Origin: Isoetes taiwanensis
Lineage: Eukaryota > Streptophyta > Lycopodiopsida > Isoetales > Isoetaceae
NCBI GenBank assembly: GCA_021234155.1
Contig: JAJEKV010000002.1
Span: 17,360,041 to 17,424,040, forward strand
Direction of reading: 5' to 3'
DNA: 64,000 nt
This document shows, one piece after another, positions 1 to 64,000 of the stretch. Below the pieces are notes generated by a model, which made no database searches, was not told the DNA's origin, and was given only the letters and a program-made list of their open reading frames with translations. Position 1 is the stretch's first letter, and each line of letters begins with the position of its first letter. The position numbers were made by a program, and so were the translations under genes.

Positions 1-59
1 GATATGCCACGTGCACTTATAAATCATGTCAAATTGAGAACACATAATATTGCAAACGT

Positions 60-260
60 ATATGAGCAATAAATGCAAAGTGCACACATGTCGTGCTTTG
101 ATAATTCGCAATAAATGCAAAGCGTATTAATGACCGCAATAAATGCAAAGTGTATTAATGGCCGCAATAAATGCAAAAATGCACACATGTCGTGCTTTGA
201 TAATTCGCAATAAATGCAAAGTGTATTAATGGCCGCAATAAATGCAAAGTGCACAAATCT
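60..260. repeat. AT-rich minisatellite
   Basis: A roughly 28-bp unit built on gcaataaatgcaaag recurs about seven times. It also sits in a longer repeat of about 93 bp that adds a cacacatgtcgtgctttgat block (two copies, near 85 and 178). A 101-codon reverse-strand frame across it is a product of the repetition, not a gene. Confidence 0.85.
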
Positions 261-359
261 GCCATAAATGCAATGAATGCAACATGTCATTCTATGGTAA
301 TTTTTAAGGAACAAAATACATGAGAACAAAAATTGGAATCTGCTTTCCTATAGGAAGGA

Positions 360-680
360 TGAGATTGTATGTCATATATAAAATAGACATATGTTATACA
401 TGATACTATATGTGTTTTATATTATAATATCTTATATGATGTGACATTATATATAACATACCATTATAACATATGAGATTGTATGTCATATATAAAATAG
501 ACATATGTTATAAATGATACTATATGTGTTTTATATTATAATATCTCATATGATGTGGCATTATATATTTTATACATGCCATTATACATGCTTTATATCA
601 TATTATTTGATATTACATGCCATTACATGTACCATGCATATGCCATATATGATATTATATATAACATGTGATGTATGTAA
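360..680. repeat. AT-rich direct duplication
   Basis: A block starting near 368 (gtatgtcatatataaaatag) recurs near 483 with few changes, giving a period of about 115 bp. It is followed by degenerate variants rich in catatgat and ttatatat. No coding potential is visible. Confidence 0.75.
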
Positions 681-2573
681 TATATTGTTAGCCCTGTGGG
701 CTAAACATAAGTATTGGTGGCATGGGCCACATGTATGTATCATATTGGACCCCAAGATCTAAGGCCTAGATCTTAGCGTAGATCTGTGGTAGGTGAGATG
801 AGGGTCAGGGTTTTGCTCTATTATTTAGAGAGAGTATTTCCTCTCATTGTTTAGGATTTCGCTCACGTTTTGGAGCACCTCCTTTTGGAGCATCAATATC
901 ATGATTGAGTTTTGTTTATTCTTTGCATTTCTTCCTGTTCTTGGAGTCTCTTCCCACCTTATTTTGTTGATTCATGAGCTTTTGTGGCAGCCTTGTAGCA
1001 TCTGGCAATCATGGGCTGCCACTGTAAGGTGTATGCCAAGAACCCAAAAATCAACACTTGCGCCTTATGCCGGGTTCTCTTGGACTCATGATCAATCTCT
1101 TGTTTTTATTTCAAGCATCTCCAAAAGTTTTTAAGCAAAAAAATTGATTCTACATCGACACTTTTTTGGGCTCTCATCTCTGATAATTGCCGACTGTTTC
1201 AAAAAGAGGCAAATTGGTTTTTGGCAAAATCAAGTATTAAAAATTTTCATTCTTCATCGACACATATTTTGGCTTCTCATCTCTTATGCTTTGCCCAAAC
1301 AGGGGCTGAGCAACGCAGTGAACACAGTTGCAAATTAAAGAGGACCATTGCAACCGTCCCGTTTGGAGATTCCCTCATCTAAAACTCGTTTAGCTCAAAA
1401 CACGAGCTTATACAGGCGAGAGTTGAAAATTGTTCTTAAGCTTGTTTTGAAATAGGCAATTCTCAAGAGAGTAAGATGTTTATAGTATTTTGAAAATTAA
1501 AAAAATACAAAAGTCGCTATACATTGTGGATGAAGGTAAAGCTAAAATGTTAGTCAAACGAAAATGTAGAACTTTAAAAACAACAGTGGCAATCAGTCCT
1601 CAATATAGAGTAAGAAGTAATAAACAAATTTTAAGATCAAGAAGAGCTCTGTACATGCCTCAAACAATGGGAATGTGCTTCCTTCAAAATATATATTAAT
1701 ATGGACAAAGCGGATAAAAGTTGCGCCCACTATCCCAGAAAAGTCCCTGTATCCTTGTACTATAGACACCCTATTTGTATTCTGTAATATGATCCTATTC
1801 CAGAATAAGATGCCATGCACAAGTATTGCACACATGGTCGACAAGTTTGTGTATCGGGCATCATTTTCTTGTACACTTGAGAAGGAAATTCAAGAAAACA
1901 TGCAACTTGAGGGCGAGATTCCTTGCTTCCATATTTGCAGTGAAAATTTGGTCGCCCTACAATGCAAAGCTGCAACATGTAGCCTGCAGCTAACAAACAA
2001 TTCAGATTCTTGTAGGGTGTAAGATAAATTCTTTCATTGCTAATTTTTGGCAAGGATTCAATTCAGCTAAGAGTCAACAGAGCTTTCTGTAACCAGAACA
2101 TCACTGTCTTTGGTAATTTCGGATTCCTAAAAGTTATAAAGGGAAACTTCGGGACAAGCACAAAATCCATGAAATTAGGGAAAAACTGCCAAGAACATGG
2201 AAAATCTCTGAAATACTCCATAATAATGAGCAAACAATTGCCCTTACCGGAGCTTGAGGGCAGATTCGTCACAATCTGCAGCTGAAGAAACACAATAAGA
2301 ATGGACAAAGAATTAAAAGAAAAAAACAAAAAGTAACTAACTCAAATTAGTTCTGCAGCACATCATATTGTGAGGGAATCTCACTTACACCCTTTGGGAT
2401 AAGAAAGTAAGTTGAAATATTAAAGCATCTAAATATGTGAAAAAGATTAGAACTGAACAGCCAAAGATTTGGATAAAATCACATGTACTTTCGGTATCAA
2501 TTGTCAAGGAATGCCAAACAATAAAATCCTCAACCAAATGATTCAGGACCTTAATAAACCAAGTAAGTTCATG
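680..2573. other. unassigned intergenic stretch
   Basis: No recognisable gene. A near-perfect palindrome on AAGATCTA/TAGATCTT lies at about 755-775. A diverged direct repeat of about 107 bp (catcgacac...tctcatctct) occurs near 1148 and 1255. Short open frames between 1490 and 2330 overlap on both strands and resemble nothing I recognise. Confidence 0.5.
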
Positions 2574-3146
2574 CTATAATAATCTAACAGCTATATGATG
2601 CTCTCTATATGGAACATTTTCAATAACCTTTTCAGCCTGCACATGATCAGTCAACTTGTGACCTGGTACACTAGGTGTTTTTGCTGTTTTAGCTTTCTCC
2701 AAATTGAATCTCCTTAGCATGTTATCAACATGCTTACTTTGTCTTAATAAAATAACTCCTTTTTCTGTATCCCTCCATACTTCAATTCCTAAGTATTGTT
2801 TCAGCTCGCCTAGATCTGTCATCTCAAACTTTGTTTTCAAAATATCTATACATGTACGATTATTTGACATCATAATACAATCGTCCACATAGAGTGCAAT
2901 CAAACAAAAATTTTCTCCATCTCTGTGTCTGTATAAATTCCCATCATTATGTAATCTTTCAAATTCCTGATTTCTTAAAAACTTATCCATGCAAAGATAC
3001 CATTCACGAGGTGATTGTCTGAGTCCATAGATTGCCCTGTTAAGTTTCCATACTGATGTATTGTCCTTTTCATACCCTGCAGGTTGTTTCATAAATATGG
3101 TTTCCTTTAGCTCGACATTTAAAAAAACATCCATATGATGTAGTTC
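2574..3146 (-). pseudogene. Ty1/Copia reverse transcriptase fragment
   Basis: About 190 residues of a Copia-type reverse transcriptase, the enzyme that copies retroelement RNA into DNA. In order one sees ELHHMDV, FLN.ELKE.I.MKQPAGYE, WKLNRAIYGLRQSPREWY, the catalytic LYVDD motif, and DLGELKQYLGIEV. Three residues normally found between MDV and FLN are missing. Integrase and RNase H regions are absent, so this is a small internal piece of pol. Homology stops at 3146, where an LTR-like sequence begins on the opposite strand with TG, so the fragment was probably cut by that insertion. It is clearly a dead remnant. Confidence 0.9.
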
Positions 3147-3485
3147 TGTTGATATGTTTTAACATTATTGTCAATCGAAATCATTATTTTGTGAACCTAG
3201 GGTATAACAAAAAAAAGGAAAAGGAATAATCTGTGTGTATCTCTGGAGCCTGCCGACAGGTGAAAATAGCAGGTCGTTTACTCATTGGAAGATTGAATTA
3301 GCAGGTTTACCATGATTCTGGATAGATACATATATATATTGGAGACTGAACCAGTGATTCAACAAGGGGGAGCAATTTGTAAAAATCACTGTTCACAAAG
3401 GGGTTTGAATATAAGTTTTTATATTGCTAGATAAACGTGGTCGACATTGTTTTTTATAGCTAGGTCAAGTTTTGCTCTATTGACA
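3147..3485 (+). repeat. probable 5' LTR of a Copia element
   Basis: Begins TGTTGATATG exactly where the neighbouring reverse transcriptase homology ends, and ends ...TTGACA 11 bp before a tRNA primer-binding site. It contains a TATA-like catatatatatatt at about 3330. Boundaries are inferred from TG...CA ends and position. I found no matching 3' LTR in the window. Confidence 0.6.
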
Positions 3486-3496
3486 GTATCTAATAG

Positions 3497-3510
3497 TGGT
3501 ATCAGAGCCA
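3497..3510 (+). other. primer-binding site, initiator tRNA-Met
   Basis: TGGTATCAGAGCCA is the classic plant LTR-retrotransposon primer-binding site complementary to the 3' end of initiator tRNA-Met. It lies just upstream of the gag start at 3515. Confidence 0.9.
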
Positions 3511-3514
3511 CACC

Positions 3515-4568
3515 ATGTCGACGCGTTTTGGGGCTACTCTATTGAATTCTGTGGAAGTGTTTAAGGGTAAAGAGGGGTTTCAGATATGGAAGGAGAACAT
3601 CAAAGAAGTACTTGTCTTCGAAAAATTATGGAGCGTAATTGAGCCAAGTGAACAGTCTGCTGATACAGATATGCATGCATGACAGTAAATCAAAGGCTGC
3701 AGATGAAGCCAGTAGCAGCTCAATTACAAAGTCACCAGAGGTAAGTTCTTTAATCAAAGTTACTAGTAGTGCTGAAGATTATGAATTGAAAAAGAGCCAA
3801 ACTAGAGCTATAATTATGTCAAAACTGGCACCAAATATTATGATCAAGATAAGAAACCTTGGACCGAAGGAGATGTGGAAATATTTGATTAAGAACTTTG
3901 AGGAGAAAAACTCATCCCAAATAGATGTACTTGAAAAAGAGCTGAGAATGTTGAAATATGATGGAAAGACGGATTTGACGAAACTGTTTGCAAAATTTGA
4001 CTTAATTTGTGCGGATCTTGATGCTGCAAGTGAAGGCTTGTCTGTGAATACAAAAATATTACAAATATCTAGAATGTTTTCTAGCATGAAAACCTTGTCT
4101 ACTTTGATTCGTTCTGTTGCAAGAGATAGAGAGCATGCTGAGACATTAGCCAGGACTGAAATTGCGCAGAAAAATGACATGAATGAAGAAGAAGAAGAAG
4201 AGGCCACTGAAATATTGTTGGCTAAGAAAGGAAAGAGTGATTACAGGTCTAGGTTTCCAAGAAGTAGCAGTATATCCTCTGCCTCTGGCCCCTGCTATTT
4301 ATGTGGAGAAATAGGACATATAAAAATTAATTCTCCTAATGGTTCGAAGATGATCGCACGCTATACTTGTGGTGGTGTTGGGCACTATTTTAGTGCTTGT
4401 CCTTCGCCTAAAGGTGCAGGTAGAGGACGTGGCAGAGGACGTGGTAGAGGAAGAGGTGGCAGAAGAGGAGGTGCAGCTGCAGTAAACATTGCTATTGATG
4501 AAATCGAAGAAGAAATTGAAGAGAAGGACTCTGATGAAGAGAATGAGGGGTGGGGATTTTATGCTTGA
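3515..4568 (+). pseudogene. Copia gag (capsid/nucleocapsid), frameshifted
   Basis: The gag polyprotein packages retrotransposon RNA into particles. The natural start is the ATG at 3515 (MSTRFGATLLN), 4 bp after the primer-binding site. That frame stops at 3680, and coding resumes in another frame from about 3665 to 4568. The long part contains the capsid-like stretch with MWKYLIKNFEEK and LTKLFAKFDLI, two zinc-knuckle remnants, an RGRGRG basic run and an acidic tail. Each knuckle has lost one cysteine: the last position of the first reads Ser, and the first position of the second reads Arg. No protease, integrase or reverse transcriptase follows, so the element is gag-only or 3'-deleted. Confidence 0.85.
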
Positions 4569-4569
4569 A

Positions 4570-5989
4570 ACGGTTTTTAGGTTACAGTTCTAAAAGAGTA
4601 AAGAAAATAAGAAAACCGGGTTACAGTTCTAAAAGAGTAAAAAAATTTAAGAAAACCGTAAACAACAAATGAACGAGCTCTTGTCAGAGCCCTGAGCCAG
4701 CTTGTAATCTGTCCTGAAGCCAATTCTCAGCCTATAATCTGCCATGTAAACGGCTGGATCCTTGAATCCGATTCCAGGCTGTAGGAAAATTTACCTCTGA
4801 TAAGGATTTTGGCCAAGCTTTGCTCTTCCTAGTCTTTCTGTGGAAATCCGTTTTTCTGCTGCCATGCCGATCTCTATGGGGTAATTCTAGGTCTGATGTC
4901 CCATCTGAACTTTTCTTTGAAATTACCTGAGTTACAGAAATCCGGTTCTTGATGTAGAGATTCGGCCATATAACTATAAAAATCTAAGCTTGCTTCATGG
5001 AAATTCGCTCTGTTGTTGCCGACCTCAGCCTGGGATCTGGGTTTTTGTTGTTCCAAATGGAATGTGAAACTAGCTTTAGACGTTCCAAATGCCTTTTGAT
5101 TGCTGAGCCCTGCCATTCTGGGGCCTGCGAAATCCGACAATGATTCTTTGTAATTTCGGCCTCAATGCTCTGTACTGTCGTGTTTCTGAAAATCCGACTC
5201 CTCTATGCCGGGATTATGAGTACCTTGGCCGCATCGGCTCTATCACAATTTTTCTTGTGTTTTATTTAAGGGTATCCATTGAGTTATAGAGCCTTATCTT
5301 AGCAAGCCACTTTAAGGACAGTTCATTAACAACATTTTAGATCCACTTTGAACTCGTTTTTCTCCATCATCACAGTTCCAAATCAGGCCATATTTTTTTC
5401 CACATGTGTCTACAACAATTCTCTGATAGTAACTTAAAAAATCATCCAAATATATTCAGTAAAACTCGAGATATCATCATTTGAGTATGCAGACATTTTT
5501 TTGTCTCAGGGAAGTGCACTGGCCAAATTTTCTTCCAACTTTAACCCAATTTTCTCAGCCATCCTAGATCCAATTGAGCCAAACTTTTTCCCACATCTCA
5601 CCACAATGTTTCTCTAGTTGTTTCTCCAAAAATCATCTGAAGAAGGTCAGCAAAGCTTGAGATATTCAGATCCGAGGGCAACTACCTCATTTTGCTTTAG
5701 GGATCCTAATGTAATTGATGCCTTCTTGCATAACTTTACACAAAGATTAGTTGCCTTGAGCAACCTCGAGGTTCTAACAAACCATGTCCATATCAAATCA
5801 CGTGTGTGAACTAACACACTTGAGAAGTGTCATCTTGTATATGCGTATCCCAAAACGATTCAGTGGGCATAGGAGAGGAAGACAAGCCATATGATCAAAT
5901 TTTGTAGGATGCATTAGACTTTATGAGAAGGTCAATAATTCCAACTATTTTGGGCACTTTTAATAAAGATAATTCGTATACAATTAGCT
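4570..5989. other. unassigned stretch with a diverged internal repeat
   Basis: No gene recognised. Two diverged copies of about 150 bp can be aligned (about 5340-5490 and 5530-5690), sharing cagccat..., tt.ccacat.t, aaaatcatc and ctcgagatat-like blocks. The 4690-5240 part repeats short motifs such as ccgattc and taatctg. Confidence 0.4.
4578..4660 (+). repeat. short direct repeat after gag
   Basis: ggttacagttctaaaagag occurs twice, about 41 bp apart, each copy followed by a purine-rich run and aagaaaacc. It may be a polypurine-tract region of the Copia element. Confidence 0.6.
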
Positions 5990-7040
5990 CTTGACTTCTA
6001 ATTGCCACAATGGGAGGAGGATAGATCCAAACCCCATTTCGTCAGTTCCTACTGGTTCACGTCTTTAACTGCAACTTCTCGACCTTGTCCCAAGTACAAA
6101 CGATCAAAATCGACCTCCATAACGTAAACCCTACAATAACCTAGCAACACACAGGGTTTACATTTCGGGGGCCAAAATGTGGTTGTTTTTATAGATAACT
6201 AGGTGCATCATTTTTGAACATATGCATGCAGAGCTTTGGCAATGAAATAACAAAGTTTGGATCTATCGGCCATCCCGAACGATCCCAAACAATCTTGCTA
6301 CTGCGAAAGGCGCTCCTGAATTCTAATTGCCACACTGGGAGGAGAATAAATCCAAACCCTATTCTGTTAGTTCATATTGCTTCGCATTTTCAACTACAGC
6401 TTCTCGACCATGTCCCAAGTGCAACCGGCCAAAACTCGACCTTCATAACGTAAACCCTTCAATAACCTAGCGACACACAAGGTTTACATTTCGAAGGCCA
6501 TATCCTAGTCAGATTCAATCATTGTACAATGTCATCACGTAGAGGAAGGGTGTTGATGCCAGAAGATGGACCCTTAAAACCTTCCAGAAGCAATTCGCCT
6601 TAAAGGTCCTCTCCCGAAGGCCTCTGACCACGGACGAGCAACTTTTCCACTTCGGAACTCTGAACTAGCTCTGCCAATAAACTCAAAATGTCGATATTAC
6701 CCTGGGGACCAAGTTTTGTGGGCAGAAGACCACCCCTTCTCCAAGAAGCGCCAAAGTAGCTCATGTCCAACATGTTCATAGTCAATTGACCTAGGAGGTG
6801 GCTGTGAATAATGCCATGTCGCGCGTTCGTGTTTTGTTCGGTGCAAAAAATGACCGTGTAACTTGGTCCCTAGGGTAATTTTGCCATTCCTGACGACATG
6901 GCAAAGTCGTATCTCCATTCCGGAGCCTTTGTACTACCCAGACAACAAAACACTTGGGTTTTTACATGGTCGCTCGCAGGAGGCTATGCGGTTTGATAAG
7001 TTCTCCTGCACCGATCTTGGATTTTCTTGAACCTGCTCGA
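5990..7040 (-). repeat. composite hairpin-separated repeat, reverse copies
   Basis: Same family as the array at 42.7-47.1 kb, in reverse orientation. Two copies of the hairpin separator lie at about 6115-6175 and 6445-6500 (arms on AACGTAAACCCT and AGGGTTTAC, loop with AACCTAGC). Between them are the short module and the common leader with cttctcgacc. The long module follows at about 6500-7040 and runs on degenerately towards 7160. Open frames here (such as 6697-6918 on the minus strand) are poorly conserved between copies and I do not call them genes. Confidence 0.85.
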
Positions 7041-7294
7041 AGCTTGGTTATTGAAAGGAAGATGTAACAAACGGATAGAAAAATGGAGCTTTGGGGGAGG
7101 AGGAGGGGGGGGGCATTAGCATCTGGCCTCCCGGAGGAGAGGCATCGCCAAGAAAGGCTACCTTGGCAACCTTTCTGGGGACCGTCTTCCCCATGGTGAG
7201 GCAGCTGCGCAAATTCCTGGTCTTGTCTGACTTGGGGAAGGTGCCAACACTTCTATCAGACCCAATCAGAGAGAGACATAGAAGGAGGGAGGGA

Positions 7295-8850
7295 GGGAGC
7301 ATGTTGGAGCCTGCATAACATGTTTGTGCCACCTTGGCATGTTGGAGCCTAGGTGGCATGTTGGAGCCTGCATGGCATGTTTGAGCCACCTTGGCATGTT
7401 GGAGCCTAGGTGGCATGTTTGAGCCACCTTGGCATGTTGGAGCCTAGGTGGTATGTTGAAGCCCACGTGGCATATTTGAGCCACGTTGGCATGTTGGAGC
7501 CCACGTGGCATGTTTGTGAGCCATCTTGGCATGTTGGAGCGTAGGTGGCGTGTTGGTGCTTAGGTGGCATGTTTGAGCCACCTTGGCATGTTGGAGCCTA
7601 GGTGGCATGTTTGAGCCACCTTGGCATGTTTGAGCCACCTTGGTATGTTGGAGCCTAGGTGGCATGTTGGAGCCCAGCGTGGCATGTTTGAGCCTAGGTG
7701 GCATGTTGGAGCCTAGGTGGTATATTTGAGCCACCTTGGCATGTTGGGAGCCCACGTAGCATGTTTGAGCCACCTTGGCATGTTGGAGCGTAGGTGGCAT
7801 GTTGGGAGCCCATGTGGCATGTTTGAGCCACCTTGGCATGTTGGAGCCTAGGTGGCATGTTGGTGCCTAGTTGGCATGCTTGAGCCACCTTGGCATGTTG
7901 GAGCCTAGGTGGCATGTTGGAGCCCACATGGCATGTTTGAACCACCTTGGCATGTTGGAGCCTAGGTGGCATGTAGGAGCCTGCATGGATCTTCGCCGAG
8001 CCACCTTGGCATGTTTGAGCCTAGGTGGCATGTTGGAGCCTAGATGGCATGTTTGAGGCACGTTGGCATGTCGGAGCCGAGGTGGCATGTTGGAGCCCGG
8101 TTGTCATGTTTAAGCCACCATGGCATGTTGGAGCCTGCGTGGCATGTTTGAGCCACCTTGGCATGTTGGAGCCTAGGTGGCATGTTGGAACCACCTTGGC
8201 ATGTTGGAACCCACGTGGCATGTTTGAGCACCTTGGCATGTTTGAGCCTAGGTGGCATATTGGAGCCACCTTGGCGTGTTGGAGTCTAGGTGGCATGTCG
8301 AAGCCCACATGGCATGTTTGAGCCACCTTGGCATGTTGGAGCCTAGGTGGCATGTAGGAGTCTGCGTGGCATGTTTAAGCCACCTTGGCATGTTGGAGCC
8401 TAAGTGGCATGTTAGAGCCGGCGTGGCATGTTTGAGCCATCTTGGCATGTTTGCCATCTTGGCATGTTTGAGCCTAGGTGGCATGTTGGAGCCTAGGTGT
8501 ATGTTTGAGCCACCTTGGCATGTTGGAGCCTGCATGGCGTGTTTGAGACACCTTGGCATGTTGGAGCCTAGGTGGCATGTTGGAGCCTGCATGGCATGTT
8601 TGAGTCATCTTAGCATGTTGGAGCCTAGGTGGCATGTTGGAGCCCACGTGGCATGTTTGAGCCACCTTGGGATGTTGGAGCCTAGGTGGCATGTTGGACT
8701 CTGCATGGCATGTTTGAGCCACCTTGGCATGTTGGAGCCTAGGTGGCATGTTGGAGTCTGCATGGCATGTTTGAGCCACCTTGGCATGTTGGAGCCTAGG
8801 TGGCATGTTGGAGCCCACGTGACATGTTTGAGCCACCTTGGACATATTCC
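7295..8850. repeat. 57-bp higher-order minisatellite
   Basis: About 27 copies of a 57-bp unit made of three related 19-bp subunits of the type gcatgttggagcctaggtg. The second subunit usually ends in tgcatg or cacgtg and the third reads gcatgtttgagccaccttg. Because 57 is divisible by three, several frames on both strands stay open for 70-240 codons; these are by-products. Adjacent subunits hold the near-perfect inverted pair GCCACCTTGGC/GCCTAGGTGGC around 8 bases, so each unit can fold. Confidence 0.95.
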
Positions 8851-9339
8851 AGGTGGTGGTGCTTTGCTAGAGCCCTTTGACCCCCATTCTACCATCAATG
8901 ACCATTTCAAATTCCATTTAATCATGTTTGGATCCATGTTCCCCCTTCTTTTTCTTTGCCAGAAAAGCCAAAAGAGCATATTTTGAAAGTTTACCTGGCC
9001 ATTTTGGCCAAAGAGTTAAAAATATGCCAAGTCCTTATGTGATGTGCCACCTCTTCCAAATAGCGCTATGTCACCATGAAAATCTATCTTACTAGAAAAA
9101 TTTCAGAATGATTAGTTGATGTTAATGTTTCTATGTTATAATGGTTTTCCCATGTCATCATTACCCTGCCACCACATCATATTCTTGCCATGTCACCAGT
9201 TTTTGCAAGAAACAACCATTGCCAAACCTTTTAATTTGCCTCATTTTCTTATGCTAATGATATTTTGACACATAGCATGCAATGATACCGTAGTGAGTCA
9301 TATGGATAAGTGGGGCATGATGATATAGTCGTGCTTGCA
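8851..9339. other. non-coding spacer
   Basis: Nothing gene-like. It holds the palindrome ggccattttggcc near 8998 and several catgtca/catcat words. The left end of the array starting near 9340 is not sharply defined. Confidence 0.4.
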
Positions 9340-9569
9340 AAATCGGCTATAATTATAAACTACACCACTTCAGAAAATCATACTTCCTTAAAAAACAGCC
9401 ATTTAAAAACTAGAGCTACTTATAAACCACACCTCAAAAAACCATATTCCCTTAAAAAACTACACCTGCTTATAAACTACACCTCAAAAAACAACACCTC
9501 AACTTAAAAAATCACACCAGTTCAGAAAATCATACTTCCTTAAAAAATGCTACTTAAAACTACACCTGC
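9340..9569. repeat. tandem array, left part
   Basis: Degenerate units of about 65 bp combining aaaaactacacc, ttataaaccacacc and aaaccatacttcctt. The same array resumes at 15820, so the L1 LINE at 9570-15819 landed inside it. Confidence 0.85.
9556..9569 (+). repeat. target-site duplication, left copy
   Basis: aaaactacacctgc is found immediately before the LINE and again at 15820-15833 immediately after its poly-A tail. The 14-bp duplication defines the insertion. Confidence 0.9.
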
Positions 9570-11038
9570 ATTTCTGGTTCACTAACTGCAAGGAGAGCTA
9601 TAAGGGAAAAGAAATTCCAGATTCAAATGTCAAGGAGAATAATTCTGACATTCCTAAATTGCTTACTCAAAGCATGACTATTCCAGAAAAACACCAAGAA
9701 GAAAAGGCTTTCTTATGGAATAAGGTAAATGGTAGCTCGAGAAGAATTGCAAAAAAAAGATTGGAGAAAGGAATCCAAATTGGTACAAATTCTCAATTTG
9801 TTGCTAATCATAAGGATTCTTCCAGTACATATACCAATAATTCTACAATCATGACTGCATCAGAAAGGTATATGGCAAAAGGGAAAGCTAAAGTTGGCAT
9901 GGAGAATTCTAACACCAAGAATCTTCACTCTACTTTATCTCAAATTGCTAAAGATACTAATGCTTTAGCTAACAGAAATCAAAGTTATATCTCCAATGCA
10001 AAATGGAATCTATCCAACTGGATTCCTTCCAAAGGTACGAGAGATTCATTAACTAAGGAAATCCAAACAAAATATTCTTTGCAGAAAAAGGTGACAGGGA
10101 ATAATTTTAAAGGGCAAACTGTGGATATTGGTGGCACATCTCAACATACCAACAGCAAGAGAAATACTGCAGAAACCTCTAAAAAGGTTTCCTTTGAAAA
10201 TCCTGCTGAAGATTCAAGCAAGCAAGAAAATGATGAGGTAATTCATTGTTCTAATCAATTTGCTATCTTTACTAATTCACATGCAGAACAAATGGATTTA
10301 CTGCATTCAGATGTTGAGGAGCCAATTCCTGTTCAGTCTATTTTACCTTTACCAAAAACTCAGCCTATTTCTAAGCCCTCTCAAAAGGATTTCCTTGATC
10401 TCATAGACCTATCCTCCCCTGATGAATCCTTGAACTGCCATGACCATCATGCTATCATCTCTGATAAATTTGTAAAACAGCTGGCTTCAATTGACTTCAA
10501 TAAGGTTCAGATATCCTCGAGTCAGACAAGTCAAGACACAAATAAATTGGAAAATGAGATGTGTTCACAAGGTTCGGATTCAAGTCAAGATTTAAATACA
10601 GATGTAGAGTGTGGCATTGATTATGTCTCAGAGACTCCAGAGTGTGCTGATTTGCAGATCCTTGAACCTGCAAAGGCTTCACAAAGGCAAGTTCTCGAAC
10701 CATTAAATAATAATAATTCTCCTAATTCTGATTTAAGTAAAATGGCTATTAATGACATGTCTGTTAATAAGCTATTTGAGTTTATTCCTGGAGGGATTTC
10801 ATCTGATGAGTGTGACAGTGATAAAGAAAATTCTGGCATTAGGGAGAAAGATAACAATTGGGATTTGGAATATTACCTTAACTCTTCCACTATAGCTACT
10901 TCTGATAAGAGACAGATCAGTAAGTCTAGGGCTAATAGGAAAAAAACTATCCCAAACATTTCTAATACCCCTGCCAATAACACCAGAAGTAAAAACAAAA
11001 AGGAAAAAAAAGGGAAAGCTAAGGGCAAGTGCAGATAG
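9570..11038 (+). pseudogene. LINE ORF1, 3' portion
   Basis: ORF1 of plant L1 elements encodes an RNA-binding protein that accompanies the element RNA. The frame is already open at the truncation point and runs without a stop to 11038 (about 490 codons). There is no authentic start; the first in-frame ATG is at 9674. Recognisable blocks shared with the copy near 58-60.7 kb are LHSTLSQIA, RDSLTKEIQ.KYSL, DLIDLSSPD, ISDK...Q and NWDL.YYLN, followed by a Lys/Arg-rich tail. The N-terminal DUF4283-like domain is missing here but visible in the other copy near 58.76 kb. Confidence 0.85.
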
Positions 11039-11072
11039 ATTCTTCTTATTTACTTTTTACCTACCTTAATCC

Positions 11073-14000
11073 ATGAAGATCCTATCTTGGAATCTAAGGG
11101 GTATTAAGGGAGCTCTAAAAAGAAGAAGAGCTATTTCCCAAATTAGATCCTACAAAGCTGACATAATTCTTCTCCAAGAATTAAAACTTCAAAAATTTGA
11201 ATGTGCTAATTTAGGGGAATGGATATTGCCTGGTAGTTCTTCTATATGGATTGAGGCTGAGGGTACTTCTGGGGGTTTATGCATGATTTGGAGTAATTTA
11301 AACACAGATTTCTTCTATAACAGTCCAAGCAGAATGTGGCAGTGTGCTATTTTTATGATCAAGGACAAACCCTTTGGTCTCATAAATGTCTATGCTTCAA
11401 CTAATCCTAAAGAAAGAGAAGTTCTATGGTTGGAAATCAATAATTGGATGAGAGCTCAAAACATTATTGATTGGATTGTTGCTGGGGACTTTAATAACAC
11501 TCCAAATTGGGATCAAAAATTGGGAAACAAGATTAACATGACCAGACTGGAAAAAACTAGATGGAATAACCTTATTGATGATAACTCTTTGCTTCAAATT
11601 CCTTCCTCTTCTGCTAAATTTACCTGGTCAAACAAAAGAAAAGGAGATGCAAGAGTTTTCTGTGCTCTTGATAGATTTTATCTGAATATCTCTTGCTCAA
11701 ATTTCTGGGATAATGCCTATGTTTTCAGTGATGAGTCTGTTGCTATTTCAGATCATCAACCTCAATTCCTATCCACTCAGATCAAATATCGGGTCCCTAG
11801 ATCTGGAAATATCCCTTACAAATTTAACTCTAGTTTGCTTCATAACAATTCTTTCTGTAATGAATTCAGAGAATTTTATTCTAAGCTAAATAGAGTTTCT
11901 GACCATATGTCCATGAAGAGCTTTTACTCCAACCTTAAGGCTTCCAAATCTTGGATAAAGGAGTGGACTAAAAAGGTTAATACTGAAAGAATCAAGGAGA
12001 AAAAAATTCTTCTCCAACATATGAGAGATATCAGATTGGCTTTGCTTGATGATCCCCTTAATCCTAATTTACATCTTCAAGAAGAAAACCTTGAGAGGAA
12101 AATAAGAACAATTGAGGAAATTGAAGCCAAAGGGGCTGCCATTAGGTGCAAGGTTAAATACTCGAATGATATGGATTCTGGTAGCACCAAATTCTTTTTT
12201 AGAGTTGCTAAAGCTAGGCAGATAAAAAACTCTATCTCTGAAATCAAAAGTGACTCGGGATATTCTAAATAACCCTCGGATATCTCAAATTACTTCTACT
12301 CTAAATATTCTCGCTCGTTCTCTAAGCAAAATAATTTGATGCTATCACATCAACAATGCTAAGGCTTTCACTGATTTGATTGATACCATTATCCCAAATG
12401 ATCATTGCCAAATGGATATTTCTCTATCTAATGTTCCAAGCTCTGATGAAGTCTTATCTGTCTTAAAAAGCTTCAAACATGAAAAATCTCCAGGGCCAGA
12501 TGGCTTTCCCCCTGAATTCTTTCTTATGTTCTGGGATTTAATGCAAAATGATATTATGCATTTTATAAAGGGATTTTGGGAATCTAATCATCTTCATCCC
12601 TCGATTGCTAGTGGTTTTATTTCCCTGATTCCCAAAGTTGAGAGACCTTCTGATTTCTCTGATTGGAGGCCTATTTCCTTAACAAATTCTACATATAAGA
12701 TTTGTGCTAAAATCATTGCCTCAAGAATTAAGGATTACCTGCAAAAAATGTATTAGTGGAAATCGGTGTGCTTTTCTTCCAAATGATTCATTTTAGAAAA
12801 TTACATTGCTGCAATGGAAGGATTGCATTGGAATAAAATATCAAGCCAAAACTGTATTCTGCTTAAATTGGATTTCAAAAGGGCATTTGACAATATCAGA
12901 TGGGATTTCATTGAGTTTGCTATGAAAAAGCTAGGCTTCCATGATAGAATGATTCAGCTAATTATGGGTTTAAATCTCAGATCTAACTCTGCTGTTCTCA
13001 TCAATGGCTCTCCTAGTCCCTTCTTTCCTTTGGAGAGAGGGGTTAGACAAGGTTGTCCACTGGCACCTTATCTTTTTATTGTGGTGGCTGAATTGCTCAC
13101 TAAAGCAATTAAGTACCATCAAAATATTGGCAATATTTCAGGTCTTAAACTCCCGAACTCCCCTGAAACTCTCTGTATTCAACAATATGCTGATGACACA
13201 TTCTCCTTTCTTGAAAATAATGCTAAAAACATTGCTTTCTTCATGGATCTTTTAAGTCAATTCAGTGCAGCTTCAGGAGTGGATTTAAATTTATCTAAGT
13301 GTGTTATGATAAGTGACAGTGACAATTCATATGTGGCAGGAATTAAAATTATCAAAACTTCAGAGGTTACCAAACTTCTTGGCATGCCTTTGTCTCTGAA
13401 TCCAAACCTCTCTGGTCTATAGTCCCCAATCATTGAAAAGATCAGAGCTAAGCTTCATGTCTATAAAAATACTTTATCTTTGGCGGGCCGAGTTGTAATT
13501 GCCAATCAAGTTCTTACCAGCTCTCATATCTATTTCTCTACTGCTTTAGTTGCTCCAGCCTCTGTTTACAAGCAGATTGAGAAAATTATTAGAACTTCAT
13601 TTGGAATGGTAATAATCTTGTCAATTGGAATACTATCACCGTGCATAAAAAAGAGGGTGGTCTTGCTTGTAAAAATATTCATAAACAGGCCCAAGCCCTA
13701 GCAGGGAAATTTGTTTGGAAAGCTTTAAATGGCTCAGACAGTGTAGCATCTAAATTCATCGATAATCGCTCATAAAAGCTCTCCTTCCGGGTCATCCCTC
13801 AATTCCTCATGACTTACCAAATTCTCGCTTTTTGTGAAGTCTCCTTAGCGTACCAATATGTCCCTCTTATGAGAAACATTATTAAGGCCTGGAATAATAT
13901 CTATTTAGCTTTCAAATTTGATCGAGCCAAAATTTTCATTCGGACATGTCTATTTTCTCGGTCTCCTACTTTCAAGGATCATCCGAATCATGTGGCCGGC

Positions 14001-14850
14001 CTTGAAACACCCCTCAGATCTATAAGAAATGGTACCTCAAGGGCTTTAATAATTTGGGTGATCCGTGGCATAATGGCGATGGATTACTTGGTCAAATCTC
14101 AAGATCAAAATAAGGGGAACACATAATCGATAAAAAGGTTTACAAGCACATCAGAACATTGTTGGAAATTTCGGTCCCTTCTTGGTTGCCCAATAGTGGC
14201 CTTAGCTGGATGCTTAATAAGAAATCAAATTACAAGGTCAAGGATATTTACAATTTCTTAGATCAAAGGCCTGATCTTCCTAAGTCATCCATTGCTTGGA
14301 ACATAAACTAAACTCTTGTTACTAAATCTCTAATCGAAATGTATGGAGATCCTATGCTTCAAGAAAGGTTTCCTTCTTTGCTTGGTTAATTGCAAATAAA
14401 AGTGTTCCCCTGCCTTCAAGTTGTGGCCAAGAGAAATCCTAATGCCTCACCAAACCTGCCCTCTTTAACTGCAATAATGTTGAGAATTTGGAACATATTT
14501 TCTTTTGCTCAAAATTAGATCCCCTTTGGATGTGGTTTAATAGATACTTTGACAATTATGATACCTCTTCCATTCTTAATTTCATGCAAGGAAATGATAA
14601 TTATAAGAATACCATTGCATTTCTAACTCTGTGGAATATTTGGAAATCGAGAAATAGGTGTCTATATGGTAAGAAAAGGTTTTCTATTACTTGGATTAAG
14701 CTACATATTAAATATGACATTGAGCTCTGTGCTACTGCACATAGGAGAACTTTTGCTGACAATTATGACAGGTCCTGGGATCAAATTGGTGAATTTGTGG
14801 GGTATTATAAATTATTCATCTCAACACTTTCATTTACAAATACTAATTAA
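11073..14850 (+). pseudogene. LINE ORF2: endonuclease and reverse transcriptase
   Basis: ORF2 nicks target DNA and primes reverse transcription from the nick. The AP-like endonuclease (from the ATG at 11073) shows ILSWNLRG, LLQE, VAGDFNN, LDRF and SDHQPQ. The reverse transcriptase shows KSPGPDGFPPEFF, LIPKV, DWRPISL, LDFKRAFD, RGVRQGCPLAPYLF and the catalytic YADDT, then LSLAGR. The end (14488-14850) is a zf-RVT-like region with EHIFFCSKLDPLWMWF and LWNIWKSRN. The frame is broken at about 12272, by two compensating shifts at 12750-12795, by a stop at 13423 that probably replaces Trp, and several times between 13700 and 14490. ORF1 and ORF2 are 34 bp apart. Confidence 0.9.
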
Positions 14851-15799
14851 GTTCCTTTTCATAGGATACATGGAGTTGTGCAGAGGGCCTTACACGAACA
14901 GATACTTTGTCTCCAAGGATGGAGAGTCTCTGAGAAATGAAGTTGATAGATATGGGGTGGAGAGATTGCATGAACATCAGGTCTGCTATCCCCCTACTAA
15001 TCGCTGGTCGGCCCCGGCAAAGGAGAAAAGATGAAGAGGTCAAGAAAAACAATTTGAAAGGGTTTAAGGTGAATATTTTCAAGGGAAGTTATGCAAATGG
15101 TCTTCATGTTCGTGTTCATTGAGAAGTACAATCAAAATCTCACCGAAAAGGCGGTTTCTAAGATATAGAGAATTATACTACACTCACAGAATGCTTGCTG
15201 ATAGTTATGGTACACTTATACTGCTTATGGTACAGTCAGATTACTACAGATTGATCAGAGATGAGCTATGGCATGCACCTTCCTATATTCTTGGCACTAC
15301 CTCAAATTTCACATACCGTTTCAATCTGCTCTTCTTCTCCAATGATCAACATGACACAAAAATTCCTACTATCCCTTCCACTACTATCATATCAGAAATT
15401 GACAGCATTGGCTCCTTTTGAATGCAGTAACTTCTTTTGTGAATGCAGGTCAATTAGTACTTTTAGCAAAAGGATTGGCATGAAGAATTCGTGGAGAACT
15501 TTTTTCAAGACTCTTTTTGGGATTCTTACACCAGAAAACTTTGACATTTGTCTTCAACTATCACATATCTGGAAACTATTGAAGATTTTCTACATCAGAT
15601 GCCACATTCAGTTGGAGTTAAGTTGCTGCCTACTCTTAACATCATATCCACAGGATTTTCGGAACTACTTCTGCTACAGAAACTTGTTTATATAATTTCC
15701 TATTCATCAGTTCACATTTTCTATGGTTAAGTCCTTATGGGACTTAACTATATTTTGTATGTTTTTCCTTAATTAATGAAAAAATCATCTCGTACCTTC
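14851..15799 (+). other. LINE 3' region with possible small ORF
   Basis: About 950 bp between ORF2 and the tail, ending in aattaatgaaaaaatcatc and tcgtaccttc. A frame at 15119-15421 ends with LIRDELWHAPSYILGT... and KIPTIP. The minus-strand copy at 24319-24522 preserves the pattern LIRNELWMADSYAMGT... and KIPTIS. This could be conserved RNA or a real short frame; see findings. Confidence 0.45.
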
Positions 15800-15819
15800 A
15801 AAAAAAAAAAAAAAAAAAA

Positions 15820-16620
15820 AAAACTACACCTGCTTATAATCCACACCTCAAAAAACCATACTTTCTTAAAAAAACAGCTACTTAGAAACTACACCTGACC
15901 TCAAAAAAACTATACTTCCTTAGCTACTTAAAAACTACACCTAGTTATAAACCACACCACTTCAGAAAACCACATTCTTTAAAAAACAACCACTTAAAAA
16001 CTATATAAACCACACCTAAAAAAACCATACTTACTTTAAAAATTAGCTACTTAAAAATTACACCTAGTTATGTAAACCACACCTCAAGAAAACCACACTT
16101 TCTTAAAAAATAGCTTCTTAAAAACTACACCTAGTTATAAACTACACCATTTCAGAAAACGATACTTCACTAAAAAAAATAGCCACTTAAAAACTACACC
16201 CAATTATAAACCACACTTCAAAAAACCATACTTCTTTAAAAAATAGCTATTTAGAAACTACACTCACTTATAAACCACACCTCAAAAAACAATACCTCAA
16301 TTAAAAAAATCACACCACTTCAGAAAACTATACTTTCTTAAAAAACAACCACTTAAAAACAATACCTCATTATAAACCACACCTCGAAAAACTATACTTG
16401 CATAAAAAAACAACTACTTAAAAACTACACTAGTTATAAACCACACCTAAAAAAACACCACCTTCTTAAAAACAACACCCCCCTCAAAAAAAATAAATGA
16501 CACCTCCTTTAGAAAAAACCACACCTCAAAAAAAGACCACACCACCAAAAAAAAAAACTATATCTCCGTAAAAAAACTACATCGCCTCCTTAATAAATCA
16601 CACCTCTACATAACCACATG
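15820..16620. repeat. tandem array, right part
   Basis: Starts with the second copy of the 14-bp target-site duplication (15820-15833), then continues the aaaaactacacc / aaaccacacctc / ccatactt units. From about 16440 the units become degenerate CA-rich runs. Confidence 0.85.
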
Positions 16621-16649
16621 TAGATTTTTCTGAACAATGACATGTGGTC

Positions 16650-16699
16650 CTTTTTTTACTGTTGTTTTTAAGTGTGGACCCAGAATTGGGGTGGTTGTG
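16650..16699 (-). repeat. terminal repeat related to the 38.9-47.8 kb TIR element
   Basis: Read on the minus strand from 16699, it begins CACAACCACCCC, then AATTCTGGGTCCACAC. This resembles both ends of the element at 38859-47788 (CACACTGACCCC...GGTCCAC). It is the likely right end of the element that contains the tandem array; I could not find a matching left end. Confidence 0.5.
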
Positions 16700-18852
16700 A
16701 TACATTTGTAAATGTAATTTTTAGTCACCCAATCTTGCTTCTACTCTAGAGTATGCATCTTTAATTGCTTGTACATATGAGTTTACATATAGCGATGATG
16801 GACCATAAATATTGCTACTAAAATTTACAATCTTTTAATAGATGGAGAAATTATTTTCAGCTTGTTTGCATTGGAACCATTGGTACATAAGTTTCATTCC
16901 TAGGATGGGTCCTATGACACAATCACGTGGTCGAGTGAAGTGGTGTCCTCATTGAGCTCTTTGAAAGTGCTGAATACAAATTCATGCCCCTTACTAGGGT
17001 AGAAGTTTTTGAAAAACTTGGAAACTGAAAAATGCTCCCAAATTACAATCATCGAGAGCATATCGAAGTCCAGAATACAAAATTAAAGATGAACTATCCA
17101 CCGCACAAGCTAAGCAAAGATGAGAAAACTGGTGACAGCTTCTCATCGGGATGAAAAATCCTGCCCTTTCAGGTTTTCGAGGAATGTTTGCAGTGTGTGA
17201 ACCCAACGGAGATAACTTGAATATATCCTGCCAAACAGATAGTTGAAGCACCTAAAACGGGATGAAGTGCAACCTCGCGCACCCCGACAACCAAGGGACC
17301 TCCAAAAGTAACATGTAAAGACAAGGCTGAAAAGGGAGAATGACCCGTCAGAGAGTTAGGCGCCTTCGACATTCGAGTATCAAATATCTAATAAAGCTCG
17401 GAGGCTCCAAGGCCACGCCGAGAAAGAAACAACAACCGACCAAACGTCACTCTCCACGGAATGGCCGTCGCGGAGTGACCAATCAGGAACTCTCAACGAA
17501 ATGATCGATTAGTACCGCCTCGGAGGCTATAGCTCTACAGTTCCACACCGAGAAAAATGAAACATAAGAACATATGCATTTGCAAAGAACATCGAAAAGA
17601 AAACATGGGGGGGTGTCAGAGGCTGCAGAGTCAATCGCGAAGTATAAAAAAATAGGTAGAAACTAAAGATAGGCAACCGATCAAAAAGAAATATAGCAAC
17701 TTCAACAATGGAACAGAGTAATGGAAAACAAACATGACTTATTGCTGGCGAAGCATCCAAGAAGGGAAACTAGTAGGATAGAGAAGGAGAAGAAAACTAG
17801 CTCAAGAGAACGCTAATGAATGAAAATAGGAGAAGATGCTAAATAAATAGGAGATGTGAGATGAGATGTCCCCATCCAAGGAATGTCCGTGGCATTATTT
17901 AATATTAATATTGCAAGATGGCAACATCTTCGTACTTGAATATATAGTGCATGCAAATCAATGCAAGTGTGGATTGAACAATTATATATTGTTGATCCTA
18001 ACACTCGGTAAACTTGCTTGATTGGAAACTGAAAGGGATACAATGGAGAAAATTAGTGCAAATTGGATCTATTGAGAGCTTTCTCACATTTAGTGAAAGG
18101 GGAATACTTTGTGCCCATGTGAGGGACAAGTACAAGAAATTGATAGCCCCGCACAAATATGCACAAAAATAGAGGTATCAATGGAGGATTTAATTAATGT
18201 AAGGTTGTTAATGGTGGTTACGTTTTGGTGGTGGTTATTTATGAATATGATTGATTTGTAAAGTGCTTAGGTCTAAAACCTACTTCGCCAAGTACAAGAA
18301 CTCCTGATTCCTCTGCCCATGCTGTCAATTATTATTCAAGAATCCCGGCAAATAATTTCACGAGCAAGGGTTGAACATGATGTGCAATTGATATGGATAA
18401 CAACGTTGGACACATGTATAAGACATAAAATGATCACATGTATAAGATATAGAATTATATTCTGGTTCTTTCTCAGCTATTTTTATTGAAATATGTTTTA
18501 GAAATCTTAAGGACCAAAATTTTCTTTGGTGAAATTTCCTTGTGGTGCCCATTGTGGCTTCATCGCTCTCGAGCCATGAACTCGCCTTATGACCACCAAG
18601 AAACTTCACCAAGACATTTCGTAATCCTTGATATTTCCTCTTTCTTAAAATCTATGCAAAAATGATCTAGTCATACACGCGTTAGTTGGAGACCTAAGGA
18701 ATGAGATGAACTTATTAATGTAGGTTATGTACAAGTTGTCCATGGAAGAACATGTGGGACAATTGAGAACAGTATTCCAACCACAATCTTTAAACATGCA
18801 TACAATGGTTTTAAGAAAGTAGAAGGTTTTTATTAAAAACATACATACTTCA
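16700..18852. other. unassigned stretch
   Basis: No gene recognised. A diverged repeat with tcggaggct...ccgagaaa occurs near 17398 and 17519. A segment at about 17140-17205 resembles, on the minus strand, the 3'-end stem-loop of the LINE at 37.7 kb (ggttttcgagg context), but the match is short. 17800-18850 is AT-rich without open frames of interest. Confidence 0.4.
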
Positions 18853-19843
18853 TTAATTTGATTTCATATATTGTTCAATGTCGGCCTTCAATACACTTAA
18901 TTGGGCCTCAGAAGTTACATTTATTTTACCATCATTGACTGTGATAAGAACTTTGGCTTGGAAAGCATTAGTAAAAGCATTGGGATTGCAGAAAACTTCT
19001 AAGGTTACACCATCATCTTCAATATGTTGATAGTCCAAATTCTTCCATCTTTGAGGTTTGGCAGCCTTCTCTTTCTCTTTAAATATTGTGAGAAGACCAG
19101 CAATGGCAGTATTTAAGGCTTCTGCTCTTTGCTGGGACAAGGGAAATGTCAAAGATGTCTCCCCTATATGCACAGTAATTGGCGCTTTCCTTACTATATT
19201 TAATGGCAGAAACAATGGTCAGAAATTAAGCAGATTTCCTTGGTATCTTCAAGTCGAATCAACATTACATTACTACAATCAAATCACATACAACTCAAAT
19301 TCAGACCATGGCAGAGAAGGTTGCAAATTGAAACCAACATTACAATACTATCAGTCAAATCACATACAAGTCACATTTAGACCATAACTGAGCAGTCTCT
19401 ATGTTGTTGCAATTTGGACATATAAAAGACCACAAAACCAGAGCTGTTATATTTTGGCATTCTGCCCAAGATGAAGCCTACATTATCATATTACAAGCAA
19501 ATCACGGAATATCACATAACTGAGCAGCTTTTAAGTATTAAATTCATTTTGAATCAGCTAACTATGAGACGTTTTCCATTAGATAAGCTCTTCTTATAAA
19601 GAAAAAACAGAACAAACAAGTGTCTTGAATTATCAAGCATTCTCTAAGGATGCTCTTTTAAAGATTGGTCATAAACGCAAACCTAGGATGCAAAACAGCA
19701 GCAGAGACAAATGACAGAAATTTATGAAAAGACTAACCTTGTACAGATTCACAGCGGACCAAAGGCATCCGTGAATTAGCAGGGTAATACGTGGGCATAA
19801 CCAAGCGAGTAAAAGGAACAGCGGCCATGCCGCATGACGCCAT
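18853..19843 (-). CDS. two-exon plastid-targeted conserved plant protein
   Basis: Exon 1 is 19843-19738 (ATG at 19843, MASCGMAAVPFTRLVMPTYY) and exon 2 is 19193-18853. The 544-bp intron starts GTTAGT and ends ATATAG; joining is in phase (split Val codon) and gives 148 residues. The first 35 residues are rich in Ala, Ser and Arg and lack acidic residues until the end, like a chloroplast transit peptide. The mature part has APITVHIGETSLTFPLS, KPQRWKNLDY, a FCNPNAFTNAF stretch, VLITVNDGKINV and a C-terminal helix. It reads like an intact host gene of a conserved small plastid family I cannot name. Exon 2 alone would need a non-ATG start, which supports the spliced model. Confidence 0.75.
19194..19737 (-). 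other. intron of the plastid-protein gene
   Basis: GT...AG intron with donor GTTAGT at 19737 and acceptor ATATAG at 19194. A pyrimidine-rich stretch (tttctgacc...tttctgcc) precedes the acceptor. Confidence 0.7.
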
Positions 19844-20683
19844 GCCTAATCTTCCTTATCCCCTTCTATGTACACTGTGTATACTTCGGCAGCATTTTTG
19901 CTTAAAAATGGCACCTTTTAAGCAAAACGTCATTTATTTAGAAATTAGATCGTCAATACGCCCCCAGCCATTGGATTTCACCATTTCCAAATTTTTTTGC
20001 CGTTTAAATTAGGGCGTCTTTGAAAATGTCAAAATAAACTACTTAAAGAAGTTGGGAGATGGCAAGGAAGGTGTGGAAAATTATGAGGTTTTTGCAAATC
20101 CAAGTGCCAAACAAAATATACCGACAAAATATACCAAACCATAGATATGCTTAGACCAAGTCATAAGATGGTAAAACCCACCTCGTGACAATTTCCTAAA
20201 AGGGCAAGTTCAAGAATCCTTCATTTGTTCAATGATCCTTGAGCACTCTTATTTCAGTGATAATGTTTCCGCAATCAAAAAGAATATTTTTGTAACATAT
20301 GATTTTTGAAGGTTTATTGTGGTATTCGTATTGAAATACATATGAGAAGGATGTTGGCACCTCGGTCATGTTTAGAAACCAACGTGGAATTCTTTTGGAG
20401 AAGGTGCAGGGTTTTTTTTCTTCCCACAATCGGATAGGGTCGCGCGTGGGGGATGGTTGTGTTGTCTATCAGTGCAGCCGATTCTAAATCCGGCTGCTTC
20501 AGGTGTCGCAGCGGCTGCTTCAAGTGGCGCCAAGCCTATTTGCGGTTGCTGCAGACGCCGATTCCCAATTCGGCCGATTTACTGTCCGTAGGTTTTGTTT
20601 GGTATTTTAGGGTCAGCAAAGCAAGAGGAGACGAGCGACCTTGACAGTGTTCCCACAGTAACAGGTGAGCGACCTGCATATCC

Positions 20684-21731
20684 TTGTTTGTTCTTTGTAT
20701 TTGTGTCTTCATCATGTCTGCCAGAAAGGGCAGGGTTGCTGCTGCCCATGGGCTCATCCCTTGTTCGATGCCAATGGACTTAAGTTCTGTACAGACTGAA
20801 ACCTCTGCCATGCCCACTCCTACCATGCCTGACCTTGCACAGAGCTGGGATGCAATAGATGCCTCCGTGACATTGGCCTTGTCTGGTCAAAACGTTCCCC
20901 GTAGTTTCTTTGATGCCCTTTCTTCGTTCTGCAATAGGATATGCCTTGCTGGCGCAGTTGCCCTGGAGAGGGGGGTCTTCTGCTGATCACCTCCATGTGT
21001 AGGCCGTGCTTAGAGCCCGCTACAAGACTCCTAAGACCCTGAACGATGCTATCAAGCGGGAGTTTAATTGGCCCTCTAAGCCAGCCGGTGTTATCTTAGT
21101 CTGCAAGGCCCTCAAAAATAATAGGTTGCACTGCTTCGAGGGCATGCTAGGATACTGCATGAAAGACGTAGGCAAGGTGCATTACTTCTGCCACTTGCAC
21201 AATATATCCGAAATGATGATTGAGAAGGGAAAAGATTTGTATGTAAGATGGGATGCTGGGGACACAAAGGGCCTCTGTGTGTTAGATAACAGAAACCTTC
21301 TGAACAAGGTAGCGCACTTTGTTTTTTACCATGGTGGTCATAGGTTGACTCCTAGTTTGACGTTCACAATTTGCAGGATGCTGAGAAGTGGGAAATATAC
21401 TTTGAACAGCAGTTGGATAATTCCATCTAACACTGCCCATGTGAACGAGCATAGAGTCTGTGCTGCTTGGAGGGTTATGTTGAATCTCGCTCATTGTATG
21501 CCATTTGATGTTAGAACTATTCTCTTTGGTTTACCTGCAGGTTATGTACCTGTTGAACGGAATGGGCCTGGCCACCGCTGATATTGGGATGATTCTGTGC
21601 CATCTGATGAGATGGATTGTAATTTTCAGGATATTCATGATCCATCATTCAGTCCTGATCTTGAAATCCCTGATCATGGTATGGATTACATCCCCATCCA
21701 CACTGGGGATCACATCATGGCAGTTGGCTGA
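20684..21731 (+). pseudogene. HUH/Y1 Rep-like endonuclease, broken
   Basis: Rep-type nucleases nick single-stranded DNA with a tyrosine activated by a metal held by a His-hydrophobic-His pair. Frame one (20684-20983) ends in AGAVALERG. After a net shift at a G6 run (about 20970-20975) the second frame reads ADHLHV, a TAG at 21000 (one change from CAG), then AVLRARYKTPKTL. That gives motif II (HLH at 20988-20996). Motif III is GMLGYCMKDVGKVHY (Tyr codon 21153, Y-x-x-K), about 50 residues downstream as expected. The frame continues past a TGA at 21579 into an acidic tail ending at 21731. A clear motif I is not identified. The damage is one shift and two stops, so the copy is recently dead. Confidence 0.6.
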
Positions 21732-21837
21732 GTTATTGTGTGTGTTGTTACATGTACAGCTTCAATTTTGTCTATGTTTTGCTTTCTTTCAGCAAAACAT
21801 AGACAGTTTGTGGTGGTGACAGTTTGTTGCAGGGTAG

Positions 21838-22241
21838 AAATGGAGACTAATGAATCTTGCTGGGGAGACGGGCCATCCCGTCATGAGCTTGGATCCCTCT
21901 TTGATAAACTCTATTATTGACGATTCTCATCCCGATCCTCAGGTTTATCCTCCTGAGGGGAAGCAGATGTTCACTGCAGAGGAATTTATAACGAGTATTA
22001 TTCAGGTTGGGACGGAGGCCCATCGAATAGCTGCTTCCCTGAGGATCCTGAGGAGGCAGTTGACTGGTTTTTATGTGGCCATCGATTCAGTGATGTTGCC
22101 TGGGAGCAGCTTGGTGCTCCGGTATCTGAGTTACATGCTTTGAGGTCTCACATGAGCCTTGCTAGGGGCTTGTTGACGCAGGAAATCCACCAGCTTGATG
22201 CTGTGATTAGGCAGGCTGCATCTGGAGAGCCCATGAATTAG
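21838..22241 (+). pseudogene. second frame of the HUH element, function unknown
   Basis: From an ATG at about 21840 or 21850, overlapping frames continue to a TAG at about 22241. The last part reads YYSGWDGGPSNSCFPEDPEE, then WFLCGHRF and a helical end with LARGLLTQEIHQLDAVIRQA. A frame change is needed near 21985-22010, by mutation or by splicing. It follows the Rep-like frame by about 110 bp on the same strand. I recognise no family; it could be an extra exon of the nuclease or a small accessory protein. Confidence 0.35.
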
Positions 22242-22438
22242 GCCTTCTTCTTCTTGATCTTGTTTTGCAATGTCATTGTTTGTGCAGTTTCATGTGCGTG
22301 GCGCCCATGCCACATGTATATTTTCTAAGCTTATGAATATGTGATGTGACGTCCTTTGATGCTATGTGTTGTACATGCTTTGTTGATTGCACTTCGTTAC
22401 TAACATCTGCAGACTTTCAGAGGGCTTTGGCCCCTGGG

Positions 22439-22725
22439 CATAAGGGAGACCCCCTCTGCTGGGATCTCCCTTATGCTCGGATGAGCATTGGCATTGCGTT
22501 GGGGTTCAATTCCCCAAGCTCATTAACAGATTGTCTTTGTTGGCTTGTAGCCATTGAAGGGAACTATGCATAGGATCATCAAATGCATGCCATTGACAGC
22601 TGGAGCTTGGAATGGCAGCCAATGGCATGCGTTGGATGCCTCCTATGCATGATCTCCACGTGTCGTCTAGGTAAGCCATGGGCTTTGGATTCATCTGGGA
22701 TTCGATTCCCCAGGCTCATGTGATT
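22439..22725 (+). repeat. cluster of four hairpins at the right end of the HUH element
   Basis: H1 (about 22439-22478): perfect 12-bp arms GCATAAGGGAGA/TCTCCCTTATGC. H2 (about 22482-22528): outer ATGAGC/GCTCAT enclosing TTGGGG-TTCAATT-CCCCAA, which looks like a tRNA T-arm. H3 (22566-22650): arms of about 30 bp, with perfect ATGCATAGGA/TCCTATGCAT and GCATGCCATTG/CAATGGCATGC segments around a 24-base loop. H2' (about 22678-22722): a second copy of the H2 type. The H2 copies flank H3 as direct repeats. Confidence 0.8.
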
Positions 22726-22739
22726 GTGTAATGTTCTTC

Positions 22740-23413
22740 GTGTTGTTGAGTCATGGAGTGTTGTTATGCAGTAATCTGTTCTACTGCTTTCATACTATAT
22801 TATACAAAAGCCAGAATACTGGTTTATCCAATGGTGTGTGCTTTAATAATGCTCCCTTTAAAGTCGGGTCAACAAAGGGCAGTTTGACCTGAAAAAAGAC
22901 TTGAATTGGGCGTTGTGGATTTGTTGAGAGGGAATATATTCCCAGATGTGATGTTATCCAACGGCTCAGAAGCCATAATACAGGCTCATAATTGAACTTG
23001 AACTACCTATTTTTTTCAAGTTTGAGGATAGTTGAGACAAAGAACAAGAAGAAAGAAGGAAAAATGACTATCAAGGTCTTGAAATAAATACGTATCGAGT
23101 TCAAGGACGTCCAAAGTCACATTCAATGTAAGGTGATTGGGGGCATGACCCAACAAAACAGTCTTCATGTGGTGTGTGCATTGTATATCTCATTGGATGC
23201 TGCCAACGAAGCAATATGTTGATGTGGTCTTATGTGTGCATCATATATCCAATCGATTGTTGCCAATAAAGCAATGTTGATGTGTTGTGTGTGCCATATA
23301 GTCATATCTCACTTCGGATCTTGCTGATATGGCATGATATAAAACTGCTTATTCTAAATTCGAGGATTCAATTTGTTTTGTATAAGTTCGAGGCCACATT
23401 CTATAGACTGTCT
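22740..23413. repeat. spacer with a 60-bp tandem repeat
   Basis: About 23169-23340 holds three diverged copies of a roughly 60-bp unit running from gtgt.tgtgtgc through atatc, tgccaa.gaagcaat to gttgat. The rest shows no genes. Confidence 0.6.
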
Positions 23414-23659
23414 ACCCTTTGGGGCATGGTCTAGTGGCATGACCTTAAATTGCCAAACCCTCGGTCATGGGTTCAAGCATGGCCAACATCAGTCTAGTAA
23501 TGTGGATCTTAAAATCCATTGTCTCGGGTCACGGGTTCAAGCATGACCAATTGGTTCTATGGGTCCATTTTTGGTCCAATTGGCTTTCATGGGATACGTA
23601 GAATGTGATGTTGAATAGATTAACGTCCTTCAATTAAATTAAAAAAAAAAAAAAAAAAT
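23414..23659 (+). mobile_element. tRNA-derived SINE with poly-A tail
   Basis: About 245 bp. The head has an A box TGGTCTAGTGG (23427-23437) and a B box GGTTCAAGC (23470-23478), spaced as in an RNA polymerase III promoter. A second B-box-like GGTTCAAGC is at 23534-23542. The element ends in an 18-20 base A run (about 23641-23659). I could not see a clear target-site duplication. SINEs use LINE machinery, and L1 copies are present nearby. Confidence 0.7.
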
Positions 23660-23794
23660 CCCAAGCCAACTACAACCGTTTTGTGAAAGCGCTTTGGCAA
23701 AGTCCCAATCGTTTTGTGAATTTGTTAAGGCGTTCAAGAAACATCAAAGTTACCTCAAACTCGAGGTACTAGATAAAGAAGAAAGAATGATTTA

Positions 23795-23840
23795 TATCAT
23801 CCACGGAGACCAATCGGCCTATGAGACCAAACTCGAGGTA
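23795..23840 (-). mobile_element. short fragment of an I-like LINE 3' end
   Basis: ccacggagaccaatcggcc followed by tatgagacc matches the 3' terminus of the LINE at 37.74 kb (ccacggagaccgattggcc, tatgggacc). About 35 bp only. A neighbouring 20-bp phrase (actcgaggtactagataaag) occurs twice, near 23758 and 23830. Confidence 0.5.
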
Positions 23841-23930
23841 CTAGATAAAGCATTTGCTATGGACCTCATCTTTGTTTTCTGCTATGGGCCACATCTTTGT
23901 TTTTTCCTCTATACATTTGTTGACATAGAA

Positions 23931-25340
23931 TTTTTGAAGGTACGAGATTATTTTTTCATTAATTAAAGAAAAACATACATAGTTGATTGATGAGCCTTCA
24001 TAAAGGTAGGCTTAACAAGCAAGAACGAGCAAAAGCTTAAATAGTTTAATATACATATTGTCCCAAAATCCCAAGGAGTAGTTTTTGAATGCAATTATGA
24101 GTTGTAGATAAAAAGTCTAAAAAGGAAAGTTTGCAGCATCTGATTAGGCCAGGCCTACTCGTATAGAAGCAGGAGCGTTTGCTATCCACCAAAATGATCT
24201 TGAACAAAAGGAATTTGAAAATTCGAAACCTCACTTGATAGCAACACCTTGAGAATGCGATAATAGACCAGAAGTTGCGAGAAATCCATATCTTTCATGT
24301 AATCAAAACCTGTAAATGTTAACCCACTTGCAGAACCAAAAGATGAAAATTATTGCATCCAAGCCGAGCAACGCTATCAATGTTTTCAGGGGAAATGGTA
24401 GGAATCTTAGGATCATTAGAGGTCAAGGTAGTGCAGAAAAGATGGTTATGATGGGAGGTGAAGCTATCTGCAGTTCCCATTGCATATGAATCTGCCATCC
24501 ATAACTCATTTCTAATCAGCATATAAAAGCCTTGTTGGACTATGAGCAGTAGTAGGGTGCCGTAAACACGCCAACATTCTATAAGTATAGAACATTTCCT
24601 TGTACCTGGAGAACTGCCTTTAAGTAAACTTATGATGATGTTTGTAAATATACTAATATATATAGGCCATCTGCATAACTTTTCTAGTATAAATTCCTGC
24701 CCAGATTCTTTTCCTTGCTTTGCAGACTTCCGCGTCTCTAATCATTTGCCTTAAAGTCAATTGATACGAGGAGGAAATTTAACCTGATGTTCATGCTTTC
24801 TTTCATCGCCATATTTTTGCATCTATGCCATGATTGAAGATCTATGAAACCTTCTTTTATGATGCCCTCTACACAACTTCATGTCCTATGAAAGATTTAT
24901 TTTTTTATTTACTACTGCCTTTGAAAAGTAAAATTGAGTTAAACAAATAGAAATAATCAATATAGCAACCATGTAGGTCCCAACTTCTATCATAACTTTT
25001 AGCAAAAATATTCCTATAGCCCATTGCACATAACTCAATGTCATATTTTAGATCTAACTTAATTCAAGTCAATGAAAATCTTTTGTGAACCATATAAACA
25101 CATGTTCCTTGATTTCCAAGTATTCCAAAAAGCAAGAAAGGCAATAGCATTCTTAAATGTATCATTTCTTTGCATAAGATTAATATTTCTGTCATGAAGA
25201 CACACATTAGCAATCAGGGACTTAGTATCAGCAACATCAAGATACTAAAAATTGGAAGATTTGGCAATAACTAGCATTGAGATCCTCTTATCTGTAACAG
25301 TACCTCTGATTCTCCTTTTTAAATTAGACCAGATAATCCA
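23931..25340 (-). mobile_element. L1-type LINE 3' fragment
   Basis: The reverse complement begins at the 3' end (cattaattaa, then gtacgag and a short T run) and matches the 3' end of the 9.6-15.8 kb LINE. Upstream it carries the same small frame (24319-24522, LIRNELWMADSYAMGT). Near 24990-25200 lies the ORF2 C-terminal region, LMQRNDTFKNAIAFLAFWN and TWKSRNMCLYG, against MQGNDNYKNTIAFLTLWN in the larger copy. The 5' end is lost, near the pogo fragment. Confidence 0.8.
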
Positions 25341-25381
25341 GTGACCATTAGATCTCCATTTTCTATAACCATGTCGATGCT

Positions 25382-25984
25382 TTAAAGCAAATGGAACTCC
25401 AATAACAACTTCTCAAGGGTAGAATAAAAAGCAACAAGATTTGCAGAATTGATGGCTTTAACCCTTTGAATCTCAACACATTGTGGAGATCTAAGACTAA
25501 GTTCTGGATGCCTAGCTTTGAATCCCCTCCACCATCCCTTGCCTGGCAAACCATCCTTGAACATTGCCTTCCTATGAATTGCCATTCCAGCTACTCTCTC
25601 TCGAAGCAGATCTAATGTAACACCATGTCCCTGATCACACATTTCCATGCACCATTCTACAATATCACTCTCCTCTTCTTTTGTCAAACACCTAGGGACT
25701 GCCCCAAATTTTTCTTCAGTTAAACCATTCACCCAATTTCTAAGAGTAGTCTTAGGGATTCCAAAATGCAATGCAGCTTTTCTTAAGGACATAAGACCAT
25801 CTTCAACTGCACCAACAGCCTCATCCATCTGCTGTTGAGTCCATTTTCCTCTTTCCATAATTCTAACCCTCTTTGATCCCAGATTTGCAGAAGGCAGCTG
25901 CTCCTGAATCAACCTTTTAGCTTTTGGTTTAGAGGCCTTGGCTGTAGGAACATCTTTCACAACCCTCCCACCTCTCAATTGCAT
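25382..25984 (-). pseudogene. pogo/Tigger-type transposase, N-terminal half
   Basis: Pogo-group DDE transposases bind transposon ends through paired helix-turn-helix domains. Here 200 residues are open: a basic start, a Psq-like helix-turn-helix (about residues 46-85, KWTQQQMDEAV..., LRKAALHFGIPKTTLRNWVNG), then a CENP-B-like second domain (about 95-165) ending GWWRGFKARHPELSLRSPQ. It stops soon after YSTLEKLL, before the DDE catalytic core. It therefore cannot transpose. It could be a degenerate copy or a DNA-binding-only derivative, and its uninterrupted length is notable. The ATG is at 25984. Confidence 0.75.
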
Positions 25985-26405
25985 GGCAGCAAGTAGGATT
26001 TCCCAACCCCTCTCTCAAAACCAAAGAAAGAAAATAGAGAAAGAAATTAGAAGACAGGGCATACCCAAAACAATGCTCATCACGTTTTTGAAACTTCTCT
26101 TTATACCTGCATAAAGGTGCAAGGATTAGAAACAATCTCTTCAACTGGAAATGCTAAGAATTTTGTTTACCTAACAATCCAAGGATGCATATTGCGTCCT
26201 TGCTTGATCCACCACATCTTAAGGCTCAGATCAACCCTCTGTTAAATGGCTATTCTTGCTTGGAAGTGGATCAAACCCTTAATCAAGGGTCGAAAATGCA
26301 GCAATCATGTGGATAAGACCCTATACTAAGGGTCTAACATGCAGCATCATCCCAATGGTTGTATTGTGTGACATGATTTCTTCAAGATCTGGCGCCAGAA
26401 CCTTT
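25985..26405. other. spacer before the CACTA element
   Basis: No gene seen. It has short inverted words (aagggtc/gaccct) and aaacccttaatcaagggt near 26275. The last bases ctttt-like 'ttt' (26403-26405) form the left target-site duplication of the CACTA element. Confidence 0.4.
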
Positions 26406-26439
26406 CACTACAAGAGGATAGCCATTTTGCATCACTTTA

Positions 26440-26960
26440 ATATCACTTAAAATCTCAAAAGGCATTAAGTGATATAAATAGTGATATTAAAGTATAATGA
26501 CACTACCAGTGACATAAATTGTATCATCTATAGCATCATTGGCATCGTCATAAATATGGTCATCTATAGCATCATTGGCATCGTCATAAATATGGTCAAC
26601 AATTATATCAATACTAATTGATGACGATATATGTGTTGGTAATAGCATCATGTATAATATCACATATTGCATCAAGCTTTCTATCAATAATTATTCAAAT
26701 TGTGTTAATGACAATATAAGTGTTATAGCTTTTGCCAGTTATAGTTTCACCAATAGCTTCATTTGTAGTATCACATATTGAGAATATAGGAGTGACACTA
26801 TTTATGTTGCTAATGGCATCATGGATAATGTCACAACCTATATCACTTATCAATACTTATTGTAATTGTAATAATGATAATACACTTGTTAATGTTAATG
26901 ACAATTGTAGTATCACTTCTAATGCCATTCCCTTCTTCAATTATTGTGTCATTATCTAGA
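26440..26960. repeat. CACTA subterminal repeats, left
   Basis: Includes a 45-bp direct duplication (atctatagcatcattggcat and following bases, near 26528 and 26572) and many atatcac, gtgacat and caatact words. Frames here are low-complexity and not coding. Confidence 0.65.
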
Positions 26961-28729
26961 AATGACATTAGATGTGTCTTTGTTAGAGCATATGTTGCAG
27001 CATCATGTATATATGACAATAACTATCAAGTAAAGCCAACATTGTTTACTTGATATTATTGATACCCAAGTTTTTTTTTTCCCTCCACGTTATAGCTTTA
27101 ATTTCCACACATTAGAGTTTAATCATCATGCAACACATCGAGAGTTTAATCGTCAAAATGCAAGCCTTTCTATATAGATTGTCTAGTTTATTTCTTGAGG
27201 GGCAAGGATAATGTCATGTAAGCCTGAGAGTTACGATGCAATCTAGGGTAACGCCACCATGACACATGAACAATTGGACAATTTTAATGCAAGGTTAACT
27301 AAATATGTGAAAAGGGCTGAATGGTCCCAACCATGCAAATTTGGATTAAGGTTACTATCTTAATGCATTAACTAAGTTAAAAGAGCCAACAACGAGAAAA
27401 ACGTAAGCAAAAAAGCAACCAAAATAGGATACAATCCATACACGGGAGCTAAGACAACAATGTTTTGCGGCATTCTGCCATTCTCGAGCCAGAATGGTCT
27501 GTGACAAAATGGACAGTGCCCATGACTTTATTTGGTCTTATAACTATCTACATAGCAAGTGGAACATGTCTAGTGCATATGTATAAATTCTCAAAATTTG
27601 AACCAAATCATGGACTAGGATATTAGAGTAATTTATCTGTGGTTGTTGGGAGGAATGTTTCTTCTCATAACAAAGATAAAGGCGTTGCCATTTTTGGGAG
27701 ATCGGGAAATCTATTAAAAGACATAAATAAACACAACACGGTCTTCGTGCATATTGGGCCTTATTTTATTTTTTGCAGTGTTTGCCCTTCTTTCTCTTGG
27801 CAGCTACCTCGACATCAACAAAAATGGCTTCGTGAATGGTTTGTTGTCTTCAATTTGCTGCTTTGTAAATGGTTTCTTCATATTGGCTCTTTGTTCAATT
27901 TAGAACATGGGGATTTACAACAGAAAATAAAAAATGGAGAATGAGGAGAAATGGAGTAACTGATGTCCTACAGTATATTGGATTTTTAGGCTAGGAAGGA
28001 CACATGGTAAATTGCCTAGAAAATTCTTGTCGATCTAAAGTTTGGATAACAGTGGGTTCATGGCTAACTGTGCACAATGAAGAATTTGCATTTCACCAGA
28101 CATGGACGGGTGGTAATATAAAGCCTGAGTATTATTTTGCAACATGTGAGTATAATCAAATCTTTATGACAAGATAGACTCATTTTCTTGTGAGGGGATC
28201 CTTTAATGAAATCAACAAAGGTGATTGCTGTGGCCATGTCCTTAGTGTTTGGAAATATATATATAAGATATAGAGATATATAACCTGCCTTATCAAGCAT
28301 ATTTGGTTTTAGAAGATGGAATAATTTGCCTTCTAGCATAGGTACTTTATCTTCTAATAAGATTGTGAACGCATGGTAGGAATTTTTTTAGCCCATTTGG
28401 AAACCACTTTATTGTTATTTTTCGGTCCACAATTCTATTCGAGTCACCTTCTAGCACACCTATTCTGCCTTGTAAAATTTGGTGACCATTAGAGATTTTG
28501 CTAAGCCAAAGCATCCCTCTAGCCACTAATTTAGTAGATGGATTTATCCTAGCAAGGGACAATGTTATGAAGTGTGAAATTTCGTTGCATGGTCTTATTT
28601 ACATGGCACCATTACAGATATTAATAAACCAGTATAAAAAAAAATTATTGATTTACCCTTCGGTTTTTCCGGGTTACGTTGGTTCTTGTGGCATAACCTA
28701 AAATTTAGAGCGATGTAGGGCGGCGGACA

Positions 28730-29594
28730 ATGGCGCCAGTCTGTTCGGAGCAGAACATCTTGCTTGACGATTTGAAGTTTGTTAGATTCGAGCTGGAAGA
28801 TGTTCAATCGGATTCCGTTGTTCCTAAATCTAACCCCAAAATAGAGATACAGGTATGTAAAGCGGCCTCTGATTCTGTTCATGGACCTCTGAGAAAATAA
28901 AGCAGAGGATATATTTAGGTTAGGGCAACCGCATCTGCCTCTTTAGATCTAAAATTCGTATAGCATACTGTTTTTCTGCACTAAAATTTGATTTGAGTTC
29001 TAAAGCTTGTTCGGTCACTTTGTCTGGATTAGCTATTGTAGTGTCGATTCAATTCGTGGATGTAGTGGAGGGCTATTTCTTCCTTCTTGTTCTTCAAATC
29101 TTCTGCAACAAGGGATGGCTCTTGGGTGTATGGCCGCTACCTCTTCTATCTTGCCTTCTTCTATCTACATTCTGGCCTTCTGGCTATGCTCCGGCCATAA
29201 CCATGCTTGTGTACTCGTCTATCTTGTTTTTCTTAACTTTTGGTTGGCTATGGCAAGAAGCAATATTATGGCAAGAAATTGGTTAATGTTTAACTTGGCA
29301 AGGTTTACAAGGTTTTCTTGGTAAGATTTCAACAATTTTTGTTTCTTTTTCAGCTTTCCGATGCCAATACTTTCCTTTTTTATACATGCAGGTTGTCTTG
29401 GGGTTGTATTGGTGCAGTAGCAGTACACAGAAGAAGAAAAAGAACCTTGGAAGCAAAAGATAAATCCGGCGATTTTAGGGGAGGCATGCAAAGCACTGGA
29501 CGCCACCATAGTCAGTTTTGTGAAGCAAGTTATTGCCAAAGCTACAGGTATTGAAAGCACAGATGACATGAAAGTTTTGTGGTGCAGACGATAA
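28730..29594 (+). pseudogene. gene-like two-exon fragment inside the CACTA element
   Basis: Exon 1 (28730-28852) opens with ATGGCGCCAG and runs 41 codons (MAPVCSEQNILLDDLKFVRF) to a donor CAG/GTATGT. A plausible second exon (29421-29594, acceptor GCAGTAG) reads QYTEEEKEPWKQKINPAILG and continues with a helical ACKALDATIVSFVKQVIAKA to a stop; an internal donor-like CAG/GTATTG sits near 29548. Phase is consistent. I do not recognise the family. Its position within a transposase-less CACTA element suggests captured host exons, but a resident small gene (98 residues) is possible. Confidence 0.4.
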
Positions 29595-30126
29595 AAAAAC
29601 ATCTCCAGAACTTTTGATCTTGTCATTTCTATCTTTGACACTGTTGTATCAATTTTTTCTTAATACATTTTATCTGAGTTCATTGTCTCCTTGATGGCGT
29701 TTATTTGTAGCTTAACTTGGCTTTGAAATTTCTATCTAACATTCTGCTACTTCAAGAATGGTTGGTAAAGATATCCAGAATTGCGAGCAAAATAAACAAA
29801 GAGCTTTACGAGACCATACATTATTAATAAAATCTAAGTATCTTGCATTCAAGAAACATAAAATAAAATAAAATAAAACAGTTTTTCGTTAATTAAGATA
29901 TTATGAAAGCGATCAATGCCTTAATAAGTGAGATGACGTTAAAAGTGACACTATAATTGACACTATGACTAAGGGATATAATATAAAATTTGACTTTATA
30001 TATGGTATTATAGGTGGCAAAAATGTGGGATAAGTTGTAATAATACGTGATATTATATTTGACGCTAATAATAATGATACAACTTTGAGCAGCCCGTGTG
30101 TGATATTACATGTGCTATTTGCAATG

Positions 30127-30262
30127 ATGCTATATTTGATACTAATCGTGTTACAAAGGATGATGTTTATGTTGACACTATGAATGATTTAATAGCAATA
30201 CAGGTGGTTTTATTTGATACTAATCGTGTTACAAAGGATGATGTTTATGTTGACACTATGAA
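30127..30262 (+). repeat. direct duplication next to the nested element
   Basis: tttgatactaatcgtgttac, followed by aaaggatgatgtttatgttgacac, occurs near 30129 and 30212. The first copy continues atgaatgatttaatagcaat, which is the empty-site version of the sequence interrupted by the element at 30266-31533. Confidence 0.85.
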
Positions 30263-30265
30263 TGA

Positions 30266-31533
30266 GGCCCTTTTTCCATGGCACTCTTGTCTTAAATTTG
30301 TGAAGATGTGATTGGGCCACGTAATCATATAAGTCACCTTAGTTTTTCCACACAAATTTTTATGACATGTCGCATCTGCCTGCCGTACAACTCTGGAGTC
30401 CCATTTTCTTCCGGGGGAAACCCCCCGCCGTAAAATAAGACAGCAAATCTTGTCCAATAACAGGGCTTCTTCGCCGAAATTTTTGGGGCTCATAAAAATG
30501 AGGTTGAAGAGGATCGGACTGTAACACAAAATCCGATGGCTGTTTGTTTCCTCCCGGAGCTCTAGCGTTCGCAAACGATCTTACCAGGTAAAAATTTGCT
30601 TCTTCTTTGCTTGTTTTAATCGTATTCTCCTCCTTTTTCTTTTTCGTTTGATGCTTCATTTGTTCAATTTGGTGAATCCTTCGTGTTCTAAAGTCTCTTC
30701 CTCTGTCGGATTTGCATGCAGCGTCTTGTCGGATTTGTGACTTGTAAAGTCTCTTCCTCTGTCCGATTTGCCCCACTTCCGCCTCTGCCACGCCATATCA
30801 AGGGCAGATCATCTGTGATCAAGCAGATCATCCTTCCTCCAGCAGATCATCTGTGTTTGGGGCTTCAGAATTTATTCCATTTGCGTTGGGCTATGCAGTA
30901 ATAGCATGCATGTTTTTTTCTTGTTTGCTTTTATTTAGAAATCCCGACGAATCGTGTGGGGTTTGAAGAAATTATCATTTCTGATTCTACGTGCCCGGCC
31001 CTGCTTCTTGCCCATTTTTGTCGCTTTGTCTCATTTTCTTCCTCTCTTCACTAAAAAGGACTTGAGCCTTAATTTGCTTGCATATAAACCCTTTGATAAT
31101 CGGACTGACGCAGAGTCTTTTTGGAGAGACTGAGTACAAAGTGAAAGCATTCTGCACAAAATCTGCAGGTTCTTTAGATCTGTCTGCAGCAAATGAATTA
31201 TGAATTACTGTGAATTATGAATTATGAATTATGAATTATGAATTATGGATTACAGGCATTTCAGACGAGGAAGGAATGTATTTCATGCTGCTAGATAGGC
31301 ATTTCAGACAAGGAAGGAATGTATTTCATGCTGCTAGATATGCAAACGGAGAGATTGATGAGCAGTGGAAAAGCAAATTTATGAGACATGTCTTATATTA
31401 TAAGACACCTCTTATAATGAAGCCATGGAAAACTAATTTTTTTAAGACATGTCACAAAAATGACGTGGCACCTCAAATGCTGTCTTATAATTATAAGACA
31501 GCCATATTTTAAGCCAACCGTGGAAAAAGGGCC
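30266..31533. mobile_element. nested TIR transposon in the CACTA element
   Basis: Ends GGCCCTTTTTCCATGG (30266) and CCGTGGAAAAAGGGCC (ending 31533) are 16-bp inverted repeats with one mismatch. The flanking TGA (30263-30265 and 31534-31536) is a 3-bp duplication. The paralogous segment at 30172-30215 shows the uninterrupted sequence, which supports these limits. A 3-bp duplication and a GG-starting TIR recall PIF/Harbinger-like elements, though those usually duplicate TWA. No transposase is seen. 30360-30900 is a GC-richer exon-like stretch with a possible donor CAG/GTAAAA at about 30587. Confidence 0.75.
31193..31340 (+). repeat. heptamer repeat and 43-bp tandem duplication
   Basis: 31193-31252 is a run of tgaatta-type heptamers (about eight). 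31255-31297 and 31298-31340 are two 43-bp copies differing by one base near the start (cagacgagg versus cagacaagg). Confidence 0.9.
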
Positions 31534-31845
31534 TGATTTAATTATAGCAATACAGGTGGTTTTATAGCTGACATTATTATAGCATTATGATGAGAAAATG
31601 CATGATACAATAACTACAATTATAGATGAGGCTAAAAATGATACTATTATATCACTACAATGTCATAAAAAATGATACTATAACTGTCGATATTGGTGAT
31701 GCTACAAGTGACGATATCGATGACAGAGTTTCATCAACAGGTACCGTCATATATTGTATCAAAAGTCAAAAGTTTTGAAATTGTAATTTTAAGCATATAA
31801 ATGATGAAACTAGTGACTTAGATTGCATGCCCTCTTGTAGTGTTT

Positions 31846-33548
31846 GATTCAAGCCATTGGCGCCATAATCAACTGCCAAGGTTTCAATTCGAAACTACAA
31901 TGGTGCCGTGAAGTTCTGAAAAGGCGCCTTAACCAGCAACTCGCGATCAGTCCTGATCAGCACCTGTGGCTTGTAGGTGCTAGCACGTGCCATTGAGTTG
32001 CCATCGCAATCCAAGCGCAGTGAAGAACTGTTCATTTTCACGTTCAAGAGTGGACCATTAGGGTTAGGGTTTGTTCCTTTGCCTTTCATCTTTGACCCAT
32101 ACGTTGAAAACAAATGGACATTGGATGTTGCCACTTGGGGCATTCATTATTGGCGGTCCGGTCCAAGGTTCGACACTGGTCCAAAGACCAACACCTCCCC
32201 TTAACGGGCTGAATTTTTTCTGGCTCGGCTCAAGTTCAGCAAGGACTCAGCCGTCCCACGGCAATCTGTCCATGTGAACCCAGCATAAGATGCAATCTAG
32301 TTTTGGTATAACAGAGGTAACCATTCTAGTTCTGCCAGCTGCCCCTGTCCTTGCAAATCCGGACTATAGAAACCCTGCTCTGTCGTGGCGGGATACCGAT
32401 CCAATGAATGGATTTTTGCAGTTTTCTAGGTCAGCTTTGGGCTGACTAAAATGGAGTCCTATTTTTAGAATAAGCTGCTATTGTATAGCGCCTCTCTCAG
32501 ATGGTCTAATTTTGTTTAATATGGACACGACTATGGCTAACAGCTGTGAGGCTACGAGCCTGTATATAGGGCGTTAACAAACAAACATTGACGAATTAAA
32601 GAAAAATCATATTACCTTCTTCCAAATCATCCTAACAATACAACCTGGAAGGAAACTAAAAGCCCAAGAATCTATGTTACAAATAGCCTAGGCATAAAAA
32701 TTGCAAAGAAATAGGAGCTAGGCAGAAAAACTGCCTGGAAAGTGCAGGGCTGAAGTTTTGACCTCCTGTGCAAAAATGGCGATGACTGGCGTTGGCGCAG
32801 AGTGCTGCCAGAACTGGCTATGGCGACCGCCATGATACAAGGGAGCAAATTCTCAGTTCCTCCTATTGAATTCTTTCTGGAACTTTCGAGTGCTAGCAAT
32901 AATGACTGGCTGAAGCAACAGGAACAGTCGGCCTACCAAAAAACCAGTGCCCTCTTTCGTTCCCTTTTTGTTTGTCATTTTTTTAACACACCCATAACAT
33001 TCAACGGTTGTGTCCTCCTTATGTAATGGAATTTTAACCATTGAATAACCTTATTCTAAAAAGAAAAAGAAAAATGAAGATTGAAAGTCAGATGTTCTAT
33101 ATTTGGACTTGGTAAACTCCGAGATTAGGAATGGCGCGCCTCCTAATCACTCTGCACTGATAAAAATCCATTGCTAAGCAAGTGGTGCAAGATTGCACCG
33201 TGGTTTTGACAATAATATTAAAGTTGTGCCATCTATGTAATGGTATTCTAACCATTCAATAAAATTATTAAAAAACGAAGATTGGGAGTTAATGTTCTAG
33301 ATTTAGGCTAAAACTTTGAGACAAAGTTACAACAATCCTTCTCATCATTGTAAAATGATAAGAATCCATTGCTAAGCAAGAATGGCACCATAGGTCCGAT
33401 CGGACCTATGGTCTGGCAATAATACTTAATAAGCATCGCACCATGGTCCGATTCTGAACCTGTAGTTTGGCAATAATAATAATATCTCACTTAGCACATA
33501 ATGATTAGTGAAATCATGCATTCCTTATAGGATAACTTGCATGTAATA
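31846..33548. other. unassigned stretch
   Basis: No recognised gene. A diverged direct repeat of about 140 bp lies near 33040-33200 and 33230-33380 (cattgaataa.., agatgttct.., gataa.aatccattgctaag). Frames near 31977-32277 and 32802-33026 lack family resemblance. Confidence 0.4.

Positions 33549-33643
<95 letters not shown>
33549..33643 (-). repeat. (TAA)n tract, probable LINE tail
   Basis: About 31 uninterrupted TTA triplets on the plus strand, i.e. (TAA)n on the minus strand. They lie directly at the 3' end of the minus-strand LINE that follows. Tails of TAA units are typical of I-group LINEs. Confidence 0.8.
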
Positions 33644-33644
<1 letters not shown>

Positions 33645-35561
33645 GTCTGATGCTCAACTTGAGCCTTGAAAGGCTATGGAGCACATGAACAACATTTACA
33701 ATTTTTGTAACAGGGAACGGTGAGAATCAACCGCCCTTATATATAACCCTAATTTTATAGGTGCTAAAGAAAGTAGTGAATAGAAACCTTCTGCACTAAT
33801 ATCATGTTTGTTCCTAATGTCTTTGTATGCTAGGCAGTTTAGGAAAGCATGGTCCTCATCTTCCACTTGCCCTGTATTGCAATATTTGCATTTGCGTTCC
33901 TCAATTGGAATCTTTGCCCAACGACCGACCCGGTTCTGTATCTTGCTATCAATTTCCTTTGAACCGGAGGCAGATTTGCCACCAGATATGATTGGCTCGT
34001 ATAAGTCTCCGTGTGGTTCACATTGGCCTGGTATAAGTGCATTCGTTTCCCTGGAACAACCCATAATCTTTGTATTGCCCTTTCTTCCAACATGAGTCTG
34101 AGTTCTCCCTTTTCTGTTGGGCATGTAGACAGATCCACTCCCCATTTGTTTGCCCATCCTGCCATATTCCTTGGCCAATTTGAATCGCATGTGATAGCCG
34201 ATCAGATCCTTGCTCCTTAACTCTGTGATAGAAGTTAATAGCATGATACAACCCTTCTACTTCCAGAGGGAGCAGACCCACTTCCGCGAGCATCATTGCA
34301 TAAGGGACTTGGGCTTTTATTCCAAGCTCGATCCTTAGAAAAAGCTTTAGTATAGATTCGACCTGTGTCCACAGCCGTGATGAAAGATCTGGTCCCCAAA
34401 CTGGTACACCATACAGAACTATGGATTGGACCAAAGTTTTAAATAGAATATTCTTCAACTGCCAGTTTGTGAGAGAAGCCTTATTACAGCGTGCCAGCAT
34501 ACTGAACAGGGATGCTTTTCCACCAGAAACTCGTCTTTGAAGACAATTCTTCCAGCTATAATTAGAGGCAATATCAATCCCGAGATATTTGTATGAGTCT
34601 CATTGTCTCCACGACCGTCCTTTGTATGTGAAAACCGGCCCTGTCTCTTGTCCCTAATATCATGACCTTGGACTTGGCAAGATTAACACTCATTTTCTTT
34701 GTGTCACAAAAACTCTCCAAGCTATCCAAATGATCTTTGAAGTGTGGCTTTTCTCGCTTGCAAGTAATACCACGTCATCTCGCATAAAGAAGTAGTCAGA
34801 TGAGGTAGGTGCCCATTTTTGTTCCTCGCTAGTGACTTAGTCCTCAACCAATCATCCAACTCGTCAATAAAAAAAATCTTGGAGATAAGGGACATCCTTG
34901 GCGAACTCCTATTGTGCTTACCGATCTTAGTATCTAGATCCCATGAAACTTTGATCAATACCTCTTCGTATAGTTGAGATATTGCTGCTCGGAGCTCCGG
35001 GGGGACTCCAATTTGGACAAGCCTGTCACTGAGTTCTTTCCGAGGGACAGTATCAAAGGCTTTCGAGAAATCTATGAAAGCCATGTACAAGGAATTATTT
35101 GGCAGTTTGGCTTTTTCTATTAGTGTCCTGAGTGTTAGCACATAATCTAGTGTACTGTGATTCAATCAATCTCGCTGGTAATCGCTTGTGGAGCGGACTG
35201 TGCTTGCTTGCTCTGCCCAAGAACTGAGCTTATTTTCCAAAAGACCTCCCAAAATTTTGGTGAAGACACTGCCTATCAAAATAGTCCTGTAATTTCCCAG
35301 ATTGCTTTTGTCTCCGCCCTTATGAATCGGGTGGACTCTGTTTATCCTCCAGCTTGCAGGAAATCCATGCACGAGGCTCTTGTTTAGAAGGTCTGTTAAA
35401 GTAGCCAACGTTTTTTCTCCCCCCCATTTGAGGAGTTCCACGTTTATAGCTAACATTGTTTTGCAATTATATTTTGATGTTCGCAAAGATGACACAGATG
35501 AAAGAAGAACTACATTTAGGTGACTTTTATGGATGATGGAGGAACACCTTTGGTAACTCAC
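33644..35561 (-). pseudogene. I-like LINE reverse transcriptase and C-terminus, decayed
   Basis: Reading from 35561: an RT start with RINRVHPIHKGGDKSNLGNYR, then HSTLDYVLTLRTLIEKA, FIDFSKAFDTVPR, a degraded region at the RQGCPLSP block and catalytic DDVVLLAS (the usual YA before DD is changed). Later SIVLYGVPVWG, IELGIKAQVPYAMMLAEVG and a C-terminal zinc knuckle CKYCNTGQVEDEDHAFLNC. The frames are separated by stops and shifts (35561-35166, 35165-34722, 34500-34018, 34244-33696). The endonuclease is missing. It is similar in layout to the LINE at 37.7/47.8 kb but clearly a different subfamily. Confidence 0.85.
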
Positions 35562-37736
<2,175 letters not shown>

Positions 37737-38858
37737 AGTTTTTTTAGCGTCCACGGAGACCGATTGGCCTATGGGACCCAAACAAAAAGAGAACAGCAAG
37801 CGTATTACTGACAGGATTAAAAAACCCCCGCCCCGAAGGGTTTTCGAGGGAAAAACCTTAGCAGTAATAAGTATGCTGGCACGCTGTACAATTGTATAGG
37901 ACAATTCAATACCGTCCCAGAGGACACAACTAAGTCCATGCATCTATAACCTCCTGGAGGTATGACCCAACAAACCCACTGACGCCGTATTCAATAACTC
38001 ATGCAACGGTTGGCCAGGCACTAGTAATCGAACATACTGCTCTCGGATATGGGCAAACGCTGGGCAGATCTGGAGGGCATGACATTCATCCTCAATGGCG
38101 CCTTGGTGGCAACACTGGCAAAGCCTTTGCTCTCGTGCTTCCCGAGCCCAACGTCCTGTCTCAATGCAGAGGCGATGTGCACCCGTGCGAATGGAAGCTA
38201 TAAGTCTGCGCTTCTTCATGGGCAACTGGGTGTACAAGTACTGGTGTGGGCCTCTCGTGAGCCTAGGATTGACTTGCTGCTAATAGTGTGCCAGCTTAAC
38301 GTGCATCAGAGCATCTGCATCCCAGAGCTTGCAAAGGAAAATAGCATCTAGGTACAACTTAAGTGCCTTGTGATCTTTCTTTGCCCTTACATGTACGCAT
38401 CTGTTTGCCTGTATACCCCAGCGTGAGAACCACTGAGCTTGCTTGTCCTTCCAGCAGGCTTTCAGGCGTTGGGGACCCATCACCATGGCCAAAGCAAGGT
38501 TGGGCAAACGTGTATCACCCATAGCGACCACCTTCTGGAAGTAAATGATATTGCGTTCCAATGCAGCCCGTTGACGGGGTAGAAAACCTATCTCTTGGAG
38601 TAGGATCTGGTATGGAACTGTGGACTTTACCCCAAGGGCTCGTGCCAAGAAGGCTTTTTGCACCTGCTCGAGGTCATTCCAGGTGTTGAGGGATATCACC
38701 AGACCCCACACTTCTGCCCCATACAAAAGGACCGGCTTGACCAAGGCCCGAAACAAGTGTGACTGGTGGCCCCCGGCATACAACTCTGTCTTGTGACTGT
38801 TGTTCTGTATGGCATATAGTGCTTTCCAACCGCCGTGACCCGATGGTAGCATCCCAAT
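37737..38858 (-). pseudogene. I-like LINE, C-terminal half and 3' end
   Basis: Reading from 38858: MIGMLPS, then a shift into LVKPVLLYGAEVWG, QKAFLARALGVKSTVPYQIL, a CCHC knuckle (about 38090-38150, CQCCHQGAIEDECHALQIC) and a 3' untranslated end with a stem-loop (about 37822-37855, CCCCGAA/TTCGAGGG). The 3' terminus is ctccgtggacgctaaaaa (37737-37755). The matching upstream half is at 47789-49430; a large TIR element (38859-47788) sits between them. Confidence 0.85.
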
Positions 38859-38889
38859 CACACTGACCCCAATTTTTGGTCCACAGTTG

Positions 38890-39620
38890 TTTTTTCCTTG
38901 TACGGAAGTGTTGTTTTATGCCAAAAACTACACCAAAATGGCCCCAAAAGTCCACGTGGCCCGTTTATCCGGATTTGCACAAAGAGACAGTGGTTTTTTG
39001 CAGAAATTTCCCACGGTGGTCTTTTGGCCGTTTTTGTCAACGTGTCCTTTTTTTTCACTATTATTTTTTTATCAGTTTTCTTCTACGTGTGGTTTTTTTG
39101 TCACTGTTGTTTTTGTAATAAGTCATGCGTTGTTTTTTTTAGAAGTGCACGCGTAGATTTACGTATTACTACTAATGAAGAAGTAAAAAAGACAGATCTT
39201 TTTCTTTTTTTCTATGCGTTTTGTTTTTTCCCTCTACTTGTAGTTTTTAAAAGTTGTCATTGTTTTCTTAGAGAAAGATGTGTAGTTTTTAAAGAAATTC
39301 ACATCTTTTATTTAAAAATAATTACTATTTTCAAATATTGTTTTCCTCAATATTATATGTAGCTATATAAAAGTAGACACGTTATTTCTTAAATTGTTTA
39401 TTTCCAAGTGTTGTTTTTGCAAGAAAATCAAAATAAAATATCCGTGGACTTTTTTTAAGTTTACAAAAACAACACGTTTGGTTTACACATAAACATATTT
39501 CTAAACAATCAAATCTTGGCACGTGGCACTCATTCTTTATATGTGGATATCTTTTTTAACTAATCAAACCTTGACACGTGGCAACCACATTCTTTAAAAA
39601 AAAACCGCTTCTACTTTTTT
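38890..39620 (+). repeat. T-rich degenerate array
   Basis: Runs such as gtgtggttttttt, gttgtttttg and gtgtagtttttaaag. These are reverse-strand counterparts of the aaaaactacacc / caaaaaaccacac units at 9.34-16.6 kb. Forward frames of up to 154 codons here are low-complexity Phe/Val strings and are not genes. Confidence 0.65.
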
Positions 39621-39889
39621 CTTTTTGCCTAGTGATAATTTCAATCTGCAAAATATACATCACACAACATTTGAAAATGAATACAATCTTTTAGGGAAGG
39701 CTTTAAGAATCAAACCCAAACATATTGCAATCTAAATTTTAGATTTACATTGAAACATTCAATGGGTAAAACTCATATCTGATTAATGATTAAAGGTTCA
39801 GAACAATTAAATCAAAAAATGACTTATTATAATTTGAAAACACTGTAGCCCGGGTATTGACTCGGTTACTGTAGCACAGTTTGACTGTG

Positions 39890-40516
39890 CCAATGGGGTT
39901 CGATCCAACCATCTTATATGTGGTATTCTCCCATGGAGTGGGACCTCCCAAAGATGCCAAAGACGATGGCACCACCAGCTGAACTTCAACAAATAAACAA
40001 AGTGCATTTCCAGCTTGTAATTTTCGAGCTGCCACCAGCACCAAGCTGGATCCAACACCTAAAAGCCCTGAATCACGTTGATTATGGTCAGAATCACAAT
40101 GTATATCAAAAAAGAAAGCATAGAAACAAGACAATTTTTTTCCTAACCTGCAAAAGCAAAATAAGGACGGCGATGATAACCCAGAATGGGAACAGTATCA
40201 GTGACAAAACCCCACAACGGTTTCACGTCCCAGGAATCGTTGTGATTCCATGATAAAACTGCATTGCAGAGGGCTGCTGCATTTGGACATCTTTCCAGTA
40301 ATACATAACGACCACTTTGTACAGAGAACCTTTTACGCCGCGACTAAAACCATATACTATAATAACAGCGGCGACAAAGCTCCAGCCCAGCTGCTTGCCC
40401 AGCATTTGGAGCCAAGTAAAGGGGCTCCAGATTTTCTGGTATACATACCTCCAGTTTCGGTGCTTTCGTGCATTGGGGATGAGCTGCTCCTCCTCCCCAT
40501 CTACTGTATCCTTCAT
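39890..40516 (-). pseudogene. folate-biopterin transporter gene fragment
   Basis: FBT-family proteins (major facilitator type) carry folates or pterins across membranes. From the ATG at 40516: MKDTVDGEEEQLIPNARKHR, then SPFTWLQMLGKQLGWSF, a membrane helix [12 protein letters not shown], and [20 protein letters not shown]. One missing base near 40232 shifts the frame; the next frame reads [20 protein letters not shown] and RRPYFAFAG up to a donor at 40147 (GTTAGG). A 70-bp intron ends at 40078, and exon 2 starts GLLGVGSSLVLVAARKL before decaying near 39980. The remaining exons are absent. It lies inside the TIR element, consistent with gene capture. Confidence 0.75.
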
Positions 40517-40714
40517 AGCTGTGCCGACTTGGTCGCATTGTTCCCTGATGTATGATCAACAATCTGCCTCCCCTCAATACACCGGCAACCATAGCCATTT
40601 CTCCGATTTCTTTATGTTGCTAATTTCCACACATGCTATTACACAATGGCCAAAGGAAAAGCAGAGGTGGATTGAGAAAGCAGACAAGAGAGAAACATGG
40701 CAAACACAGAGGTC

Positions 40715-40855
40715 GTAGCAGATTCGGCCAAGAAACAAGAAAGATTCGGCCAAGAAGCAGAAGCAGAAGCAGATTGGGCCAAGAAACAGAAGCAGAAGCA
40801 GATTCGGCCAACAAGTAGAAGCAGATTCGGCCAAGAAACCAGGCCTAGAACAGGC
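40715..40855 (+). repeat. short minisatellite
   Basis: About six units of agattcggccaagaaacaga type, 24-36 bp, with inserted gcagaa repeats. Located upstream of the transporter pseudogene start, so it may have lain in its 5' leader. Confidence 0.8.
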
Positions 40856-41174
40856 TGCGAGCTCCTAGAACAGGCCGCGAACTCACCACAGGATGCTGCC
40901 AGATTCGCGGCTGAACTTTGCCATCGCCATAGCTGGAAGGAGCAGGAAACAGAATCGCCATAGTTGCTGCAGCACAAAAGCGGGAAAGAAGGGAAAGAAA
41001 CACAAAATGGGCCCAACCAATAGGATGATACGACCTGGATCAAAATCCAGGCCGTTCATCTCGACCCATCTCGGCCGTTGAATTGTTTCACATTTTTTAA
41101 TTTCCCTTAATTTGCATGGTTTATGTGCTAAACAATTTGCATGGTTCCTAAATAAATGTACTATATAATTTAGG

Positions 41175-41325
41175 AAGGCCATTGCAGGGGATAATGCTGT
41201 TGCAGTGCTTCTAGCTGAGGCAAAGGGCCGCGAGCCCTCTGTGGTGGCACCGCTGAAGCATCTTGCCATGCAATGGCCTGAAGCAAACATAAAAAGGGAT
41301 AGGTGTAATAACTTCAGTTGAGCAC
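41175..41325 (+). pseudogene. exon-like fragment, family unknown
   Basis: An open stretch reads AIAGDNAVAVLLAEAKGREP and SVVAPLKHLAMQWPEA, then a stop. Codon-like base composition in an otherwise AT-rich setting and an AG just upstream suggest a captured exon. I cannot name the protein. Confidence 0.35.
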
Positions 41326-42719
41326 TATGTTTTTGGCGGAATCGCCTCCTCTGGAACATATGCTCACATTTGGCTCACTATTATTCCACAAAAGTTTGTA
41401 AATACTAGGCAAAATGATCTATGTAACCTGCCAATTTTCTAGCACTTGATTTGTCAAAATTCTTAGGATACATCACTCCACCAGGGTTGACTATTTTATA
41501 GTCAAATATGGGATCTTAGATAGTAAGTACCCCCACAGTCCTCTGAGTTGGCATGGAATATGATGATGTGGCACTTCAAGTGGTGACATGCCATGCCAAG
41601 AGTAGGCAAGACCAACTTTGACTAGGCAAAAAATGAAGCGATGGGCAACTTTTGCTTTGCATGGGTGATGGGCAATTTTTGGCGGACATGGCAAGATATG
41701 AGTGACATGGATTTGATGACTAGGCATTCTTGTAAGAAATATGATGACTTTTTAGGATGTTTGTATAGGAATTTGGCAAGGAATATGTTTCGAAAGAGTT
41801 AAAAATAACTAGTAAAATCTTATTTTTGAAGTTGCCATGTCATTGCCACATCATTCCAGGGCCAAACTTTCATTGCGCAATATAGCAGAACCAACTTTCA
41901 TTTATTAACAATTATCATGTCTCAACCTACACTACCATGTCTGCCCTTTTGAGCAACAAAATCTCATGTTTGTTCAATCTCAGATGGCTTGAAGATATCG
42001 TTAAGGCACATTGATCAACAAGCCATAATTAAAAAATGGCAGTTTGAGCTAGAGAGTTGAATATATGAACAAAAGTTGGTTGAAAACCTAAGTACGTTTG
42101 AAAAAAGCTTGATTGAAGATTGAAAGACCATGCGCCCTTCTCCATGCAAAGTGATGTCAATTTATAAAAAGCCCCACATGTCAACCCCGGCCATGGTGGA
42201 CATGGTCAGAACCTCCAATTTACTTAAGCTAATCACTCTTTTTTGAAAAACAAAAGCTGGAACCAAAAGGGTTTACTTTGTGATATTTACCATATGATTG
42301 GCATTACAGATTGTTAAACAATACATTTGTTTGGCGATGGATGCATATTGAGCGATCTTTGTGAAGTGTTGTTTTCTTTGAAATCTAGGTCTAGTGTGAT
42401 CTCATATTGTGCTACTTATGTGATAACATTGGAAAGATAGATTTGGTGACTTGATTGGTCACAAATGGCTAAGCATGAATCCGTACCAGTATTAATGCAT
42501 GATAAGATTTTAATGTCACATTGTGGGCTGTTGGAGCATAGTGTCATGCACATTAAGTTAATAAGTGATGTTACATTTTGTAAGCTAATAAAGATCAAGG
42601 GACGTCTATGAATGAATGGTGAATCTATTTTAAATAATAATGTAGTGCTGGATCTAGGATGACTAAATGAATAAGCATATCTTTTCTCAAAAAATAAAAA
42701 TGGGAGTAGGAGTACTTGA
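41326..42719. other. non-coding interior of the TIR element
   Basis: AT-rich with catgcca/tgacatg words resembling 8.9-9.3 kb (for example aaagagttaaaaat). No genes recognised. Confidence 0.4.
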
Positions 42720-45700
42720 TGTGGCCTGGATTTAAAACCCAGGGTAGATATTTGGGGACATGTACTTACTAGTAAACGAGGCGTTTTAAAGTTGTGAACT
42801 TTATCTGACCGTAGTCGTAGTAAGAATATAATCGAAGAAGAAATGCAAACGCCCCACAGGGCAGTATTCTGCAGGACTTTTGGGGCGAGCTACTTTCGGG
42901 GGGTTAGCATCAACACTCTCCCTCTACGTGATCATATGGTGAAAGGGCCTAGTCGAATCTAACTAGGATATGACCTTCGAAACGTAAACCATGTGTGTTG
43001 TTAGGTTCTTGAACGGTTTACGTTATGGAGCTCATTTTCCCTATCCGACCATTTAATCTGCCGTCGTTCAAGTAACCTGCTTCGAGCAGGTTCAAAAAAA
43101 TTCAAGATCTGTTCGGGAGAACTTATCAAACTGTGAAGCGTCATGTGGTCGACTGTGTAGAACCCCAAGTGTTTTGTCGGTCAGGCAATATAAAGGCTCC
43201 GGAATGGAGATTCGACTTCGCCATATCATCCGGAATATCAAAATTACCCTAAGAACCAAGTTATACGGTCATTTTTTGCAACGAAAGAAACACGAACCCC
43301 TCTACATGACAGTATTCCGCAGCCACCTCTTAGGCCAATTGACTACGAACCTGTTGGAAATGAGCCACTTTGGCACTTCTTGGAGAAGGGGTGGTCTTCT
43401 GCTCACGAAACTTGGTCTCCAGGGTAATATCGACGTTTTGAGTCCGTTTGCAGTGTCAGTTCACAGGTCTGGAGTGGGAGAGGTGCTCGTCCGTGGCCAG
43501 GGGCCTTTGGGAGAGGACCTTTGGGGCGAACTACTTTTGGAAGGTTTTAAGGGTGCTTCTTCTGGTGTCAACACCCTCCCTCTACCTGATGACATAACGC
43601 AAGATCCTGGTCGAATCTGACTAGGATATGGCCTTCGAAACGTAAACCCTGTGTGTTGCTAGGTTATTGAAGGGTTTACGTTATGGAGGTCGAGTTTTAG
43701 TCAGTTCCACTTGCGACATGGTCGAGAAGCTGCAGTTGAAAACTCGAAGCAATAGGAACTGACGGAATGGGGTTTGGATTTATCCTGCTCCCAATGTGGC
43801 AATTAGAAATCAAGAGCGCCTTTTGCAGTAGCAAAATTGTTTGGGATCATTCGGGATGGCTAATAGATCCAAACTCTGTTATTTTAGTTGACATGGCTCC
43901 GTATGCATGTTTAGAAAAGGTACACCTAGTTATCTAAGAAAACGACCACGTTTTGGCCTCTGAAACGTAAACCCTGTGTGTTGCTAGGTTATTGTAGGGT
44001 TTATGTTTCGGACGAACTTCTTCTGGAACGTTTTAGGGCTCCGTCTTCTGGCATCAACGCCCTCCCACTACCTCATGACATTGTGCAAGATCCTGGTCCA
44101 ATCTGATCAGGGTATGACCTCCAAAACGTAAACCCTGTGCGTTGCTAGGTTATTGTAGGGTTTACGTTATGGAGGTCGAGTTTTATTCAGTTGCACTTGA
44201 GACATAGTCGAGAAGCTGCAGTTGAAAACAAGAAGCAATAGAAACTGACTGACGAAATGGGGTTTGGATTTACCGAGGCAAACTTTCCTACCAGTGCTCC
44301 TCCGGGAGGGCAAATGCCAATGCCTCCCTTCCCGGAACCCGGTTTCCATATCCGACCGTTGAATTCTCCATTCAAGTAACTTGCTTCGAGCAGGCTCAAA
44401 AAAATTCAAGATCTGTCCGAGAGAACATATCAAACCGCAAAGTGTCCTGCAGTCGACCATGTAGAAACCCAAGTGTTTTGTCGTTCGGGCAGTACAAAGG
44501 CCCCGGAATGGAGATTTGACTTCGCCATGTCGTCCGAAGCAGCAAAATTACCCTAGAGACCAAGTTACACGGTCATTGTTTGCAGCAAAAGAAACACGAA
44601 CCCTCTACATGGCAGTATTCTGCACCCTCCGCTAAGGCCAATACACTACGAACGTGTTGGACATGAGCTACTTTGGCGCTTCCGGGAGCAGGGGTGGTCT
44701 TCTGCCCACAAAACTAGGTCTCCAAGGTAATGTCGATGTTTCGAGTCCATTGGCAGAGTCAGATCACAGTTCCGGGGTAGGAGAGTTGCCCGTCCGTGGC
44801 CAAGGACCTTCCAGAGAGGACCTTTGGGACGAACTTCTTTTGGAAGGTTTTATGGCTCCGTCTTCTGGCATCAACGCCCTCCCACTACCAAATGACATTG
44901 TGCAAGATCCAGGTCCAATCTGACCAGGGTATGGCCTCCAAAACGTAAACCCTGTGGGTTGCTAGGTTATTGTGGGGTTTACGTTATGGAGGTCGAGTTT
45001 TATTCAGTTGCACTTGAGACATGGTCGAGAAGCTGCAGTTGAAAACAAGAAGCAATAGAAACTGACGAAATGGGGTTTGGATTTACCGAGGCAGGCTTTC
45101 CTATCAGTGCTTCTCCGGGAGGGCAAATGCCAATGCCTCCCTTCCCGGAACCCGGTTTCCATATCCGACCGTTGAATTCTCCATTCAAGTAACTTGCTTC
45201 GAGCAGGCTCAAAAAAATTCAAGATCTGTCCGGGAGAACATATCAAACCGCAAGACCTGTCCGGGAGAACATATCAAACCGCAAAGTGTCCTGCAGTCGA
45301 CCGTGTAGAAACCCAAGTGTTTTGTCGTTCGGGCAGTACAAAGGCCCCGGAATGGAGATTTGACTTCGCCATGTCGTCCGAAACAGCGAAATTACCCTAG
45401 GGACTAAGTTACACGGTCATTTTTTGCAGCAAAAGAAACACGAACCCTCTACATGGCAGTATTCTGCACCCTCCGCTAAGGCCAATTCACTACGAACGTG
45501 TTGGACATGAGCTACTTTGGCGCTTAGGGAGGCGGGGTGGTCTTACGCCCACAAAACTTGGTCTCCGTGGTAATGTTGATGTTTGAGTCCGTTGGTAGTC
45601 GAGATCACGAGTTAGGGGTGGGAGAGTTGCCCGTCCGTGGCCAGGGACCCTCCAGAGAGGACCTTTGGGACGAACTTCTTCTGGAAGGTTTTAGGGCTCC

Positions 45701-47145
45701 GTCTTCTGGCGTCAACGCCCTCCCACTACCTCATGACATTGTGCAAGATCCTGGTCTCCTAATCGGCCAGGTATGGCCTCAAAAACGTAAAACCCCGTGG
45801 CGTTGCTAGGTTATTGTAGGGTTTACGTTATGGAGGTCGAAGTTTTATTCGGGTTGCACTTGAGACATGGTCGAGAAGCTGCAGTTGAAAACAAGAAGCA
45901 ATAGAAATAGACGAAATGAGGTTTGGATTTATCCTCCTCCCAGTGTCGCAATTAGAAGTCAAGAACACATTTTGTAGTAGTAGTCTTTTTTGGAATGATT
46001 CGGGATCGCCAATAGATCCAAAGTCTGTTATTTCAATTGCCATGGCTCCGCATGCATGTTCGAAAAAGGTACACCGGTCCCAAGTGCAATCGACCATGTT
46101 TTGGCCTCCATAACGTAAACCCTACAATAACCTAGCAACGCACAGGGTTTACGTTTTGGAGGCCATACCCTGGTCAGATTGGACCAGGATCTTGCACAAT
46201 GTCATGAGGTAGTGGGAGGGCGTTGATGCCGGAAGACGTGAGCCCTAAAACCTTCCGAAGAAGTTCGTCACAAAGGTCCTCTCCGGAGGGTCCTCGACCA
46301 CCGGACGGGCAACTCTCCCACCCCGGAACTGTGATCCGACCGCCAACGGACTCGAAACATCGACATTACCCTGGAGACCAAGTTTCGTGGGCAGAAGACC
46401 ATCCCTGCTCCCGGAAGCGCCAAAGTAGCTCATGTCCAACACGTTCGTAGTGTATTGGCCTTAGCGGAGGGTAATAACGCCATGTAGAGGGTTCGTGGTT
46501 TCTTTTGTGCAAAAAATGACCGTGGTAACTTGGTCCCTAGGGTAATTTTGCTGTTTCGGACGACATGGCAAAGTCAAATCTCCATTCCGGGGCCTTTGTA
46601 CTGCCCGAACGACAAAACACTTGGGTTTCTACACAGTCGACTGCAGGACACTTTGCGGTTTGATATGTTCTCCCGGACAGATCTTGAATTTTTTTGAGCC
46701 TGCTCGAAGCAAGTTACTTGAATGGAGAATTCAACGGTCGGATATGGAAACTGGGTTTCGGGAAAGGAGGCATTGGCATTTGCCCTCCCGGAGGAGCACT
46801 GGTAGGAAAGCCTGCCTCGGTAACGTCAGTTTCTATTGCTTCTTGTTTTCAACTGCAGCTTCTCGACCATGTCTCAAGTGCAACTGAATAAAACTCGACC
46901 TCCATAACGTAAACCCCACAATAACCTAGCAACCCACAGGGTTTACGTTTTGGAGGTCAAAACGTGGTCGACTTCTTTGATAACTAGGTGGACCATTTCT
47001 AAACATGCATGGGGAGCCATGAGAACTGAAATAACAGAGTTTTGATCTAGTCGCCAATCCGAGTGACCCCAAACAATTTTGCTACTGTATAAGGCGCTCT
47101 ACACTTTTAATTGCAAAACTAGGAGGAGAATAAATCAAAACCACT
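42720..47145. repeat. array of composite repeats separated by hairpins
   Basis: Modules: P, a hairpin of about 55-60 bp with arms ccA/TAACGTAAACCCT and AGGGTTTACGTTatgg around a loop with TTGCTAGGTTATT; B, a leader of about 95 bp; C, a long module of about 640 bp; D, a short module of about 180 bp. Order on the plus strand: partial C, P (42979), C, P (43636), B, D, P (43966), partial C, P (44122), B, C, P (44939), B, C, P (45782), B, D; then inverted P (46105), C, B, P (46905), D. Strand polarity flips near 46080. C ends in a CCTGGTC/GACCAGG hairpin just before P. Open frames recur in C but shift between copies. Confidence 0.9.
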
Positions 47146-47189
47146 TGTCTTACAAAACTAGGAGGAGAATAAATCAAACTAGGAGGAGT

Positions 47190-47640
47190 AACTTGTCTTA
47201 CATGGAATACTAGTATAAGGACATGTGATCGTGCACGTGCATCACATGTAGCAAATCAAGTACTCTGTCCTACCACTATAAAGACCCGTGATATGGAAGG
47301 ATAGGACATGTAGAGAATCAAGTGGAAGCATACGACATGTAGAGAATCAAGTATTCTTTCCTACTTCTATAAAGACATGTGACAATAGAAGTATTACACA
47401 TGTCGTAATCCATGTATTCTTTCCTACAATGCCTTAGCAAATAAAGTACTCTGTCCTACTACTATAAAGACATGTGACATGGAAGCATACGACATGTAGA
47501 GAATCAAATATTCTTTCCTACTTCTATAAAGACATGTGACAATAGAATTATTAGACATGTAGAAATTCAAGTATTCTTTCCTACAGTGGATTGTATTATA
47601 AAATGACATGTCACAATAGAAGAAACTACAAAACAACAGT
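47190..47640. repeat. tandem array near the right end of the TIR element
   Basis: About six degenerate units of 60-70 bp with ctataaagacatgtgac, gacatgtagagaatcaagta and ttctttcctac. Confidence 0.8.
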
Positions 47641-47788
47641 GGATGTTTTAGTCCACTGAAAAAAGAACACCATTATCGAACAAAACCATACCTCCACAAA
47701 TCCACATGTAGGATTCTTTGAAAACAGGACATGTAGACCTACCAAAACTGATGTTTTCAACAGTGGACCAAAAACCGGGGTGAGTGTG

Positions 47789-47904
47789 AATGGGTGGTAG
47801 TAGAGAACTCGATCCCCAAGTACTTGTAGGTCGATGGTAGCATCCCAATGGGTGGTAGTAGAAACTCGATCCCCAAGTACTTGTAGGACGGAGCCACCTC
47901 TACA
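47789..47904 (-). repeat. 58-bp tandem duplication in the LINE
   Basis: Copies at 47789-47846 and from 47847. The unit begins aatgggtggtagtag and ends atggtagcatccc. The same last bases lie left of the TIR element at 38840-38855, so the duplication predates that insertion. It causes a frameshift, seen as YKYLGIEF appearing twice. Confidence 0.85.
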
Positions 47905-49430
47905 TCTTGTCCCTGGTAAGTGAATGAGGGAAGCCTTGGCTGACGAGATGATGAAACTAGCAGCACCCTAGTTTTGGCCAAGTTAACTCGCATGCCAGTG
48001 AATCGGCAAAAAGTGTCAAGAGCATCCAGGTGACATTGCATGTCCTCTGGAGTATAGGCCAGGGGGTTGACATCGTCAGCATATATGAGTTGCCGGATTG
48101 TGTGATGCATGAGATGGGCGCCCGCACCTCCATGCTCAGAGAGCGAATCTTCTAGTTGGTCAATGTATAGGCCAAAGAGTGTGGGGGAAAGGGGGCAACC
48201 CTGACGCACTCCAATACTACTGATTACCGGTTGTCCTAATGATGCGATATGGCCTGAGCATGCCTCGTACAGCCTATATACTACATTCTGCAAGTCAAGG
48301 GGGGTCCCCAGCTGCGCACTCTGTCCCATAACCTGTCCCAGGGCACTGTGTCAAAAGCTTTTGCGAAATCCACGAAACAACAGTACTGATTCCTGCTATC
48401 CTCAATTAATGTGCGCAGAGTGAAGATATGATCAATGGTGGAATGCCCGGGCCAAAAACCTGTGTGTGAGAGCTCGCACATCTGCCTCCTCTGCCCATAT
48501 TGTCAGCCGCTGCTCAAGGATGCCAACTAACAGTTTTGCAAAGAGAGAGCTTACCATAATAGTACGATAGTTGGCCGGGCATTGAGCGTCCCCTGCCTTG
48601 TATATGGGCACAACTCTACTAGTGGTCCACTGCAGAGGGAAGCCTTCTTGCAATGCTTTATTGAATAATGCCGCGAGGACAGGTACCAGTGGAGGCCCAG
48701 CCCATTTTAGATGTTCCGCCTGCATGCCATTTAAATCTGCTGCCTTCCCGTTAGCTAGATGTTGTAGGCCCATGATGACATCCCCCTTTGTGATGACCAG
48801 AGCCATGCCTATCTGTGGGAGGAACCCGAGAGGGTCGTAAAGCTGTTGCAAGTACTGTACCCATTGCTCCGAGGTGATGTTCCCTGTGGGTTGTGCAGTC
48901 TTGCTCAAGACCCTTCTCCAGAATGTCTTGGGGTGCCGATCCAGGAGACCAAACATCTGTTGCTGATGCTTTGCGAGGTATCTGGCTTTCTTGTTCTTGA
49001 GGAAGGAGCGGTATTGACTGATGGCCTGTGGGCGGGAGGTGGGATCAGTGACTTGCCAGAGTGTGCGTTTGAGCTCCCGACGCTCATCATCGAACCATCT
49101 GTTGCGGGGGAAGGTGGTAGCGCCCGAGGTTCGCCGTGAGCGACCTCTCCCAAAGCATCTCTCAGCAGCTGCCAGAAGTAGGTGAGTCAGCTGAGCAGGT
49201 TGCTGTTGAAGTGTGGGGAGTTGCAGCAGTCCTGCCAGGTCATGCTCAAGGAGCTGGGCATAGGTCCCTGCACGGTCGTAGTCCAGGCGCAACTGGGACA
49301 CTTGGGGTGTTGAGGCAGTAGATGCACGGGGAGCTTGCCAATGGAGATGCACGAACAGGGCTGGTGGTCCGAGTCCACTTCCTCGTCCTGAGTGTCTGTT
49401 CCAATGGAAAATGGGTAACCAGGTGCAACA
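47847..49430 (-). pseudogene. I-like LINE, endonuclease end and reverse transcriptase
   Basis: From the left-hand 5' end: the last endonuclease motif SDHQP (about 49370), a linker with NRWFDDERRELKRTLW and YLAKHQQQMFGLLDRHPKTF, then RT blocks NGKAADLNGMQAEHLKWAG, SRVVPIYKAGDAQCPANYRT, TGFWPGHSTIDHIFTLRTLI, FVDFAKAFDTVPW, GVRQGCPLSPTLFGLYIDQL, catalytic LIYADDV and YKYLGIEF. Shifts occur near 49400, 48480 and 48320. 5'-truncated within the endonuclease at about 49430. The other half is at 37737-38858. Confidence 0.9.
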
Positions 49431-50585
49431 ACAATATAGAAAATTCAAAACATGAGCAACAACAACATAGACAGTTTAGATAATGCTCATGAATTAATCA
49501 TTGTTTCATCAAATGTTCTTTGAAATTGCTAACACTTACAAAGGTAATATTCCTCTTTAGTGGCTTATTTTTCTAAATACAAGGTTTTCATCATCGGCCT
49601 TCCTCTTGAGCGTTCCTTCTTTTGTGTTTTGTCTTTCTACTTTCCCACCCTCCCATGCCCTTTTGCAAGGTACTTAAAATTTGTGGTTGGTGTTTCTCCT
49701 CATCTTGCTTGTTTATGTTTCCTTCATTTGTAGTTTATAAGCAGATGTTCTTCCCTGCCTTAGCTGCATTTGATTTTTTCTGACTAAGCAGATGTTCTTC
49801 CCTGTCCTATTTGCTTCATTATGTTAATTGGATGGCTGTTCTTCCCCGCACTAGTTTTCAGATGTTATTCCTGGCTAGGCGGATGTTCTTCCCCATCCCT
49901 TGGCTTATCCTCATTTTATATAGGCATTTTGCTTATTTTTTACTCGATTCGTTCTTGCATATGCTTGTTTGTTGATTTTGACATGATTGACAGTTCCTTA
50001 TCGTGTTTCATTTTCAAGTTTTTTGGTCCTTTAGAGCTAATTCAAGCCGCATTCGAATTGGAATATGGCTTCATGACTATGAATTTTTTTTATTTTTATT
50101 TTTTTTCCATTTTTCTTACTTCTGCACTCTATCATCTTATTAAAAACTCTCGGTGATTGTCTAGTTTCGGGGTTTATTTGGCTTTATGTTTTTTAGCCAA
50201 TCATTTCTACTACTATACTATTGTATCTTGTTTTTTGAACAACCAATAAGAAAGCCACTTTACTCGGCCATATGTTATTGTTTGTATAAGAGTCTTCCCA
50301 AGAATAAAAATGTTCACCGTGGCCACAATAAATTTCTTGTAGATTCTTATCATCGTTTGAAAATTTTTCAAAACGTAACGACCAGTACCTTTAAATTACG
50401 CCATTATTATGTTGAGATTATATGATGGAATTTTTGTCCGCGTTCTGCGGAGCGGCGCCGCTTGCCTCTCCTATAGAGCTTTTTTTGCTTGAGTTTTCGG
50501 AGATCAGGAGATGAATGGCGATGGCGATTGTTTGTGAGATGAGTTTCTTAGGAAATTGTCCGGATGAGCTTTTTTTTGCAGAGTT
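49431..50585. other. unassigned stretch
   Basis: T-rich, with repeated phrases (cagatgttcttccct near 49743 and 49789; ggatg.tcttcccc near 49830 and 49882). No gene recognised; it may be an untranslated or intronic part of an old gene. Confidence 0.4.
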
Positions 50586-50589
50586 TGCC

Positions 50590-50880
50590 GGAGTTTTTCC
50601 TTGCAGATGAGCTTACCGGATCTGAGGCGCCTCTAGAATCTTGTAGAGTTTTTCCTTGTAGATGAGCTTACCGGATCTGAGGTGCAGAGGCGCAGACGGA
50701 CATGCCACTTTGTCATGGTTTTTTATTTGAGTAGGTTTAAAACAGGGCAGAGCTTTTCTGTGGCAGAGAAGCTTGTAGAGTTTTTCCTTGCAGATGAGCT
50801 TACCGGATCTGAGGCGCAGACGGACATGCCACTTTTTCACGGTTTTTTATTTGAGTAGGTTTAAAACAGGGCAAGAACAT
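50590..50880 (+). repeat. tandem duplication of about 125 bp
   Basis: gtagagtttttccttg.agatgagcttaccggatctgagg recurs near 50592 (partial), 50642 and 50768. The last two copies continue to ggtttaaaacagggca. Confidence 0.85.
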
Positions 50881-50948
50881 GGCAGACCAAGCTATTGAAA
50901 GCTTCAGTTATAACCAGTTTGCATCTCCGGTCAGTTCATCACTGCGAC

Positions 50949-51150
50949 CGCTTCTTAAGCTTGGAAGATTACATAAACCAACCGTGTTTTTGAAGATTTA
51001 ACAAAGAAATTTCATCTGGGCACAGTTGAGCGGTTCTTCAAAAATGGTTCTTCAAAAATTCACGTTCTTCACTATAGCCGCTTCTTGATCTTGGAAGATC
51101 ACATAAACCAATTGTTTTTTTGAAGATTCAACAACGAAATTTCATCTGGC
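50949..51150 (+). repeat. direct duplication of about 72 bp
   Basis: ccgcttctt..cttggaagat.acataaacca and ...gaaatttcatctgg occur at 50949-51018 and 51078-51150. Confidence 0.85.
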
Positions 51151-51226
51151 CAACTTCCATTCATGCAAACGATCTGTCGGATCAAAGCAAAAGAGTGGAA
51201 ATTTAAAGGTACTGGTCATTACGTCC

Positions 51227-51355
51227 GGTAATTGCCATGAGTCGGGCATTCCGGCTGTAAAGGGCACCGGCGGCCCTGCGCGAGTGCGCCGCCTCGTTTG
51301 GCGGGGCCGCTGGAGCCCTTTACAGCGCGGAATGCCCCTCCTCCTGGCAATTACC
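51227..51355. repeat. GC-rich foldback hairpin
   Basis: Arms of about 50 bp (51227-51276 and 51304-51355) pair at roughly 90%: outer GGTAATTGCCA/TGGCAATTACC, then GGGCATTCC, CTGTAAAGGGC and GCGGCCC with their complements. The loop of about 27 bases is CG-rich. It is far more GC-rich than its surroundings. Could be a small foldback/MITE or a structured RNA precursor. Confidence 0.85.
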
Positions 51356-52185
51356 TAGTACTTATTTTGCAGATCCCGAGGAGTGATGGAAAACAAGCCA
51401 CGTCTAAAGAATGGATGTTTGGGAAAAAAAAGGGCTCAAGTTTCGAAGGTACTGAAAATTGAAGAATTGGGTTCCGTTGTAATGTAAAGGAATCGAGCAA
51501 TCCACGTAGCATCTGATACAAGGTTTGACAATAGGACCATCCTACGTATGACGGATTTCTTCAAGTTTTAAAGCAATGGATGAATGCAGATATGGCATTA
51601 GATCTGGCATGCTAGAATTGCAGACTGTGGTTGAGAAAAAAACATGCTGCTGGCGATGGCAGATCTGCAGCTCTAAAAGGGGAAAGGAGAATATATTGAG
51701 GGCAAGTTTCTCGTGAGTCAGTTAAGCTTGGGCCCATTCAAGTGGGGAAGAAAACAGAGGAAAAGCTGCAGCGGCTGGCCGGTCACGTCGTCCTCGCGTG
51801 CTTTGGGCCTCATATGCTTGATGGGTTCTTCGGAATATTTCCTATCTTTCACCACGGTAGTACCACGGTATTACCACAGTAATGGTGCGGCAGTAAGCCT
51901 TTTGGGCCCAGCCATGGCGGTTTCCCATCCCTTACTGCACTGCCAGCAGAGGGCTTTGTCTTCTACCTTGGCTCTTTGATTTGGGGGTTTTGCTTCTTGC
52001 GAATTGGGGCACCTCGTATCGAGCTTCGGAGCACAGATCATCGACCATTTGCTTGATCCTGGTATGCATTTTCAGAGCTGTAGCTTTTAGGTTCTTGGAC
52101 AGATCTACGTTTCTTTCAGTTTCAATTTGGCCTTATACTTAGTCGGAACATTTCAATTCCGTTCCTGCGTATTTCTAGGTTTGTC

Positions 52186-52308
52186 AATGTCATGTTTCCA
52201 CGGCTATTTCTTCTGCTCCTAGCTTGAGGACTTGGTAATTCTGCCAATGTCATGTTTCCACGGCTATTTCTTCCGCCCCTAGCTTGAGGGCTTGGTAATT
52301 CTGCCAGA
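52186..52308 (+). repeat. 67-bp tandem duplication upstream of the trihelix gene
   Basis: caatgtcatgtttccacggc...tggtaattctgc occurs twice in a row, ending about 18 bp before the ATG at 52326, so it lies in the probable 5' leader or promoter. Confidence 0.85.
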
Positions 52309-52325
52309 AAAACTGGTTGATCTGA

Positions 52326-53465
52326 ATGGCAGAACAACAGGAGGTGAAGAACATGGCTGATGTAGTTCAGGTAATTCCCAGCCCAAGCGTAGTTGTAACA
52401 TTGTCACAAGATCAAGCAGAAGAACATGGGCACGAGCCTGCGCAGTCTCAGGTTCAATCATCTCCTCCACATCTAGATACAATAGCTAGTGATGGGGGAA
52501 CTGTTACTAAGGAAAAGAGTGAAAAGCCAGAGAACACAAGGAAAGAGTTTAACTTTTGGACTGATCAGGAGGTGTGGCTCCTTCTAGACCTTTATGAGGA
52601 GAAATGGAACCAGTTAGACAGAGGGAACGTAAAGAGTAAACATTGGGAGGAAGTGGCAAGCCGCCTCGCTAGCCAGGGTAATGGGCTCTGGGTTTCCAAA
52701 ACTCCAACTCAATGCAAGAACAAAATTGAGGACATGAAAAAGAAGTATAGAGCTGAAAAGGCAATGAAGATAGGTGCTTATGCTGGACCCTCCAAGTGGA
52801 TTTTTTTCTCTAGGATGGAATCAATGTTAAGAAATGGTTCCAAGGCACCAGCATTGCCACCTCCTGTTGCTATTGGAGTTGTTGATACTAATGGCCATGC
52901 CAATGGCCATGCAAATAGTCATGTCCCGCATGCGGTGGAGCTTGAATCTTATGGCAATTGCAACCATCTTGAACATGTTCACTTTTTTAGACAGGCTCCA
53001 ACAGCAAGAATTGCTGAGAAAGATATGAATGAAGGACCAATTCATGAAGATGAAAACACCTCTTTTACTACCCCTCAGAACAATGCAAGGAAGGAAAATG
53101 GCACGTCATTGAACAATGTCATGAGCACTTCCAAAAGTAAGACTCCTTTGTTGGGGACAGACAACAAACCCATTCTAAAACGGAGGAAATCATCGGCAAG
53201 CAGCTCAGTGAGTGATGTTGTTGCTGTTATCAAATCTTTTGGCGAGTCCCTTATGAAGGTTGAGGATGCCAAATTGCAAATGCAGAGAGAGGTTGTTCGC
53301 CTACATGCAGAGGCTGAATTCAGGCGCATTGAGATGGAACTTAAGAGAACGGAAATGCTCTTAAACACGCAGCTCCAAATAGCTAAGCTTTTTTCTACAA
53401 AGACTAGGAAAAAGAAAGTAAAAAAACCTGCAAATGCAGACCAGGTCACTCAGGAGAGTAATTGA
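52326..53465 (+). CDS. trihelix transcription factor, SIP1/ASIL-like
   Basis: A 379-residue intact, intronless frame. Trihelix factors bind GT-type promoter elements in the nucleus. Residues about 74-168 form the DNA-binding domain: FNFWTDQEVWLLLDLYEEKW, then KHWEEVASRLASQG, TPTQCKNKIEDMKKKYRAEK and SKWIFFSRMESML, with the spaced tryptophans that define the fold (W78, W84, W107, W158). A long variable linker follows. Residues about 305-355 form a charged helix (EDAKLQMQREVVRLHAEAEF) typical of the SIP1 clade. Basic clusters KRRK (285-288) and RKKKVKK (361-367) are likely nuclear signals. TGA lies directly before the ATG in frame, fixing the start. One of two genes here that look functional. 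Confidence 0.9.
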   Translation: MAEQQEVKNMADVVQVIPSPSVVVTLSQDQAEEHGHEPAQSQVQSSPPHLDTIASDGGTVTKEKSEKPENTRKEFNFWTDQEVWLLLDLYEEKWNQLDRGNVKSKHWEEVASRLASQGNGLWVSKTPTQCKNKIEDMKKKYRAEKAMKIGAYAGPSKWIFFSRMESMLRNGSKAPALPPPVAIGVVDTNGHANGHANSHVPHAVELESYGNCNHLEHVHFFRQAPTARIAEKDMNEGPIHEDENTSFTTPQNNARKENGTSLNNVMSTSKSKTPLLGTDNKPILKRRKSSASSSVSDVVAVIKSFGESLMKVEDAKLQMQREVVRLHAEAEFRRIEMELKRTEMLLNTQLQIAKLFSTKTRKKKVKKPANADQVTQESN

Positions 53466-53744
53466 ATCTCTTATGGTAATAAATCTTGGTAGGATCCTTT
53501 GATCATCACAAATATGCTCCATGAAAGTTTTATAGGCAGCAAGTGGCAGCTTGTCAAAACCAGTTTGTAAATATATTCCATGGTGCTTGTATATCTGTAT
53601 TTACATAAGGAGACCTCGGAGGTTCTCTCTTCAATGCATTAAGCATTGTACATCCCATAATAAAGAAACACAATTCTTTGTATAGCTCCTTTAGCCATTG
53701 ATTTTCTTGTTCTCTTTCATGTTTCTCACATTCTTTCTTGATTA

Positions 53745-54180
53745 TAGTGCAGACAAAGAAGAAACAATAATTTTGGAAGCTTTTTATATCGAACTGCTGA
53801 TCTTGCTCTCTGAACCAAATAGTTTTTTCCTGATACACAGCATAAACATTATGTATAAGGAGATTTCGAGTCTTGTTTATCCCACATTTTGGATCTTAGC
53901 ACAGGAGAAACTATTATTGAATTCTTTTGCATTTTACTGCTCATCTTGGTCTCTAAATTGCCAAATAGTTTCCATGCCAAGGAACAGCATAAAATCATAT
54001 ATAAAAATTATTGTTATCAGGTCTTGTTTATCCCACATTTTGTGGATCTTAGCATAGGAGAAACGATTATTTTAAGTGTTTTGGAGTGTACTACTGATCT
54101 TGGTCTCTAAAAAACCAAGTAGTTAGAAACAACATAAAACCATAAAACCACATATAGACAGTTGTTATCAAGTCTCTGGT
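53745..54180 (+). repeat. three tandem copies of about 150 bp
   Basis: Each copy carries ctgatcttg.tctct, ..aaatagtt, acagcataaa, caagtcttgtttatcccacat and ggatcttagcacaggagaaac-like blocks; starts near 53750, 53905 and 54058. They lie downstream of the trihelix gene, beyond its likely 3' end. Confidence 0.75.
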
Positions 54181-55289
54181 AAAATAAATCGAAACCGTAT
54201 AAGTAATTGGGTATCTTCCACGAGAGGACAATATTTTAAGTTCTTTCTGGATCAAACTATTGCTAAAGCTCAAATATCTTTCTACTTCTACCTGGTATTT
54301 CTTCAAATTGAGAACGAATATGGATTGACCTAGATTAATATGGCCATTTGAAAATGGCTATTTGTTAGATTTTGTAGTTCCTTGGATTAAATTGTTGAAG
54401 TATTTGGTGAAAGCATTGGCATGTAAAAGTTAAATATCAGATTAATAATGGGCGTTTGAAGATTGATTGGCTAGGAGATGTATGATTATATGTTCTAACA
54501 GCACCCAAACACATTGAGTTATTCTAGTATCTGATTCTATTCTAAACTCTAGTTTACAAATGTTACTATGGGATCCAATCAAAGAGCATTGATAATGCGT
54601 CAGTTGGAGATGGCACCAATATACCTTACATAAAGGACAAATTCAATGTGCTTTGTTTTTTAAATATTTGAAATCTACTTGTTCCTTGTGCATGAGTTCT
54701 AGACATGGCAGTACAACTGCATCCCTCGTCACTAACAACACCATGTTTGAGGCCTTGGGAAATGACCTTTGCATGTTTAGGAATATTGACTATTTGTGTT
54801 CCTTTCTTCTTTTACCTTTAGGGAGAACTTTTGGCGTTCTACATGTGAAGATATTGAAAAGGATTCTAATGATCTCATGCAACTCAAATAGGGACAGAGA
54901 CTTATTTGTGGTTTTATATATGGTCCTCCGGTTGATCTTTGGACCCCCTTTTTAATTCAACAGTTCTTTTCGGACAATTTCTTTTCTCAAGCGCATTCTT
55001 TTGTCCTCAGTTGTATGGAATTAAAAATAGAGATTATTGATTCCTTGTTGGTGGAATTTGTTGGGAGCAGGAAAGGCTACTAGGATATTTTGGGTTCATC
55101 ATGATTAAATTGTCATTGTCAAGCTTTACTCTGATGTCTCAGAATGGTTAGTTTCATTATTTTTGCAAATTATGAGGTAATTTAGTCCATCTAAGTGCTC
55201 TTTGTTGATCTCCTGCTTTTGCTTTGATTTTTTTCCCCTTCTTCGTTCCTCCCCTACTTTGAGAAACCCTTACCTGCAAATATGAAGAG
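54181..55289. other. unassigned AT-rich stretch
   Basis: No gene recognised. 54690-54955 has an open frame of 100 codons without recognisable features. Confidence 0.4.
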
Positions 55290-58050
55290 TCTTATAAACC
55301 TAAATTCTAAAATTCTACCTTTCCTAGGAGGTCGACTCAGATCACCTCCCACTTTATTTGGATATGGCTTGGCAAGCCGCCAGAACCCCCACTATGCCAG
55401 CCCCTCGCCATCCTCGGTGGGCGATCGGATTATGAGCGTGCGAGAGGACTACTGCCGAGATGCTCATGGACGCCTGGCCAAAGAATTCTGCGGACCCCCA
55501 CACTAAGCGTGAGCAGACCCGGTTGGTGAGCTTGATCGACGGGATTACGATGGGGGAGTGTTTTGGGAAACCCCCAACAAGCCGCCTCGGACAAAGCAAC
55601 CTTTCCGTGTAACCGGTGGTTTGATGCGAGTGTAAAGAATGCAAGCGCCGGCTCGGCCACATTCTGGATCCAGGTACCCGCTTGCAGGCCACCACATAGT
55701 ACTGCGCCCATATGAAGGAGACAAAGGCGCGGTACCTTGCCAGGCACTAGGGGGAGATGTTCGGCCTATTGGACACTCATCCTCGAACCTTTTGGCGCCA
55801 GAGAGTGCCCGAAGGCCAGCCCACCCTCTGGGGACATCACAGGCGTGGGAAGCGGTGCTGCTATTTATGCTCTATGCCCACCGAGGACGCCAGCGTGCGC
55901 CCATACCCCCCACGGGAGGGCCCCATTGGTTCTCGCGGAGGAGGATGTTGTGGTGGGGGCCAACGGGTACCGGCTAATGGGAAGGCGGTGACCTCGATGG
56001 TATGCGTGCCGAAGTTACTCAAATGGGCGAGGCGGCCCGGTGCCGATCCTCACTACCCTGTTCACCGAGCATTGCGGGGAAGGTTTCCCGACAATGGACC
56101 ACAAGCGGGGTTGTCCCCATTCACAAGATGGGCGACCCACACCGTCCGCCAATTACCCGGACGATCATGGTCGGATTTAGTATTTGCCAAACCGTTGGTT
56201 GGCATTCTCGGCAGCAGATTGACCCGGCCAGGCGAGAGCGAAAGAGATGTCGCGAGCCCTCACACAAGCTTGGGCTTTAGACCCCGCCACTCAACGATTG
56301 ACCATATCTTTACACTGCGGGCGGCATCGATTGAAGACGGCCAAACCATCGGGCGGGACTTGTATTCTTTGCTTTGTGGACTTCGCGAAGGCTTTTCGAT
56401 ATGGTCCCCAGAAAAAGGCGTAGGCTAGATCAAGCCTGGGGCTGCCGCCGCCGCGTGCGAATGCCATATACAGCTGTATGAGAGTTGTTTTGGCGGGATG
56501 CACGCCCGATGGGCCAAGCATTCACCCGGTAGTATCGGTCCGGCGCAGGCTGCCCCTCTCACCAACACTTTTGGCCTCTACATTGACCGGTTAGAGCCCC
56601 GGCTTCGAGCATGGGGATGGCATACACGGCTTTTGCACGGGTCATCTGCCAACTCATTTATGCGGACGATGTTGACCTTCCGCCCACACCCGAAGCTATG
56701 CGGTCTCATCCGGATGCCCTAGACACATTACGCGGACTACTGCACATGCGCATGAATCGGCCAAAACCGTGGTGGTTCTCATATCCTCTTCATGCCACCC
56801 CACGCCTCCCGCACTCACATATCGAGGGGATACTGTAGAGGTCACGCCCACCTACAAGTACCTAGGGGTGGAGTTCCCCCTCGCCTGTTGGGAGACGCCC
56901 ATCCGCTATGGTGACAATGGCGGGAAAAAGCTTTTATGCCATGCGAACAACCTTGATCACCGACAGAGCTCTATGATTGGGGCCATCGGTCACATCTGTT
57001 TGACCGGGTCGGTCGAGCGGTCCTTTTAATGCGGTCGAGGTTTGGGGCCCGGTCGTCTCTTTGGCGGCGATGGAATGACTTGGAGTGCGTAAGGCATTTT
57101 TGGCACGGGCACTTGGGGTGAAACCTTCGGGTCCCCTATCGGATTCGGCTGCAGAAACCGGATTCTTGCCGCTCAGCCGAGCAACCCTTGATAGACACAT
57201 CGTCTACTTTGAGAAAGTGGTTAATATGGGTGATGCTCCGGCTCCCCTTTTGGCTTACGCTGTGGCAATGGGCCCTTTGCTTCGGAGAACTTTGTTGGAG
57301 GGTAAGAGAGATCGGTGGTTCGCCCGGATGGAATGTGCGAAACCACGGATGCGTCGCAGGTGGACCGAGGCGATCGTGATAGCTTGCGGGGAATACACGG
57401 GCGCTTGCTTCCTTGGCAAGCTCGGGATCCCACTCTAGAGCGGGTCAAAAGCGGCCCATTACAAGGAGCACATCAACCCCTCGTTGGCGGGGGCCCGCAG
57501 CTCTACTGCGTTCCCGGCTGCCTCGAAAAGCCTTGAGACTCATTGCCTCCATTCGCGCAAGGTGCCCATCATCTCCGTGATCGAGGCGGGCGGTGGATTG
57601 GGGAGCCCGCCCGGGGCGGGCTCTGTCGGTCTTTGTCAAGCGGGTGCCATTGCGGATGAGTCTCACACTTTCGAGTTGCCGGGGATTGGTCGGATGCGGG
57701 CGGATATGTTCCTTTAGTAATGCGGCGGACTGCCCCTACATTTGCTGATGAACACACCGTCAGTACGTGCCCTAGGGTCGTACATTCAGGAGGTACTGGA
57801 TCTGCGAGCCCACCTTTGCCCCCGCCTGGCTGCTCGCTGATCAGGCACTATGGGTACGGTACATGAGTGTATATATTTGTGTGTTTTTGCATTTCGTATA
57901 TTGGAACAGTTTGTCAGCAGGCTGATTGCCGCCACGGTTTTTCCCTCGAAAACCCTTCGGGGCGGGGGTTGTTTAATCCGGGTAGTAGTAATCCGCTTGC
58001 TGCGCTTTTGTATTGGGTCCCATAGACCGATTGGTCTCCATGGACGATAA
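55290..58050 (+). pseudogene. I-like LINE copy, GC-rich and heavily broken
   Basis: Same family as 37.7/47.8 kb, in plus orientation. Order of recognisable blocks: MFGLLDTHPRTFW (55757), LGFRPRHSTIDHIFTLRAAS (56272), LFGLYIDRLEPRL near 56570, catalytic LIYADDVDL near 56650, TPTYKYLGVEFPL near 56850, VRKAFLARALGVKPSGPLS (57085), and the 3' end with the ccctcgaaaacccttcgggg stem-loop and cgattggtctccatgg (about 58030). Many small indels break it into short frames. It is distinctly richer in CG dinucleotides than the other copies. Confidence 0.85.
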
Positions 58051-60692
58051 AAATACCTTCATTCCTTCCTTCCATTGTTTTCTACTACTTCAAAAGGAGG
58101 ATCAAGACTGTTTGCTTGCGAATTTGAAGGCGATCTTGTCTAATTCCTTCAATTTCATCCCTTTCAGTGGTTTTAGTGACTTTTCTCTCCTTAAAAAGCT
58201 GATGGATCCTTTTTCTGATTACACCCCAAATTGGGACAAACTTTCTAAGGATCCTAGTCTGCTCAGCTTCATTCCTACAATTGATCTTGCTTTTGGCAAT
58301 CCTCATCCTTATGATATTCCTAGACCTGCAAATGAAACCAATTCTGATGCTGTTCGAGATGGAATTCTCTAAGAAGAACGACCTCATATGGAGCCAAGCT
58401 AGCAACTGTCCATGGTATTTGTCTTAATTCTCCTATGGTTTTCAAGAAAATGAAATGCCTTTCAAATTCTGCAGTTTTTTTAAACTTAATAAGACCGGGA
58501 TTAGTATTGAAAAGCTTTAGTCTCATTTACTCCTCTTCATGATGGTCTTCATGGATGCTGCCAATGTGGCATGACGTAAAAATACTATCTATCTATCAAT
58601 GCTATATATTGGCTAAGCTATCCTTACATTATTATCGAGTGTGGGGGTCAAAGGTCTGCAATTTTTTTTCTCCATAGTGGTACTCTTGTTTATGAAAATT
58701 TCCATCTGTTCTTTATTAAGTGGAGTCTTAAACTTTCAACTGCAGACCTAAATAATTTTTTTGTGGCCTCAACTTCTTTATATGGTCTTAATCCTGTTTA
58801 TTGGAGTGAAGATTCCTTCAAAACCATCTTCAATTCTATTGGCACCTATGTTTCAATAGTTTATGCACCTTATAAACCTCATGTGGCCTATGTCCAACTG
58901 GACCTTAGCAAAACTGTTCCAACATCTATGCCCTTTACTGATTGCTTTGGCCAGAATTCTTTCCTAGAACTTAGATGGGTTGTCTTAGCTCCAATTTTCT
59001 CTATTTGCTGTGCTAGACATTTCTAGTATGTTGATTGCAAAGTAAAGAAAAATGCATTGCAACAGACAAACATTCATAAGGAAAATAGTGGCATTTTTAT
59101 TAAGAATGTTTGTCTGTTGCAGTCGCTCTAACTTTAATAAAGCCAAAGAGAAAGAGGAAGCTCATGTTCAATCATAGAGTTAAAGGAAATGGCAGTGCAA
59201 AGAGGATTCTAGAAAAAGACAAGAGAGAGAACAACAAAAGTCCCCAGAATTGTCCAAAACACATATATTTGAAAATGGCTCTTCTGTTACAGTTTAATTA
59301 TCTGATGCAGACAGATATAAGCTCAAAGGGAAAGCAAAGGTTGGTTTTGCAAAGGATTATACTTTGGATCTTCACTCAACATTATCTCAAATTGCTCGAG
59401 AGTCAAATTTTCTGCTGAAAAATAGAACTATAAGTTCTCAAGCAAGGTCAAATTTTTTATTATCGAGTCAGAATCCATCGACGGGTATGAGAGATTCATT
59501 AACTAAGGAAATTCAAAACAAATACTCACTAGAAACTAGTGAGTCAAGTAAAAACCAAGGCTTTTTCAATGTAAATGGAGTCCTATCAAGCAATAATAAT
59601 AGTATATTTCCAAAGGATATTACCAAAAGTGCTAGAGCACAGACTGACATCAACTCTAAGTCTCTTTCATTCTCTACAGCAGGCACCTGTTCAAAAACAA
59701 ATCAAGCTCTTACTTCAATGACATAAAAGAAAATCCTTTGAGAAGATCATTAAGACTGGTGCTGCTCCAATTGAGAAAGAAGTTAATAGTGTGCAAGTAC
59801 CTAAGCCTACAACAAGAGTAAATTTATCTACCACATCCACTGAGGATGAGAAAAATATAATCTATTATACTAATCGTTAAGCTTCATGCAGAACAAATGA
59901 AATTACTGCATTTTGAGATTGAAACTCCTGCAGACATCCCCCTCTCACTCCCCTCCCCACCCCTCCCCCTCCCATTCTGTGTCCACAAAATCATTATGAA
60001 AAAAGCAAAAAAATTCATTGACCTCATTGACTTATCTTCCCCTGATACGTCCAATCCTTCTTTCCAATTCCAATCCCCTCCTCTGATTTCAGACAAAATT
60101 GCTAAGCAAATGGCCATGATTGAGTATGTTATGCAGTGACCTTTGCAACAAAAAATAATGACAAGAAAGGTTGTCTCATGAAGGATGTGGAGAAACAGAT
60201 TGGATTCAATCATGAACCCTTTGAAAATGATGGTATGGTTAGTTTTGGAGAAAAAATTGCAGGCCTTGAGTCAGACATAGAGGAACTAGAAGGTGATAAT
60301 AGAGAAGATCGTGTTCCGGAAATACCTGAATTTGACTTGCATAAAAATGTTAATTCTTTACAACAGGCAAGTTTTTTACTCTCTTAATGTTACCTTTGGT
60401 TCTAAAATTGATATAAATCCTTGCATTAATCTTTCTAATTATAAATTGTTTAAATTTGTCCCTGATGGTGCTTTCTTAGACAGTGACAATGAAAAAGAGA
60501 ATCATTTCTTGTAGAAAAAACAACTGGGATCTAGACTATTATCTTAATGGCCTCACTCCAGCAAATGATTCCAATATGAATCAATCTCTTAGAAAATCTA
60601 AGGGGAGAACAAAGAAAACCATTATATCTGCTCCTACCAAAAGTAAAAAAAAAGAAAGAAAAAAGAGGAAAACTAAAACTAAAAGCAGATAG
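58051..60692 (+). pseudogene. LINE ORF1, several broken frames
   Basis: A frame at about 58013-58372 may be the N-terminus. 58763-58990 resembles the DUF4283/RRM-like core of plant LINE ORF1 proteins (LYGLNPVYWSEDSFKTIFNS, IGTYVSI). 59364-59726 has LHSTLSQIARESN and RDSLTKEIQNKYSLE. 59990-60139 has FIDLIDLSSPDTSN and ISDKIAKQMA. 60483-60692 has NNWDLDYYLNG and a Lys-rich end. All match the first copy at 9.6-11 kb in order. Separated by stops and shifts. Confidence 0.8.
59059..59120. repeat. perfect 17-bp inverted repeat
   Basis: GCAACAGACAAACATTC (59059-59075) and its exact reverse complement (59104-59120) are separated by 28 bases inside the ORF1 remnant. The first LINE copy is truncated before this point, so the original state cannot be compared. 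Confidence 0.85.
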
Positions 60693-60711
60693 GCTATCTG
60701 CTTTTAGACAG

Positions 60712-61390
60712 ATATGCAGATTGCTTTCTATCATAACAGTCCAAGTAAAATGTGGCAGATAACAATTCTCAAACATCAAGAAAAAGAATTTAGTCTTATT
60801 AATGCCTATGCTTCTACTAATCCAAAAGAAAGAGGAATTCTTTGGCTGGATATCAACAATTGGATTAGGAATCAAAATGTTAATGATTGGATAATTGCAG
60901 GTAGCTTGAAAATCGATGGATAGTTGATATACAGATCACCTGCCCTAACTCATAGGTATGAAGGATGACTTATGTCTAGACATGGAAGATGGTTAGGCTC
61001 GCAGGCTTAGGCTTGTGTTGAAAATCGACGGATAATTCATGTGTGGAAAATCCGGTTAGGCTCGCATGCTTAGGCTTGTGCAGGTGATTTTAATAACACT
61101 TATAGTTGAGAACAAAAATTGGGGAACAAAATCAATATGATCAGACATGAGAAAATTAATTGGCATTACCTTGTGGATGAAAATTCCTTATCGTTAATCC
61201 CTTCTTCTTCTGCTAAGTACACATGATCTAATAAAAGATAAGGTGATTCTAGAGTTTATTTGCTCAGGACAAGTTTTATCTAAATGCCTCTGACAACAAT
61301 TTCTGAGATAATGCCTATTTGATTAGTGATGAATCGATATCTATCTCGGATCATCAGCCTCAATTTCTTTGTACCAAATAAGCAACAATA
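60712..61390 (+). pseudogene. LINE ORF2 endonuclease fragment, interrupted
   Basis: Starts within the endonuclease (FYHNSPSKMWQITIL, NAYASTNPKERGILWL, NDWIIAG), is interrupted at 60901-61083, then continues DFNNT, KLGNKINMIRHEK and SSSAKYT, with stops, to a SDHQPQ-like end near 61360. The first part of ORF2 (WNLRG to LLQE) is deleted relative to the copy at 11073. Confidence 0.8.
60901..61083 (+). other. 183-bp intron-like insert in LINE endonuclease
   Basis: Begins GTAGCT after ...TTGCAG and ends TTGTGCAG before GTGATT. Removing it restores the conserved IIAGDFNN block. TGCAGGT is present at both junctions (7-bp direct repeat), so it may be a small insertion with target duplication. Inside are two copies of a repeat with GAAAATCGA.GGATA and GGTTAGGCTCGCA.GCTTAGG. 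Confidence 0.7.
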
Positions 61391-61673
61391 CAGGTATTGG
61401 CGATGGTTGAAACCATAGGCTATATATCCCTAAAACAATTGAATAGGTTGTTATTAAAAAAAAAAAATGGATTCGAGATAAAAATAATCACATTTACTCA
61501 CTGGGTACATTAGTTACAGTAGGCTTATTAGGACATTGAGTTATTTTGGTAGAGGTTCGAACCCTCGTATTTCATATTCTAAAATCTTAGGCAAAGACGT
61601 ATAGAGGTTGGATATTCCCTTAAAATCTTAGGCGAAATCGTATTTCATATTTTAAAATCGTAGGTGCCTCCAA

Positions 61674-61871
61674 TCATAAATGACTATAAGCGAAACGAGA
61701 GGTGCCCAGAGACCCCAACATACGATCTGGGTCGCAGGATTGACGAATCTGACGACTTTGGTAGTCCAAGATGCACCTCATTCTAACATTGCCTAGGATG
61801 TCTGTATTCCATAGCTTCTGACTAAAACAAGCATCAAGATGGGCATAGAGTTGTCTAAGTTCTGTTGACAA
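61674..61871 (-). pseudogene. I-like LINE C-terminal scrap
   Basis: About 65 residues with LYAHLDACFSQKLWNTDILG, similar to LYLDAIFLCKLWDADALMHV in the LINE at 38.3 kb. Only this piece is recognisable. Confidence 0.6.
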
Positions 61872-61949
61872 GACACAAAATTGAATGATATTTCGTGATT
61901 AGTCTTAAGAAAAGTTTGTGACAATCTTCTTATTTTAAAAATTATAGTG

Positions 61950-62530
61950 GAAGTATTTTTTTTTTTTGAAGAATATAGAAATATATTAAACCACTAGAAT
62001 GCGATCAAGTACAATGATAAGTGTGGTGCTAAGAAATGACGTGCCCATCATGATTCACAATCTGTAGGAATGTCGACCAAATTTCCCGCTTCATTGTGCC
62101 AGACAAGCTTGAGACTTGGTAAGCCTGCCACAACTTATGCCTCAAGATCGGAACCAACCGAAAAAGACTAAGCACTGCATTCTAAAAGACCTTTGCTCTC
62201 CATCTGTTCCAAATCAACCATAGAAGCCAAGCTCTGCATAACTGGAATGCCTGGTGCTTGGCCACTGGCCAACTGCTAGGAAAGACTCCCAAGAGAATCT
62301 TCTGACTGCACAGTCACAAGACCCAAAGAGGGCTCTCACCCAGGACCGAGCTGCCCCTACCTCTGTGCATAGGACAAAGCAGTGCTCAATGGTCTCTCCC
62401 AGGGCATGTTTCCGCTACCTGAGGCTTGAACCTGTGGACTCGGACATTCACCCTGAGGCTACGGTGCAAGATCCACAAAAGGGTATGGATTTTAGGAGGA
62501 GGCAATGAATTCCACGCCCACTTCCACATG
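61950..62530 (-). pseudogene. L1-type LINE 3' end with zf-RVT
   Basis: On the minus strand the end is gtggtttaatatatttcta, then tattcttc and a run of about 12 A (61955-61967). Upstream, ETIEHCFVLCTEVGAA (about 62370) resembles the zf-RVT domain at LINE ORF2 C-termini. Sequence is different from the L1 copies at 9.6 and 58 kb, so this is another subfamily. Confidence 0.65.
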
Positions 62531-64000
62531 GCGGGCCACTTACTCCCTGGAAGCTTAAGCGACCACTTATCCGAAGGCGGTAACGTGTCCTGAAGCGCTA
62601 AAAGCCCATAAGCCGATGCTACAAACTGAGATGCATCAAGTCCACTTGTGATGTGAATTTCATTATGGTTGTATGGCTCTAAGGTATATTAATAAATAAT
62701 GAGAGGGTGACGTGGCATAAGGGGTGATGTGGCAATGAACTAATGGAAGGAAGTTAGAATTAAAAAAAAAAGGGGCTGAGAACGTGAGAAAGAGGAGGAA
62801 GGCAGAGATCTCGGGTGATAAGAAGAGAGAGAAATAGTGATTTGAAGAAGCGATTTTAGAGGTAAGATTAAGCCGATGTTTGTTTTAATAAAAAGGGGAA
62901 TTCATCTTAAGAGCAGGAGTGCTGGAGTATCAGAGAAATCAAGTGTTGTCTGGTAAATTTCGAGTCTTCATTCTGCTGAAAAGCCATGAATAGCTGGGTC
63001 TTCGATGAACCTAAGGGCCGAAATGCCTACTTACTCCATTTTCGGATCTGATAGAACCTTCTGGAACTGTTTTTGCGATGCAAGGGAAGCCATCCGGCTG
63101 CTGCTTGCGCTGAACAAAGCCCAAATGAAGTGGAAATAGAAAAGATGCAGTGTTAATCAAGTAATAGGTTAGATCTAAAAGAAAATAGCTTCTAGATCGG
63201 CCAGAACGTCTGCCTTTGCAAGAACCCTAATTGACCTATTGACAAACCTTCAGAATCATGATTCTCATCTACAAATAATAGCTAAAAACCAGGGATAAAG
63301 GGAAATCAGCCAGATCTGGATGGGGGATTTCCCATAGAGTATATGACAGGGCGTCGTATACTTTGTAGGGAACGTTACACCTTTTGCTCTTGATTAGTAA
63401 AAGCCTACTAAGAAAACGTAAATCAAGTAAAAACGCTTTATCCAGGAAAAACTTACACCTTTGTTACCATTTAAGATGTAAATTTTGACTTTTTTTAGAA
63501 AGATATATAATCCATAAGACATATGCATTCCTTAAGAAGAAACATTTAACAAATTATATTGCTTACTTAGCATTCTTGTTAGTCAAACAAGCAAGACACA
63601 TGTAACTACAATTGTATGATCACAATCCCTTTCTAATATTTGCCACCTCTTCTTCAATGTGGATTACAGATCATATCCTCGGCCACATCATATTCGTCCA
63701 AGGAGATTCACCATCTGATCTATTCAATAATGTTCTAACCTTGGCAACATTTGTAAATATCTCTTAGACAACAATATTAAGCAATTTGCATAAGCATGAT
63801 TGATGGACATACATTGGGAACTCTAGTAGCATGACCTAAATCCAGACTGAACATAAGAAGAACCAATTCTTTCCTTAAGTCCCTCTCAACCGGAAAACAT
63901 AACTTCACCTTGCAAAGCATTTATTCCAGGATCCAATAGATGCATATTTTTTTTATGAACAATGTTATGTCACTCTACATCGAGCATATGTAGTTTGCAA
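62531..64000. other. unassigned right edge
   Basis: No frames of interest. 62760-62880 is purine-rich (agaaagaggaggaagg..., then gaggtaagatt), which could be a leader exon with a donor at about 62863, but nothing downstream confirms a gene. Confidence 0.3.

Follow-up and report, generated by a model that had tools for sequence, protein, structure and literature searches.

A decayed Replitron-type transposon with a second gene and a 3′ hairpin block in the quillwort Isoetes taiwanensis

The window, that is, the whole stretch of 64,000 nucleotides of Isoetes taiwanensis DNA analysed here, contains an element of 2733 bp at positions 20260-22992. On its plus strand lie two pieces of a transposase gene (ORF1), at 20684-20986 and 20988-21731, followed by the remains of a second gene (ORF2) at 21840-22241 and by a block of hairpins. 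The first-pass annotation of this DNA had placed the element at 20440-22730. This extent was too short, and the picture was incomplete in that the second gene, also broken, had been missed. The motifs that it described were found where it had seen them. HLHV was located at 20988-20999 and GYCMKDVGK starts at 21150; the tyrosine codon of the latter (21153-21155) lies 55 residues past the first histidine of HLH. AVALERG sits in the other frame, within the N-terminal piece, and the shift between the frames falls in a run of six G residues placed at 20970-20975. The N-terminal piece ends past this break. The main piece, which carries HLH and YxxK, is interrupted by the two in-frame stops already reported, TAG at 21000-21002 and TGA at 21579-21581. 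In unbroken copies ORF1 is one continuous frame, in contrast to the two pieces of the window.

When the main piece was scanned with both internal stops read through, it matched the Pfam family Replitron_HUH (PF21859) with an E value of 1.8e-10 and 41.7 bits over profile positions 42-127. Because this match exceeds the curated cut-off of 28.5 bits, the pattern of H-x-H and Y-x-x-K motifs is not due to chance. The N-terminal piece matched positions 1-37 with 13.4 bits (E 0.1), which is meaningless alone but continues the Replitron_HUH profile. For Replitron_C (PF21860), the scores ranged from 13.6 to 16.9 bits in the four copies tested, below the curated cut-off of 27 bits in all of them; the main piece of the window scored 16.9 bits. 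A six-frame scan of positions 19001-24000, with stops read as X and E values up to 1, returned Replitron_HUH and the sub-cut-off Replitron_C and nothing else, and no helicase match was found in this region. The residue four past the YxxK tyrosine is D rather than a second tyrosine. Two further sub-threshold Pfam matches, in two of the pieces scanned (GKAP, 0.21; Prp19, 0.24), were taken as chance.

Unbroken relatives gave stronger matches. In locus L044, the open ORF1 of 339 aa matched Replitron_HUH over positions 1-127 of 128 with an E value of 5.2e-22 and 79 bits, and L012 and L031 matched over the same positions with 72 and 64.4 bits, respectively. These significant matches, in the window copy and in its relatives, bear out the earlier reading as a Rep-like HUH nuclease, and the one tyrosine and the absence of a helicase match from 19001-24000 agree with the single-tyrosine type it had proposed. 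A homologue search with the broken ORF1 frame left no match among 110 candidates at E values up to 0.01, and one with its region 1-100 left none among 4 at values up to 10. No match was obtained in plasmids or, by sequence, among solved structures, where the best profile match had an E value of 1. Such searches succeed only with word matches or near relatives, and these null results do not outweigh the Pfam match. In PHROGs, ORF1 hit a single family of unknown function, phrog_9020, over the short stretch of residues 219-254 (E 0.0014).

The element was found to be one of many. A DNA search of the same genome gave at least 55 matched stretches, covered by 40 loci (L009-L048, in which L009 is the window copy itself; 40 of 1086 candidates were scored), and a protein search gave at least 121 matches (119 of 4775 candidates were scored). 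More than 10 of the listed protein matches had no internal stop; hence, open transposase copies exist. Loss of the HLH and YxxK residues in homologs had been named as a result that would speak against the annotation. These residues were kept: of the 40 aligned copies, among those scorable at each position, 36 of 37 retain the first histidine of HLH and all 36 the second, while the catalytic tyrosine (Y148) is retained by all 38 and the lysine of YxxK by 35 of 36. Furthermore, the median dN/dS of ORF1 was 0.155 (105 pairs, range 0.048-0.891) in a sample of 15 of the 40 copies selected for long frames.

The window copy itself is a fossil, unable to make either protein whole. Across the 40 copies, several codons of ORF1 are hit by stops repeatedly, including 46, 97, 290 and 306. 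This recurrence is what decay at hot spots would produce, and the two stops of the window copy fall on codons 97 and 290. The earlier statement that the element had recently died was correct as to its death; its recency was borne out only partly, with 93.5% identity in the coding alignment to the closest among the 39 further copies retrieved. Three loci of a second subfamily (L049-L051) were also fetched, and the ORF1 of L050 shares 233 of 345 residues with that of L044. A third, decayed subfamily at L039:1-1450 showed by eye the same order of ORF1 end, ORF2 remains and hairpins.

The ends were defined by comparing copies, a check that the first-pass annotation had suggested. Similarity started at about 20260 and stopped at 22982-22986 in many copies. 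The 5′ terminus is an ATAAT at 20260-20264, the left copy of a direct terminal repeat. The same ATAAT begins 21 of the 24 listed 5′ boundaries, including that of the window; these boundaries are not all independent, for the flanks show L026/L027 and L019/L023, and at the 3′ side L021/L038, to derive from a single insertion each. The 3′ terminus at 22975-22992 lies within a short tandem repeat and has ATAAT at 22975-22979 and at 22988-22992 as the right copy of the terminal repeat. In the copies, CCATAAT forms the core of this 3′ tandem repeat; 17 of 24 listed rows show another ATAAT shortly beyond the first, and the position of the 3′ cut inside the tandem repeat varies among copies. In all three loci of the second subfamily, the shared part has ATAATG close to its start (L051 was matched by eye), and L049 and L050, which extend to the 3′ end, have ATAAT where the similarity stops. 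The 5-bp direct terminal repeat is present at both ends in two subfamilies.

Target sites were examined in the 11 loci that have both ends, with 110 mismatched pairs of flanks as controls. Flanking direct repeats longer than in all 110 controls were observed in three copies (L020, 20 bp; L026, 15 bp; L036, 10 bp); in these, some bases separate the flanking repeat from the element, so that the repeats do not touch both ends. The other eight copies were within the controls: L015 was reached by 2 of them, L016 by 12 and the remaining six, including the window copy, by at least 24. Target-site duplications of 2-8 bp were not seen in the 11 copies, a length at which duplications are indistinguishable from chance. 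A blind search of the window's own flanks for short direct repeats gave 6 shared 8-mers and none longer, which is at chance level (shuffled mean, 7.8).

Downstream of ORF2 we found a block of four hairpins. H1 (22438-22476) is a 16-nt inverted repeat of 94% identity. H2 (22482-22522) consists of TTGGGG-TTCAATT-CCCCAA in a short outer stem, H3 (22566-22650) is a long imperfect inverted repeat, and a second H2-like hairpin, H2′, lies at 22678-22718. As single-stranded DNA, positions 22400-22740 folded better than all 100 shuffles (z -5.6), and a stretch of equal length at the 5′ side was not outstanding (z -0.9). The signal was weaker in sliding 120-base windows, the best of which (z -2.4) fell within 22400-22740. 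In 100-base bins compared with ten distant copies, identity to the window was 0.79-0.83 at 22360-22659 and 0.63-0.66 at 22660-22859; the ORF1 bins from 20760 on were 0.81-0.88 identical.

The stems of H1 and H2 have other letters in the second and third subfamilies, where both hairpins are again found. In a hand-picked set of eight sequences from across the subfamilies, standard pairs made up 97.8% of the hairpin pair cells, and 6 of 23 pairs changed on both sides (a number reached by 13 of 500 shuffles). The covariation score was 0.284. Shuffled alignments gave 0.108, none of 500 reached the observed value, and sliding gave no more than 0.156. Further pair types were less informative, as 52 of 500 shuffles had as many. 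The first subfamily by itself showed hardly any covariation (a term of 0.08 kcal/mol over 24 sequences); covariation appeared only once the other subfamilies were added. Between subfamilies, therefore, the 3′ hairpins change in sequence yet stay paired.

The 7-base loop of H2, TTCRAYT on a G-C-rich stem, resembles the T-arm of tRNA, which likewise has a 7-base loop on a G-C-rich stem. Such T-arm-like modules were also seen at L039:974-1016, L022:4035-4077, L034:4986-5023 and L035:4306-4347, partly outside the element of the locus. The hairpin block might act as RNA, for example as a tRNA-like structure or in 3′ end processing of the transposon mRNA, rather than as a DNA site of the transposase. 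Its position after the ORF2 stop, about 470-554 bases from the 3′ end, and its T-arm-like loop both argue for this possibility. On the other hand, ARAGORN found no tRNA in the block and Rfam no RNA family at E up to 1, and a hairpin close to the site is a common feature of HUH nuclease targets. We regard a role as RNA as a plausible minority view, and a DNA signal is preferred below.

ORF2 follows ORF1. Its remains in the window contain at least two frame breaks, and its frame of 136 aa is unbroken in 4 of the 37 copies listed (L044, L032, L021 and L022). Over 39 of the 40 copies (L033 was left out), the mean differences at the three codon positions were 0.135, 0.092 and 0.199, and the excess at the third position was reached by 0 of 5000 permutations. 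This phase test alone is not clean, because the stretch after ORF2 is also biased in its frame (P 0.016, 50 columns), as is the stretch between the two ORFs (permutation P 0.01). ORF2 may extend upstream, or the test may be lenient. The median dN/dS of ORF2 was 0.288 (88 pairs, range 0.148-1.196) in the same 15 long-frame copies. Furthermore, the ORF2 of L050 in the second subfamily shares 80 of 135 residues with that of L044, and its pN and pS against four first-subfamily copies were 0.29-0.31 and 0.69-0.77, respectively. ORF2 is under purifying selection. None of L049-L051 has an unbroken ORF2 started by ATG: that of L050 has no ATG, and those of L049 and L051 have one and break later. ORF2 matched nothing in Pfam or PHROGs. 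Among solved structures the best hit was a CED-4 chain (E 0.028 by profile, 0.26 by single sequence), which was rejected as too weak. In the window copy, the stretch that separates ORF1 from ORF2 includes a perfect 15-nt inverted repeat at 21769-21805.

ORF2 could alternatively be the end of a longer product, joined to ORF1 by splicing or frameshifting. The phase bias between the ORFs points in this direction, as do candidate splice acceptors seen by eye before ORF2. Moreover, in 16 of the 37 listed copies the frame of ORF2 stays open upstream for at least 106 of 110 codons, overlapping the ORF1 end (at L044:2704-3021 and the equivalent stretch of other copies). In the other 21 listed copies, however, there is a nearer upstream stop, and 33 of the 37 have M at the start column of ORF2. 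The four unbroken ORF2s are themselves divided, those of L044 and L021 being open upstream and those of L032 and L022 not. A joined product is rather unlikely on this evidence, and ORF2 is treated below as a gene of its own.

The family match, the single tyrosine, the lack of a helicase match nearby, the many dispersed copies and the short direct terminal repeats agree with the replitron type suggested at first. The option of an unclassified HUH transposon, left beside it in the first-pass annotation, is superfluous, as the Replitron family match suffices. An endogenous Rep gene of the CRESS type, similar to those of geminiviruses or circoviruses, would have the same order of motifs and a single tyrosine. 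Such an origin is nevertheless highly improbable: the Pfam scans, run to an E value of 1, listed no viral Rep family, the helicase part is absent from the six frames of 19001-24000, and viral contigs gave no confirmed relative (one protein; with a profile, 52 pattern matches, none confirmed). The dispersed copies with common ATAAT ends are transposon-like. Helitrons are also HUH transposons and are common in plants, but a Helitron or its remnant is scarcely credible here, since Helitrons have two tyrosines and a fused helicase, and the window element has one tyrosine, no Helitron or helicase match in the six frames and ATAAT direct terminal repeats that differ from Helitron ends.

To our knowledge, Replitrons are a young class of which few anatomies have been worked out. 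They are 0.9-4 kb long, with direct terminal repeats of 5-11 bp. Their founding paper is that of Craig (2023, PNAS e2301424120); our literature search, which did not extend to that paper, found no title on quillwort Replitrons among the papers listed. A passage of the review PMC10741241 reports Replitrons from liverworts, mosses, lycophytes and ferns, and their absence from hornworts and seed plants; accordingly, the earlier remark that such transposons are little documented in land plants was too strong. The same source gives target-site duplications of 2-8 bp for the group. The window element, with its HUH family match, single tyrosine, lack of helicase, length of 2733 bp, 5-bp direct terminal repeats and lycophyte host, belongs to an established type of transposon, in a host group from which this type is already reported. 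It differs in its Replitron_C scores below the cut-off and in its target sites, where the flanking repeats of L020, L026 and L036 (10-20 bp) are longer than the duplications given for Replitrons. The second conserved ORF and the covarying 3′ hairpin block set it further apart from Replitrons as described in that review passage.

Taken together, these findings indicate that the locus is very probably a dead full-length copy of a high-copy lycophyte Replitron family, whose open members encode the single-tyrosine HUH transposase (ORF1) and the 136-aa ORF2 protein. By analogy with the family, the transposase would nick one strand at ATAAT through its tyrosine, a single strand would be peeled off or copied, and the copy would be inserted elsewhere. 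The high copy number fits such a copy-and-paste mode but is no proof of it. More tentatively, the hairpin block (H1/H2) might be the recognition signal of the transposase, and ORF2 might help transposition or expression. We know of no partner protein of the ORF2 kind in any eukaryotic HUH transposon. It is possible, at somewhat less than even confidence, that quillwort Replitrons are two-gene HUH transposons, in which the nuclease is accompanied by a dedicated ORF2 partner and by a duplicated hairpin/T-arm-like signal kept by shape and not by sequence. ORF2 together with the hairpins is what could raise the standing of the finding. Since the genome carries many copies, several of them with open transposase frames, and since the family has common ends, a constrained second gene and a structured signal, one can test here whether self-copying by a single-tyrosine nuclease depends on a helper and on a hairpin.

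Other features were observed elsewhere in the window. An open frame on the minus strand at 25385-26014 matched HTH_psq and a Tc5 DNA-binding domain and appears as a piece of a pogo/Tc5-like transposase. Copia-type reverse transcriptase and gag pieces, together with a LINE-like endonuclease with reverse transcriptase recognized by eye, lie at 2577-3158 (minus strand), 3639-4565 (plus) and 11070-13419 (plus). Long direct and inverted repeats of one family, roughly 79-91% identical, occur at 6121-7055 and 43036-47142. A tandem array at 7299-8841 is built of a 19/38/57-base unit, which in its 57-base form is repeated 27 times, and a frame overlapping it, at 8252-8983, is open for 244 codons. Finally, an open frame on the plus strand at 52326-53462 resembles trihelix transcription factors; the best of its 84 matches was from Selaginella moellendorffii, with 50% identity.
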